Source: a virus
Reading direction: 5' to 3' (one strand)
Length of the DNA stretch: 39,461 nt
Virus record (IMG/VR): IMGVR_UViG_3300050019_000127
Coordinates: 1-39,461 of that record
The notes under the pieces were generated by a model. That model was not told the DNA's origin, did not search any database, and saw only the letters and a program-made list of their open reading frames with translations. Position 1 is the stretch's first letter. Each line of letters begins with the position of its first letter. This document shows, in pieces, positions 1 to 39,461 of this stretch. The translations under genes were made by a program, and so were the position numbers.

Positions 1-107
1 GGTTTTTTATTGACCAGGACAAACTCATGACCACCAAAAAACGGCCGGAAAACATCGGAACGCAGTGCCGCTCGCTGATCCTGCGCGCGGCCGGTGCCGA
101 ATCAAAG
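1..107. repeat. Direct terminal repeat, left copy
   Basis: These 107 bases recur at 39355-39461 with a single difference: position 69 is C here and T at 39423. The repeat begins in the T-run of a terminator and runs into the protease-capsid gene. The simplest reading is an assembly overlap of a circular or circularly permuted genome, giving a unique length of 39354 bp. A true physical terminal repeat is less likely because the copy starts in the middle of a terminator and the terminase is of the lambda (cos-cutting) family. Confidence 0.95.
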
Positions 108-2087
108 GTTGATCTCGACGCCCGCACCTGTGTTTTTCCGTTCTCCAGCGAAGAGCCTGTCCCGCGCTGGTTTGGTGACGAAATCCTGAGTCATGCCAAA
201 GGCAGCATGCGGACCGGTACGCGGCAAGGGGCGTTGCCTCTGCTCTTCAATCACAACCGCGATGATCTGCTTGGAGTTATTGAAAACATCACGCTCGGCA
301 ATGACCAGCGCGCCTATTGCACCGTCCGTTTCGGGCGTGACGATCGCGGTGACTGGGCCATGCAGCAAGCTAATGACGGCGTGCTGATCAACGCCTCATT
401 CATGTACCAGGTCTTTAAGTACGAAGAAGACCTTGAAGAAGAAACCTACACCGCCACCGACTGGGAAGTCTTTGAAATTTCCCTCGTCACCATTCCGGCC
501 GACGCCACTGTCGGTCTTGGTCGCGCGGCTGAAACCAATGAAACGAACGTGGTGGAAATCGTCACCCGCTCCGCTCAAACCCCGGCGCCTGCCGGTTCCA
601 CCCTCCCCAACTCTGGAGAAACCATGAAAACCCGTCACGTTTTACAAGACCAAGCAAATGACGGCACAGGCGCCGGCCAATCGTCCGGCGGCGCTGCCGC
701 ATCCAACGTTGTTGACCTCGAGCGCGCGCGCACCGACGCTCGTACCGAAGAGCGCGTTCGCGTCGCCGAAATCGATGCAATGTGCCGCAGCCACAAGCTG
801 CCGGATGAAATGCGCAACAACCTCATCAATCACGGCAACTCGCTGGCCGAAGCGCGCGGCATCGTGCTCAACGAAATTGGCAAGCGTGGCGAGCAAAAGC
901 CGCTGACCTCGCTCTCTGATGACATCGGCCTCAACGACAAGGAAAAGCGCAGCTATTCACTGATGCGCGCGGTATCCGCCATCGTCAATTCCGACTGGTC
1001 CGGTGCTGGCTTCGAGCGCGAAGTCTCCTCGGCTATTGCCAAGCGTTCGGGCCGCGAGTTGGGCAATACGCGCTTCTTCTTCCCCAACGATTTGCCGTTT
1101 GCGCCAACCGAAGAACATCAGCGCGCCTACTGGGCCATGCAGCGCAGCATGGTTCGCGCTCAGCAGCAACGCGCCATCTATCAGGTCGGGACGGCAGGCC
1201 AAGGCGGCAATCTGGTCGCCACCAACTTGCTGGCCGATAGCTTCATCGAAGTCTTGCGCAACCAGTCGGTCACCAGCATGCTCGGCGCCACCTTCTTGCC
1301 AGGACTCATCGGCAACGTCGATATCCCGCGCCAGATCAGCGCCACGGGTACGTACTGGGTTGGTGAATCCGGTGCGTTGACCGAAGCTGAAGCGACCTGG
1401 GATAAAGTTTCGCTGCGCCCGAAAACCATTGGCGCATTGTCGAAAGTCTCGCGTCTGATGCTGCTGCAAAGCACGCCTGCCATCGAAATGCTGGCGCGTC
1501 GCGACTTGCTTGCCGTTGGGGCTCTCGCGATCGACCTCGCTGCCATGTCCGGGTCAGGCGCATCGAACCAACCGACCGGCATCGTCAATCAGGCCGGTGT
1601 CGGTTCCGTGATCGGCGGCACGAACGGGGCGTTGCTGACCTTCGACAATGTCATCCAGCTCCAGTATGCGACCAAGTCGGCCAATGCGCCGCAGGCCAGC
1701 ACCGGCTATGCGATGAATTCAAAGACTATCGGTTACCTGAGCACACTGAAGGCGACCACCGGGCAGTATTTGTGGGATCCGCAGGGTGGACTCACCAACA
1801 ACTCGCCGGATCGCTTAAAGGGTCGCCCTTATGCCGAATCGCAGCAACTGCGCTCGAATCTCGTCAAGGGATCATCCGGCGCGGTTTGCTCGGAAGTGGT
1901 CTATGGCAACTGGCAGGAACTTCTGATCGGTGAATGGGGCATTACCGAAATCGCCGTCAATCCCTACGACTCCACCGGCTTCGCCAATGGTGACGTCATC
2001 CTGCGCATGTTCCAGACCATTGACATCGGCGTGCGTCACGGCGCTTCGTTCTCGGTCATGTCCGACGCGCTCACGACCGGCTTCTAA
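27..2087 (+). CDS. Fused HK97-type prohead protease / major capsid protein
   Basis: A 686-residue protein that would cleave and form the procapsid. Residues 1 to about 170 look like the HK97 prohead protease (peptidase U35). The likely catalytic His is H76 in the LFNHNRDD segment, and the likely Ser is S124 in LINASF, 48 residues later as the family expects. The EISLVTIPAD segment near 150 is a family hallmark. Residues about 170-320 are a charged, helical linker like the delta/scaffold region. From about 345 onward there is an HK97-fold capsid protein, with segments such as VGESGALTEAEATW. Most phages have two genes here; the fusion is a known but less common arrangement. An internal ATG at 624 has its own ribosome-binding site and could give free capsid precursor. 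It is followed by connector and tail genes in lambda-like order. I infer that the protease cuts itself off the capsid chain. Confidence 0.93.
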   Translation: MTTKKRPENIGTQCRSLILRAAGAESKVDLDARTCVFPFSSEEPVPRWFGDEILSHAKGSMRTGTRQGALPLLFNHNRDDLLGVIENITLGNDQRAYCTVRFGRDDRGDWAMQQANDGVLINASFMYQVFKYEEDLEEETYTATDWEVFEISLVTIPADATVGLGRAAETNETNVVEIVTRSAQTPAPAGSTLPNSGETMKTRHVLQDQANDGTGAGQSSGGAAASNVVDLERARTDARTEERVRVAEIDAMCRSHKLPDEMRNNLINHGNSLAEARGIVLNEIGKRGEQKPLTSLSDDIGLNDKEKRSYSLMRAVSAIVNSDWSGAGFEREVSSAIAKRSGRELGNTRFFFPNDLPFAPTEEHQRAYWAMQRSMVRAQQQRAIYQVGTAGQGGNLVATNLLADSFIEVLRNQSVTSMLGATFLPGLIGNVDIPRQISATGTYWVGESGALTEAEATWDKVSLRPKTIGALSKVSRLMLLQSTPAIEMLARRDLLAVGALAIDLAAMSGSGASNQPTGIVNQAGVGSVIGGTNGALLTFDNVIQLQYATKSANAPQASTGYAMNSKTIGYLSTLKATTGQYLWDPQGGLTNNSPDRLKGRPYAESQQLRSNLVKGSSGAVCSEVVYGNWQELLIGEWGITEIAVNPYDSTGFANGDVILRMFQTIDIGVRHGASFSVMSDALTTGF
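615..626 (+). promoter_or_regulatory. Possible internal ribosome-binding site and start for capsid protein
   Basis: GGAG at 615-618 lies five bases before an in-frame ATG at 624 (codon 200 of the fusion). Starting here would give a 487-residue scaffold-plus-capsid protein without the protease. It may allow excess capsid over protease, as nested genes do in lambda C/Nu3. This is inferred from sequence only. Confidence 0.5.
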
Positions 2088-2154
2088 TTCAGCCAATCAA
2101 GAACACGCCGCCCGGGTAACTACGGCGGCTTGTTCGCTTCAGGAGATACACATC

Positions 2155-2496
2155 ATGAAATTCAAAGTCCGCAACGACTTCGTTGTTCACCACACTCGCC
2201 TGGTCGTTGTCATGGTCAACGGAGAAGAACAGAAACAGCCGCAGACCAACAGCTACTACGGCGGCCAGACGGTCGAATTCGAGACCGCCGAAGAAGCGCT
2301 TGATCATATCCACAAGCTCGAACCGCTGGACAAGGAGGCACAGAAACTCTGCGCCGATCAGGTCGCTCCGGTGACCACGCCGGTCGAAGGTGGTGGTATT
2401 AATCAGGAGGCGCTCGCCAACGCAATTGCAGAAGGCGTGGCGCGTGCCATGGCGGCCATTCAGGCCGCTCAAACTACCGCCATCCCGACGGCCTAA
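2155..2496 (+). CDS. Small virion accessory protein, lambda FI position
   Basis: A 113-residue protein. The ATG at 2155 was chosen because AGGAGA lies just upstream; a longer frame upstream overlaps the capsid gene in another frame and is not credible. The N-terminus is beta-rich (VVVMVNGEEQ, YYGGQTVEF), followed by an acidic helix. The C-terminus is Ala-rich with a helix like NQEALANAIAEGVARAMAAI. Its place between capsid protein and the FII-like gene matches lambda FI or a small head accessory protein. I do not recognise the family. The 67-base gap before it holds a GCCGCC/GGCGGC hairpin (2107-2129) without a T-run. Confidence 0.8.
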   Translation: MKFKVRNDFVVHHTRLVVVMVNGEEQKQPQTNSYYGGQTVEFETAEEALDHIHKLEPLDKEAQKLCADQVAPVTTPVEGGGINQEALANAIAEGVARAMAAIQAAQTTAIPTA

Positions 2497-2769
2497 ATGT
2501 TCGTCGAGGATCTGACGCCCCTGTTTGCCGATTTCGGCGTCCTGGCTGTTTCAGGCGCCAATTCGGCAACGGTGCTGCTGGACATGCCCGGTGAGGAAAT
2601 CTTCGGCGGCATGCAGCAGAGCAACGAGTACGCCATCACCTATCGATCTATCGATCTGCCCGGCCTCACCGCCGGCAACAGCATCACGGTCGATGGTGTG
2701 GCGTACAAGGTGCGCCAGACCACGCCGCAGGAAGACGGCAAGTTGATCAAGGCGATGCTGAAGAAATGA
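2497..2769 (+). CDS. Head-tail joining protein, lambda FII-like
   Basis: A 90-residue protein whose ATG directly follows the TAA of the previous gene. Its start MFVEDLTPLFADFG and later YRSIDLPGLTAGNSITVDGVAYKVR are typical of the lambda gpFII / Phage_attach family, small beta-barrel proteins that sit at the head-tail interface. Length and gene position (after the capsid gene, before the terminator and tube genes) both agree. Translation is probably coupled to both neighbours. The family call is by pattern, not by a profile search. Confidence 0.72.
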   Translation: MFVEDLTPLFADFGVLAVSGANSATVLLDMPGEEIFGGMQQSNEYAITYRSIDLPGLTAGNSITVDGVAYKVRQTTPQEDGKLIKAMLKK

Positions 2770-3194
2770 ATACACAGGCAGAAATCATTCTTTCGGCCAT
2801 CGCCACATTGCTTGCCGCCGGCAGCATCGGTGCCAGTGTCGAGCGTTCGCGCGAAGTCGCTTTTGAGCGCGAAGACTTGCCCGCCGTCGTCGTCAAACCG
2901 AAAGACGAAGCCGCCACGCCCTTGGCCAACGGCCTCACGCGCTGCGAGCTGACCGTTGAAATACAGATCCACACCCGTGGTGATGTGCCGGACCAATTGG
3001 CCGATCCGATTGCCGCCGCCATTCACGCGGTGCTGACAGCTGATTTAACCCTCGGCGGGACGTGTACTCGCCTGTTTTACACCGCACGAGCCTGGGAGTT
3101 CTCGGACTCGGACGGTACCGGCGGCCAGCTCACGCTGCATTACGTCATTCATTACCTCACGCCGGCCGGCGACATCACGCGCCTGGCTGTTTAA
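2766..3194 (+). CDS. Probable tail terminator / tail completion protein (gpU position)
   Basis: A 142-residue protein starting in an ATGA overlap with the FII-like gene. It has an N-terminal helix (AEIILSAIATLLAAG), then strands such as LPAVVVKPKDEA and CELTVEIQIHTRG, a central helix LADPIAAAIHAVL and a final strand YVIHYLTPAGD. This alpha/beta order resembles tail terminator proteins such as lambda gpU, and the gene sits directly before the tail tube gene. The role would be to cap the tail tube and set the tail-head joint. The assignment rests mainly on position and general fold. Confidence 0.65.
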   Translation: MNTQAEIILSAIATLLAAGSIGASVERSREVAFEREDLPAVVVKPKDEAATPLANGLTRCELTVEIQIHTRGDVPDQLADPIAAAIHAVLTADLTLGGTCTRLFYTARAWEFSDSDGTGGQLTLHYVIHYLTPAGDITRLAV

Positions 3195-3215
3195 CGATTT
3201 ACAAGGAGAAACACC

Positions 3216-3977
3216 ATGTATGGATTCGGTACTGGCACGCTCATCGGCGTGCAGACTCAGGATGCCACCGGCGCAGCCGTCGCGAACGCCACGCCGGTTC
3301 AATTCGGTACCCTGCAAGATATTTCAGGCGACATCGGCTTTGAAGAAAAGCTCCTCTATGGCGCGTATCAATTCCCGGTCGCCGCGGGGCGTGGTAAGGG
3401 TAACGTTTCCTTCAAAGCTAAAGCCGCCGGCATCTACGGATCGATCTTTAGTGATCTGTTCTTCGGTACCGGATCGGTCGCGGGAATCAAGGCCGATGTA
3501 ATCAATTTCCCGGCCGCAATTCCGGCGAGCACACCCTGGCAGATCACGGTCGCGCCACCCAATACCGGAACGTTCGTCAGTGATCTCGGCGTTCTGAACG
3601 CGGCCACGGGTATGCCGATGAAGAAAGTCGCCAGCGCTCCGGCGACCGGGCAGTACTCCGTCTCAGGAGTCGGGGTTTATACATTCGCCACGGCAGATGC
3701 CAATGCGGCTGTTTTGATCAGCTACGAGTACAGCGCCACCAGCACCTCGGCCAAAGTCGTCGCCATCAGCAACCAGTTGATGGGTTATGCGCCGACGTTC
3801 CGGGCGTCGCTCAATCTGTCGTACGGGGGCAAGAACCTGACCTTCAATCTGAATTCGTGCATCTCGAGCAAGCTCTCGCTACCGCTCAAGAACGACGACT
3901 TCACCATTCCCGAATTCGACTTTTCAGCTATCGCCGACGCCGCCGGAAACATCGGCTATGTCGCGCTTTCGGAGTAA
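3216..3977 (+). CDS. Major tail tube protein
   Basis: A 253-residue protein with a strong AAGGAG site before its ATG. It begins FGTGTLIGVQTQDATGAA and continues TPVQFGTLQDISGDIGFEEK, typical of siphovirus tube subunits. The central part (about 110-180) looks like an inserted Ig-like or decorated domain. The C-terminus FSAIADAAGNIGYVALSE closes the tube fold. It lies between the terminator-like gene and the chaperone pair, where the tube gene is expected in lambda-like phages. It should assemble in hexameric rings around the tape measure. Confidence 0.85.
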   Translation: MYGFGTGTLIGVQTQDATGAAVANATPVQFGTLQDISGDIGFEEKLLYGAYQFPVAAGRGKGNVSFKAKAAGIYGSIFSDLFFGTGSVAGIKADVINFPAAIPASTPWQITVAPPNTGTFVSDLGVLNAATGMPMKKVASAPATGQYSVSGVGVYTFATADANAAVLISYEYSATSTSAKVVAISNQLMGYAPTFRASLNLSYGGKNLTFNLNSCISSKLSLPLKNDDFTIPEFDFSAIADAAGNIGYVALSE

Positions 3978-3984
3978 TTGACTC

Positions 3985-4302
3985 ATGGCAAAAGCCAAGA
4001 AGATCATCTTGGGCGAGCAGGAATTCAACCTCCTGCCGTGTCCGGCTATTGGACTCAAGGAAATCGGCCGCAACTTCGGGGCCATCGGATCAAGCAACGA
4101 AGCAGGCATTGATGCGCTGGTCTCAGGCATCTACTACGGCGTCAAGCGCGGCCTTGGGAAAGACGATACCAGCTTCACCCGTGAGTTCGTCGAGTGGAAT
4201 ATCGATACGACGAATCTCGAACTGCTCGCGCAGGCCTTTGCCGATGTCAACGACGCCGTAAAGAAGGAGGGCGCCCCGGGGGAAGCGCAAGCGGCGAGCT
4301 AG
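3985..4302 (+). CDS. Tail assembly chaperone, gpG-like (zero-frame product)
   Basis: A 105-residue protein that starts 7 bases after the tube gene. It opens with AKAKKIILGEQEFNLLPCPA, typical of gpG-like chaperones that describe the tape-measure gene's partner proteins. The zero frame ends at TAG 4300-4302. A second frame, -1 relative to this one, stays open from 4194 to 4607 and is used by the frameshift product listed separately. The chaperone should bind the tape measure before tube polymerisation. Confidence 0.8.
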   Translation: MAKAKKIILGEQEFNLLPCPAIGLKEIGRNFGAIGSSNEAGIDALVSGIYYGVKRGLGKDDTSFTREFVEWNIDTTNLELLAQAFADVNDAVKKEGAPGEAQAAS

Positions 4303-4607
4303 ACTGGGACGGCATTATTGCCTACACGGTCAGCGCCACGAGCTGGACATGGGATTACACCGAATGGAATCTCGACATCCCGCGGCTCACGGCACTGAAC
4401 GCCCACTGGCGGCTTCTGCCGCCAGTCCCTCTGCAGCTCGCCCGCATCGCCGCCTCGCTTGGCATCAAATCGTCCGAAGCGGAAAACAGCGCTACACCCG
4501 AGGGGAGCGACGAACAGGCCGAAAGCCTGGTGCAAAACTTCCCGATCGCGCCGGCACAGCCCTACATGAGTGCTGAAGAATACTTGCGCCGCAAGGCGCA
4601 GGGATAG
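3985..4607 (+). CDS. Tail assembly chaperone gpGT-like, made by -1 frameshift
   Basis: This product would join the gpG-like frame to the -1 frame at the heptamer CCCGGGG (4275-4281). It would contain 99 zero-frame residues plus 108 more, about 207 in all. The extension reads GSASGELDWDG at the junction and ends EEYLRRKAQG. The second frame has no good start of its own: its first ATG (4194) lies inside the G gene without a ribosome-binding site. Position just before the tape measure fits the conserved siphovirus G/GT rule. The frameshift is inferred, not shown. Confidence 0.75.
4275..4281 (+). promoter_or_regulatory. Candidate -1 slippery heptamer CCCGGGG
   Basis: The heptamer fits X XXY YYZ and is read as CCG GGG in the zero frame; slipping back one base gives CCC GGG. 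It lies 18 bases before the zero-frame stop, inside the overlap of the two frames. GGGG-type sites are less common than AAA-ended ones, so the exact slip point is uncertain. Confidence 0.6.
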
Positions 4608-4628
4608 AAATCTTAATGAGATCCGATC

Positions 4629-7019
4629 ATGTCCAACAACGACGCTGAACTGCGAATCGGCGGTGATTCCTCCGGGCTGACCGAGGCCTGCAAGACCGCC
4701 GAGCAAGCGGTCAAGCAATCTTTCGACAAGATGCAGTCGTCGATGGCCTCTCTGGGCGGCGCGCTGCAGAAACTGCAGGGCACCTTCATCGCGGTCACCG
4801 CCATCCTCGCCGGCGGCAAGGCCTTCAAGGAATTTATCGACGCATCGATGGAAGAGGCCAACGCAGTCATCCGGCTCGAACGGGTTTTCGGGATGACCGC
4901 TGATTCGGCCACAGTCCTCAATGTCGCGCTAAAGCTCACCGGCCAGTCGGCCGAGGAATTTGCTGGTATGGCCTTCAAGCTCTTGAAGCACGTTGAAACC
5001 AACGGCGAAGGCATGGAAAAGCTCGGCGTCAAGACGCGTGACGCAACCACTGGCGGATTGCGTCCGATGATGGACCTCATGACCAACGCCGCCGATGTGC
5101 TGCTGCAGTACAAGGAAGGCGCAGACCGCGATGCCGCGGCGATGTACTTCTTTGGACGCAGCGCCCAGGACGCTATGGGCATCCTCAAGCTCAACGCAGA
5201 GGTGATGGCGCGCGCCAACATGCTTGCCGATCAGTACAACCTGAAGACCGGCGAAGAAGGCGTGGCGGCCGCCGAGAAATTCAAGATCGAGCAGGCCGCG
5301 CTCGGGATCATGTTCGACGCCATGAAGGTCAAGGTTGGCGACGCCGTCATGCCGGTGCTGACGCAACTGGCCGGCTGGTTTTCGGAGGTCGGGCCAACGG
5401 TCATCGATGTCTTCCTCAAGGGCTTGAAGCAGCTCATCCAATTCTTCGAGGAAACGGTTTTCGGTTTTCGGATGTTGTATAGCGCGGCGTCCGATTTCGG
5501 CGTCGTTTTCGTCGCCCTTGCCGATGGCCTGAGCAACGCGATGAGTCGTCTGATGCACGGCGACTTTTCCGGCGCGAAACAGGCAATCACCGACAGTCTC
5601 GATGCGATCAAGGGCATATGGAAACAGAACGCCGATGACCGAGTTCGCATCGAGGCCGAAACGAACGAGCGCATCAGAAAACTCTGGGCGGGTGAAACCG
5701 ACACCGGGTCTAAGCCAGACGCCAAGAAGCCAAAAGGCACCAAGACCTGGAAGAACCCCGACGAAAAAGGGGGCGCCGAAAAATCGCAAATGGGCGCCTT
5801 CGATGCAGAGCTCGCGCAGACCAAGGTGGCCTACCAAATGACCCACGATCTGCGCGAGATGACCAAGAAAGAGGAAATCGCCTGGTGGAACGAAAAGAAG
5901 GCTCTGACCACGACCGGCAGCAACGACCAGATCACGATCAGTAAAAAGACCGCCGAGCTGCAGTTGGAGATACTGAAGAAGAACGCCAAGGACGGGAAAG
6001 AACTAAGCACCGAAGCGATCGGTGCCAGGGAAAAGGCGGCAAATGATGCTCTGGCCGTTGACGAGCAGGCCGCGCAGCAAAAGCAGGCTATGGGACAAAT
6101 CACACAACAGCAACTGTTGGCGCTTGAGCAGGGGTTTGAAGACAAGCGTTTTGAAATTCAGCAGCAAGCGCAAGCCGACCGGATTACGGCCATGCTGGGC
6201 GATCCGAACATGGATCCTGTGGCGCTACAAAAGATGTTGGACCAGATGCTGGATATCCAGCGCGAGCATGCACTGAAGCTCGGTAAGATTCAGAATGCCA
6301 CAGCACTGGAAACCAGAAAGTCGCAGGAATCCATGCTGGCGCCGGTCACTTCGGCGATTGAGAAGACCGTCAACGGCATGATTCAGGGAACGCTGACGCT
6401 CAAGAAAGCGTTATCAAATATCTTCCAATCGATACTCGGTGAGTTTGTCAGCGTCGGGGCAAAGTTGGTCGCAACGTGGCTGCTCGACAACGGGAAAATG
6501 ACAGCGGTGTCAAAGGCGTTTTCAGCGCTTAAGACTGCCCTATGGGGAGAAGAAGCGGCGGCAAAAGTCACCTCTGACACAGCGGCAGCGGCGGGATCAA
6601 AGGTTTTTGCTGCCGCCACGATCCCCGCCGAAGCAGCCACGGCAGCTGGGGGCGCAGCCTCCGCAGTTGCCAGCATCCCGTACGTTGGTCCGGCTATGGC
6701 CGCCGCCGCTTATGCTGAAACCTTTGCCATGGTCATGGCTGGCATGGGCGCCGCTTCTGCTTCTGGCGGCTTCGATATCCCCTCCGGAGTTAATCCACTC
6801 ACCCAGCTGCACCAGGAAGAAATGGTTCTCCCCGCGCACATCGCCAACCCGTTGCGTGAAAGCCTGGCTGGCGGCGGTGGCGGTTCTGGCGGCGCGGTTC
6901 ATCTCCATGTCCATGCTCTTGACGTCAAGGGTGTCAAGGATTGGATGAAGACGAACAGTCACGCCATGGCGCCGGCGCTGCGCCAGATCGCCCGTAACTT
7001 CACGCCGGTGCGGGCATGA
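4629..7019 (+). CDS. Tail tape measure protein
   Basis: A 796-residue protein beginning NDAELRIGGDSSGLTEACKT. It has long coiled-coil stretches in the first 150 residues and around 390-570. Hydrophobic segments occur near 250-310 and a long Ala/Gly-rich region near 655-720 (SIPYVGPAMAAAAYAETFA). The tail region GGFDIPSGVNPLTQLHQEEMVLPAHIA is typical of tape measure C-termini. At about 0.15 nm per residue this predicts a tail near 120 nm, an inference from the known scaling. It follows the G/GT pair and ends in an ATGA overlap with the DUF2460-like gene. Confidence 0.92.
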   Translation: MSNNDAELRIGGDSSGLTEACKTAEQAVKQSFDKMQSSMASLGGALQKLQGTFIAVTAILAGGKAFKEFIDASMEEANAVIRLERVFGMTADSATVLNVALKLTGQSAEEFAGMAFKLLKHVETNGEGMEKLGVKTRDATTGGLRPMMDLMTNAADVLLQYKEGADRDAAAMYFFGRSAQDAMGILKLNAEVMARANMLADQYNLKTGEEGVAAAEKFKIEQAALGIMFDAMKVKVGDAVMPVLTQLAGWFSEVGPTVIDVFLKGLKQLIQFFEETVFGFRMLYSAASDFGVVFVALADGLSNAMSRLMHGDFSGAKQAITDSLDAIKGIWKQNADDRVRIEAETNERIRKLWAGETDTGSKPDAKKPKGTKTWKNPDEKGGAEKSQMGAFDAELAQTKVAYQMTHDLREMTKKEEIAWWNEKKALTTTGSNDQITISKKTAELQLEILKKNAKDGKELSTEAIGAREKAANDALAVDEQAAQQKQAMGQITQQQLLALEQGFEDKRFEIQQQAQADRITAMLGDPNMDPVALQKMLDQMLDIQREHALKLGKIQNATALETRKSQESMLAPVTSAIEKTVNGMIQGTLTLKKALSNIFQSILGEFVSVGAKLVATWLLDNGKMTAVSKAFSALKTALWGEEAAAKVTSDTAAAAGSKVFAAATIPAEAATAAGGAASAVASIPYVGPAMAAAAYAETFAMVMAGMGAASASGGFDIPSGVNPLTQLHQEEMVLPAHIANPLRESLAGGGGGSGGAVHLHVHALDVKGVKDWMKTNSHAMAPALRQIARNFTPVRA

Positions 7020-7588
7020 GCGAGCCGGTATTTCCGACGCTGCCGGGCAAGATGTGGCCCATGGTCAAGACGCCGATCTGGTCAACGGCGGTGCAGCGTT
7101 CGGCCAACGGGCGCGAAGTGCGTTCGTCCTTGTACGCAAATCCGCTCTGGAAATTCAGCCTGTCCTATGAGTTCCTGCGCTCGGACGCGACTCAGGAGCT
7201 TCAACAGATGCTCAGTCTGTTTAACCTGAGTCGCGGCCAGTTCGGCACCTTCCTGTTTCTCGACCCGACTGACAGCGCCGTGACCGATCAACTTTTCGGT
7301 ACGGGCAACGGCTCGCAGATCGTCTTCCCGCTGACGCACGCCATCGGCACCTTCGTTGAACCGGTAGCGGCCGTTGTTGGTTCCCCGGTTTTTAAAGCGA
7401 ATGGTTCTGTTGTCAGCGCTACTGTCGCCAATGGCGTTGTCACCTTCGCCTCGCCGCCGACCGGTGCGCTGACCTGGACCGGCCAGTTCTATTACCGCTG
7501 CCGCTTCCTGAATGACGACCTGGATTTCGCCAACTTCATGCAGGGTTTCTGGGAAGCCAAAAAGGTTGAATTTAGGAGCACACGATGA
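7016..7588 (+). CDS. DUF2460-like distal tail protein
   Basis: A 190-residue protein starting in an ATGA overlap with the tape measure gene. It begins EPVFPTLPGKMWPMVKTPIW. Further on it has SYEFLRS, then FNLSRGQFGTFLFLDPTD, and a C-terminal YRCRFLNDDLDFANFMQGFWE. These are features of the DUF2460 family, which in the Rhodobacter gene transfer agent (GTA) is the distal tail protein that starts the tip. The next three genes also follow GTA order, which supports the role. Confidence 0.82.
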   Translation: MSEPVFPTLPGKMWPMVKTPIWSTAVQRSANGREVRSSLYANPLWKFSLSYEFLRSDATQELQQMLSLFNLSRGQFGTFLFLDPTDSAVTDQLFGTGNGSQIVFPLTHAIGTFVEPVAAVVGSPVFKANGSVVSATVANGVVTFASPPTGALTWTGQFYYRCRFLNDDLDFANFMQGFWEAKKVEFRSTR

Positions 7589-8466
7589 AAACAGCCAGCC
7601 CTGAGCTGATCGCCATGCTGGCCAACTCATCGTCATTTGTCATGGCTGACTGTTACGCCTTCACATTGTTGAACGGTATGGGCTTGTGGCTCAACACCTC
7701 CGATATTCCGCTGACCATCGAGGCCACGATCTACCCGGCAGCGGGCAGCACGGACTTACTCGGCAACCCGCTGCCGCTGATCGAGCGCAGCAAAACGCGC
7801 ACGGTGCGCGGCACTCAGGTCGATTCGCTGACCGTGCAGATGTACCTCGACGCCTCGCACAAAATCGGCGGCGTTCCGATCCTGACACTGCTGCGCAATG
7901 GCGGTTTTGACGGCGCGCGCCTTTCCGTTCTGCGTGCTTTTCTGCCCGACTGGTCAAGCCCGGTAACCGGTACGGTAAAACTGTTCATCGGTCGCGTGTC
8001 GGATGTAGAGCTGACACGCAACAGCGCCACGCTGACCGTCAAGAGCGACCTGGAATTGCTCAACATCCAGATGCCGCGCCACCTATACCAGCCCGGTTGC
8101 GCCAATTCCATTTATGACGCTGGCTGCCGGGTGGATAAGACCAGTTCAGCGCAGAACGGCATGATCAACGGCGGCTCGTCGACAACGGTCATTAAACACT
8201 CGAACCCCGCAGCGGCGGGATGGTTTGCGCAAGGTTTTATCCGTTTCGATACCGGGCCGAATGCCGGCGTTTCCCGTACGGTGCGCGATTCGTTGCCCGG
8301 ACAAGTGAGCCTGTCGCTGCCGCTGCCGAATCCGCCGACAACCGGCGACACCTTTACGATCTGGCCGGGGTGCGACAAGACGATGGCGACCTGCCAGGCC
8401 AAATTCAACAACCTCGCGCATTACCGGGGCTGCCCCTTCGTTCCCGTTCCCGAAACGGCGTACTGA
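7585..8466 (+). CDS. DUF2163-like tail hub protein with cysteine-rich BR0599-type C-terminus
   Basis: A 293-residue protein starting in an ATGA overlap. It begins TASPELIAMLANSSSFVMADCYAF in the style of DUF2163. The C-terminal third (about 165-293) contains cysteines in PGCANSIYDAGC, then WPGCDKTMATC and YRGCPFVP near the end, the pattern of the BR0599 domain. In the gene transfer agent, the matching hub protein is reported to hold a metal or Fe-S site; that is family knowledge and is not shown here. It should join the distal tail ring to the large tip protein. Confidence 0.82.
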   Translation: MKTASPELIAMLANSSSFVMADCYAFTLLNGMGLWLNTSDIPLTIEATIYPAAGSTDLLGNPLPLIERSKTRTVRGTQVDSLTVQMYLDASHKIGGVPILTLLRNGGFDGARLSVLRAFLPDWSSPVTGTVKLFIGRVSDVELTRNSATLTVKSDLELLNIQMPRHLYQPGCANSIYDAGCRVDKTSSAQNGMINGGSSTTVIKHSNPAAAGWFAQGFIRFDTGPNAGVSRTVRDSLPGQVSLSLPLPNPPTTGDTFTIWPGCDKTMATCQAKFNNLAHYRGCPFVPVPETAY

Positions 8467-8468
8467 TC

Positions 8469-8900
8469 ATGACGAACCCAATCCGATCCGCCATCGTCGC
8501 GGAGGCCAAGTCATGGCTCGGTACCCCGTATCACCATCAAGGCGCGGTCAAAGGCGTTGGCGTTGATTGCGTCATGTTGCTGGTCAAGGTGTATCAGGCT
8601 TTCGGTCTGGTTCCGTTTGATCTTGATCCGCGCCCCTACGTTCCTGACTGGCATATGCACCGGGGCGAAGAGCGCTACCTGGACGGCGTCCTGAAACATG
8701 GCCAGCCGGTTGAGGTTCCGCGGCCAGGCGACATTGCTGTTTATCGCTTCGGGCGCACCTACAGCCACGGCGGCATCGTCATTGATTGGCCGACGATCAT
8801 CCACGCGCACCGCCCTGACGGTTCGGTGGTGCTGGGCGAGGGTGACTCCGGTGATTTGGCCGGCCGTCACGTCGCGTTCTTTTCCGTGGTGAAGGACTGA
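8469..8900 (+). CDS. NlpC/P60 peptidase, tail-tip associated
   Basis: A 143-residue enzyme; the ATG at 8469 follows the previous stop by two bases, while the longer upstream frame overlaps the hub gene and is not used. C34 in GVDCVMLL is the likely nucleophile, H100 in YSHGGIVID the base, and H112 in IHAH the third residue. This is the full NlpC/P60 triad in a family-sized protein. In tail tips such enzymes cut the peptide stems of peptidoglycan during DNA entry. Gene order matches the lambda K and GTA peptidase positions. Confidence 0.9.
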   Translation: MTNPIRSAIVAEAKSWLGTPYHHQGAVKGVGVDCVMLLVKVYQAFGLVPFDLDPRPYVPDWHMHRGEERYLDGVLKHGQPVEVPRPGDIAVYRFGRTYSHGGIVIDWPTIIHAHRPDGSVVLGEGDSGDLAGRHVAFFSVVKD

Positions 8901-8901
8901 C

Positions 8902-11900
8902 ATGGGCGGCTTGTTCGGCGGCAGCCAAGCGGCCAGCACGGAAGACACGCGCATTGGCGCGATCCGCATCCAGACTTCGGCGTATGGCGGCGTTCTACCG
9001 TTGGTGTACGGAACCACGCGCATCAGCGGCAACCTGATCGACTACAACGATTTTGTCGCCACGTCGCACACCGAGAGCACGGGCGGCGGCAAAGGTGGTG
9101 GCGGCGGTTCGACCAACACCACCTATACGTACTCGGCCACGGTTCTGCTGTCATTGTGTGAAGGCGTCGTCAACCGAATCCCGACGGTATGGCAAGACAA
9201 AGTGAAGACCCTCGGCGGCGTCGAAACCCCGCAGTCTGTCAATGTCACTAACGAGCACTACACCATCCCGAGCACGCTGAAGGTCACCGCGGCGCACGTC
9301 GCCAGCTTCAAGAATGCGTCTGTTCTTGACAGCCCTGTAAATCCAGCAAGTGGCATTTCCAATCCGTATTTGTATAGCAACAATTACAACAACGGCATGC
9401 TCTACAGCCAAGTCGCCGCCGGAACGCATCTCATCTCGGGGCGGTATTCAGTTGGCTCGGATGGGGTTTTTTCCTTCTCGGCTGACGATACCGGGAAAAC
9501 GGTTTATCTGAACTACAGCTATACCGATGTGCCGCACTACAAAACGGCCTCGGACATGGTTGACCTGACACTGTTCGGTGGTGCAGTCGGCCAGCCCACC
9601 TGGTCGTACATGACCGCCGCGCACCCGGATAAAGCGATTCCGTACTCCGGCATGGCTTACCTTGCTGGGTCGAATTTCACTCTCGATACCAGCGCCGGGG
9701 TGCCGAACTTCAGTTTCGAGGTACAGACCTCGTTTGCGCTGTCCGCCACCGTTGTTCAGGACGCGCAACCCGGCGCTGTCGTCCCCGACTTCCTGACCAA
9801 TCCGGTAACAGGGGCGCAATTTCCCACGGCCAGCCTGGGCGATCTGACAAATTACACACTCTATGTGCAAGCGGCGGGGCTGTTCTTCTCGCCGGCACTG
9901 ATCCAGCAGGAAGAGGCGCAAGCGATTCTCACGCGCTGGCTGCAAGCCACCAACAGCGATGTCGTGTGGTCGGAAGGGGTGCTGAAATTCATTCCCTACG
10001 GCGACGAAACGCTGACGGGAAATGGTTGCACCTACACGCCCAACCTGACGCCACTCTACGATCTGAGTGATGACGACTTCTTGAGCGACGGCGAAGCGCC
10101 GGTAACGGTCAAGCGCAGTACCTCGGCGGATGCGTTCAATCGCGTGCAGGTCGAATACCTCGACCGCGCCAACGAGTACAACACGGCGATTGCTGAAGCC
10201 ACCGACCTGGCCAACATCGACCAGTACGGGTTGCGGCCAATGTCTACGGTCAGCTTGCACGAAATCTGCGATGCCGATATTGCACGGCATGTCGCGCAGT
10301 TGATCCTGCAACGCGCCCTCTACATCCGCAATACCTACGAATTCAAGCTCGGTTGGCGGCATTGCCTGCTTGAGCCGATGGACCTCGTTACGCTCAGCGA
10401 CCCGACGATGGGGCTGAACAAGCTTACTGTGCGCGTCACCGAGATTGATGAGGACGACTCCGGAACGCTGTCGATTATTTGCGAAGACTGGCCCTTTGGC
10501 ATTGCCGGGGCCACGAAATACCCGCACCAGTATGCCGACAGCTTCGGCCTGAACATGAACGATCCCGCGGGCGATTGCGTGGCGCCGGTGATCTTCGAGA
10601 CGAGTTCAAAGATCTTCGGCGGACGGCAACAGATGATGATTGCCACCGCCGGGCAAGCGGCCCTATGGGGCGGCGCTGACGTGTGGCTGTCCTTGGACGG
10701 CACGACCTATAAGCAGATCGGCAAAGTGGACGGCCCTTCGCGCTACGGTGTCACCACGTCGGCATTGCCCGTCGGCAGTTCGCCGGACACGACGCATACG
10801 CTCGGCATCGACCTGTCGATGAGTGGTGGCAGCGTTCTGAGCGGGACGCAAGCGGACGCGGAATCTTTTGTCATGCCGTGCTGGGTTGGTGGCGAGCTGT
10901 TGTCCTATCGTGACGCCACCTTGACCGCCTCCGGCAAGTACACTCTCGCTTACCTTGTGCGCGGCGGCTACGGCACGCCATTTCTCGAGCATCCTGTTGG
11001 GGCGCCGTTTGTGCGTGTCGATGATTCGATCTTCGGCTGGGAATACCCCGACGAGCTGATCGGCAAGCAAGTCAGCATCAAGCTCACGGCATTCAACACC
11101 TTCGGCGGGGGCGGTCAAACGCTCGATGAAGTGGCGGCGACGAATTACACGCTGCTTGGGAAAGACAAGGCCGGCCAGGGCAACAGCGGCAATAACAACG
11201 GCAGCACCCCGACCGTCACGACCAGCCCCGATGTGACCATCGGCTATGACGCGGTCGGCGACGTGATCTTGAGTTTCAAAAAGATCACCGACCCGTCGAT
11301 TAAATTATGGGAAGTGCGTGCCGGTGATTCCGGGTTCGATACGGGGGTCGTTCTCGCGCAGACGTTCTACACGTCGTTCTTCACGATCCCGCTCTTGTCG
11401 GTCATCGGGCAAAAGCTGTGGATCAAGGCCATGTATACGTCAGGCGGATACTCGGCCTTTACCTATACGGCGGCATTCGCCGGGGCGTCACTCCCGGCCA
11501 TCACAACGATCACCAGCAAGATCATTGAGCCCGCCATCGAGTTCTCCTGGCCAGCCGTGGCCGGCGCGGATCATTACATCACGTATTTCGAAGAGGGCGG
11601 CGTCACCACGGTACGCACCATCACCGCTTCGACGCTGTTGGTGCCGATCCCGAAATACTCCTCGTCACTGCGCGTCTACGCTGTCAATACCGAAGGCGAA
11701 ACGAGCAAGCCCTACGATCAGGCGGTAGGAATAGTCGGCACGTACCAACTTAACGAAATCGTCAATATCCCGTTGATCATGACGACCGGCCAGTACGTGA
11801 ATATGGCCTTCACCAACGCCAATCAGATTGAAAAGGTCAGCCTTCTCGGGCCGTCCAGCTTCACGACGCCGATTGTCAGCCCGAATAATGCCGCGCTCTA

Positions 11901-12564
11901 CACTTTCGGCTACAACCTCGCCAGCACCGCTGGGCCGGTTCTCAACGCAACACCGGGGTCGTGGTTCCGGCAAGATTTCTGGATGGAAACGGACGGCTTC
12001 TATGAGTCCGTTCCGGTCAATCTCGGCAGCATCCTTTCCGGGCGGCTCAAACTCAACCTGAGCAAAACCGTCACGGCCTACGGAACCGGCGCAGGGTCGG
12101 CGTTCTCGCAAGTGTTGGGCGAGTACATGGCCGACTCGACCGGAATCGACCTGACCGACAACAAGGCCTTCCTGTCAGCTCAGTTTTATGTCTGCGACAC
12201 GATGGCCGGGCCATGGGTGCAAGCCAATGACGGTGATTGGGTCACGACCTGCCGCTACGTCAAGATCGTCGTCAAGGCCGAACACGTCAGTCCGCTCACG
12301 GATTGTTTGGTGACGGCGGGCTACCTGACCCTTGACGTTCCCGACATCACCGAGACTGGCACGAAGACAGCCGTCACCAGCGCCGGGGCGACCGTCACGC
12401 TCACCAAGACCTACAACGCCGTCAGCCTCGTTCTGCTCACGCCCAAGGGGAATGTCTCGGCATGGCCGGGAACTCCTGTGGTGAGCGGCGGCACAGCGAC
12501 CTTCAGCATCACCACCAACTCAGCCACGCCGACCGACATCGGCTACTTCGCCAAAGGATATTGA
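8902..12564 (+). CDS. Large tail tip / host-specificity protein (J- or megatron-like)
   Basis: A 1220-residue protein beginning GGLFGGSQAASTEDTRIGAIRI and then LPLVYGTTRISGNLIDYNDF, typical of J-like and GTA megatron tip proteins. A Gly-rich linker (about 56-66) precedes the body. Residues about 300-560 carry the Phage-tail_3-like hub, with a segment DDDFLSDGEAPVTVKRS. The C-terminal third has fibronectin-like beta modules (around 770-980) and ends in distinct domains likely to bind the receptor. It would form the central spike and determine host range. It is unrelated to the DGR: no variable repeat occurs in it. Confidence 0.88.
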   Translation: MGGLFGGSQAASTEDTRIGAIRIQTSAYGGVLPLVYGTTRISGNLIDYNDFVATSHTESTGGGKGGGGGSTNTTYTYSATVLLSLCEGVVNRIPTVWQDKVKTLGGVETPQSVNVTNEHYTIPSTLKVTAAHVASFKNASVLDSPVNPASGISNPYLYSNNYNNGMLYSQVAAGTHLISGRYSVGSDGVFSFSADDTGKTVYLNYSYTDVPHYKTASDMVDLTLFGGAVGQPTWSYMTAAHPDKAIPYSGMAYLAGSNFTLDTSAGVPNFSFEVQTSFALSATVVQDAQPGAVVPDFLTNPVTGAQFPTASLGDLTNYTLYVQAAGLFFSPALIQQEEAQAILTRWLQATNSDVVWSEGVLKFIPYGDETLTGNGCTYTPNLTPLYDLSDDDFLSDGEAPVTVKRSTSADAFNRVQVEYLDRANEYNTAIAEATDLANIDQYGLRPMSTVSLHEICDADIARHVAQLILQRALYIRNTYEFKLGWRHCLLEPMDLVTLSDPTMGLNKLTVRVTEIDEDDSGTLSIICEDWPFGIAGATKYPHQYADSFGLNMNDPAGDCVAPVIFETSSKIFGGRQQMMIATAGQAALWGGADVWLSLDGTTYKQIGKVDGPSRYGVTTSALPVGSSPDTTHTLGIDLSMSGGSVLSGTQADAESFVMPCWVGGELLSYRDATLTASGKYTLAYLVRGGYGTPFLEHPVGAPFVRVDDSIFGWEYPDELIGKQVSIKLTAFNTFGGGGQTLDEVAATNYTLLGKDKAGQGNSGNNNGSTPTVTTSPDVTIGYDAVGDVILSFKKITDPSIKLWEVRAGDSGFDTGVVLAQTFYTSFFTIPLLSVIGQKLWIKAMYTSGGYSAFTYTAAFAGASLPAITTITSKIIEPAIEFSWPAVAGADHYITYFEEGGVTTVRTITASTLLVPIPKYSSSLRVYAVNTEGETSKPYDQAVGIVGTYQLNEIVNIPLIMTTGQYVNMAFTNANQIEKVSLLGPSSFTTPIVSPNNAALYTFGYNLASTAGPVLNATPGSWFRQDFWMETDGFYESVPVNLGSILSGRLKLNLSKTVTAYGTGAGSAFSQVLGEYMADSTGIDLTDNKAFLSAQFYVCDTMAGPWVQANDGDWVTTCRYVKIVVKAEHVSPLTDCLVTAGYLTLDVPDITETGTKTAVTSAGATVTLTKTYNAVSLVLLTPKGNVSAWPGTPVVSGGTATFSITTNSATPTDIGYFAKGY

Positions 12565-12565
12565 T

Positions 12566-13558
12566 ATGAGCTACGACGCAACAAAGCCGAATTTGTCGCA
12601 GACCTACGGGGACGCGATCAATTCGGCAAACGCCAACGACGTGGACATCAGCACCCGCGTTGAGGCGCACAAATCGGACTCGTCAGCGCACGGACTCGCT
12701 GCCGTATTGACGAGCATTGCCGACTACCTGATCCACAAGGCGAATATTACTGACGCGCACGGCATCGACGCGATCATGGCGAATGTGGCGTCACTGGTTA
12801 CGGAAGTAACTGCCGGGCGTGGCACGCAATCCTCGCTCACCGGGCGGCTGAATACTGCGCTGAACGGCGACGGCTCCATTCGACTATCAACGCTGAACAA
12901 TAAGTGGATCAATAACAGCGACACGCCGACCTATATCAGCACCACCAGCTTCTCGGTGCCAGGCGATCGCACAAAGGTCTATATCGCGGGCGTCCAGTTG
13001 CGCTTCACGATCAGCGGCTCGTACGCCTATGGCCCGGTGGCGTCCTGCTCGTACTCAGGGGGAATTACCACCGTCGTTATTGATCCAGCCTATCCGGTGC
13101 TCACCAGCGGGCTGAGCGTGATCGATATTGGCCTGATCGCTTGGGACAATTCGGTAGCCAATTCCTGCACAACCAACGCCGCCAACATCGCGTCAGTTCA
13201 AGGTCAGGTGACGAGCCTGAAGATCGAGCAGATCAACAGTTGGTTGGCTGGAAAACCACCCATCAGCGTGTCATTGGTTCGGTTCCTTGCCGGTCAATCG
13301 TTCTCCATCCCATCGGGCCTCACCGGGTCATGTGCGTATGCAGGAGTCGCAGCCACAGCAACGACCGTCTTCACCATCCTAAAAAACGGAACTGTCTTCG
13401 GCACCATGACATTTGCCGCCGGGAGTCACGTTGCGACGTGGGCGGCGGCAACCGCGACCAGTTTTGTTCTTGGTGATCTATTGATGGTGGTGGCACCCGG
13501 GGTTCAGGACACCACTCTCGCTGACATCTCACTGGTTGTAATAGGAGTGTTGCCATGA
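12566..13558 (+). CDS. Tail fibre-like virion protein
   Basis: A 330-residue protein whose ATG follows AAAGGA and lies one base after the stop of the tip gene. The N-terminus has repeated short helices with AHKSDSSAHG and NITDAHGID, like trimeric fibre shafts in other tailed phages. The rest is Ser/Thr/Gly-rich beta structure. It ends in a block (about 240-330) with ISLVVIGVLP. I infer a fibre that attaches to the tip. No catalytic motif is visible, and the exact family is not recognised. Confidence 0.65.
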   Translation: MSYDATKPNLSQTYGDAINSANANDVDISTRVEAHKSDSSAHGLAAVLTSIADYLIHKANITDAHGIDAIMANVASLVTEVTAGRGTQSSLTGRLNTALNGDGSIRLSTLNNKWINNSDTPTYISTTSFSVPGDRTKVYIAGVQLRFTISGSYAYGPVASCSYSGGITTVVIDPAYPVLTSGLSVIDIGLIAWDNSVANSCTTNAANIASVQGQVTSLKIEQINSWLAGKPPISVSLVRFLAGQSFSIPSGLTGSCAYAGVAATATTVFTILKNGTVFGTMTFAAGSHVATWAAATATSFVLGDLLMVVAPGVQDTTLADISLVVIGVLP

Positions 13559-13998
13559 CCGAACAAGAACTCATCGCGTCGATGCAGGCGCTCACCAGTG
13601 GCGCGCAAGCCGTTCTGCAAGCGATCATGGCCTACGGTGCGCAAGCCAGTGGCACGGTCACGTTCCAGATCGGCGGTTCGACTTACACGATCAAGTCGCT
13701 GCAACAGCAGATCACGGACAACGCGACTCAGCAAGCCGCTGACCGGCTGGCCTTCCTGCAAAACTTCGCTGGCATCCCATCGGCACAGACCGTCACGCGG
13801 GACACAGCGAACCGGCTGACCGGAACCGTCACGACTTTTGCCACGGGCTACCAAACCGTCGAAACACTGACCCGTGATCCCGTCACCGGAAGGACTACGG
13901 GTATGGCCATTGTGTGCAAGGACAACCTCGGTGCGACCGTGGCGACGATCACCAAAACCATCGTCCGTACCAACGGACTTTACTCAGGAGTTCTCTAA
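13555..13998 (+). CDS. Hypothetical fibre-module protein, 147 aa
   Basis: The ATG overlaps the stop of the fibre gene (ATGA), so it is translationally coupled. The N-terminal 40 residues form a helix (ELIASMQALTSGAQAVLQAI), a middle helix follows (LQQQITDNATQQAADRLAFL), and the C-terminal half is beta-rich (GTVTTFATGYQTVETL). The helix-then-beta layout suits a small fibre adaptor or chaperone. I do not recognise the family. Confidence 0.6.
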   Translation: MTEQELIASMQALTSGAQAVLQAIMAYGAQASGTVTFQIGGSTYTIKSLQQQITDNATQQAADRLAFLQNFAGIPSAQTVTRDTANRLTGTVTTFATGYQTVETLTRDPVTGRTTGMAIVCKDNLGATVATITKTIVRTNGLYSGVL

Positions 13999-15053
13999 TG
14001 ATTGAAGTTGCCATCCTCGACGTTGTTGAACGTCTCCTGTCGGTCACGCCACCAATGCCTCTTGCTTCAGTGAGCCCCGTTGCGTACCAGATCGGCGGGA
14101 CCGCAATGGGGCAGATTTACTCCGCAGACTCGACGGTCGCCTCATCGTTGGGCCAATCCTTGGCGAATAACGCAGGCCCCGTTTATCCCTCACCCGATTT
14201 CACCAAAGCGTGGATTGGGTGCAATGCGGCGCAATGGCCGTCGGGTAAGTGCATGTTGTTTGATCTGGCGGCGGAAACCATTGCGTTTGATGACACGGGT
14301 GCCCGCAGCCTGATTCAGATCATCACCGACAACGTCGGTACCGTCTGGGCGCAGGCGACGGTCGGGTATGGCCTATATAAGCGCACTGGCGCGGGAATCT
14401 GGACGCAAATGCTGACCGACACGGGCGTTGCTGTTGGCGTCCGTTACCGCGCCTCGGATAACACGTACTGGTATCAAAGTTCTTCGTCGAACCATTATCA
14501 ACTTGCTAACGGCGCGGCAACGCTGCAATCCGCACCGACCGGAACGCTGATTGTCGTTCCCGTATCGACTTGCTTTTTAAATCTGGATGCCCCGTACTTT
14601 ACCGGTTCGAACAACCCGGCGTTTTCCGGGCCGGCCGCCGTTTTCTATAACGCCGACGGCACGGTCAATGCGCTACCGACCCTGGCGATGGAAGCCTATG
14701 TCAATGCGGGGGCTGGTGCGGCGGCCTTTGCGGCGACACAAATCCACCTTGATGCGACCTACTCGGTGTTGGTGCAAGTGCCATCCGTGGGCGGCACGTA
14801 CCCAGCGTACGCCCTGTACGTCATGAATAAAACGACAGGGGTAATCAAGTTCATCGGATGCCTCCCTCCAACATCGCTAAAAGGCACCACGGCGGGGAAT
14901 TGCAGCGTCATGGGTGCCTTTGCCGCGAAGTGGATTGGCAATGGATTCCGGCTCTACTTCAAGGGCGCGACCGTCAATAACGTCAACATCACTACCGCAG
15001 GCAGTCAGGGCGGCGTAGTCAAGATTGACGTTCCCTACCAGCCCAATTTCTAA
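13998..15053 (+). CDS. Hypothetical virion protein in fibre module, 351 aa
   Basis: The start at 13998 shares one base with the previous TAA (TAATG) and has CAGGAG seven bases upstream; the frame open from 13914 overlaps the previous gene and is not used. The protein is Ala/Gly/Thr-rich with many aromatic residues and repeated strands, and has no signal peptide or membrane span. Segments such as VWAQATVGYGLYKRTGAGIW suggest a beta-propeller or other repeat beta fold, but this is only an impression. It could be a receptor-binding or side-fibre protein. Confidence 0.6.
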   Translation: MIEVAILDVVERLLSVTPPMPLASVSPVAYQIGGTAMGQIYSADSTVASSLGQSLANNAGPVYPSPDFTKAWIGCNAAQWPSGKCMLFDLAAETIAFDDTGARSLIQIITDNVGTVWAQATVGYGLYKRTGAGIWTQMLTDTGVAVGVRYRASDNTYWYQSSSSNHYQLANGAATLQSAPTGTLIVVPVSTCFLNLDAPYFTGSNNPAFSGPAAVFYNADGTVNALPTLAMEAYVNAGAGAAAFAATQIHLDATYSVLVQVPSVGGTYPAYALYVMNKTTGVIKFIGCLPPTSLKGTTAGNCSVMGAFAAKWIGNGFRLYFKGATVNNVNITTAGSQGGVVKIDVPYQPNF

Positions 15054-15062
15054 GGATTTAAC

Positions 15063-15569
15063 ATGATCTCAATTATCAACGGTCACTACGTTGTTCAACT
15101 CCCTGAACTCGGCGTTTATCAGGACATTGACCCGTCCGTTGGCCAGCCCTTCGCCAGTGAAGCGGCCGCTCAAGCCTGGCTTGACACTTTCCTGGCCTCG
15201 CTCGCCACGCACCAGGCCGCAGAGCTCGCCGCCGAGCAAGCACGGTTGGCTGCGCTCATGCACATTGACGTCACGATAGACAAGCCCAAGGCTATGTTAG
15301 GCGATACCATTACGCTGACCGCAACGGTCAAGAACGGACTCGGCGCGACGGTTCCCCTGACGCAGGCGTTCGCGGTTCCGGTCGAGGATGGAAACGGCAC
15401 GGTCACGCTCATTAAGCTTGCGTCGTTCGTCAACGGCGTGGCGACGGCGCCCTTCAAACCGACGCAATCGGGCTACTTCTGCATCACCGAAAAAGGCATC
15501 AATCACAAGCTGCCGCCTGGCGTTTTCTTCGGGCTACCGAATCCGGTTGAAGTCGTGGTGTACGAATGA
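15063..15569 (+). CDS. Hypothetical fibre-module protein with Ig-like domain, 168 aa
   Basis: An N-terminal region of about 65 residues ends in a strongly helical Ala/Glu-rich stretch (HQAAELAAEQARLAALMHI). A beta domain follows (about 68-165) with DVTIDKPKAMLGDTITLTATV, resembling bacterial Ig-like modules that bind glycans or decorate virions. It lies at the end of the fibre module and is coupled to the next small frame by ATGA. The specific role is unknown. Confidence 0.6.
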   Translation: MISIINGHYVVQLPELGVYQDIDPSVGQPFASEAAAQAWLDTFLASLATHQAAELAAEQARLAALMHIDVTIDKPKAMLGDTITLTATVKNGLGATVPLTQAFAVPVEDGNGTVTLIKLASFVNGVATAPFKPTQSGYFCITEKGINHKLPPGVFFGLPNPVEVVVYE

Positions 15570-15706
15570 AACCCGGTTCGCAGTTCAAGGGGCAGCTCAC
15601 CCGTCAACGACGCTTGATGCGGAAGAGAAAAGAGCAGCAACGACCTCGTGGAATGTTCTTCGAGGCCATCTTAACGAAGGAGAAAGAGCATGCAATACGA
15701 TCCTAA
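15566..15706 (+). CDS. Possible 46-aa basic peptide
   Basis: An ATGA overlap with the previous gene gives a 46-residue, very basic frame (LTRQRRLMRKRKEQQRPRG in the middle) that ends at TAA 15704-15706, inside the start of the next gene. It fills the otherwise empty 120-base gap. Start context supports translation, but its short length and lack of family leave it uncertain. Confidence 0.4.
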   Translation: MKPGSQFKGQLTRQRRLMRKRKEQQRPRGMFFEAILTKEKEHAIRS

Positions 15707-16007
15707 AGCGCAACTGCAAAAATGGAATGACGATTTCGCCGGCTATTGGGCGCAAGCCAAGCCGGGTCAGGAAGTGGATTGGGCCGATGGCGAACTGGTT
15801 TGCTGGGGAAATGGTGCGGATGCCGTGTACAAGTCACCGGTCGGCGATCTGGCCTTCCTGGTGCGTGGCATGTCGCCCAGCGAGATGATTGGTCAGGGCA
15901 ATGCCGGGAAGTATCTTGGCGCACTGTGGGCCTGCCAGTATGGCCTGAATCCATTCAGCGGCCAGTTCGACGGCTATGCCTTCGGTGGGCAGCCGCCGAA
16001 GCTGTAA
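15690..16007 (+). CDS. Hypothetical protein, 105 aa
   Basis: A strong AAGGAGA site precedes the ATG. The protein begins QYDPKAQLQKWNDDFAGYWA and is rich in Trp, Gly and aromatic residues (LVCWGNGADAVYKSP). No membrane span, signal or enzyme motif is visible. It sits between the fibre genes and the lysis module and could belong to either. A strong hairpin follows at 16028-16052. Function not recognised. Confidence 0.65.
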   Translation: MQYDPKAQLQKWNDDFAGYWAQAKPGQEVDWADGELVCWGNGADAVYKSPVGDLAFLVRGMSPSEMIGQGNAGKYLGALWACQYGLNPFSGQFDGYAFGGQPPKL

Positions 16008-16027
16008 TTCGTAACTGGACCAATCGA

Positions 16028-16052
16028 TAACAGCCGGCCATTGGCCGGTTGT
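16028..16052 (+). terminator. Strong hairpin, weak or partial terminator
   Basis: AACAGCCGGCC and GGCCGGTTGTT pair over 11 bases with one G-T and a three-base ATT loop. Only ATTT follows, so a full intrinsic terminator is unlikely. It may slow transcription or mark an mRNA end between the fibre and lysis genes. Confidence 0.5.
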
Positions 16053-16082
16053 TATTTCCGCAGCCCAAAAGGAAAGAGTCTC

Positions 16083-16388
16083 ATGCCGCACGACCTTGTT
16101 GATATTGTTACGGAAGGGCTGCTCGTCGTACTTTGGTATCTGCTCCGACAAAAAGACGTCGCGCAGCAAAAAAGCATCGATCTCCTGTTCAAGAAGCACG
16201 ACGATGATTCGGCTGACCTGCAAGGTTTGAAGCTTAAAATCGCCAAAACGCACTACGACAAACCTGAACTGGATCAAAAGTTCGACCGACTTGAAACAGC
16301 TATTCAAGAAGGCATGCGCGATCTGGGAGCAAGGTTCGACCGGCTCTCTGAAATTCTGGTCAAGCACATCAGCAGGGAAGAAAAATGA
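16083..16388 (+). CDS. Membrane coiled-coil protein, possible holin
   Basis: The ATG at 16083 follows AAAGGA; the upstream start at 16041 falls inside a hairpin-linked spacer and lacks a site. The 101-residue protein has one hydrophobic span near residues 4-18 (VDIVTEGLLVVLWYLL) and then a long charged helix to the C-terminus (YDKPELDQKFDRLETAIQEG). It overlaps the endolysin start by four bases. A holin or holin-accessory role is inferred from position and one membrane span. The long cytoplasmic or periplasmic coiled coil is also compatible with an unrelated structural role. Confidence 0.6.
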   Translation: MPHDLVDIVTEGLLVVLWYLLRQKDVAQQKSIDLLFKKHDDDSADLQGLKLKIAKTHYDKPELDQKFDRLETAIQEGMRDLGARFDRLSEILVKHISREEK

Positions 16389-16843
16389 AACCTGAAGAAT
16401 TCATTGCCGCCATCGCACCGGCAGCGCAGGCATCAGCAAAGGCTACGAAGATCCCAGCCAGCTTCACGGTTGCCGAGGCTGCGCTTGAATCGGGCTGGGC
16501 AACGAGTGGACTTGCCGTGAATGCCAAGAATTTGTTTGGTGTCAAAGCAGATCGATCCTGGCACGGCCCTACATGGTCATACCATACTCGCGAGTTCGTT
16601 CGTGGAGTCTGGATCATGGTGCCGGCGCTCTGGCGATCCTATCCGGACTGGCAGGGCTGCATGGATGATCACGCAGCATTTCTGCTGACCAATCCGCGCT
16701 ACAAGCCGGCGTTCGCGCACGGGGACGGCGAATCATTCGCCAAGGCTGTTGCGGCGGCCGGCTATGCCACTGATCCGTCCTACGCCGACAAAATCATTTC
16801 GATCATCCGGGCGAACAACTTGATCGCGCTCGATCCCCCATAA
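16385..16843 (+). CDS. Endolysin, FlgJ-type glucosaminidase (GH73-like)
   Basis: A 152-residue protein starting in an ATGA overlap. It opens with an N-terminal helix, then VAEAALESGWATSGLAVNAK, where E35 is the likely catalytic acid of the glucosaminidase family. The NLFGVKAD segment and the later YPDWQGCMDDHAAFL are family hallmarks. No signal peptide or SAR anchor is visible, so release to the cell wall would need the holin. It would cut the glycan backbone of peptidoglycan at lysis. The gene is followed by an intrinsic terminator. Confidence 0.88.
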   Translation: MKPEEFIAAIAPAAQASAKATKIPASFTVAEAALESGWATSGLAVNAKNLFGVKADRSWHGPTWSYHTREFVRGVWIMVPALWRSYPDWQGCMDDHAAFLLTNPRYKPAFAHGDGESFAKAVAAAGYATDPSYADKIISIIRANNLIALDPP

Positions 16844-16862
16844 CGCGAATTCGCTCTAAACC

Positions 16863-16884
16863 AAGCCGCCTCCGGGCGGTTTTT
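16863..16884 (+). terminator. Intrinsic terminator after endolysin
   Basis: A CCGCC / GGCGG stem with a short TCCG loop is followed by TTTTT, then GC. The same stem type recurs at 38927-38948 and 39341-39362. It separates the endolysin gene from the lipoprotein gene and probably reduces, rather than abolishes, readthrough. Confidence 0.75.
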
Positions 16885-16934
16885 GCATTTCTGGCACCTG
16901 AAAAATGCCACCTGAAACCAACCAAGGAGTAATC

Positions 16935-17393
16935 ATGAAACGTTCCATCGTTCTCGTCATCGCTTGTCTGTTCGCGGTTGTCTTGTCTGGCTGCGCCTCG
17001 CTCAACAATGCGGGCACCGCGGAGTATTCCGTCAAGCCCTTTACCGACTCGGCCGGGGCGATCACCTGTTGCGAGGTGAGTGTGAAGAACGGCAAGGAAA
17101 TCGCCAGCCTTGAGGCGCACATCTCGAAACAGGGCGACAACTACACCGTGGATCTCAAAGAGCAGGGGGTGATGGCGTTCCAGGGGCAACAGATCGCGGC
17201 CGGGGCGACCCAGTCGGCCATTGATGCGGCCGCCCGAATCGCCGTGGCGGCAGCGCTCGCGCCGATCATGCCGTCGTTATTGCCGGCCGCTGGTGCGGCT
17301 TTGGCCTCTCCCGGGATCGGCGCCGCTGCGCTCGGTGCGGCGGCAGGTATTACCGTCGACAAGACGCTGGGTTCCGGGACGCCGCAGAAATGA
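16935..17393 (+). CDS. Lipoprotein in lysis module, possible spanin
   Basis: The ATG at 16935 follows AAGGAGT. The 152-residue product starts with a lipoprotein signal (KRSIVLVIACLFAVVLSGC) and lipobox LSGC, so C20 would be lipid-modified after cleavage. The middle is polar beta-rich, and the C-terminal third (about 95-143) is strongly hydrophobic and Ala/Gly-rich. N-terminal lipid plus C-terminal hydrophobic span is the layout of a u-spanin, which would join inner and outer membranes at lysis. This is inferred, as no family match is visible and the hydrophobic part is unusually small-residue-rich. Confidence 0.7.
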   Translation: MKRSIVLVIACLFAVVLSGCASLNNAGTAEYSVKPFTDSAGAITCCEVSVKNGKEIASLEAHISKQGDNYTVDLKEQGVMAFQGQQIAAGATQSAIDAAARIAVAAALAPIMPSLLPAAGAALASPGIGAAALGAAAGITVDKTLGSGTPQK

Positions 17394-17983
17394 CCCCGCT
17401 CGACGCGGCTCACCTGGCGCAGGCGGCCTATACAACACCACCGACTATCGGCGAGCCGACTAGCGCGGCCCGGGCGGTCGTTGGAAACGGTGTCGTCTCG
17501 TTCCCAGGTACGAATAATATTGCCTGCTGGCTCGCCGATCTGGACGCAAAAGCGCGCTTTGTCCAAGGGCTCGGATGGCTGCATTGCGGCTTCATGGATG
17601 CACTGGAGGAAATCAAAGCGCCGCTGCTCGCGCTTCCTGACGTGGATGTGACGGTCGGGCATTCCGAAGGGGCGGCGCTAGCCATCTTGTATGCCGCTGC
17701 ACGGTGCTTGGCCGGTTGCCCGCCGAAAGAAGTCTATGCCTTCGAGCCGCCCCGCGTCAGCGCCGATGGCGCGCTAGCCAAGTTGTTTAAGGACAACGGC
17801 GTGAAGGTCAATCTGTATCGGAACGGGAACGACATCGTGCCGATCGTGCCTCGAATCTTGCATGATTGGCAGCACCCAGCCCCGCTAATCAACATCGGTG
17901 AAGCGTCATTGCCCTTTCCGAACGTCGAGGATCACCTGATGCATAACGTGATCGAGTCACTAAAAGGACCGATGTTGCAATGA
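17390..17983 (+). CDS. Class-3 lipase-like alpha/beta hydrolase
   Basis: A 197-residue protein starting in an ATGA overlap with the lipoprotein gene. It carries the nucleophile elbow GHSEG with S92. A likely catalytic Asp is D148 (GNDIVP) and a likely His is H182 or H185 (DHLMHNV). The FPGTNN segment with the following WLADLD resembles the lid and oxyanion region of the lipase_3 family. There is no signal peptide. Its place after the endolysin and lipoprotein suggests a role at or near lysis, perhaps on membrane lipids, but this is inferred. The enzyme activity and substrate are unknown. Confidence 0.78.
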   Translation: MTPLDAAHLAQAAYTTPPTIGEPTSAARAVVGNGVVSFPGTNNIACWLADLDAKARFVQGLGWLHCGFMDALEEIKAPLLALPDVDVTVGHSEGAALAILYAAARCLAGCPPKEVYAFEPPRVSADGALAKLFKDNGVKVNLYRNGNDIVPIVPRILHDWQHPAPLINIGEASLPFPNVEDHLMHNVIESLKGPMLQ

Positions 17984-18195
17984 GAACTGCGCAACAAGAG
18001 GCTGATTTCTGGGCTTGGCAGGTTGAGATCGGGCACGGCCAGTGGGAGGCGCGGCTAAGTTCGCGGGGGATACTAGGCTTGCCCGATTCTCTCCCGCCAA
18101 ACGCGGCACTATGCTTAGTCACACCGCAGCCGTCTGAAATGTATGACGAGAAAAACCGGATCGTCTACGGTGCGGCGAGATTGAGGGAAGCGTAG
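17980..18195 (+). CDS. Hypothetical protein, 71 aa
   Basis: It starts in an ATGA overlap with the lipase-like gene and ends the plus-strand late region. The sequence is polar with Trp-rich ends (QEADFWAWQVEIGHGQWEARL) and has no membrane span. Its stop lies inside an inverted repeat (18189-18221) at the edge of the likely attP. Function not recognised. Confidence 0.6.
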   Translation: MRTAQQEADFWAWQVEIGHGQWEARLSSRGILGLPDSLPPNAALCLVTPQPSEMYDEKNRIVYGAARLREA

Positions 18196-18420
18196 GCTAA
18201 AAACTGTCTAAGACCTACGCTACAACCCGCGCCAATCCTAGACTCAAAAACGCGAAAATTACTGTTTAACCTTAGACAGAACAATAGGCAATTGCTTGTA
18301 TGTTCAATTACTTGATACATTTCTCGCCCATTTTTGAGCAATAACTTTGAAAAATAAGAAACGTTGCCGTTGCTGCGTTTGAACGGTGTTGTGTCTAAGG
18401 TTTTCTAATGTGTGTCTAAG
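18196..18420. other. Probable attP region with integrase arm-type repeats
   Basis: This 220-base non-coding gap lies between convergent transcription units and next to the integrase gene. TGTCTAAG occurs at 18205-18212, 18392-18399 and 18413-18420, and inverted as CTTAGACA at 18271-18278. A close pair of imperfect direct repeats, CAATTGCTTGTAT (18289-18301) and CAATTACTTGATA (18305-18317), lies between them. An eight-base inverted repeat AGCGTAGG/CCTACGCT flanks the first arm copy. This is the layout of a phage attachment site: outer arm sites with a core between. The core itself cannot be fixed without the host att sequence. Confidence 0.65.
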
Positions 18421-19393
18421 ATTTAACCATTGGCAACGGTTGAACGAGGGGTATTTTCTTCCCTCGCAAGTATCGCTGATGCGTCTTTTCACTGCGGTGC
18501 CCAAGCAGCGCCATTGAATTCATACCCTGCTCATCGGCATCCGTTGCCGCTTTTGCCCGGATGTCGTGCATATTCCCGTTTTCAATTCCAGCCAGCTTGG
18601 TAGCTTTACGCCACCAATCCCTGACGGTAGAGTAGGGTAGCGGCTTGCCTTGCTTCGTGCTGAATAGGGTCATGCCCTTGACGCTGGTGTGCACGGCCCT
18701 GGCGTTCGCTATGGCGTCTTTCAAGTCTTGCGTCCATTCAAGGCGCATCTTCTCGCCAGTCTTTTCCTGTTGGACGTACAGACCAGCGTCTGAAATGTCC
18801 GAATAAAGGATTTTCAGCACATCGCCAATGCGTTGCCCTGTCTGAAGGCTTATCGTGATGATTGCCTTCAGCGTTGGATTTGCTTTGTCTCGAATGGCGA
18901 GATATTCAGCGTCAGTCAAATACCTGTTGCGCTGGCCACCTTGCCAGTTCTTCACCTCGCGCATCGGGTTGAAGTCAATTCGCCCCTCTTCAACGGCAAG
19001 CTGCATCGTACCAACCATTACCGACCGGTAGAGCTGGGCCATTGCATCCGTGATTTTCGCCCCGGCGACCCATTGGTAAAAGTGTTTTGGCTTGAAGTCT
19101 TCTGGATTGAACTCAGAGAATGCAACTTTCAGCTTTCGAGCTCCTGTTCCGTAGGCGCGTAAGGTATTCGCAGCAGGATGCTTCTTGTCTTTCTTGCGTT
19201 TCTCGATCCACCGGTCAATGAAGTCAGGAATGCTGCCAGATCGCTTTTTCTCGACAAGTGGCGCGTACAGGCGCAATGCTTCCGCATAGTCACGGCTCAG
19301 AAGCGTCCACTTGTTCTTGAATACGTAATAAAAACCGCCGTGCTTCTCATGCAGGCGTATAGGAAACTTACGCAAAATTGATCCTTGGCTCAT
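18416..19393 (-). CDS. int: Tyrosine-type integrase
   Basis: A 325-residue protein from the ATG at 19393; TTG and GTG codons six and five codons upstream are alternatives. It has an N-terminal arm-binding part (about 1-50), a SAM-like core-binding domain (about 55-145) and a catalytic domain. Key residues seen are R188 (TGQRIGDVL), H276 and R279 (HDIRAKAA), H299 (LLGHRSEKT) and Y308 (HQRYLRG). This is the full R-H-R-H-Y set. It would integrate and excise the prophage at attP. The gene ends inside an arm-type repeat, and its start overlaps the DUF4224-like gene. It is the last gene of the long minus-strand operon. Confidence 0.92.
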   Translation of the reverse strand: MSQGSILRKFPIRLHEKHGGFYYVFKNKWTLLSRDYAEALRLYAPLVEKKRSGSIPDFIDRWIEKRKKDKKHPAANTLRAYGTGARKLKVAFSEFNPEDFKPKHFYQWVAGAKITDAMAQLYRSVMVGTMQLAVEEGRIDFNPMREVKNWQGGQRNRYLTDAEYLAIRDKANPTLKAIITISLQTGQRIGDVLKILYSDISDAGLYVQQEKTGEKMRLEWTQDLKDAIANARAVHTSVKGMTLFSTKQGKPLPYSTVRDWWRKATKLAGIENGNMHDIRAKAATDADEQGMNSMALLGHRSEKTHQRYLRGKKIPLVQPLPMVKS

Positions 19394-19562
19394 TCTTTGT
19401 CGGCTCACCAAGTTTAGCGTTCAGCGCGGATTCTGCAACCACCGGCCAGCCGTCAGCGTCTTTGATGAAAGGGACACCTATCTCCTTCAGCCAAGGAATG
19501 ATTCGGCGGCGCTGCTTCGCTCCGCTGATCTTCTGTAACTCTGCCTTCAGAACAATGTTCAT
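19368..19562 (-). CDS. DUF4224-like small protein next to integrase
   Basis: The start at 19562 makes an ATGA overlap with the previous gene, giving 64 residues. The segment LKEIGVPFIKDADGWPVV is typical of DUF4224, small proteins often found directly before phage integrases. A role as excisionase or DNA-bending partner of integrase is plausible but not established. Its end overlaps the integrase start by 26 bases. Confidence 0.72.
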   Translation of the reverse strand: MNIVLKAELQKISGAKQRRRIIPWLKEIGVPFIKDADGWPVVAESALNAKLGEPTKNEPRINFA

Positions 19563-19867
19563 CCCGCGGCTCCCGGCAACATCATCTGACGTGGCGCAGG
19601 CTTCAGGATCTCGGTGTCGCAATCCATTGCGTTCATCTGGACGCCGTTGGGAATGAAAGATTGGACGTGGCAGCCTCTGGTTTCGCCAAGGTCAGTCAGA
19701 ACATATAGAAATATCCCGCTATCGCATTCCTCCATCTTGGTGATAGTGCCAATGACCGGACAATCGGACATTGCTTTCCAGTGATGGCGGATGTGGCTAA
19801 TCCGTGTTCCGATTTCGATGTCTTGCCCGATGGTGGTATGTAGTCGATGGAAGTGACGGCGGCTCAT
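19559..19867 (-). CDS. Hypothetical protein, 102 aa
   Basis: Located between the dNMP kinase and DUF4224 genes, coupled to each by an ATGA-type overlap. It has a basic, His-rich start (RRHFHRLHTTIGQDIEIGTRI) and a beta-rich middle (PVIGTITKMEECDSGIFLYVL), suggesting a small nucleic-acid-associated beta-barrel, but no family is recognised. Confidence 0.65.
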   Translation of the reverse strand: MSRRHFHRLHTTIGQDIEIGTRISHIRHHWKAMSDCPVIGTITKMEECDSGIFLYVLTDLGETRGCHVQSFIPNGVQMNAMDCDTEILKPAPRQMMLPGAAG

Positions 19868-20424
19868 ATCGTCGTTCCTCGCGAGATTCCAAACACAAAT
19901 CCAATCGCCTCATCGATCTGCTCGTACATCTGCTCAACCGTTCCAGAGTTCATCAACAGTCGGTCGGCCGCAATTTCTGCACCTTCGCGCTCACTGCGAT
20001 GGCCGCTGTGTTCGGTTGTTTCTGCGCCGGGACGAAGAATCCGCCAGACTTCTCCGCCCATTCGATTAATGAGATCGGATTCGGTTTTGAATCGAACGTC
20101 GGTAATCACCACGTCATCGCCGGCCTGCGTGGCCAGCGCGATCCGCTGGGCCATGTGTTTCGTCCAGATGCTGGGGTCGATTAGGTCTCGCCCCCATTCG
20201 CTGCCGAGCAGCTGCATCAGCTGGCGTGGGCTCTTGCCCACCCAGGCGATGATCTTCTCTTTGTGTTCTGGTCTGAAGTCTCGGTCAGCAAGGTCAAGCA
20301 TGGCCTTCAGTCCGTCACGAATCGGGTCGGCGAAGGCAAAGACAGCGAAGTTGTGCGCCTTGGATAGATAGAATCCAGCGGTATCTTTCCCGGCAAATGC
20401 AGCGCCAGTGAGGCCAATAATCAT
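19864..20424 (-). CDS. Deoxynucleoside monophosphate kinase
   Basis: A 186-residue protein with an N-terminal P-loop, IIGLTGAAFAGKDTAG, in the form used by T4-type dNMP kinases (GKDT rather than GKST). Later segments DVVITDVRFKTESDLI and the end fit the fold. It would phosphorylate dNMPs to dNDPs for phage DNA synthesis. It starts in an ATGA overlap with the RT gene and is coupled to the next gene. Placed directly after a DGR reverse transcriptase, it might also supply dNTPs for cDNA synthesis, but that is speculation. Confidence 0.82.
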   Translation of the reverse strand: MIIGLTGAAFAGKDTAGFYLSKAHNFAVFAFADPIRDGLKAMLDLADRDFRPEHKEKIIAWVGKSPRQLMQLLGSEWGRDLIDPSIWTKHMAQRIALATQAGDDVVITDVRFKTESDLINRMGGEVWRILRPGAETTEHSGHRSEREGAEIAADRLLMNSGTVEQMYEQIDEAIGFVFGISRGTTI

Positions 20425-21809
20425 GTGTGTCTCCGGTAAGTTTTAGTCAGATCGGCCTTGATGCTGTGGCCGCGATAACGCAGGATGTTGGCCAGTTGCG
20501 CCCGGTCGTGATGGCTGTGGCCTGATTGTCGAAACAATCCGAAATAGCTATTGGCTGTCTCGAAAAGTTTGTCGCCCTCTATTGAGCGAACACGGCTCAG
20601 GGCATCATTGAAGGTGCGTCGACGTGTCGTTCGGCGCCATGGCTTAATCACCTGCCCAATGAAGTCGACGCCGCGATCTACGGGCTGCAGGATGGTCTTC
20701 TTGGCGTTGAGTCGCGCATTCAGGCGTGCCGGAAGAAAGTCCTCGATCTCGGCGTGTGCGGTGTTGAGCCACTGGGGCGATTCGTGCAATAGGATGAAGT
20801 CATCGACGTAGCGCACGTAATGCTTGGCGCCGATCCGGTGCTTAATGAACTGGTCCAGTGCATCAAGGTAGACGTTGGCAAAGAACTGGCTGGAAAGATT
20901 GCCAATGGGAAGTCCGCGATTGGCCGGGTGGTTGGTCAGTCGTTTATGGGCCGGTACCAGATCCAGCTTGGCCGGATCGCCGCGTAACTCGTAGTTCTGG
21001 CGCGGATCGTGAAACAGAATGGTTTCAGTCAGCCACAGCCACCAGGGTTCAATGATGTGTGTAGCCAGTTGCTCATGCAGGATGTTTTTATCGATGCTGA
21101 CGAAGAAGTTAGCCAGATCGAGTTTCAGGTAATGCGCTGGCCGACTCCAGTTCTGCGTGACGCTACGGATCTTCGCCTCCAGGCGCTCGGCCGCATAGAG
21201 CGTTCCGCGCCCCGGGATGCAGGCGCAGGAATCCACAATGAAGCGCCGGTAGAACATGGGCGAGACGCGGTTGTAGAGCAAATGGTGCACGATGCGATCA
21301 CGGAAATCTGCCGCCCATACCTCGCGCGGTTTTGGCCGGGTGATGGCAAAGCAGATCGAGCATCCGGGTGTATAGGTGCTGTCCCGCAGCTCGTCGGCCA
21401 GGATGCTTAGGTTGTGCTCCAGATCCTGCTCGAAGGCCAAAGCGCTGGCGCTGTTGCGCTTGGACTGGCGGCAATCGAAGTAGGCCTGGACAAGTTCTAC
21501 AAAAGAAAAATCAGCCGGGTGGCGTTGTGTTCGATCTGCGGACAGCCCGGGCGCGCAACTCGTTGTTGACGTTGTTGTTGTTCTGGTTGCCGTTGTTGAA
21601 GTTCTGATACCAGGCGTAACCGGCGTCGGACTCGTGCTGTTTCCTGTTGTGCTATCGATGTCGCCCTGCCGAATCATCAGCGGGGAAACTGCGCCAGACC
21701 GATCCTGGCTACTGCCAGTGGTATCCGTGGTGCGCATGTCGGTGGCCTTGTGGGCCAGCGGCTCAACCAGATTGAAAATTCGTACAGTCATGGGGGTCGT
21801 AACCTTCAT
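20421..21809 (-). CDS. DGR reverse transcriptase
   Basis: The RT of a diversity-generating retroelement. From the ATG at 21809 it is 462 residues. The catalytic YVDD is at 334-337 (RYVDDFIL), and the DGR hallmark IGNLSSQ is at 302-308, where other RTs have QGxxxSP. LKLDLANFFVSID carries the first catalytic Asp. The segment FRDRIVHHLLYN near 169-180 is also typical. The core domain starts only near residue 100; the first 100 residues cover the spacer and the template repeat read in another frame. I prefer 21809 because that ATG overlaps the original avd stop (ATGA). No start codon lies between the end of the template repeat and the RT core, so translation must begin upstream and pass through it. 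It ends coupled to the dNMP kinase gene. Confidence 0.93.
   Translation of the reverse strand: MKVTTPMTVRIFNLVEPLAHKATDMRTTDTTGSSQDRSGAVSPLMIRQGDIDSTTGNSTSPTPVTPGIRTSTTATRTTTTSTTSCAPGLSADRTQRHPADFSFVELVQAYFDCRQSKRNSASALAFEQDLEHNLSILADELRDSTYTPGCSICFAITRPKPREVWAADFRDRIVHHLLYNRVSPMFYRRFIVDSCACIPGRGTLYAAERLEAKIRSVTQNWSRPAHYLKLDLANFFVSIDKNILHEQLATHIIEPWWLWLTETILFHDPRQNYELRGDPAKLDLVPAHKRLTNHPANRGLPIGNLSSQFFANVYLDALDQFIKHRIGAKHYVRYVDDFILLHESPQWLNTAHAEIEDFLPARLNARLNAKKTILQPVDRGVDFIGQVIKPWRRTTRRRTFNDALSRVRSIEGDKLFETANSYFGLFRQSGHSHHDRAQLANILRYRGHSIKADLTKTYRRHT
21535..21641 (-). repeat. DGR template repeat (TR)
   Basis: This 107-base repeat, read on the minus strand, contains ten AAC codons in the frame used by the targets. 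It matches three variable repeats, differing only at template adenines. Its 3' part in coding sense is a constant GC-rich stretch (GTTGCGCGCCCGGG), as expected for the mutagenic homology initiation region. It lies just upstream of the RT core, in the usual avd-TR-RT order, and within the RT reading frame. Confidence 0.95.
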
Positions 21810-22159
21810 GAAGCGGACGATGCGGCGGAACGACGCCATCCACTGGCCTGCTTGCCAATGCTGGTGGTCAATTCGATTGCCTTGGCGTACTGGCCAATCG
21901 AGATCAACTGCTTGTCACGCGATCATCGAATGAGCAGCTCTGTAACTTGAAGCCGCTCAATCAGATCGTCGATGTGAGGCGCTTTCACGCGGGAAACATT
22001 GGCGCGAAAGATGAGCACCATGATCTCAACGCACTCATCACGGAGTTTCCCGCCGATCGATGACTTGAAGTCACGATTCATGTTCTTGACGAGATCCGTG
22101 ATGGCGTTGAGAAGGTCATAAGCAACCTTGTAAATCGGCAATTGGGTGTGGAGTGCCAT
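21806..22159 (-). pseudogene. avd: DGR accessory protein Avd, interrupted by an in-frame UGA
   Basis: The first 78 residues (ALHTQLPIYKVAYDLLNAI and on to TELLIR) fit the Avd four-helix bundle, which binds the RT and RNA template. TGA at 21923-21925 then stops the frame, but the same frame continues SRDKQLISIGQYAKAIELT and IGKQASGW, the typical last helix, to a TGA at 21806-21808. The full length would be about 117 residues, as usual for the family. One base change, for example Leu TTA to TGA, would explain it. The original stop overlaps the RT start (ATGA), so the lesion may also lower RT translation. No clear ribosome-binding site precedes the ATG at 22159. It may be a sequencing error or a real knock-out; stop readthrough is a third option. 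Confidence 0.85.
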
Positions 22160-22188
22160 GCTGAATAAAGGAATAAATTACTGAAGGA

Positions 22189-22644
22189 CTAAATGGCTAC
22201 TCTGCGGACAGCCCGGGCGCGCAACTCGTTGAGGACGTGGTCGTAGATCTGGTCGCCGCTGATGAAGTGCTGAAACCAGGCGTAACCGGCGTCGGACTCG
22301 TGCTGTTCACAAGACCAGTAGTAGCGCTCTTCGAACTGTTCTTTGAGGTTTGCGAACAGCAGGGATTGTTCACGGCGTGTTGGCAGTTCGCCGCCGAGTA
22401 GTTTTGCCCAGTCCTTGGCGGCTTGCCACGCCATATCGGCGGTTGGAATTCCTGCCATCAGGATCAGGTGATAACTGGCCTCGCCGTCCTTTCCGACGAT
22501 TAGGCCGGCGTAGTGCTCGCCAGGCCGCATGGTGATCAGCGTTTCAGGGAAGTGGAATTCCGGTATTTGTTCCTCAAATTGAGCGATCAGTGCGGCCAGC
22601 TTGCTTTGCTCGGCCTTGATAGATTCGAGAGTGATGGTGATCAT
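22189..22644 (-). CDS. DGR target protein 1 (DUF1566-like, C-type-lectin-type variable end)
   Basis: A 151-residue protein with AGAGG before its ATG. The first 35 residues form an extra helix (SIKAEQSKLAALIAQFEEQI) missing in the other targets. The DUF1566-like core has GEHYAGLIVGKDGEASYHLI and GGELPTRREQSLLF. The YYWSCEQHESDAGYAW segment leads into the variable repeat, and the constant end is NELRARAVRRVAI. Relative to the template, the Asn codons have become I, S, D, Y, H and L. No signal peptide is seen, so it is likely cytoplasmic. It lies just upstream of avd. Confidence 0.88.
   Translation of the reverse strand: MITITLESIKAEQSKLAALIAQFEEQIPEFHFPETLITMRPGEHYAGLIVGKDGEASYHLILMAGIPTADMAWQAAKDWAKLLGGELPTRREQSLLFANLKEQFEERYYWSCEQHESDAGYAWFQHFISGDQIYDHVLNELRARAVRRVAI
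22201..22307 (-). repeat. DGR variable repeat VR1
   Basis: Aligned with the template repeat without gaps it has 11 differences, all at positions where the template coding strand has A. It covers the last third of target 1 up to the final four codons. Confidence 0.94.
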
Positions 22645-22677
22645 TGCGGCCTCTTAAATGAATAAATTGTTAAAGGA

Positions 22678-23046
22678 CTAAATGGGCAATCTGCGGACAG
22701 CCCGGGCGCGCAACTCGAGGTTGACGGTGAGGTTGTCCTGGTAGCCGTTGTCGAAGTCCTGACACCAGGCGTAACCGGCGTCGGACTCGTGCTGTTCGCC
22801 GCTCCAGTACCAGTCTTTCTTGAATTCATCCCGGTGCTTGGCCCACAATAGGGATTGCTCTACTCGGGTCGGAAGCTCGCCGCCGATGGACTTAGCCCAT
22901 TCGGTTTGTTTCTCCCAGGAGGCATCATCGCTGTCGCCAGGGAGAAGGATGATGTGGTGGCCTTGCTGGCTCTCCGCGTCGAACAGAGTGGCGATGTAGA
23001 TTTCGCCGGCAGCAAGGTTAGGTAGTGTGATAGATGGTTTTTCCAT
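22678..23046 (-). CDS. DGR target protein 2 (DUF1566-like)
   Basis: A 122-residue protein with GGGAG before the ATG. It begins EKPSITLPNLAAGEIYIATL and has HHIILLPGDSDDASWEKQ and GGELPTRVEQSLLWAKH, typical of DUF1566-like phage proteins with a C-type lectin type end. WYWSGEQHESDAGYAW leads into VR2. The variable residues are D, Y, D, L, T and L where the template encodes Asn. It is the only target besides target 1 with an intact frame. Confidence 0.88.
   Translation of the reverse strand: MEKPSITLPNLAAGEIYIATLFDAESQQGHHIILLPGDSDDASWEKQTEWAKSIGGELPTRVEQSLLWAKHRDEFKKDWYWSGEQHESDAGYAWCQDFDNGYQDNLTVNLELRARAVRRLPI
22690..22796 (-). repeat. DGR variable repeat VR2
   Basis: Ten differences from the template repeat over 107 bases, without gaps, all at template adenines. 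Homology to VR3, but not to the template, continues upstream (TACTGGAGCGGCGA), reflecting the shared target gene family. Confidence 0.94.
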
Positions 23047-23076
23047 GATGACTCCCGTGTGGTGTTAAGAACGGCG

Positions 23077-23166
23077 CTATTTCGTGCCGAAGTGAATGGC
23101 TGACCCAGCGACCAGCGAAACGCCGATCGAAGCGAAGATCCAGCCGAGAATGATGAGTACGATCAT
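23077..23166 (-). CDS. Small membrane peptide, 29 aa
   Basis: The ATG at 23166 overlaps the stop of the upstream small gene (ATGA), with AAAGG nearby. Nearly the whole peptide is a membrane span (IVLIILGWIFASIGVSLVAG), ending in HFGTK. Function unknown; the upstream extension of the frame is unlikely to be translated. Confidence 0.5.
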   Translation of the reverse strand: MIVLIILGWIFASIGVSLVAGSAIHFGTK

Positions 23167-23267
23167 CGCGCCGCCTTTACCCATGCCAGATGGGCGGAAT
23201 AGTTGAGCCGGCGCATGTAGCGCCAAGCCGTTAAAACACGCGTAGCGAATGCAATCAGGCGACGCAT
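23163..23267 (-). CDS. Small basic protein, 34 aa
   Basis: This 34-residue frame begins RRLIAFATRVLTAWRYMRR and ends LAWVKAAR. Short basic, Trp/Arg-rich proteins of this kind are common in early phage operons. It overlaps both neighbours, which supports translation. No function recognised. Confidence 0.45.
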   Translation of the reverse strand: MRRLIAFATRVLTAWRYMRRLNYSAHLAWVKAAR

Positions 23268-23467
23268 GGCGAGTTGACCAATGGTTTGGTGACGCAACCC
23301 ATTCGTGCCCAGCCTTTCGGGATGCGGTCTTTCGGGAAGAACGAGATGCGGAACGGGCCTTGCATCGCATTGCAGGCAATCAACCCGGACTTTAAGGCTC
23401 GGGTAACGACCTGATCGACCGTGGCATCATCGATCTGGCGCATAGGCAGGATCATTGCGGAAATCAT
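23255..23467 (-). CDS. Hypothetical protein, 70 aa
   Basis: Preceded by GGGGA five bases before the ATG and located 15 bases after the DUF2303-like gene. The sequence has a helix (DDATVDQVVTRALKSGLIAC) and a C-terminal FFPKDRIPKGWARMGCVTKP. It looks like a small cytoplasmic early protein. Family not recognised. Confidence 0.6.
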   Translation of the reverse strand: MISAMILPMRQIDDATVDQVVTRALKSGLIACNAMQGPFRISFFPKDRIPKGWARMGCVTKPLVNSPCVA

Positions 23468-23482
23468 GGCGTCCCCGATTGG

Positions 23483-24337
23483 TTATGACGAGAAGGGTTC
23501 GCCGAAGAAGAACGGATTGCCGGTCTTCTCGCGGATCAGCGCAATCAGCGTCTGCGTAGCGGCCTCAAGCACCTTGTCCTGGCGGATCAACTCAAACCAG
23601 AAAGCCAGCTTTCCATCGCGCACGCGGTAGCGCAGACGGGCGTCAATGCGGTAAGCATCGCCATTCCAAAACACCGGGAAGCCCAGCGAGAAGCGGTCGA
23701 ATACCTGCATCTTCTGCAGCGTCTGTGCGTCATCGTCTTGCACGAAGCTCATCTGTACACCGCCGTTTTGCAGGCGGATCGCGCTCTTGAAACGCATGTC
23801 CTGATTGGCTTCGAAGGTGACCGCCATTTCCAGCATCTGCGCACCGGTCGGGCTGCCGTCGACGCTCGCAATGTCCTTCAGGTTGTCTTCGACGAAGACG
23901 GCGAATTCAACTTGCGTGAAAGGTTTTTTGTTCTGGCTGACCCAACGGACCCATTCCTCAGAAAACTCTGGCGAAAACGAGGCTTTGTGGTCGCGCCACG
24001 CGGCTTTTGTTTCGTCCTCGCCGTGGTCGTTGAGAATTCCCGTGAACTTGACCTTCCCGGCCTTGTAGTCGGCGATGCACCAGACGGTGCTATCGGTGAG
24101 TGAGCCGTGACGCTTGATGTAGCCGATAAAGCTGTCGGCGTCATCAGTGCGAACGGTTGCCAACTTGCGGCGCGGAGCCAAAAGCAGCTTCTTGTCGTCG
24201 TCGCGCTCTTCCAGCTTCCAGTCCGGGGGCAATGCTACGCGCTTGATATTGCCACCCGGCTCGCTGATGATCTCGATGGGCTGTTTCATTTCACGCGCCA
24301 GCGTTTCGGCGATATTGCTCAGTTCAGTGTTTTCCAC
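23483..24337 (-). CDS. DUF2303 family protein
   Basis: A 284-residue protein beginning ENTELSNIAETLAREMKQP. It contains PPDWKLEERDDDKKLLLAP and later KPFTQVEFAVFVEDNLKDI, hallmarks of the DUF2303 (YfdQ-like) family of phage early proteins. The C-terminus is beta-rich and ends FFFGEPFSS. The biochemical role is unknown; relatives lie in lambdoid early operons near recombination genes. It follows the 114-residue gene by nine bases. Confidence 0.85.
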   Translation of the reverse strand: MENTELSNIAETLAREMKQPIEIISEPGGNIKRVALPPDWKLEERDDDKKLLLAPRRKLATVRTDDADSFIGYIKRHGSLTDSTVWCIADYKAGKVKFTGILNDHGEDETKAAWRDHKASFSPEFSEEWVRWVSQNKKPFTQVEFAVFVEDNLKDIASVDGSPTGAQMLEMAVTFEANQDMRFKSAIRLQNGGVQMSFVQDDDAQTLQKMQVFDRFSLGFPVFWNGDAYRIDARLRYRVRDGKLAFWFELIRQDKVLEAATQTLIALIREKTGNPFFFGEPFSS

Positions 24338-24346
24338 AGGGATTCC

Positions 24347-24691
24347 TTAAGCGGTCTTGAGTTCAGAAGGGGAGACGTCGGCGGTACCGGCAGCGACCTT
24401 GAGGGCAAGATTCAACTGGCGCGGATCGTCAGCAACCAGGTTGCCCTCGGGCGTGGCGAAGAGCAGGGCTTCCATCGCTTCTTCGGCTGGCTTGGTCATC
24501 TTCACCTTGCCGGAAATGTGCATCGCCCCCCCGCGCGTGGCCTTCTTGACGGTGATGGACAGATCGATCTTTCCGGACTTTCCGGAAGCATCGACGGCGG
24601 ATACCAACTCAGCGAGCTTGTCGCTGGCAATATCGATAAACACGCCACCGCCGATATGGCGAAGGGTGTCGGTGATGGGGCGCGTGCTCAT
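24347..24691 (-). CDS. Conserved hypothetical early phage protein, 114 aa
   Basis: GAGG precedes the ATG. The protein begins RPITDTLRHIGGGVFIDIAS, and has a beta segment (KIDLSITVKKATRGGAMHISG). It ends with a helix and SPSELKTA. Proteins of this look often accompany DUF2303 genes. No enzyme motif is visible; it may act together with its DUF2303 neighbour. Confidence 0.7.
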   Translation of the reverse strand: MSTRPITDTLRHIGGGVFIDIASDKLAELVSAVDASGKSGKIDLSITVKKATRGGAMHISGKVKMTKPAEEAMEALLFATPEGNLVADDPRQLNLALKVAAGTADVSPSELKTA

Positions 24692-24755
24692 TGATTGCCT
24701 CGTTTTCAGTGATTGACTTGCGGTTGATCGGCGGTACGAAAAAATTACTAAAATG

Positions 24756-25110
24756 CTAAATAACTAATCTGCGGACAGCCCGGGCGCGCAACTCGTAGCC
24801 GACGTCGTAGCCGTACTGGAAGCCGTTGAAGAAGTCCTGACACCAGGCGGAACCGGCGTCGGACTCGTGCTGGTCGCCGCTCCAGTACCCTCTTGCCTTG
24901 AATTCTTCCTTGGCTGTCGCGAACAAGATCGCCTGTTCGACTCGGCTGGGAAGGTGGCCTCCGATGCTTTCAGCCCCAGGCCTTGGAGTCTTCCCAGTTC
25001 ATTGATTCGGCTTCACCGGGCAGTAAAATGATGTGCGTCAGTTGCCCTTTGGCATCTACGGTGGCGCCGATGTAGCGCTCGCCTTCGTTCAGTTCTGGAA
25101 TTGAAAGCAT
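24756..25110 (-). pseudogene. DGR target 3 (DUF1566-like), one-base frameshift
   Basis: From the ATG at 25110, preceded by AGGAG, the frame reads LSIPELNEGERYIGATVDAK and later NWEDSKAWG, then hits TGA. Removing one base from the C4 run at 24974-24977 restores AWAESIGGHLPSRVEQAI and YWSGDQHESDAGSAW, leading to VR3 and an ELRARAVRRLVI end. The repaired protein has 117 residues and is closest to target 2. The lesion is one extra base in a homopolymer, so either a real frameshift or a sequencing error is possible. Its repeat carries the most substitutions, so it was once an active target. Confidence 0.88.
24768..24874 (-). repeat. DGR variable repeat VR3
   Basis: Sixteen differences from the template repeat over 107 bases, without gaps, all at template adenines. 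Two lie outside the central Asn block (in the Tyr and Gln-Asn-adjacent parts), showing that mutagenesis spans the whole repeat upstream of the constant end. Confidence 0.94.
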
Positions 25111-25118
25111 GAGTTCTC

Positions 25119-25298
25119 CTAGATCAATGACATCTGGGTCGGGGATGTCTTGCCCGTTGTTTTGCTATGCGCCTTTGCAGCCAGTTCCAACCCCAACCGA
25201 ATCAACGGATCACTGACCGCCTTCTGGATCGTTACGCCAACACACCAGAGCTTTGCCCGGTGGTATTCGCGTTTTAGATCGGCGGTGGTTGGGGTCAT
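25119..25298 (-). CDS. Small early protein, 59 aa
   Basis: First gene after the repressor-controlled leftward promoter. It begins TPTTADLKREYHRAKLWCVG and ends KTSPTQMSLI. Its stop TAG forms part of the AGGAG site of target 3. No strong ribosome-binding site is visible in front of the ATG at 25298. Function not recognised. Confidence 0.55.
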   Translation of the reverse strand: MTPTTADLKREYHRAKLWCVGVTIQKAVSDPLIRLGLELAAKAHSKTTGKTSPTQMSLI

Positions 25299-25331
25299 GA
25301 TTTGGTGCGGTTGTTTTCGATGTGACGGGTA

Positions 25332-25360
25332 ATACTAAACACGCTGTTTATTAAAGTCAA
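25332..25360 (-). promoter_or_regulatory. Leftward early promoter with built-in repressor operator
   Basis: On the minus strand, TTGACT (25355-25360) and TAGTAT (25332-25337) are separated by 17 bases. The spacer holds the inverted repeat TAAACAGCGTGTTTA (25336-25350). The same 17-base operator type occurs twice near the cro promoter. Repressor bound here would block polymerase. This promoter faces the whole DGR-integrase operon. Confidence 0.82.
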
Positions 25361-25382
25361 CGATATGTATAGTATTTGGACG

Positions 25383-25408
25383 AAAAAAAGCCCGCATCCG
25401 GCGGGCTT
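25383..25408 (-). terminator. Intrinsic terminator of the repressor-lipoprotein operon
   Basis: On the minus strand a seven-base stem AGCCCGC/GCGGGCT with a five-base loop is followed by seven T. It lies 28 bases after the lipoprotein stop and just before the leftward promoter, separating the two minus-strand units. Confidence 0.88.
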
Positions 25409-25435
25409 AGGTGGGTGAATGTGATCTACGGCGGC

Positions 25436-25834
25436 TTATGGCTTCCAACTAGCGGTAACGAAGTCGTTGAAGTGCTTCAAGGCGACCCATTTGTCAGGAA
25501 CGCAGCCTATCCAGTTTGCGCACCAAACGGAAGCCATGAATTTGTAACTCCCGTCTTGTTGTGGCTCCTTCAGCACCCGAACCGCAAGACTTGTGGAGCT
25601 ATCCGTTGAGTTGTATGTTTCCATGAAGTCAGCCTGTAAATGCTGGAACTTGTAACCAGAGTTGGCAAGAATCCAGTTGCGGGACGCCGCCCATTTAACT
25701 TCGCATTCCTTCGTTTCTTTGCATGTTGGAATGGATGCGGCGACTTGTTTCCTAATCTCCATTTCTTGCGGCGATGGCGTAGTAGCACAACCAGAAACAA
25801 TCAAAGGAACAGCAATCAACAGTATTTTTTTCAT
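25436..25834 (-). CDS. Lysogen-expressed lipoprotein
   Basis: A 132-residue protein with AAGGA before its ATG, 15 bases after the repressor gene. It begins KKILLIAVPLIVSGCA, a lipoprotein signal with lipobox VSGC and lipid site C16. The mature part has four more Cys (CKETKEC and WCANWIGC) and is Trp-rich, like a small disulfide-bonded periplasmic or outer-membrane domain. Being in the repressor operon, it should be made in lysogens. A superinfection-exclusion or lysogenic-conversion role is plausible, as for other lysogen-expressed lipoproteins, but unproven. Confidence 0.8.
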   Translation of the reverse strand: MKKILLIAVPLIVSGCATTPSPQEMEIRKQVAASIPTCKETKECEVKWAASRNWILANSGYKFQHLQADFMETYNSTDSSTSLAVRVLKEPQQDGSYKFMASVWCANWIGCVPDKWVALKHFNDFVTASWKP

Positions 25835-25849
25835 TGGGTTCCTTAAAGA

Positions 25850-26572
25850 TCAACGGATAATTCCGCCATACCCTCGAACCACGCCACAGATAGTCGCATC
25901 AATAGGCATGGGCTTAATCGGGTAGCGTGGATTTAGCGGTTTTAATAACCAATCGGCGCCATCCTTAATGAGCTGTTTAAAGGTGGCTTCGTTATGACCA
26001 TTCTTCACGATAACAAAGTCTCCTGGCTCGTGATCAAATTCTGGCTCAACAATAACGATCATTCCTTCCGGGAAGCTTGGCCATCCATTCGGATTAGTCA
26101 TTGAATCCCCAACGACTCGAAGCGCATAGGTATAGCCCTTTACAGGGACCGGACTCGGGATCGCTATTTCGGCATCATTAGGAGCATAGTTATCCACAAC
26201 CTCAGACCAAGCCCCTGCTTGCACCCAGCTAATCAACGGAACCTCCCCCCGGATCGCCGGGCCGGCCGAAACATTTTTGTCGAATGCGTAATCTAGCACG
26301 TCGGAACGTGTGTGAAGTGTGGAATAAGTCACGTTTTCGGAGTTTTCCATGGGAGGAATCCCTGTTTCCAACCACTCGGGCCGGCATCCAACTTTCCCGC
26401 AGATTTCGACAGTTTTGTTTTTGGGTACTCCGCGTTTCTTCCAGTTTGAGAGAGTTTGTTCAGACTCGCCCAGAAGGCGAGCTACATCTGCAAAATTCTT
26501 AAGATGTTTTAGGTCTCGGCAGGCGTCAAGAAGGCGTTTCGCATCTGGTTTCATTTCATCAATAGTAGTCAT
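25850..26572 (-). CDS. cI: CI/LexA-like phage repressor with S24 peptidase
   Basis: A 240-residue protein. The HTH is at about 26-50 (FADVARLLGESEQTLSNWKK). The S24 part has the A119-G120 cleavage site in WVQAGAWSEV, nucleophile S157 in RVVGDSMTN, and Lys K199 in NEATFKQL. The combination means RecA-stimulated self-cleavage and induction by DNA damage. It should bind the 17-base operators at 25335-25351, 26573-26589 and 26610-26626. The promoter lies in the divergent region with the Cro-like gene; the third operator sits directly in front of its own ATG, which would allow autoregulation. Confidence 0.92.
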   Translation of the reverse strand: MTTIDEMKPDAKRLLDACRDLKHLKNFADVARLLGESEQTLSNWKKRGVPKNKTVEICGKVGCRPEWLETGIPPMENSENVTYSTLHTRSDVLDYAFDKNVSAGPAIRGEVPLISWVQAGAWSEVVDNYAPNDAEIAIPSPVPVKGYTYALRVVGDSMTNPNGWPSFPEGMIVIVEPEFDHEPGDFVIVKNGHNEATFKQLIKDGADWLLKPLNPRYPIKPMPIDATICGVVRGYGGIIR

Positions 26573-26589
26573 CTAAACACCCCGTTGAT
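26573..26589. promoter_or_regulatory. Repressor operator at the start of the repressor gene
   Basis: CTAAACACCCCGTTGAT matches the other two operators in its left half and partly in its right half. It touches the repressor ATG (26570-26572), so binding would repress the repressor's own transcript or initiation. Weaker symmetry suggests the lowest affinity of the three. Confidence 0.65.
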
Positions 26590-26599
26590 TCACAAGTCG

Positions 26600-26629
26600 T
26601 TGACAGATACTAAACACCACGTTTAGAAT
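26600..26629 (+). promoter_or_regulatory. Rightward early promoter and operator for cro-like gene
   Basis: TTGACA (26600-26605) and TAGAAT (26624-26629) are 18 bases apart. The operator CTAAACACCACGTTTAG (26610-26626) fills the spacer and overlaps the -10 box. Expected start of transcription is close to 26636, almost at the ATG of the Cro-like gene. Confidence 0.85.
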
Positions 26630-26636
26630 AGTTTTT

Positions 26637-26867
26637 ATGGACGACAAAAGCTTGATAAAGACGCTAGGAGGCCCAGCAAAAGTCGCTCGACTTTTGGGGT
26701 ATGTCCCAAACAAAGGTGGTACTCAGCGAGTTCAAAACTGGTTGAGTAGAGGTATCCCATTTGAGGTAAAGGTTAAACATAGGGACATCTTTTTGTGCGA
26801 AACAGAAAAGAAAGGGGCCGAGCAGTGGGCCTATCTGCGCGGAACCGAAAAGAAAGAGGCCGCATAG
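26637..26867 (+). CDS. Cro-like / YdaS-type repressor
   Basis: A 76-residue protein whose HTH is near 9-40 (LGGPAKVARLLGY, then GTQRVQNWLSRG). Size, position opposite the repressor and control by the shared operators fit a Cro-type regulator that favours lytic growth. No ribosome-binding site lies before the ATG, and the predicted transcript starts at or within a base or two of it, so the mRNA is probably leaderless, as for lambda cI. Confidence 0.82.
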   Translation: MDDKSLIKTLGGPAKVARLLGYVPNKGGTQRVQNWLSRGIPFEVKVKHRDIFLCETEKKGAEQWAYLRGTEKKEAA

Positions 26868-27242
26868 ATGAAAAACCTCCTGAAATTTCTTTTGCGAATC
26901 GCGTTTCTCATTGGTGAGTCTAATCAGTGCAGCCGAGTGCCACCGACCTATCTCGGAATCGTTCCCCCTCGGCGTAATCCGGGACCTAGAAAGAACGAGG
27001 ACGCTGGGATGCTTGATCCAATCTACGCAACCGATGAATACCCGCGGGAAGCCTGTACGGTATCGATCGATGTACAAAAGGACGGCTATCACATGTCCGT
27101 CTTTGCACCGAACGGAAAACATCTTGAGGGTTATGCCCTGGTTAAAACGCCTCGCGCTGTGTCCAGAATGCTTGAAGAGTGGGCGTGCGGTTACGCGCCG
27201 CGAATCAACTCCCGCCTTGATCATTCCCCGGACAAATCCTGA
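26868..27242 (+). CDS. Hypothetical early protein, 124 aa
   Basis: The ATG directly follows the TAG of the Cro-like gene. The first 17 residues are hydrophobic and basic (KNLLKFLLRIAFLIG); the rest is polar, with EACTVSIDVQKDGYHMSVFA and a C-terminal basic end. An internal ATG near 27009 is an alternative start. The C-terminal 22 bases overlap an opposite-strand gene. It occupies the place of early control genes after cro. No family recognised. Confidence 0.55.
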   Translation: MKNLLKFLLRIAFLIGESNQCSRVPPTYLGIVPPRRNPGPRKNEDAGMLDPIYATDEYPREACTVSIDVQKDGYHMSVFAPNGKHLEGYALVKTPRAVSRMLEEWACGYAPRINSRLDHSPDKS

Positions 27243-27424
27243 TGGGCTGTGTAGAGCGTTCCAAACTCCACTTGCGCAAGATCGCTGCCAATTGCGCCGC
27301 GATTCTTGATTCGGTAATACACCAGGTCGCCGCTCCCGAAGAACAGCGGCGTGTCGTCGGAGTAGTCCTGAAGTTCTTCGCGCAACTGCCCGACAGTAAT
27401 GGTTTTCAACGTATTTGTGTTCAT
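27221..27424 (-). CDS. Hypothetical protein, 67 aa
   Basis: AGGAA precedes the ATG at good spacing. The protein begins NTNTLKTITVGQLREELQDY and continues SDDTPLFFGSGDLVYYRIKN, typical of small phage proteins that share a TVGQLREEL start. It runs against the plus-strand early unit and overlaps the end of the 124-residue gene. Function unknown. Confidence 0.65.
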   Translation of the reverse strand: MNTNTLKTITVGQLREELQDYSDDTPLFFGSGDLVYYRIKNRGAIGSDLAQVEFGTLYTAHQDLSGE

Positions 27425-27542
27425 AGCGGTTCCTGTTGAGGGTTGATGACGTGAGAATCTTCAATTCTATATCAACGGGAGCCGCTACCCATATTGCCGC
27501 CCACCCCTCGGTGATCATGTCGTGGTCCTCCGGCATGCTTAG

Positions 27543-27580
27543 CGCCTCGCCTGTAAGAGTCAGGCGAGGCGTTTCTTTTT
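27543..27580 (+). terminator. Intrinsic terminator between cro unit and CII-like gene (tR1-like)
   Basis: An 11-base stem CGCCTCGCCTG/CAGGCGAGGCG with a seven-base loop is followed by TTTCTTTTT on the plus strand. It lies where lambda has tR1, between cro and cII. The remaining sequence of the 247-base gap 27425-27671 shows no convincing promoter. An inverted TTGAT/ATCAA pair near 27632-27654 was noted but not assigned. Confidence 0.85.
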
Positions 27581-27671
27581 GAGGGTTGGTCATCGTTCGT
27601 CCTGTGTTGTTCGATAGGTGCATTTTGACGCTGTGTTGATCAGTTGAAAACATCAAAAAAAGGGAGATATT

Positions 27672-28310
27672 GTGACTAAGGCATACCAACAAATGTCCGT
27701 GCTCGATGCGCTTTACACGGCTACGCGTAAGTACCCGGGTAGCATTGAAGCAATGGCTGGTCGCATGGGCAAGAACCCAGACATACTGCGCAAAAAACTA
27801 CAACCGGATGTCGATACAAACCACATCACTCTGGAAGAAACTCTCGAAGCAATTGAACTGCTCGACGGCACTGTTCCTCACGCCGCTGATCTGGCCATCA
27901 AGGCTATTGCCTATCGTCTAGGACGAGTGGTGGTGCGGCACGACGGCGTAGATTCTGATCCAACCAGCCTTGAAGTACAGGCTCTGGCGATGTCCGGAGC
28001 AATCGGCCTGCTCGCGGCAGATATCGCCGTAACCATGGCGCAGAAGACTACACAGCAGATCACCAAGAAGGAAGCTGACACGCTGAATGCCGACATCGCT
28101 CGTTGCCTCGACGCGCTATTCATCATCAAGGACACTATCGAGCACAGGACTGTGACCTCTTCCAAGAAGGCAAGCCCCGCCCCCCTAATGGCCGGAGGAA
28201 CAGACCGCTGTTCAACGTGTTCATTCAATGAACAAGCATCACCAGTTAAGGGGGTCCTTCCTGATAGGCACCCCCTGCGGGTGCTAACGACCCCGAAAAA
28301 CCGCAAGTAA
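27672..28310 (+). CDS. CII-like phage regulatory protein (Phage_CP76 type)
   Basis: A 212-residue protein starting at GTG 27672, chosen because GGGAG lies five bases upstream. The N-terminal half (SVLDALYTATRKYPGSIEAM and GRMGKNPDILRKKLQPD) is typical of the Phage_CP76 / CII-like family. A middle helical part follows, and the C-terminal tail is short and Pro/Cys-rich. The place after a tR1-like terminator and before the replication gene is that of cII. It may activate lysogenic promoters, but no target site is identified. Confidence 0.8.
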   Translation: MTKAYQQMSVLDALYTATRKYPGSIEAMAGRMGKNPDILRKKLQPDVDTNHITLEETLEAIELLDGTVPHAADLAIKAIAYRLGRVVVRHDGVDSDPTSLEVQALAMSGAIGLLAADIAVTMAQKTTQQITKKEADTLNADIARCLDALFIIKDTIEHRTVTSSKKASPAPLMAGGTDRCSTCSFNEQASPVKGVLPDRHPLRVLTTPKNRK

Positions 28311-28355
28311 ATGGCTCGGGGGCATAGTGAACAGATTGCACGGTAGAGGCGCTTC

Positions 28356-30680
28356 ATGAGCGTCGCGACCAATTTTGATGACGTGATCGACCAGCTGCAG
28401 AAGGCTGATCTGTTGGTGTCGGTTAGTGAGTTGGTGATTGGCAAGCGGACCCGCTGCCGGGTCAAAGATGGTGGCAAGGAAAAGCGCGGCTGGTACCAGC
28501 TTTATGAACTTCCGTGCAGTAGTGGCAGCGGCGTCCTGATCGTCGGCAGTTACGGCGTCTTCTGGGGTGCCGAGAACCTGGTGCAAAAGATCACGATCAA
28601 GCGTGGTGAGCAGGATCAACTCACGGCAGAACAACGCGAGGCCATCAAGAAGCGCATCGCCGAGGATCGCAAACGCTCCGAGCGTGAAGCTGTGGAACGT
28701 GCGGCCAAGGCGGCCAAGGCTGCGAACAGCGCCTGGGGGAAGTGCAGCGCAGATGGCCATTGTGATTACCTGACCCGCAAGCAGGTCAAGGCACATGGCG
28801 TTCGCTTCTCACCGTCAGGCAACATGGTCATTCCGATGCTTGATGACCAGAACAACATCAGTGGCCTGCAGGTGATTTATGGCGATCCGGAGATCAAGAA
28901 GCGCAAGCAGCGCGATAAGGACTTCTGGCCGGCGGGGCTCATCAAGAAAGGCCGCTACTTCTTGATCGGAGGAATTCCTCGCGGACTGATTCTGGTCTGT
29001 GAAGGCTATGCGACTGGCGCCAGTCTGCACGAAGCAACTGGACTTCCTGTGGCCGTGGCCTTTGATGCGGGCAATCTTCTGCCTGTAGCCGAGTCCATGC
29101 GCAAACGGTTCAAGCGAGTGCGTGTCCTGATCTGCGCTGATGATGACTATCGTACAGAAGGAAATCCCGGTCTGACCTTCGCCCAGTCCGCTGCCTTGGT
29201 GGTGGAAGGCAGCCACCTTGCGCCGGTTTTCGCTGCAGTACGACCTGCTGAACGCAAAGGCCCCACCGATTTCAACGATCTGCATGTGCTCGAAGGCCTG
29301 CACATCGTCAGAAAGCAGCTTGAAGCCCACCTTACGGCATTGAAATGGTCGGTGCAAGGCGCAAAAGACGCGCCTTTGCGAAAACCCGGGGGGGAGGGGA
29401 GCGAGGCCAAAGAAACTCTCAAAGGATTGCTCGACGTTGAAGAAGCCTGCGAGCGGTACTCACTGATCTATGGCGCGGGGGGAACGTTCTTCGATCATCA
29501 GGAACACATCCTTGTGCCGAAGTCGGATGTGATGGATGTGCTCGTCGACCACGGCTGGCGTGAATGGAAGCTGCGCGCTGATCGCAAGGTCGTACGCTTG
29601 ACTGAAGTTGGATTTGATCCAGCCGGGCAGGACAAACAAATCAAATGCAACCTCTGGGGCGGCTGGCCGACAAAAGCACAGTCGGGCCGCTGCGAGGCTT
29701 TGATCGATCTGCTGCGCTATCTCTGCCAACAGGAAGATCGGCCCGAAGATCTGCTGCGCTGGGTTCTCTGCTGGTTGGCCTATCCAATACAGCACCCGGG
29801 CGCCAAGATGAAAACCGCGCTTGTCATGCACGGTCCGCAAGGTGCCGGCAAGAACATGTTCTTCGAAGCGGTCATGGCCATCTATGGCGAGTACGGCCGC
29901 ATCGTCGATCAGTCCGCCGTTGAAGACAAGTTCAACGACTGGGCCAGTAAGAAACTCTTCATGATCGCCGACGAAGTGGTGGCCAGGCAGGAGCTGTATC
30001 ACGTCAAGAACAAGCTCAAACACCTGATCACCGGAGACTGGATTCGCATCAACCCGAAGAACGTCGCGGCGCATGACGAACGCAACCATGTCAATCTGGT
30101 CTTCCTGAGCAATGAAACCCAGCCGCTCGTTCTGGAAAAAGATGATCGTCGCTACACCGTCATCTGGACCCCCGAAAAGCTCAGCCCCGAACTGTACGTC
30201 GAAGTGGCCGAAGAGATTGCCGCAGGGGGGATTGCTGCCCTGCATGACTTTTTGCTCACCTATGACCTCGGCGATTTCAAACCGCACACCAACCCACCTG
30301 ACACTCAGGCCAAGCGCGACTTGATCGAGATCAGCACCAACTCCGACGAAGATTTTATGCGGCACTGGTTCACCAAAGAGATCGAAGGCATCCCGGTCGT
30401 TCCTTGCCGGAGTGAAGACCTCTACGATCTTTACAAGCCCTGGTGTGCCCGGGTCGGTATCAAAAACCCTGTGCCTAAAAAAATAATGATGGGCAAGATC
30501 GGAAAGCGCACCGACTGCAAAAAGAGCATCGAGCGCTACTACATCGGTACCAGCGAAAAGCAAGCCACCTTCATCACCCCTCCAGGCGCGGGCTTACCCC
30601 CCGGCGAGAACCAGAAAGCTTGGTTCACCAAAGGTTACGAAGCCTTCGCCACCGGTATCAGCGAGTGGAAATCCTCATGA
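28356..30680 (+). CDS. Replicative primase-helicase (Toprim plus SF3-type ATPase)
   Basis: A 774-residue protein with AGAGG before its ATG. An N-terminal domain precedes a helical linker (about 85-130). The Toprim region carries LVCEGYATGASLHEATG near 212 and LICADDDYR near 258, the acidic residues used for primer synthesis. The helicase part has Walker A GPQGAGKN near 492 and a Walker B-like LFMIADEVV. This matches phage replication proteins of the DUF5906/D5-like type. It would prime and unwind phage DNA at the origin. The gene is followed by an unusual repeat array. Confidence 0.9.
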   Translation: MSVATNFDDVIDQLQKADLLVSVSELVIGKRTRCRVKDGGKEKRGWYQLYELPCSSGSGVLIVGSYGVFWGAENLVQKITIKRGEQDQLTAEQREAIKKRIAEDRKRSEREAVERAAKAAKAANSAWGKCSADGHCDYLTRKQVKAHGVRFSPSGNMVIPMLDDQNNISGLQVIYGDPEIKKRKQRDKDFWPAGLIKKGRYFLIGGIPRGLILVCEGYATGASLHEATGLPVAVAFDAGNLLPVAESMRKRFKRVRVLICADDDYRTEGNPGLTFAQSAALVVEGSHLAPVFAAVRPAERKGPTDFNDLHVLEGLHIVRKQLEAHLTALKWSVQGAKDAPLRKPGGEGSEAKETLKGLLDVEEACERYSLIYGAGGTFFDHQEHILVPKSDVMDVLVDHGWREWKLRADRKVVRLTEVGFDPAGQDKQIKCNLWGGWPTKAQSGRCEALIDLLRYLCQQEDRPEDLLRWVLCWLAYPIQHPGAKMKTALVMHGPQGAGKNMFFEAVMAIYGEYGRIVDQSAVEDKFNDWASKKLFMIADEVVARQELYHVKNKLKHLITGDWIRINPKNVAAHDERNHVNLVFLSNETQPLVLEKDDRRYTVIWTPEKLSPELYVEVAEEIAAGGIAALHDFLLTYDLGDFKPHTNPPDTQAKRDLIEISTNSDEDFMRHWFTKEIEGIPVVPCRSEDLYDLYKPWCARVGIKNPVPKKIMMGKIGKRTDCKKSIERYYIGTSEKQATFITPPGAGLPPGENQKAWFTKGYEAFATGISEWKSS

Positions 30681-30973
30681 CGGCGCGAAATATTCAATTC
30701 TGTGAAGGCAGTGAAGGGTCGTGTGAAGGATGCCGTGAAGGGTCAAAACTATGCCGCACAAGGCTTGTGAAGGGTGTGAAGGATAAAACCACCCGCGTGT
30801 ACACGTACGCATCACGTTCAGATGCACCAATCCATATACACAAAACAACCTCGCGTATACGCGGGCGCACCCTTCGCATCCTTCACACCCTTCACAAGCC
30901 AGTAATAGCAATGGTTATAGCTGTGAAGGGTGAAAACTCCATCCTTCACAGCCTTCACAGGGGCGCTCAATGA
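30677..30973 (+). CDS. Repeat-rich protein over iteron array, 98 aa
   Basis: The ATG overlaps the helicase stop and the stop overlaps the next start, both as ATGA, so translation of this frame is credible. The product has Glu-Gly-rich repeats (EGSEGSCEGCREGSK), a basic middle and LHTLHK/LHSLHR repeats that simply mirror the DNA repeats. It may exist mainly to carry translation across the DNA element. No function recognised. Confidence 0.5.
   Translation: MTARNIQFCEGSEGSCEGCREGSKLCRTRLVKGVKDKTTRVYTYASRSDAPIHIHKTTSRIRGRTLRILHTLHKPVIAMVIAVKGENSILHSLHRGAQ
30702..30958. repeat. GTGAAGG repeat array, candidate replication origin
   Basis: The heptamer GTGAAGG occurs seven times directly (30702, 30711, 30723, 30735, 30767, 30776, 30923) and four times inverted (CCTTCAC at 30880, 30889, 30943, 30952). 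Between the groups lie two perfect palindromes, CGTGTACACG (30796-30805) and CGCGTATACGCG (30852-30863). Such iterons next to a replication gene suggest an origin. The array also lies inside a coupled reading frame, so both uses may hold. Confidence 0.7.
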
Positions 30974-31215
30974 CCAAGCCCGGCAGCCTGCGTGACGAAA
31001 TGCCGCATAACACGGTAGTCATTGATGCCTGCCGCGAAGCCTTCGGCGTGCCCGAGATCAACAAATCCATCAGAGCCGGCATGGATGGCTCCGGAACCTT
31101 CTACGCCAGCGAGAATGGCCGGGAAATCGGAAGCAAGCCCTTGCCTCCCGGCGCCAGTTTCACCGTCGATCAACTCAACCTGTCGCCAGCCAAAACAAAC
31201 CGGAGAAAAAACTGA
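30970..31215 (+). CDS. Hypothetical protein, 81 aa
   Basis: Starts in an ATGA overlap. The sequence begins TKPGSLRDEMPHNTVVIDAC and continues with AGMDGSGTFYASENGREIG, suggesting a small compact protein. It ends directly at the start of the zinc-finger-like gene (shared base 31215). Family not recognised. Confidence 0.65.
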   Translation: MTKPGSLRDEMPHNTVVIDACREAFGVPEINKSIRAGMDGSGTFYASENGREIGSKPLPPGASFTVDQLNLSPAKTNRRKN

Positions 31216-31436
31216 TGGACCTTATCGATTCCGCCCAGGCGCAAGAAGAAGAAATGCGTGCCCGCCATCTCGCTGTGATCCGTGACGCCGCCAACGGCAG
31301 CGAGATCCCGGCTGTCGGGCGTTGCTACAACTGCGAATCCTCCGTTCCTTCCGGCGCGCGCTTCTGTGATGCCGACTGCCGCAAGGATTGGGAAGATCGC
31401 CGGCGTTCCGAAATCAGGCGCGGAAGGGAGGCATAG
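31215..31436 (+). CDS. Small zinc-finger-like protein (TraR/DksA-like start)
   Basis: A 73-residue protein with an N-terminal helix DLIDSAQAQEEEMRARHLA, typical of phage TraR/DksA-type proteins. Four cysteines follow, in CYNCESS and CDADCRKDW, a likely zinc site. TraR-like proteins bind RNA polymerase; the exact finger spacing differs here, so the role is uncertain. Confidence 0.68.
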   Translation: MDLIDSAQAQEEEMRARHLAVIRDAANGSEIPAVGRCYNCESSVPSGARFCDADCRKDWEDRRRSEIRRGREA

Positions 31437-32005
31437 TGGTCGCGCTCAAGCAGATCGAGTTCGCCAAACTACTTGGCGTCTCACGCAGCTACATCACCAA
31501 ACTCAAAGCCGATGGCCGCCTGGTGATGGACGGAGTACTTGTCGACGTCGACGCCAGCCAGAAGCGCATCGCTGAAACCGCTGACCTCAATCGTGATGAC
31601 GTCGCCAGCCGCTGGGCGGCTCAACGCGGACGTGAAACCGGGATCACCAAACCAGAGACTGTCGGAGAACCGGAAGACGAATCCATCCCTGTCACTGGAA
31701 CCTACGCTACGGCCCGTGCACGCAAAGAGCACGCTCAGGCCGACATCGCCGAAATGGAGCGCGACAAACAGCGCGGCCTGGTCATCGATCGCGCCGCCGT
31801 CGCCGCCGCCGTCGAAGATGTCATGACCACGGTTCGCCAATCCATCGAACAGCAACCGCACCGCGTTGCTCCGATGTTGGTCGGGCAGGATCTCGACTGC
31901 ATCCGCGCCACACTCAAACAAGAAAACAACAGCGCCCTGGCTGAAATGGTCAAGGATTTTGGCAAACGCCTGCGGCAGATCTCCGGCGAAGAGGAGGGCA
32001 ACTGA
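31436..32005 (+). CDS. Terminase small subunit (Nu1-like)
   Basis: A 189-residue protein starting at GTG 31436, chosen because GGGAGG lies just upstream and the codon overlaps the previous TAG. Residues about 4-35 (KQIEFAKLLGVSRSYITKLK) are an HTH for packaging-site recognition. A long helical part follows, with TYATARARKEHAQADIAEME and ISGEEEGN at the end, typical of Nu1-like terminase small subunits. It is coupled to the large subunit. Confidence 0.82.
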   Translation: MVALKQIEFAKLLGVSRSYITKLKADGRLVMDGVLVDVDASQKRIAETADLNRDDVASRWAAQRGRETGITKPETVGEPEDESIPVTGTYATARARKEHAQADIAEMERDKQRGLVIDRAAVAAAVEDVMTTVRQSIEQQPHRVAPMLVGQDLDCIRATLKQENNSALAEMVKDFGKRLRQISGEEEGN

Positions 32006-33945
32006 TGGGTGCCATCACCGACGCCCTGATCATCGCCCTCAAGGCCGCTGCCCGCGCCATGCGGCCAAAGGAGCTACTCACCGTCTCCGAGTGGGCTGAC
32101 GCCAACCGCATCCTCGCTGTCGAAGGCAGTGCCGAGCCCGGCCCATGGAAGACCTCGCGCACACCCTATCTGCGCGAGATCATGGATCAACTCTCGGAAG
32201 ATTCGCCGACACGCCTCGTCGCCTTTATGAAGTCCTCACAGGTCGGCGGTACCGAAGTCGGATCCAACTGGATCGGCTACATCATGGTGCACGCCAAAGG
32301 TCCGGTTGCCGTCATCATGCCCACCGAGAAATCACTCGGCGACTGGATGAGCCAGAAATTCGACCCAATGGCCGCCGCTACTCCCGCCGTCGCCGACGTC
32401 CTGCGCGGGCGCAGCAACAAGTCCAGCGACAACAATGCCCAGCGCAAGAAGTTCATCGGCGGAATCCTCTACACCAAGACCGCTGGCAGCACGGCTGAGC
32501 TCAAGTCCACCAGCCTGCGCTATGCCCTCGCCGATGAGGTGGATGAATACGACTGGAGCACGCTGCAGGGCGACCCGCTCGGCCTTATCGAAGTCCGCCT
32601 CACAACCTTTCACGACCGCAAGCTCTTTGTTCCCAGCTCGCCGACCATGAAGGACGCCAGCCGTATCGAAGAGTTGTTCGAGAAGGGCGACAAACGCCGC
32701 TACCACGTCCCGTGCCCACACTGCCACGAAACGCAGGCTCTCAAATGGTCAAACGTCCGCTGGGCGAAGAACCCCGCCAGTCCGCGTCTGGTGCGTCATG
32801 CCTGGTATGTCTGCGAACACTGCGGGGTCGAGATCCAGGAGCACGAAAAAACCGCCATGCTGGCCAAGGGGCGCTGGATCGCCGACGCGCCCAATGCGCC
32901 GTACCCGTCCTACCACATCAACGCCATCTACTCCCCGCTTGGACTCGGCCTCACCTGGGCCGAACTCGCCACCGAATGGATAGATGCCCAGGACGATCCG
33001 GCCAAGCTCATGCGCTTCATGAACACCCGTCTCGGCGAAACCTGGGCAGATCGCAGCCGCGACATCAAGCCTAACGTCCTCGAAGCGCGCGCTGAGCCGT
33101 ACGAACTGCGCACGATCCCAGTCGGCTGCCTGGTTCTCACGGCCGGCGTCGATACGCAGGATGATCGTCTGGAGATCCACATCACCGGTCATGGTCGCGG
33201 CGAACGCACCTGGCCGATCGATTACCACATCCTGCCCGGTAACCCTGCCGACGAATCCCTATGGGAAAAGCTCGCCGAATACCTCAATGCGACATTCGCC
33301 AACAGCGCCGGCAAGGAAATGCGCATCGAAGCCACAGCCATTGACTCAGGGGGCCACTACACGCACCACGTCTACGCTTTTGTGCGCAGCCGCCGTGTGC
33401 GCCGCTGCATCGCCATCAAGGGAGCCAACACGCCTGGCCGGCACATCCTCGGCAAGCCCAGCGCTCAGGACGTCAACTGGAAGGGAGCTACCTACAAAAA
33501 AGGCGTCGCGCTCTACACCGTCGGCACCGATACCGCCAAACACATGCTCTACGCGCGCCTATCGGGCGATGCCGAAAAAGACCCGGCTGAACGTAAGGTG
33601 CATTTCAGCCAGCAACTCGACGCCAGCTATTACGACCAGCTGGTATCCGAGACTTTCAACCCGCGCACCAATAAATGGGAGAAGAAAAAAGGCAAACGCA
33701 ATGAAACGCTCGACACTTGGGTCTATTCCATTGCCGCCAGTCATCACCCGGAACTCTATTTGCATAAATGGAAATCCGCCGACTGGGCGCGGCGCGAGGC
33801 CATGCTCGAGCCACGGATCATTCAGGATAACCCAGAAGACGAAGCCAGCGCACCTGCTGGACCGGCCACAGAACTTGGGGTATCCGCCAAGCCAAAGAAG
33901 GTTCCCCAACAACGCCGCCCGGGCGGCTTTACGAGTAACTGGTGA
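32005..33945 (+). CDS. Terminase large subunit (lambda gpA family)
   Basis: A 646-residue packaging ATPase-nuclease. The ATPase has a Walker A-like FMKSSQVGGTEVG (K76 to T83) and Walker B LADEVDEYD with D177-E178. A zinc-like CPHC and CEHC pair lies near 236-275. The nuclease part has GVDTQDDRLEI. This is the gpA (phage_GPA) type, usually linked to cos cleavage and cohesive ends. No cos site was identified by eye. It lies upstream of Q and not at the head of the late operon. Confidence 0.92.
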   Translation: MGAITDALIIALKAAARAMRPKELLTVSEWADANRILAVEGSAEPGPWKTSRTPYLREIMDQLSEDSPTRLVAFMKSSQVGGTEVGSNWIGYIMVHAKGPVAVIMPTEKSLGDWMSQKFDPMAAATPAVADVLRGRSNKSSDNNAQRKKFIGGILYTKTAGSTAELKSTSLRYALADEVDEYDWSTLQGDPLGLIEVRLTTFHDRKLFVPSSPTMKDASRIEELFEKGDKRRYHVPCPHCHETQALKWSNVRWAKNPASPRLVRHAWYVCEHCGVEIQEHEKTAMLAKGRWIADAPNAPYPSYHINAIYSPLGLGLTWAELATEWIDAQDDPAKLMRFMNTRLGETWADRSRDIKPNVLEARAEPYELRTIPVGCLVLTAGVDTQDDRLEIHITGHGRGERTWPIDYHILPGNPADESLWEKLAEYLNATFANSAGKEMRIEATAIDSGGHYTHHVYAFVRSRRVRRCIAIKGANTPGRHILGKPSAQDVNWKGATYKKGVALYTVGTDTAKHMLYARLSGDAEKDPAERKVHFSQQLDASYYDQLVSETFNPRTNKWEKKKGKRNETLDTWVYSIAASHHPELYLHKWKSADWARREAMLEPRIIQDNPEDEASAPAGPATELGVSAKPKKVPQQRRPGGFTSNW

Positions 33946-34139
33946 TGAGCATTGCCGATGTCTCCTCTCGTTTCTGGGGCGACCCCGCCAACTGCGTCGA
34001 CGAACTCCGCAGTCTGCGCGCCCGTCTTGAGCAAGCCGAAAAAGAACAAAAGGAACGCGATCGTCGCCGCAAGGCGCGCCGCATCCGCAAACTGACCAAG
34101 CAAGCTATGAACCGGCAACTCAAAGGGCAAAGACCATGA
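33945..34139 (+). CDS. Hypothetical coiled-coil protein, 64 aa
   Basis: The ATG overlaps the terminase stop by one base; a GTG one codon upstream is an alternative. Most of the sequence is a charged helix (RSLRARLEQAEKEQKERDRR) with a basic end. It sits in the gpW slot after the terminase, yet a gpW-like protein is found later, so the role is open. It overlaps the next start by four bases. Confidence 0.6.
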   Translation: MSIADVSSRFWGDPANCVDELRSLRARLEQAEKEQKERDRRRKARRIRKLTKQAMNRQLKGQRP

Positions 34140-34528
34140 TCCCGTACATCAATGCACAGCTTGTCCGCTGGTCCGACTGGTTACGCACCGGCCATACTCG
34201 CCTCGGATATCCCCGCCGTGCGGCGTTCGTCGGCGCCATGGGCGGCGGACGTGGCGCGGCTATTCACCTTCCAGACGACGAGGCCATGGCGATCTGCACG
34301 GCTGTTGCCGCACTGGAGCCGTCTTTGCATGCGGCCGTTGAGTGTTACTACCGCAGCATGCAGAACTGCACGGCGGACCAGATCGCCAAACACCTTAGTT
34401 GCTCGCGGCGCACCGTGTTTGACCGCATCGACCGCGCACATATTCATCTCATTGGATACCTAAACGACCTCGCTGCCGGGGTATCTGTCCCTGCGTGGTC
34501 TGCACCAAAAATAAAAAAATCCGCTTGA
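34136..34528 (+). CDS. Q-like late antiterminator / sigma-type regulator
   Basis: A 130-residue protein whose central and C-terminal part has an HTH: AVECYYRSMQNCTADQIAKH and then LSCSRRTVFDRIDRAH, like phage antiterminator Q and RinA/ArpU-type late regulators. Directly after it come a near-consensus promoter and a strong terminator, the classical Q arrangement. It would let RNA polymerase read through into the late genes. The exact Q subfamily is not fixed. Confidence 0.75.
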   Translation: MIPYINAQLVRWSDWLRTGHTRLGYPRRAAFVGAMGGGRGAAIHLPDDEAMAICTAVAALEPSLHAAVECYYRSMQNCTADQIAKHLSCSRRTVFDRIDRAHIHLIGYLNDLAAGVSVPAWSAPKIKKSA

Positions 34529-34553
34529 CACCGTCGCACTCTTTCTTAATAAT
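34525..34553 (+). promoter_or_regulatory. Late promoter (pR'-like)
   Basis: TTGACA at 34525-34530 and TAATAAT at 34547-34553 are 16-17 bases apart. It overlaps the end of the Q-like gene and faces the late genes. Expected transcripts begin near 34560 and meet a terminator within about 65 bases. Confidence 0.8.
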
Positions 34554-34567
34554 CTCTATAAATTCCC

Positions 34568-34625
34568 GTAGCTGCCAGCGCAGCTACAAAGCCAAAAGCC
34601 CGAGCGCATCCGCCTCGGGCTTTTT
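34568..34625 (+). terminator. Tandem hairpins and terminator after late promoter (tR'-like)
   Basis: A first hairpin GTAGCTG/CAGCTAC (34568-34587) precedes an intrinsic terminator, AAAGCCCGAG paired with CTCGGGC (34595-34620) followed by T5. Without an antiterminator this leader would end early. The first hairpin might be a Q-loading or pausing element, by analogy only. Confidence 0.8.
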
Positions 34626-34639
34626 CATTTGGGTCACCC

Positions 34640-35218
34640 ATGATCAACATCAGCGTCCAGACCGACATCAGCCGGGCGCTGAGCAAACTCGCCTATATCC
34701 GGGAGGATGTCGCCGATAAGGCCGTAGTGCGCGCCCTCAACAAAACGGCAGATCAGGTCAAGGTACAAGCCTCGCGCGAGATCCGCGCCGCTGGTTACAA
34801 CCTAAAAGCGGCCGTCATCAAGAAATCGATCAGCCTCGACCGCGCCAATCGCAGCCAGGTGCGCGCCATTGTACGCGCCAGCGGAACGCCGATCGGGCTG
34901 ATCAACTATGCCGCGCGACAAACCAAAGGCGGCGTAACGGTTTCCGTCAAGAATGGCCGCAAGCTTATCCGTGGCGCCTTCATTGCCAGGATGCCGAATG
35001 GGCACACCGGCGTGTATGAGCGGGTTGGCAACAGCCACAAGAAAGTCATGCACGGCGGGAAAGTGCAGTGGCGCGGCCTGCCGATCCACGAACTCTTTGG
35101 CCCCTCGATCCCCTCCGCGTTCATGAACAAGACCGTTCAAGGCGCTCTCGATACTGCCGTTCGCGAGAAATTCCCGCGCCTGCTCAAGCACGAAATTGAT
35201 TTCCTGCGGCTGAAATAA
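34640..35218 (+). CDS. Minor tail protein Z-like (GPZ)
   Basis: A 192-residue protein beginning INISVQTDISRALSKLAYI. Further segments SREIRAAGYNLKAAVIKKSI and VYERVGNSHKKVMHGGKVQW, and SIPSAFMNKTVQGALDT near the end, fit the prophage minor tail protein Z family. In lambda Z lies between FII and U, but here it is the first gene after the late promoter. It would help tail completion or head-tail joining. Confidence 0.82.
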   Translation: MINISVQTDISRALSKLAYIREDVADKAVVRALNKTADQVKVQASREIRAAGYNLKAAVIKKSISLDRANRSQVRAIVRASGTPIGLINYAARQTKGGVTVSVKNGRKLIRGAFIARMPNGHTGVYERVGNSHKKVMHGGKVQWRGLPIHELFGPSIPSAFMNKTVQGALDTAVREKFPRLLKHEIDFLRLK

Positions 35219-35250
35219 TTCCTACCCGTCATGAACTAAAGGACCGCGCT

Positions 35251-35778
35251 ATGAAAAACTTCAGATTCTTCATTATCGGACTGTTGCTGGCCACTATGGC
35301 CCTGTTCAGCCACCAGCCGGCGATAGCCGCTGGCCCGATGACGTACTACACGCAGAATTACCTGATCGATTACCTGTTCCGCGCGCAAGCATCGGGAACG
35401 CCGACCACCTGGTACATAGCGCTTTACACCACCTGCCCGACCGATACCGCTGGCTCCGGCACGGAAGTCGCTAATGCCAATGCCTACGCCCGGCAGAGTG
35501 TAGGCGCCAACGCCCTGACCAACTGGGCAGCCACCCAAGGCGGCACCGCTGTATCGAGCGGCACAACCGGGCAGACTTCTAACCTCGCGACCATCACCTT
35601 CCCGACTGTTACCACGGCCACATGGGGAACGATCAACTGCTGGGCGCTCGTCGATTCGGGCACATGGGGCGGCGGCAACGTCTGGATCTATGCCCCAGTG
35701 ACAACGCCGCCCACGCTAACGGTTGGCGCCACGGCCAGCTTTGCCATCGGCGCCCTAACTTTTACGCTGACGCCATAA
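35251..35778 (+). CDS. Virion-type protein with predicted signal peptide, 175 aa
   Basis: AAGGA precedes the ATG at 35251. Residues 1-27 (KNFRFFIIGLLLATMALFS then HQPAIAAG) look like a Sec signal with a cut after AIA. From about 30 (MTYYTQNYLIDYLF) the protein follows a phage virion family with YIALYTTCPTDTAGSGTEV and ITFPTVTTATWG. Those relatives normally start at that second Met, but here no ribosome-binding site lies before it. Either the protein is exported or the signal-like part serves another use. Confidence 0.7.
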   Translation: MKNFRFFIIGLLLATMALFSHQPAIAAGPMTYYTQNYLIDYLFRAQASGTPTTWYIALYTTCPTDTAGSGTEVANANAYARQSVGANALTNWAATQGGTAVSSGTTGQTSNLATITFPTVTTATWGTINCWALVDSGTWGGGNVWIYAPVTTPPTLTVGATASFAIGALTFTLTP

Positions 35779-35819
35779 GTCTGAGAGACGCCATTCTCGC
35801 GCTGCTGATTTAAATTCCA

Positions 35820-36713
35820 ATGACCACTTTCCTCACTGACAACTTTGCTGGCACAGACGCCACACTGCTGTCGGCGCATACCAGTGACAGCGGCGCGAGT
35901 TGGGCTACTATCACTGGTTGGAATGGGCAGACTGCCCCGGTAACGGCGCAGATAATCGCCAACGCTCTGCGCGCTACGACGGCAGGATCGGCGTCAACAT
36001 CGGGTGCGTTCTACAAATCAAGCGCAACGCCGGGTTCCGCCGACTATTCTTGCCAAGCGGACTTCACGCAGCAAGGAACGGCGGCGACAGATTACGCTGG
36101 TATCTCGATCAGGATGCCGGCCGGTACGTTAATGGCTGGTTATGCCCTGCTGTTCAACGCTACGGTTGTCAGCTTTTTCAAGCTGCTTTCGTCTCCAGCC
36201 CCACTGGCCAGTGACATTAGTGTTGCGTTAGCGGCTGGACAGACGTATCGGTTAAAAGTGTCTGCTGTCGGAACAACTATTTCCGCCAGCGTTATGCGGT
36301 TGAGCGATAGTTTTTACCTCAATTCCTCGGGAGTGTTTGCAAGCCCTGTTGTCAATTGTTTCAGCGTCACGGACTCGGCCTATACGACGGCTGGCCTGGT
36401 TGCTTTGGTCGGGCGAGGCGATGCGACCAACGGGTCTTTGATCGACAATCTGGTAGCGATTGATTCAACCTCAGGGTCAGCCACTTTGTCTGGAAATGCC
36501 GCGGCGCACGCCGCTGCCACGGGCACTGCATCAGTCTCGATACCGCTGTCGGGTTCTGCTCTTGCGACTGCGGCGTCTCGTGGGGTTCTATCAGACGGAA
36601 ATAATTTCGTTGCACTCGGCCAGTCGTCACGAATCGGAATCTCTACTGTAGAAGTGAGAAATCGTCGTATCGGTTCCGGGTGCGTCATCTCAAGAAGAGC
36701 CAGATATGCCTGA
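35820..36713 (+). CDS. Lectin-like beta-rich virion protein, 297 aa
   Basis: Begins TTFLTDNFAGTDATLLSAHT, a start seen in LamG/concanavalin-like domains of phage virion proteins. The first 220 residues form this single beta domain; the rest is Ser/Ala/Gly-rich and ends basic (NRRIGSGCVISRRARYA). It could be a head or tail decoration that binds glycans. The ribosome-binding site is weak. Confidence 0.6.
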   Translation: MTTFLTDNFAGTDATLLSAHTSDSGASWATITGWNGQTAPVTAQIIANALRATTAGSASTSGAFYKSSATPGSADYSCQADFTQQGTAATDYAGISIRMPAGTLMAGYALLFNATVVSFFKLLSSPAPLASDISVALAAGQTYRLKVSAVGTTISASVMRLSDSFYLNSSGVFASPVVNCFSVTDSAYTTAGLVALVGRGDATNGSLIDNLVAIDSTSGSATLSGNAAAHAAATGTASVSIPLSGSALATAASRGVLSDGNNFVALGQSSRIGISTVEVRNRRIGSGCVISRRARYA

Positions 36714-37254
36714 TATCGTCAATGAATTGATTGCAGGCGATACGCTGGATTTTACCGTCAGTGTCGCCGACTACCCGGCCTCTGATGGCTGGGTGCTCGT
36801 TTACGCACTGCGTGGACCGTCGGTCATCAATCTGACCGCTTCTGCGGTTGGGGATGATCATCACATTCAGGCTGATTCGGCCACCAGTTCGGCCTGGTTG
36901 CCAGGTGATTACACCTGGGTGAGTACCGTCAGCAAAGCAGGCCAACGCTACACGGTTGATTCGTCAAGGCTCAAGATATTGCCCGACTTGACTCAAGCGG
37001 TGGCTGGGTACGACGGGCGAAGCGTCGCCGAGATCGCGCTTGCCGATGCCGAGTCGGCGCTCGCTACTTTCCGATCGACAAAAGGACGGACGAAGAAATA
37101 CACCATCGGCAGTCGCAGCATGGAGTTCGATTCAGCCGCCGATATCTTGCTAGAAATCAATTTCTGGAAGATCAAGGTAGGGAACGAACGGGCGGCCAAT
37201 TCAATCGCCCAGGGGCTCGGCAATCCACGCAGAATGCAAGTGAGGTTCAGATGA
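36706..37254 (+). CDS. gpW-like connector with extra N-terminal beta domain
   Basis: A 182-residue protein that overlaps the previous gene. Residues about 115-182 (ALATFRSTKGRTKKYTIGSR, then FWKIKVGNERAANSI) resemble lambda gpW, the small protein between terminase and portal genes that closes the head. In lambda gpW is only 68 residues. Here about 110 residues of beta structure (GDTLDFTVSVADYPASDGW) precede it. It lies directly before the portal gene, as W does. Confidence 0.7.
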   Translation: MPDIVNELIAGDTLDFTVSVADYPASDGWVLVYALRGPSVINLTASAVGDDHHIQADSATSSAWLPGDYTWVSTVSKAGQRYTVDSSRLKILPDLTQAVAGYDGRSVAEIALADAESALATFRSTKGRTKKYTIGSRSMEFDSAADILLEINFWKIKVGNERAANSIAQGLGNPRRMQVRFR

Positions 37255-38906
37255 ACGCCCGGCCTTCCTGGTATAACGAAGAACGCGTCAAGCAATCCGG
37301 TTCGGTCATCTTGACGGAATGGAAAGCCAAGCGGGAAGCGGAACGGGCCAAGCCCGTATCTGTGGGCAAGAAGCTCTATGCTGGCGCTCAAATCAATAAC
37401 CTCACCTCCGACTGGTCGCCGATCAATACCAGTGGCGATGCCGAACTGATCACCAGCCTCCGCCTTCTGCGCTCGCGCTCGCGTCAGGTCGTGCGCGACA
37501 ACGAGCATGCCAAGAATGCCGTGCGTATCGTCGCCAACAACGTCATCAATACCGGTATCGGCATGCAGGCGACCGTCGCCACGGCTGGCGGCAAGCTCAT
37601 CGATCGCACCAACACTGAAATCGAGACCGCTCACGAAAAGTGGGCCGATGCCAAGTCCTGTCACACCGCCGGCAAGTTGCACTTTCACGATATCGAGCGC
37701 CTGGCGCTGATGGCCGTCGTACGCGACGGTGAAGTGCTGATCCGTAAGATTCGCCAGGCCTTCGGGTCGAACAACACGATTCCCTACGCGCTGGAAATCC
37801 TTGAGGCCGACCGTCTGATCGACACCTATAGTTCGGCCACCGCGCCCGGCACCGGAAACGCCATCCGCATGGGCGTCGAAGTCGATATCTGGATGCGCCC
37901 GGTGGCGTACTGGATGTACCCGGCGCACCCGGGCGACTTCCAGTGGGCTAGCTTCCAGCCGACCAAGTACATCCGCGTCCCGGCTGAAGAAATCATCCAC
38001 CTCTACATCATCGATCGTTGGCCGCAGACGCGCGGCGAGCCGTGGTTTCATGCCGCTCTCAAGCGTTTGCATAACGCCGGTGGCTATGAAGAGGCGGAAA
38101 TTGTCGCTGCCCGCGCCAGTGCCAGCATCATGGGCATCATCACCAGCCCCGAAACGCCTGAACCCGACGATGTTGAAGATGGCCAACGCCTCACCGATCT
38201 GACGCCCGGAACTATCCAGCATCTGCGTCCCGGCGAAGAATTCACCGGCTTTTCTCCCAACCGTCCGAATGCGGCCATTGATCCGTTCATGCGTCATATG
38301 TTGCGCGCCGTAGCGGCGGGCATCGGCTGTTCCTACTCCGCACTGACCAAGGACTACAGCCAGGCCAACTACAGCAGCGAACGGGCCGCACAGCTTGAAG
38401 ACCGGGTGCTCTGGCGAATCCTGCAAGGCTGGTTCATCCGCAACTTTCGCGCCGAGATCTACCGCGAGTGGCTAGAAGCGGCCGTGCTCTGCGGCGCCGT
38501 CAAGGTTCAGGACTTCTACACCAACCGCAAGAAGTACGAATCCGTTCGTTTCAAGCCACCAGGTTGGTCGTGGATCGATCCGACCAAGGAAGTCATGGCC
38601 TATAAGCAGGCCGTGCGTTGCGGCTTCATGTCCGTTTCCGACGTCATCGGTTTGACCGGCAATGGCGCGGATCCGGAAGACATCTTCAAAGCCCGGCGCA
38701 GCGAACTCGACTTGATGGCCGATCTCGATCTGATCTTCGACACTGACCCGGCGCAAGTTGATGACAAGGGCAAAGGGCAGGTCGTCGAACCGGCGGCGGA
38801 AGAAGAGAATGCCGCCGCCAAGCCGAATGCGGCAGAGGGTACGGAGTCGGCTGCAGGCGATGCTTCCGGTGATGAAAACCTCGACGACGAACAATCGGCG
38901 GCCTGA
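37251..38906 (+). CDS. Portal protein (lambda gpB family)
   Basis: A 551-residue protein beginning NARPSWYNEERVKQSGSVIL. It has ELITSLRLLRSRSRQVVRDN, then AVVRDGEVLIRK and YSQANYSSERAAQLEDRVLW, all typical of lambda-type portals. The C-terminal tail is acidic and rich in Ala, Glu and Asp. It should form the dodecameric ring at the packaging vertex. It overlaps the gpW-like gene by four bases (ATGA). Confidence 0.92.
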   Translation: MNARPSWYNEERVKQSGSVILTEWKAKREAERAKPVSVGKKLYAGAQINNLTSDWSPINTSGDAELITSLRLLRSRSRQVVRDNEHAKNAVRIVANNVINTGIGMQATVATAGGKLIDRTNTEIETAHEKWADAKSCHTAGKLHFHDIERLALMAVVRDGEVLIRKIRQAFGSNNTIPYALEILEADRLIDTYSSATAPGTGNAIRMGVEVDIWMRPVAYWMYPAHPGDFQWASFQPTKYIRVPAEEIIHLYIIDRWPQTRGEPWFHAALKRLHNAGGYEEAEIVAARASASIMGIITSPETPEPDDVEDGQRLTDLTPGTIQHLRPGEEFTGFSPNRPNAAIDPFMRHMLRAVAAGIGCSYSALTKDYSQANYSSERAAQLEDRVLWRILQGWFIRNFRAEIYREWLEAAVLCGAVKVQDFYTNRKKYESVRFKPPGWSWIDPTKEVMAYKQAVRCGFMSVSDVIGLTGNGADPEDIFKARRSELDLMADLDLIFDTDPAQVDDKGKGQVVEPAAEEENAAAKPNAAEGTESAAGDASGDENLDDEQSAA

Positions 38907-38926
38907 TTCACCCTGCACGACCAACG

Positions 38927-38948
38927 AACCGCCTACGGGCGGTTTTTT
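38927..38948 (+). terminator. Intrinsic terminator after portal gene
   Basis: AACCGCC and GGCGGTT form a seven-base stem with a TACG loop, followed by TTTTTT. It lies inside the late operon, so it probably reduces, or is overridden by antitermination, rather than stopping all late transcription. Confidence 0.8.
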
Positions 38949-38969
38949 ATTTCTACATAGGAGAAAAGC

Positions 38970-39266
38970 ATGGCAAAGATCAATATCTTAATCGCAGTGG
39001 CTTCCGTTGCACTGGCTGTGGGGCAAGTGCCCGGTAAGTTGCGATACACCCTAATTCCAGCGCAGGGTGACCCGATTGTTCAGGATAGTGACCTTCCTAC
39101 CGCTGAATTCGATGATGTCGCGCCGGGCGATTACACCGTCACGGCTTCGCGTGTTGATTCGTTGGGTGTGATCATCGGTACCCCGGTATCCGGACCGATC
39201 ACCGTTCCAGTTCCTACGCCAGAGACCGTCGATGTGCCTGTATCGATCACTTTGTCACTGGCTTAA
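38970..39266 (+). CDS. Small Ig-like virion protein, 98 aa
   Basis: AGGAGA precedes the ATG. The protein starts AKINILIAVASVALAVGQVP, which looks partly like a signal but has polar residues early and no clear cut site. The rest is an all-beta, acidic domain (AEFDDVAPGDYTVTASRVDS). Located between portal and protease-capsid genes and bracketed by two terminators, it may be a head decoration made in a separate amount. Family not recognised. Confidence 0.62.
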   Translation: MAKINILIAVASVALAVGQVPGKLRYTLIPAQGDPIVQDSDLPTAEFDDVAPGDYTVTASRVDSLGVIIGTPVSGPITVPVPTPETVDVPVSITLSLA

Positions 39267-39340
39267 TCGACTGCGGCATCGCCGCCGGGGCTTCACCAGC
39301 GTTCCGGTGGAAATACAGATCACCGTAGAGCATAGCCAAT

Positions 39341-39362
39341 AACCGCCTCCGGGCGGTTTTTT
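39341..39362 (+). terminator. Intrinsic terminator before the protease-capsid gene
   Basis: AACCGCC and GGCGGTT form the same seven-base stem as at 38927-38948, with a TCCG loop and six T. Its T-run is where the circular overlap starts, so in the circle it lies about 20 bases before the capsid fusion ATG. Confidence 0.8.
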
Positions 39363-39461
39363 ATTGACCAGGACAAACTCATGACCACCAAAAAACGGCC
39401 GGAAAACATCGGAACGCAGTGCTGCTCGCTGATCCTGCGCGCGGCCGGTGCCGAATCAAAG
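39355..39461. repeat. Direct terminal repeat, right copy
   Basis: Second copy of bases 1-107, with T at 39423 in place of C at 69. It includes the ATG and first 27 codons of the protease-capsid gene. The T changes codon 15 from CGC (Arg) to TGC (Cys), which is either a sequencing difference or a real variant in the sampled population. Confidence 0.95.
39381..39461 (+). CDS. Repeated start of protease-capsid gene (partial)
   Basis: First 27 codons of the gene at position 27, present again because of the terminal overlap. Codon 15 is TGC (Cys) here instead of CGC (Arg). It is not a second gene. Confidence 0.95.
   Translation, partial: MTTKKRPENIGTQCCSLILRAAGAESK

Follow-up and report, generated by a model that had tools for sequence, protein, structure and literature searches.

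A diversity-generating retroelement with one template and three variable repeats in a temperate phage, and the RT-15 RNA beside its template

The cassette and its adenine pattern

The window, by which we mean the entire stretch of 39,461 nucleotides analysed (IMG/VR record IMGVR_UViG_3300050019_000127), belongs to a temperate phage and carries a reverse transcriptase (RT) gene, an Avd-like gene, three target genes and four copies of a repeat (Table 1). The four copies, one template repeat (TR) and three variable repeats (VRs), were found in register by a search based on identity, without any adenine rule, and the similarity between TR and VRs ends at both repeat edges. Within the 107 nt of the repeat, all 37 differences fall at TR adenines, exactly as the original prediction had counted them by hand, and software alignment returned no non-adenine difference inside that span. 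An unfiltered count over 108 nt gives 38 differences, the 37 at adenines plus a single T>G in VR1 at position 21534, the outermost base, which lies outside the 107 nt first delimited. Adenine makes up 33 of the 107 TR bases, and the chance of 37/37 falling there is, by arithmetic, about 1e-19. The target genes are paralogues (69-73% over 248 nt), as they would be if the four repeats were ordinary duplicated gene ends that had diverged through gene conversion or mutation of the usual kind; however, every difference falls on one template base and genes of the RT and Avd families lie alongside, and the adenine pattern rules this explanation out, leaving it a negligible probability.

Table 1. Features of the cassette in the window
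Feature	Position	Strand	Remarks
RT open reading frame, 472 codons	20421..21839	-	Open through TR and RT-15
TR, 107 nt	21535..21641	-	Repeat search; no stop in RT frame through TR
RT-15 RNA (Rfam RF03018)	21640..21822	-	Directly 5' of TR; 159.4 bits, full model 1-192
Avd-like gene, 78 aa	21923..22159	-	Ends at in-frame TGA; phrog_3206 match
Period-8 AT-rich array 3' of VR1	22163..22195	-	Read from sequence; paired motif matches 22174-22198
Target gene 1, 151 aa	22189..22644	-	C-type lectin fold (predicted); VR at 3' end
VR1	22201..22307	-	11 differences from TR, all at A
Period-8 AT-rich array 3' of VR2	22656..22684	-	Read from sequence; paired motif matches 22671-22683
Target gene 2, 122 aa	22678..23046	-	VR at 3' end
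VR2	22690..22796	-	10 differences from TR, all at A
Period-8 AT-rich array 3' of VR3	24739..24763	-	Read from sequence; paired motif matches 24753, 24761
Target gene 3, interrupted	24757..25110	-	Frame change near 24973
VR3	24768..24874	-	16 differences from TR, all at A

The gene beside the TR encodes a DGR-type RT. It contains both YVDD and IGNLSSQ, which are typical of such enzymes and had been pointed out beforehand, and it matches RVT_1 (65.3 bits) and phrog_1423, 'Reverse transcriptase' (6.3e-115). The nearest solved structure is the 8ub7 series (2.9e-35), which we take to be the BPP-1 enzyme. The repeats, the adenine pattern, the RT and the Avd family match together uphold the assignment to the diversity-generating retroelements (DGRs), with one TR and three VRs.

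Relatives, target genes and Avd

For comparison, we joined the window and three phage records to the 80 best of 325 viral loci and the 80 best of 107 genome loci. The set comprises 164 loci; 140 of them are non-redundant, and a TR is present in 135. From this point on, these are the listed loci. The lineage occurs in phages and in bacterial genomes, mostly of Betaproteobacteria and Pseudomonas. Across the listed loci, 3529 of 3574 TR/VR differences fall at A, a ratio inflated by construction because the finder used for relatives tolerates at most two non-A differences; the 37/37 of the window is unaffected. Variation of VRs at a fixed TR, which the original prediction had proposed to look for in populations of this phage, was seen among relatives only: of 17 locus pairs with RT DNA more than 93% identical, two differ in a VR and the other 15 show no VR difference. 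To illustrate, one such pair (L007 and L008) is identical outside the VRs over the 5514 bases compared and differs by one VR base, opposite a TR adenine.

The presence of three targets had been singled out as unusual, a view that did not hold. The 109 non-redundant listed loci whose sequence extends 5.5 kb or more upstream of the RT comprise 13 with one VR, 68 with two, 26 (the window included) with three and two with four. The available portions of the literature already give multi-VR DGRs as 271 of 948 in a survey (PMC6642488) and report two, three and four VRs per TR (PMC3521204). Three targets being common in the lineage, the count adds little; what stands out here lies in the surroundings of the repeats, namely the side on which RT-15 sits, the gap in start codons and the array. 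The DGR of Stenotrophomonas sp. SKA14, likened to ours by its description rather than by sequence, also has several DUF1566-type targets, with six VRs, but two TRs instead of one (PMC6642488, in the part available). A closer relative is Burkholderia phage Magia (MT701587), whose RT is 66.4% identical to that of the window over 99% of the query and whose annotation includes an RT, an Avd-like protein, two lectin-fold candidate targets and an early region with RecT and integrase. As in the window, three VRs and RT-15 were found there, and the examined portion of the Magia record carries no annotation of RT-15 or TR.

All three target genes have the VR in place at the 3' end, although the third is not a single open frame: the matches of 20 ORFs from relatives fall in two frames, with the switch near 24973. 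Target 3 is one of six targets in the listed loci that lack a full-length frame, versus 224 intact ones; this count leaves aside 36 targets lacking the motif on which it relied and 10 truncated at the end of a contig. The structure model of target 1 (pLDDT 94.0) resembles, in fold searches, the C-terminal domains of Legionella Lcl (E 1.6e-4, Z 13.2) and of Bd2740 (Z 13.7), and the Lcl_C Pfam match of the targets is weak and below the cut-off. On this model the target has a C-type lectin fold, and targets 1 and 2 carry the VR at the 3' end of a gene with that predicted fold, as DGR targets do. A strongly hydrophobic 19-mer occurs in only 9 of 224 targets of the listed loci, with no evident membrane segments, and the targets are encoded beside integrase and repressor, outside the tail region. 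This location by lysogeny genes and the scarcity of membrane segments indicate roles other than tail receptor binding, and the small target proteins may act inside or on the lysogen. A search for defence systems gave no PADLOC match for the targets, and the RT matches general RT models there.

The Avd-like gene belongs to the family predicted for it (phrog_3206, 'Avd protein of DGR', 1.1e-17) but is interrupted. Conserved residues carry on in the same frame beyond the TGA, and Avd is 115-125 aa long in 140 of the 162 listed loci with an Avd match, such as the full-length 118 aa of Magia, versus 78 aa here; most relatives therefore have the intact Avd that the window lacks. Avd is common among DGRs without being universal, and the broken gene accordingly concerns function rather than membership. 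With both Avd and target 3 interrupted, present activity is doubtful, unless the interruptions reflect errors in the sequence or another source provides Avd. That the cassette is a fossil, a DGR recently at work and silenced by these two lesions, is a serious possibility that we hold slightly short of even: TGA is the stop of 9 of the 14 window genes checked, and the frame change in target 3 places it among the six broken targets set against 224 intact ones in the listed loci. Nevertheless, the RT and two targets are open, the interruptions may be errors of a metagenome contig, and the 107 nt of all three VRs have no non-A differences, so that no mutation has accumulated outside the mechanism.

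RT-15 and the start of the RT gene

Directly 5' of the TR lies RT-15, which Rfam files as 'Gene; sRNA', at a score well above the gathering score of 82. In 16/16 loci measured, RT-15 extends 1-7 nt beyond the first base of the TR. It was found in 28 of 30 lineage loci scanned (the window, 14/14, 12/12 and L166; missing in L164 and L165), and in 23 of 25 whole genomes, as a single copy each, at most 350 nt upstream of the RT by arithmetic except in L138, where TR and RT lie apart. No paper in the literature searched names RT-15, whose source paper is presumably Weinberg 2017. Folded from the window sequence alone, RT-15 together with the TR did no better than shuffled sequences (z -0.82; 21 of 100 shuffles as good); this result is uninformative, and it is the covariance model that supports RT-15. 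Pairing of a conserved RT-15 stretch with the middle of the TR, suggested by a consensus fold of 38 loci, was rejected as unproven: the TR counterpart is missing in 13 of the 128 loci with the RT-15 hexamer, and a six-pair run occurs in 122/128, compared with 359/640 for shuffled TRs.

The opposite side of the TR is short. Some 30 nt separate it from the RT domain, a Rfam scan of the window returned nothing in between, and a structured spacer of the BPP-1 type, between TR and RT, is not present. A spacer hidden within the 5' codons of the RT gene was considered and rejected: in 72 loci, the ratio of synonymous identity to expectation is 0.94-1.02 for the first 39 codons, within the 0.86-1.13 found along the gene, and this lack of excess synonymous conservation gives no sign of a 3' RNA element. 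By comparison, phage vB_BbrP_003 (PV330005, of the BPP-1 species) shares with the window an RT, a TR and a VR, with 17/17 differences at A, but yielded a single VR and has a TR that ends 207 nt before the RT domain, and the Rfam family Phage_DGR 3' of the TR, whereas the lineage of the window has RT-15 on the 5' side. We infer that the template RNA has RT-15 as its structured 5' portion, which takes the scaffold role of the BPP-1 3' spacer. RT-15 could instead regulate the RT gene as a separate RNA, with the template RNA anchored 3' of the TR as in BPP-1; in most loci RT-15 does overlap the beginning of the RT frame, the place expected of a leader regulator, and a Rfam RNA sits between TR and RT in the BPP-1-species phage (Phage_DGR) and in BalMu-1 (RT-14). 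We regard this as unlikely. RT-15 abuts the TR even where TR and RT are 322 nt (L022), 853 nt (L137), 1014 nt (L049) or 1162 nt (L138) apart; other genes separate the two in these loci and RT-15 stays with the TR, not the RT, and the 3' side of the window TR shows no evident element, in the short gap or as synonymous suppression beyond it.

The RT frame runs through both TR and RT-15. The conserved part of the RT spans approximately 21503 to 20424, no ATG, GTG or TTG (the only start codons considered) lies between the TR and 21503, and in-frame ATGs occur at 21677, 21737, 21791, 21809 and 21839. The same lack of a start between TR and conserved RT domain is found in 105 of the 135 TR-bearing listed loci, so that RT translation would begin inside or upstream of the TR, in the window probably upstream, at one of the five ATGs. 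Exceptions among the listed loci (n=135) are 30 with a start after the TR and eight with a stop within the TR in the RT frame. In the outgroup, seven of eight DGRs have a start after the TR, the exception being Pseudoalteromonas phage ACA1, which stands outside the lineage and likewise lacks one. The Magia RT is annotated from an ATG upstream of the TR, and an annotated overlap is described for DiGReF group 3 (PMC3521204), whose available passages contain neither start-codon evidence nor RT-15.

Counted over 70 viral and phage loci, stops in the 100 nt before the TR number five in the RT frame versus 136 and 135 in the other two, and in the TR itself none versus 46 and 1. We rejected this openness as proof that RT-15 is translated: the loci are related, the RNA is conserved, eight genome loci have a TR stop, and the codon-position signal is weak, with mean entropies in the RT frame of 0.66, 0.68 and 0.78 over RT-15 versus 0.61, 0.50 and 1.34 over the RT domain, which leaves selection on RT-15 translation unsupported. 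Given these weaknesses, only the start-codon argument was kept.

The array after the variable repeats and a proposed mechanism

Each VR in the window is followed by an AT-rich array of period 8. Among the listed loci, the array is present after 230/276 VRs, 4/135 TRs and 10/1106 other gene 3' ends. Its motif was derived from the same VR flanks in which it was counted; the lag-8 self-match, a measure independent of the motif, is 0.452 for the 276 VRs, compared with 0.266 for shuffled sequence, 0.225 for the 135 TRs and 0.268 for the 1106 other gene ends. We infer from this distribution that VRs are labelled as recipients by the array. Its first bases lie at the target stop codon or shortly before it, and it often reaches the start of the next gene, so it might alternatively belong to translation or to operon layout, setting the distance from the stop to the next ribosome-binding site; this we consider a plausible though lesser prospect, in that the array follows targets both with and without a close downstream gene, and is rare after TRs and where other genes in these loci end.

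We put at roughly 85% the probability that the window carries a DGR of a phage and bacterial lineage in which an RT-15-TR transcript is the template, adenines are miscopied and lectin-fold genes are the recipients. The parts read directly from the DNA are the adenine pattern, the RT, the Avd family match, RT-15 abutting the TR, the RT frame open through the TR with no start codon after it, and the array 3' of VRs rather than of the TR; the lectin fold of the target comes from a model. An error-prone RT, presumably with Avd, would copy a transcript carrying RT-15 and then TR, template adenines would be miscopied during cDNA synthesis, and the mutagenised cDNA would replace the 3' ends of small target genes with the C-type lectin fold. 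More tentatively, at a little under even odds, the template RNA may be rearranged, with RT-15 as a 5' scaffold for RT and Avd, a TR that acts as template while also encoding the RT N-terminus, and recipients marked by the array. If so, cDNA priming would differ from that of BPP-1, ribosomes would be in competition with the RT for a single RNA, and the doubling of the TR as RT coding sequence would couple template supply to enzyme supply. Were RT-15 the 5' part of a DGR template RNA, a Rfam family with no role stated in the material examined would gain one, there would be at least two DGR RNA architectures, and the priming of mutagenic cDNA could be tested by comparing them. Because it accompanies VRs but not TRs, the array offers a concrete candidate for the feature by which such a DGR discriminates between recipient and donor.

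Under the rearranged arrangement, recipients may be marked by the array instead of, or before, a cruciform. A GC hairpin or cruciform (arms of at least 7) was sought 3' of the window VRs and none was found, so the BPP-1-type element is lacking there. The phage vB_BbrP_003 is the opposite on both counts, with an 8-bp GAAA hairpin after its VR and no period-8 array. Across the listed loci, a hairpin with arms of at least 7 follows 45 of 276 VRs, versus 5 of 276 in shuffled sequence.

DGR cassette, its targets and its condition

The window is the whole of an IMG/VR virus record, 39461 bases long. Its DGR is genuine, and the lineage to which the DGR belongs differs from the studied DGR type both in its RNA and in the flanks of its targets. 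A repeat search run without an adenine rule recovered four 108-nt copies in the window; within 107 nt the template repeat (TR) differs from the three variable repeats (VRs) at 11, 10 and 16 positions, every one opposite a TR adenine, exactly as the original prediction had it. The single T>G that also differs from TR sits immediately beyond the 107 nt. Genes for terminase, portal, major head, tape measure and tail lie on the plus strand and the integrase and CI-like repressor on the minus strand, which indicates a temperate tailed phage; the minus strand also carries a dNMP kinase, the DGR and a DUF2303 protein. The DGR is placed between integrase and repressor, away from the tail genes. The window ends in a 107-base repeat with 99% identity, a pattern as in circular or terminally redundant assemblies.

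Features of the window
Feature	Position	Strand
Terminal repeat, first copy	1-107	
Integrase	18416-19411	-
RT frame	20421-21839	-
TR	21535-21641	-
RT-15 RNA (Rfam match)	21822-21640	
S24-type CI-like repressor	25850-26572	-
Terminal repeat, second copy	39355-39461	

Relatives of the reverse transcriptase (RT) were taken as the best 80 of 325 viral and the best 80 of 107 genome matches, and adding the window and three phage records gives a best-match set of 164 loci, 140 of them non-redundant and 135 with a TR. Three targets had been thought notable, but among the 109 loci of this set with at least 5.5 kb of upstream sequence, window included, 13 have one VR, 68 two, 26 three and two have four; DGRs with several VRs also appear in published surveys, so that three targets are ordinary here. 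Over 276 VRs of the set, 3529 of 3574 TR/VR differences fall at A, a proportion partly built in, since the finder tolerated at most two non-A differences.

The RT domain in the window is open, and targets 1 and 2 are intact. The Avd frame is cut short at 78 aa by an in-frame TGA, beyond which Avd-like residues go on in the same frame; because TGA is the stop codon of nine of 14 window genes checked, recoding is unlikely. An Avd match is found at 162 of the 164 loci, 140 of these being 115-125 aa long. Target 3 has a frame switch near 24973, revealed by 20 ORFs of relatives, and 224 of 230 judgeable VR genes in the best-match set are intact (36 without the frame-setting motif and 10 running off contigs were left out). 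The cassette in this record may thus be silent. Activity in the lineage is suggested by sequence comparison of 17 pairs of loci with RT identity >93%. Over 5514 bases, one pair (L007 and L008) has a single difference, which lies in a VR and faces an adenine of TR; a second (L051 and L057) differs at 10 of 62 VR positions, nine at TR adenines, at 4 of 110 in TR and at 77 of 1661 elsewhere. The remaining 15 pairs have no VR differences, some with up to 13 changes elsewhere.

RT-15 and its proposed place in the template RNA

RT-15 lies immediately before TR in the window and is present in 14 of 14 related loci, in 12 of 12 further loci and in L166, while the Rfam scan does not find it in L164 (a truncated RT match with no TR) or L165 (RT 49% identical). 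Of 25 genomes, 23 carry a single copy of it; none of 14 control genomes does. At all 16 loci measured, its final base falls 1-7 nt beyond the first TR base, and it remains with TR where the RT domain is distant: 322 nt (L022), 1014 nt (L049), 853 nt (L137) and 1162 nt (L138), all four gaps containing other reading frames. By eye, they appear to include a DNA methyltransferase-like frame in L049 and PAPS-reductase-like ones in L137 and L138.

Eight other DGR phages scanned lack an RT-15 match, and their TR ends 51-335 nt ahead of the RT domain. In the BPP-1 species phage the Rfam Phage_DGR RNA, and in BalMu-1 the RT-14 RNA, lie between TR and RT, whereas the window has RT-15 5' of TR. The structured BPP-1 spacer 3' of TR is reported to recruit bRT-Avd and to prime cDNA synthesis (PMC12875486); in the window, 30 nt separate TR from the RT domain. 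No extra synonymous conservation was detected in the first RT codons across 72 loci. In the architecture we infer, the template RNA has RT-15 as its 5' domain, which bears the scaffold role. RT-14 may be another DGR RNA, given its position in BalMu-1 (4786-4929), where the DGR spacer is expected. A consensus fold joins a conserved part of RT-15 (window 21640-21822) to mid-TR, but a count gave this pairing no support above chance. RT-15 and several sister names went unmentioned in the literature searched, whose coverage is incomplete.

The array 3' of the variable repeats

The 40 nt 3' of VRs, such as those after VR1, have period 8 with sub-period 4. In the best-match set, lag-8 self-match is 0.452 after the 276 VRs versus 0.266 when shuffled; the controls give 0.225 (135 TRs), 0.251 (560 random places) and 0.268 (1106 ends of other genes). 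Motif hits paired at a spacing of 8 follow 230 of 276 VRs versus 27 of 276 shuffled sequences, with 4 of 135 TRs, 7 of 560 random places and 10 of 1106 other gene ends as controls. Motif clusters follow all three VRs in the window, and a few isolated pairs occur elsewhere. These distributions suggest that the array is a recipient mark; the main rival reading is that it has a translation-related role.

Homing in BPP-1 requires a hairpin 3' of VR (PMC3240598). The test applied to the lineage detects the array in none of the eight outgroups (DGR phages beyond the lineage), five of which have a hairpin. In the best-match set, a GC hairpin of at least seven pairs follows 45 of 276 VRs, as against 5 of 276 shuffled sequences and 4 of 135 TRs; in the window no VR is followed by one. 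A limited literature survey returned no such array after VRs.

Start of RT translation and the target proteins

Counting ATG, GTG and TTG, the window has no in-frame start after TR until the conserved RT part, which opens with FVELVQAY, has run for 63 nt, where a TTG occurs; upstream ATGs stand at 21677, 21737, 21791, 21809 and 21839. A start follows TR at 30 of the 135 best-match loci, in four of which TR is >200 nt away. At the other 105, RT must therefore begin within or upstream of TR: 12 have upstream starts only, 11 starts in TR only and 74 both, and eight of the 135 have a stop within TR and no later start. At the 12 loci with upstream starts only, which include the window, TR must be translated, barring an unusual start. 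Of 70 loci, 64 have an ATG aligned with 21737, and at 55 of these it is in the RT frame; it is also the annotated RT start in the related DGR of Burkholderia phage Magia. Weak codon signal and frame breaks in some loci disfavour RT-15 as protein-coding. TR overlapping the RT ORF is a known class (PMC3521204). Outside the lineage, Pseudoalteromonas phage ACA1 has RT annotated from upstream of TR and, like the window, no in-frame ATG, GTG or TTG after TR, the one such case among eight outgroups. In the Pseudomonas loci L123, L125, L128, L131, L133, L134, L148 and L154, an RT-frame stop in TR with no later start means that RT would need a start inside TR.

The structure model of target 1 (pLDDT 94.0, 59 aligned sequences) has as its top Foldseek match, and the sole one at E <=0.001, 8q4e, the C-terminal domain of Legionella Lcl (E 1.6e-4). 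With VIA-align, the Bd2740 C-terminal domain (Z 13.7) and Lcl (Z 13.2) rank ahead of many C-type lectins, and in the model VR encodes the C-terminal part of the lectin-like fold. Viral targets in DGR clades 1, 4 and 6 are mostly tail proteins in a large survey (PMC8144416), and the targets here differ from those surveyed in both position and size. A strongly hydrophobic stretch occurs in 9 of 224 lineage targets of the best-match set.

Among the phage records, Shewanella phage vB_Sb_QDWS (OK094664) and 'Hujiaoplasma phage zrk29-1' (OP650936; listed host Tenericutes) are both 47902 long with identical RT match values, and one may for that reason be a mislabelled copy of the other.

Follow-up and report, generated by a model that had tools for sequence, protein, structure and literature searches.

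The DGR of the Bordetella phage BPP-1 (avd-TR-brt) consists of a target gene with a variable repeat (VR), avd, a template repeat (TR) and a reverse transcriptase (RT) gene in that order, and the changes in its VR are confined to adenines. Its Avd is a four-helix bundle (4DWL), and in a reconstituted BPP-1 DGR three avd nonsense mutations lower repair to about 10^-9 (PMC12875486). Broken DGRs are also on record: Schillinger et al. 2012 described RT genes interrupted by nonsense mutation, frameshift or insertion, among them that of Ruminococcus gnavus ATCC 29149 with its premature stop, in elements whose VR/TR pairs still showed only A changes, and they read these cases as very recent loss or sequencing error (PMC3521204). 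The closest named phage to the one described here, among those we found, is Burkholderia phage Magia (NC_070954; 67.5% identical in nucleotide sequence across 88% of the query), whose DGR has the gene order target–target–avd–RT and an intact avd of 118 codons.

Here we describe a phage DGR that shares its gene order and A-only VR changes with BPP-1, and its target–target–avd–RT order with Magia, but differs from BPP-1 in having three VR target genes, a TR inside the RT frame and a premature UGA in avd, the gene that is intact in Magia. It is a case of the same kind as the inactivated DGRs of 2012, in that a gene of the element is disrupted by a nonsense or frameshift mutation and the VR/TR pairs still show only A changes; in those elements, however, the damaged gene was the RT, and here it is the accessory gene avd, with the RT intact.

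A probably recently active cassette in a phage genome

The window, by which we mean the whole stretch of DNA analysed, is the 39,461-base virus record IMGVR_UViG_3300050019_000127. It carries head, portal, terminase, tail, primase, repressor and integrase genes and therefore belongs to a temperate tailed phage. Most of its larger genes match PHROG families across much of their length. The nearest relative found has about 81% nucleotide identity to the window, and no conspecific genome was returned by searches from which records very near the window were possibly left out. Two phage records with similar matches to the window DGR, OK094664.1 (Shewanella) and OP650936.1 (‘Hujiaoplasma’), have the same length of 47,902; the Tenericutes host name of the latter may be wrong.

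The DGR cassette lies on the minus strand, as do all features of the window given below, between 25110 and 20421, with the target genes carrying VR3, VR2 and VR1 followed by avd, TR and RT. The RT gene (20421–21791) begins at a conserved ATG at 21791 and matches RVT_1 (4.1e-18) and PHROG 1423 (3.5e-116). Its translation contains IGNLSSQ and YVDD, corresponding to the (I/V/L)GxxxSQ motif of DGR-type RTs and the catalytic YxDD box. An upstream RT start with an open frame is common to many relatives. The TR (21535–21641; 107 nt, 33 adenines) sits inside the RT reading frame, in a frame that differs from that of the VR proteins; an overlap of the TR with the end of the RT frame is already on record for other DGRs (PMC3521204).

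DGR target genes carry their VR at the 3′ end and usually encode a C-type lectin fold. In the window, each VR is located at the end of a target open reading frame. Target gene 1 (22189–22644, 151 aa) ends in VR1 (22201–22307) and target gene 2 (22678–23046, 122 aa) in VR2 (22690–22796); both genes are intact and have weak Lcl_C matches, below the curated cut-off, and the Magia counterpart of a target gene is annotated as a lectin fold. Target gene 3 (24756–25110), which ends in VR3 (24768–24874), carries a surplus base in the stretch of four G at 24974–24977, which shifts VR3 out of frame, and its counterparts read on without the shift.

All three repeats, including the out-of-frame VR3, are clean A-only copies of the TR. 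VR1 differs from it at 11 positions, VR2 at 10 and VR3 at 16; all 37 mismatches fall at template adenines, and none was found among the 222 other positions compared. Such A-only mismatches are the signature of mutagenic retrohoming and, because they account for every TR/VR difference, they point to recent activity of the cassette. As a clock, however, the pattern is weak. Clean VRs make up 373 of the 440 in the clade (an upper figure, because the scan trims mismatched ends), so clean pairs are usual there and date the loss only loosely. A DGR of the same clade with a frameshifted avd of 94 aa (L053:3372–3711) also still has two clean A-only VRs, together with an RT that matches along its full length.

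A premature UGA not shared by the relatives compared

The avd frame runs from 22159 to 21806. It encodes 78 residues, reaches a TGA at 21925–21923, and then continues in the same frame for 38 codons (codons 80–117, mostly helix 4; 21806–21922) to a natural TGA stop at 21808–21806. A sequence-only reading, which gave no strand, had proposed an in-frame UGA after residue 78 and a typical last helix beyond it; the minus-strand translation bears out the first point, and the family-typical sequence of the tail and a helix predicted by AlphaFold at residues 88–116 agree with the second. The identity of the gene is clear from the 5′ part (21923–22159), the 78-aa piece of which matches PHROG 3206 (‘Avd protein of DGR’, E=1.1e-17), from the adjoining DGR RT, and from 80 IMG/VR relatives retrieved via the RT gene. 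The same piece (21926–22159), recognized as Avd by PHROG 3206, scored 18.9 bits against Pfam bAvd, for which the cut-off is 40. PF05635 had no match in the window and none in the control genomes either, which makes that search uninformative.

In tblastn, the alignment to the 80 relatives crosses the UGA at 33–91% identity, in one piece except for the frameshifted L053. All 80 have a sense codon at the site (CTN in 60, TTG in 7, ATC in 5 and GTN in 8; that is, 67 Leu, 8 Val and 5 Ile). A natural stop at this place in relatives had been named in advance as grounds for abandoning the idea of a broken gene, and the comparison therefore leaves that idea standing. When the comparison was widened to 237 loci with 173 distinct avd sequences, almost every frame spanned 113–138 codons, compared with the 78 residues read here by the standard code, and only three other loci lacked a full-length avd: L053 (frameshift), L233 (a remnant with no RT) and L237 (contig end). 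No other contig was found when the UGA site was scanned for as an exact pattern that allowed any codon at the stop. Given the sense codons in relatives and the near-universal full-length frames, the premature stop is, within the collections searched, private to this record.

One of these loci bears on whether a natural class of short Avd, ending at about residue 80, might exist. L233 has an Avd-like open reading frame of 82 residues, but its similarity is lost from about residue 57, and it has neither a TR nor an RT match that passes the threshold applied; in the window, moreover, the part that such a class would lack still follows the stop in frame. We consider a short class scarcely credible and reject it, taking L233 to be a remnant and not a functional short Avd. 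The locus itself (L233:4950–5250, Advenella kashmirensis) is a DGR remnant in which a VR-like end is followed by an avd fragment.

The natural avd stop is placed as in the nearest relatives, and the identical string GCTTCATGAAGGTTA occurs in L005 and L006. This stop had been thought to overlap the RT start. It does overlap an ATG at 21809, but that codon is less conserved, and the conserved RT start at 21791 lies 15 nt past the stop. In relatives avd ends at or beside the conserved RT start, whereas in the window translation would end 132 nt before it.

The part of Avd removed by the stop

An AlphaFold model of the read-through sequence (mean pLDDT 91.8) has four helices, at residues 8–25, 29–55, 60–82 and 88–116. 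A fold search with this model matched the chains of Bordetella phage Avd (4DWL; TM 0.78–0.90), as expected of a four-helix bundle in the read-through form, as well as the DGR ribonucleoprotein chains 8UBE, 8UBB, 8UB7 and 8UB8. Over the structural alignment, window Avd and BPP-1 Avd share only about 11–12% identity, and PDB sequences searched with a profile from the Avd alignment yielded no Avd (best E 0.49, at the level of chance). A literature search on pentameric Avd found no paper.

According to the model, the UGA takes away the last residues of helix 3 and the whole of helix 4. The segment past the stop also holds the invariant or near-invariant residues D82, I86, Y91, A92, T98, G102-K103-Q104-A105, G107 and W108. 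The need for Avd was demonstrated in BPP-1, and the low identity between its Avd and that of the window counts against carrying the result over directly. Because helix 4 and these conserved residues are lost, and because avd nonsense mutations cut activity to about 10^-9 in the reconstituted BPP-1 system, we infer that Avd function and homing have probably been lost in the window DGR.

Our preferred reading, to which we assign a probability of roughly 0.68, is that a canonical Avd-type DGR of a temperate tailed phage has suffered a recent nonsense mutation in avd with loss of function. Translation would halt after codon 78 and yield a protein lacking helix 4 and the end of helix 3. This fragment would be unlikely to build the oligomer in which Avd acts with the reverse transcriptase; mutagenic retrohoming would therefore most likely be off in this genome and its three VRs frozen at their last versions. 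RT translation may also be lower, given that the usual position of the avd stop is right beside the RT start and the stop here comes 132 nt before that start. A broken Avd, and hence a probably inactive element, was one of three options offered by the sequence-only reading and is the best supported of them.

Age of the lesion and competing readings

That reading had also held that one substitution explains the stop, a claim that the codons of the relatives do not support. None of the codons seen at the site (CTN, TTG, ATC, GTG and GTC) is one change from TGA; all are at least two changes away, and ATC, the codon of the sister pair of the window (L005 and L006; tree support 100/100), is three. 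A single last step to TGA would be possible through a previous TTA codon, which accounts for 2.4% of Leu codons in this phage.

We dated the lesion by pairwise dN/dS and the present-day alignment. Compared with L006, the post-stop segment has a dN of 0.048 and a dS of 0.203, and the pre-stop segment has values of 0.062 and 0.577. The low dN relative to dS after the stop suggests that the tail was constrained over the greater part of the period since the divergence from L006. By eye, every residue of the window tail is also present in L005, L006 or the family majority. Such conservation is what a young stop, or continued use of the tail, would lead one to expect, and it fits a contig error as well.

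Error in sequencing or assembly is the strongest competitor to a recent loss of avd, although we judge it distinctly the less probable. The UGA, and perhaps also the additional G in target gene 3, would then be artefacts, and avd would be intact in the phage. The window is a virus contig known here from assembled sequence alone, it has a second lesion in the same cassette in the form of an extra base in a G run, and the segment past the stop is under normal constraint; Schillinger et al. 2012 voiced the same caution about their broken RT genes (PMC3521204). Against this, TGA is at least two bases from the codons of all 80 relatives and three from that of the sister pair, such that a single base-call error fits only if the true codon is TTA. 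Moreover, the other main genes of the window are single open frames, with no lesion in those examined. The occurrence of both lesions in one cassette could reflect cassette decay, a relaxed need for the third target gene or local contig errors.

We regard as very unlikely that the cassette is still active, either by some degree of readthrough at the UGA or through cooperation of the 78-residue piece with a separately started helix-4 piece. The conserved tail and the three clean A-only VRs would suit such activity, and an in-frame TTG at 21907 would start a 33-residue piece covering helix 4. By eye, however, no good ribosome-binding site is evident before this TTG, a remote candidate start for such a peptide, and no relative examined has such a split or a UGA at this place. 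Readthrough, another of the options raised at the outset, gained no positive support: recoding of UGA is unlikely in this phage because TGA is an ordinary terminator, ending 18 of the 36 main genes, and no tRNA gene, and thus no suppressor, was found in the window, and the relatives encode Leu, Ile or Val at the site. A recent lesion is the simpler account of the same facts. We think it similarly improbable that this DGR works with a truncated or two-piece Avd (helices 1–3 plus a separately started helix 4) or that phages turn off Avd as a way of fixing a favourable version of the diversified protein.

One broken gene in one virus contig leaves the general picture of DGRs unchanged. If the lesion is real, the window would hold a DGR that is naturally avd-null, with its RT intact and its three VRs diversified not long ago. 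Such an element could help to show whether systems other than that of the Bordetella phage also require Avd, and at what rate VR/TR pairs decay once Avd is gone.
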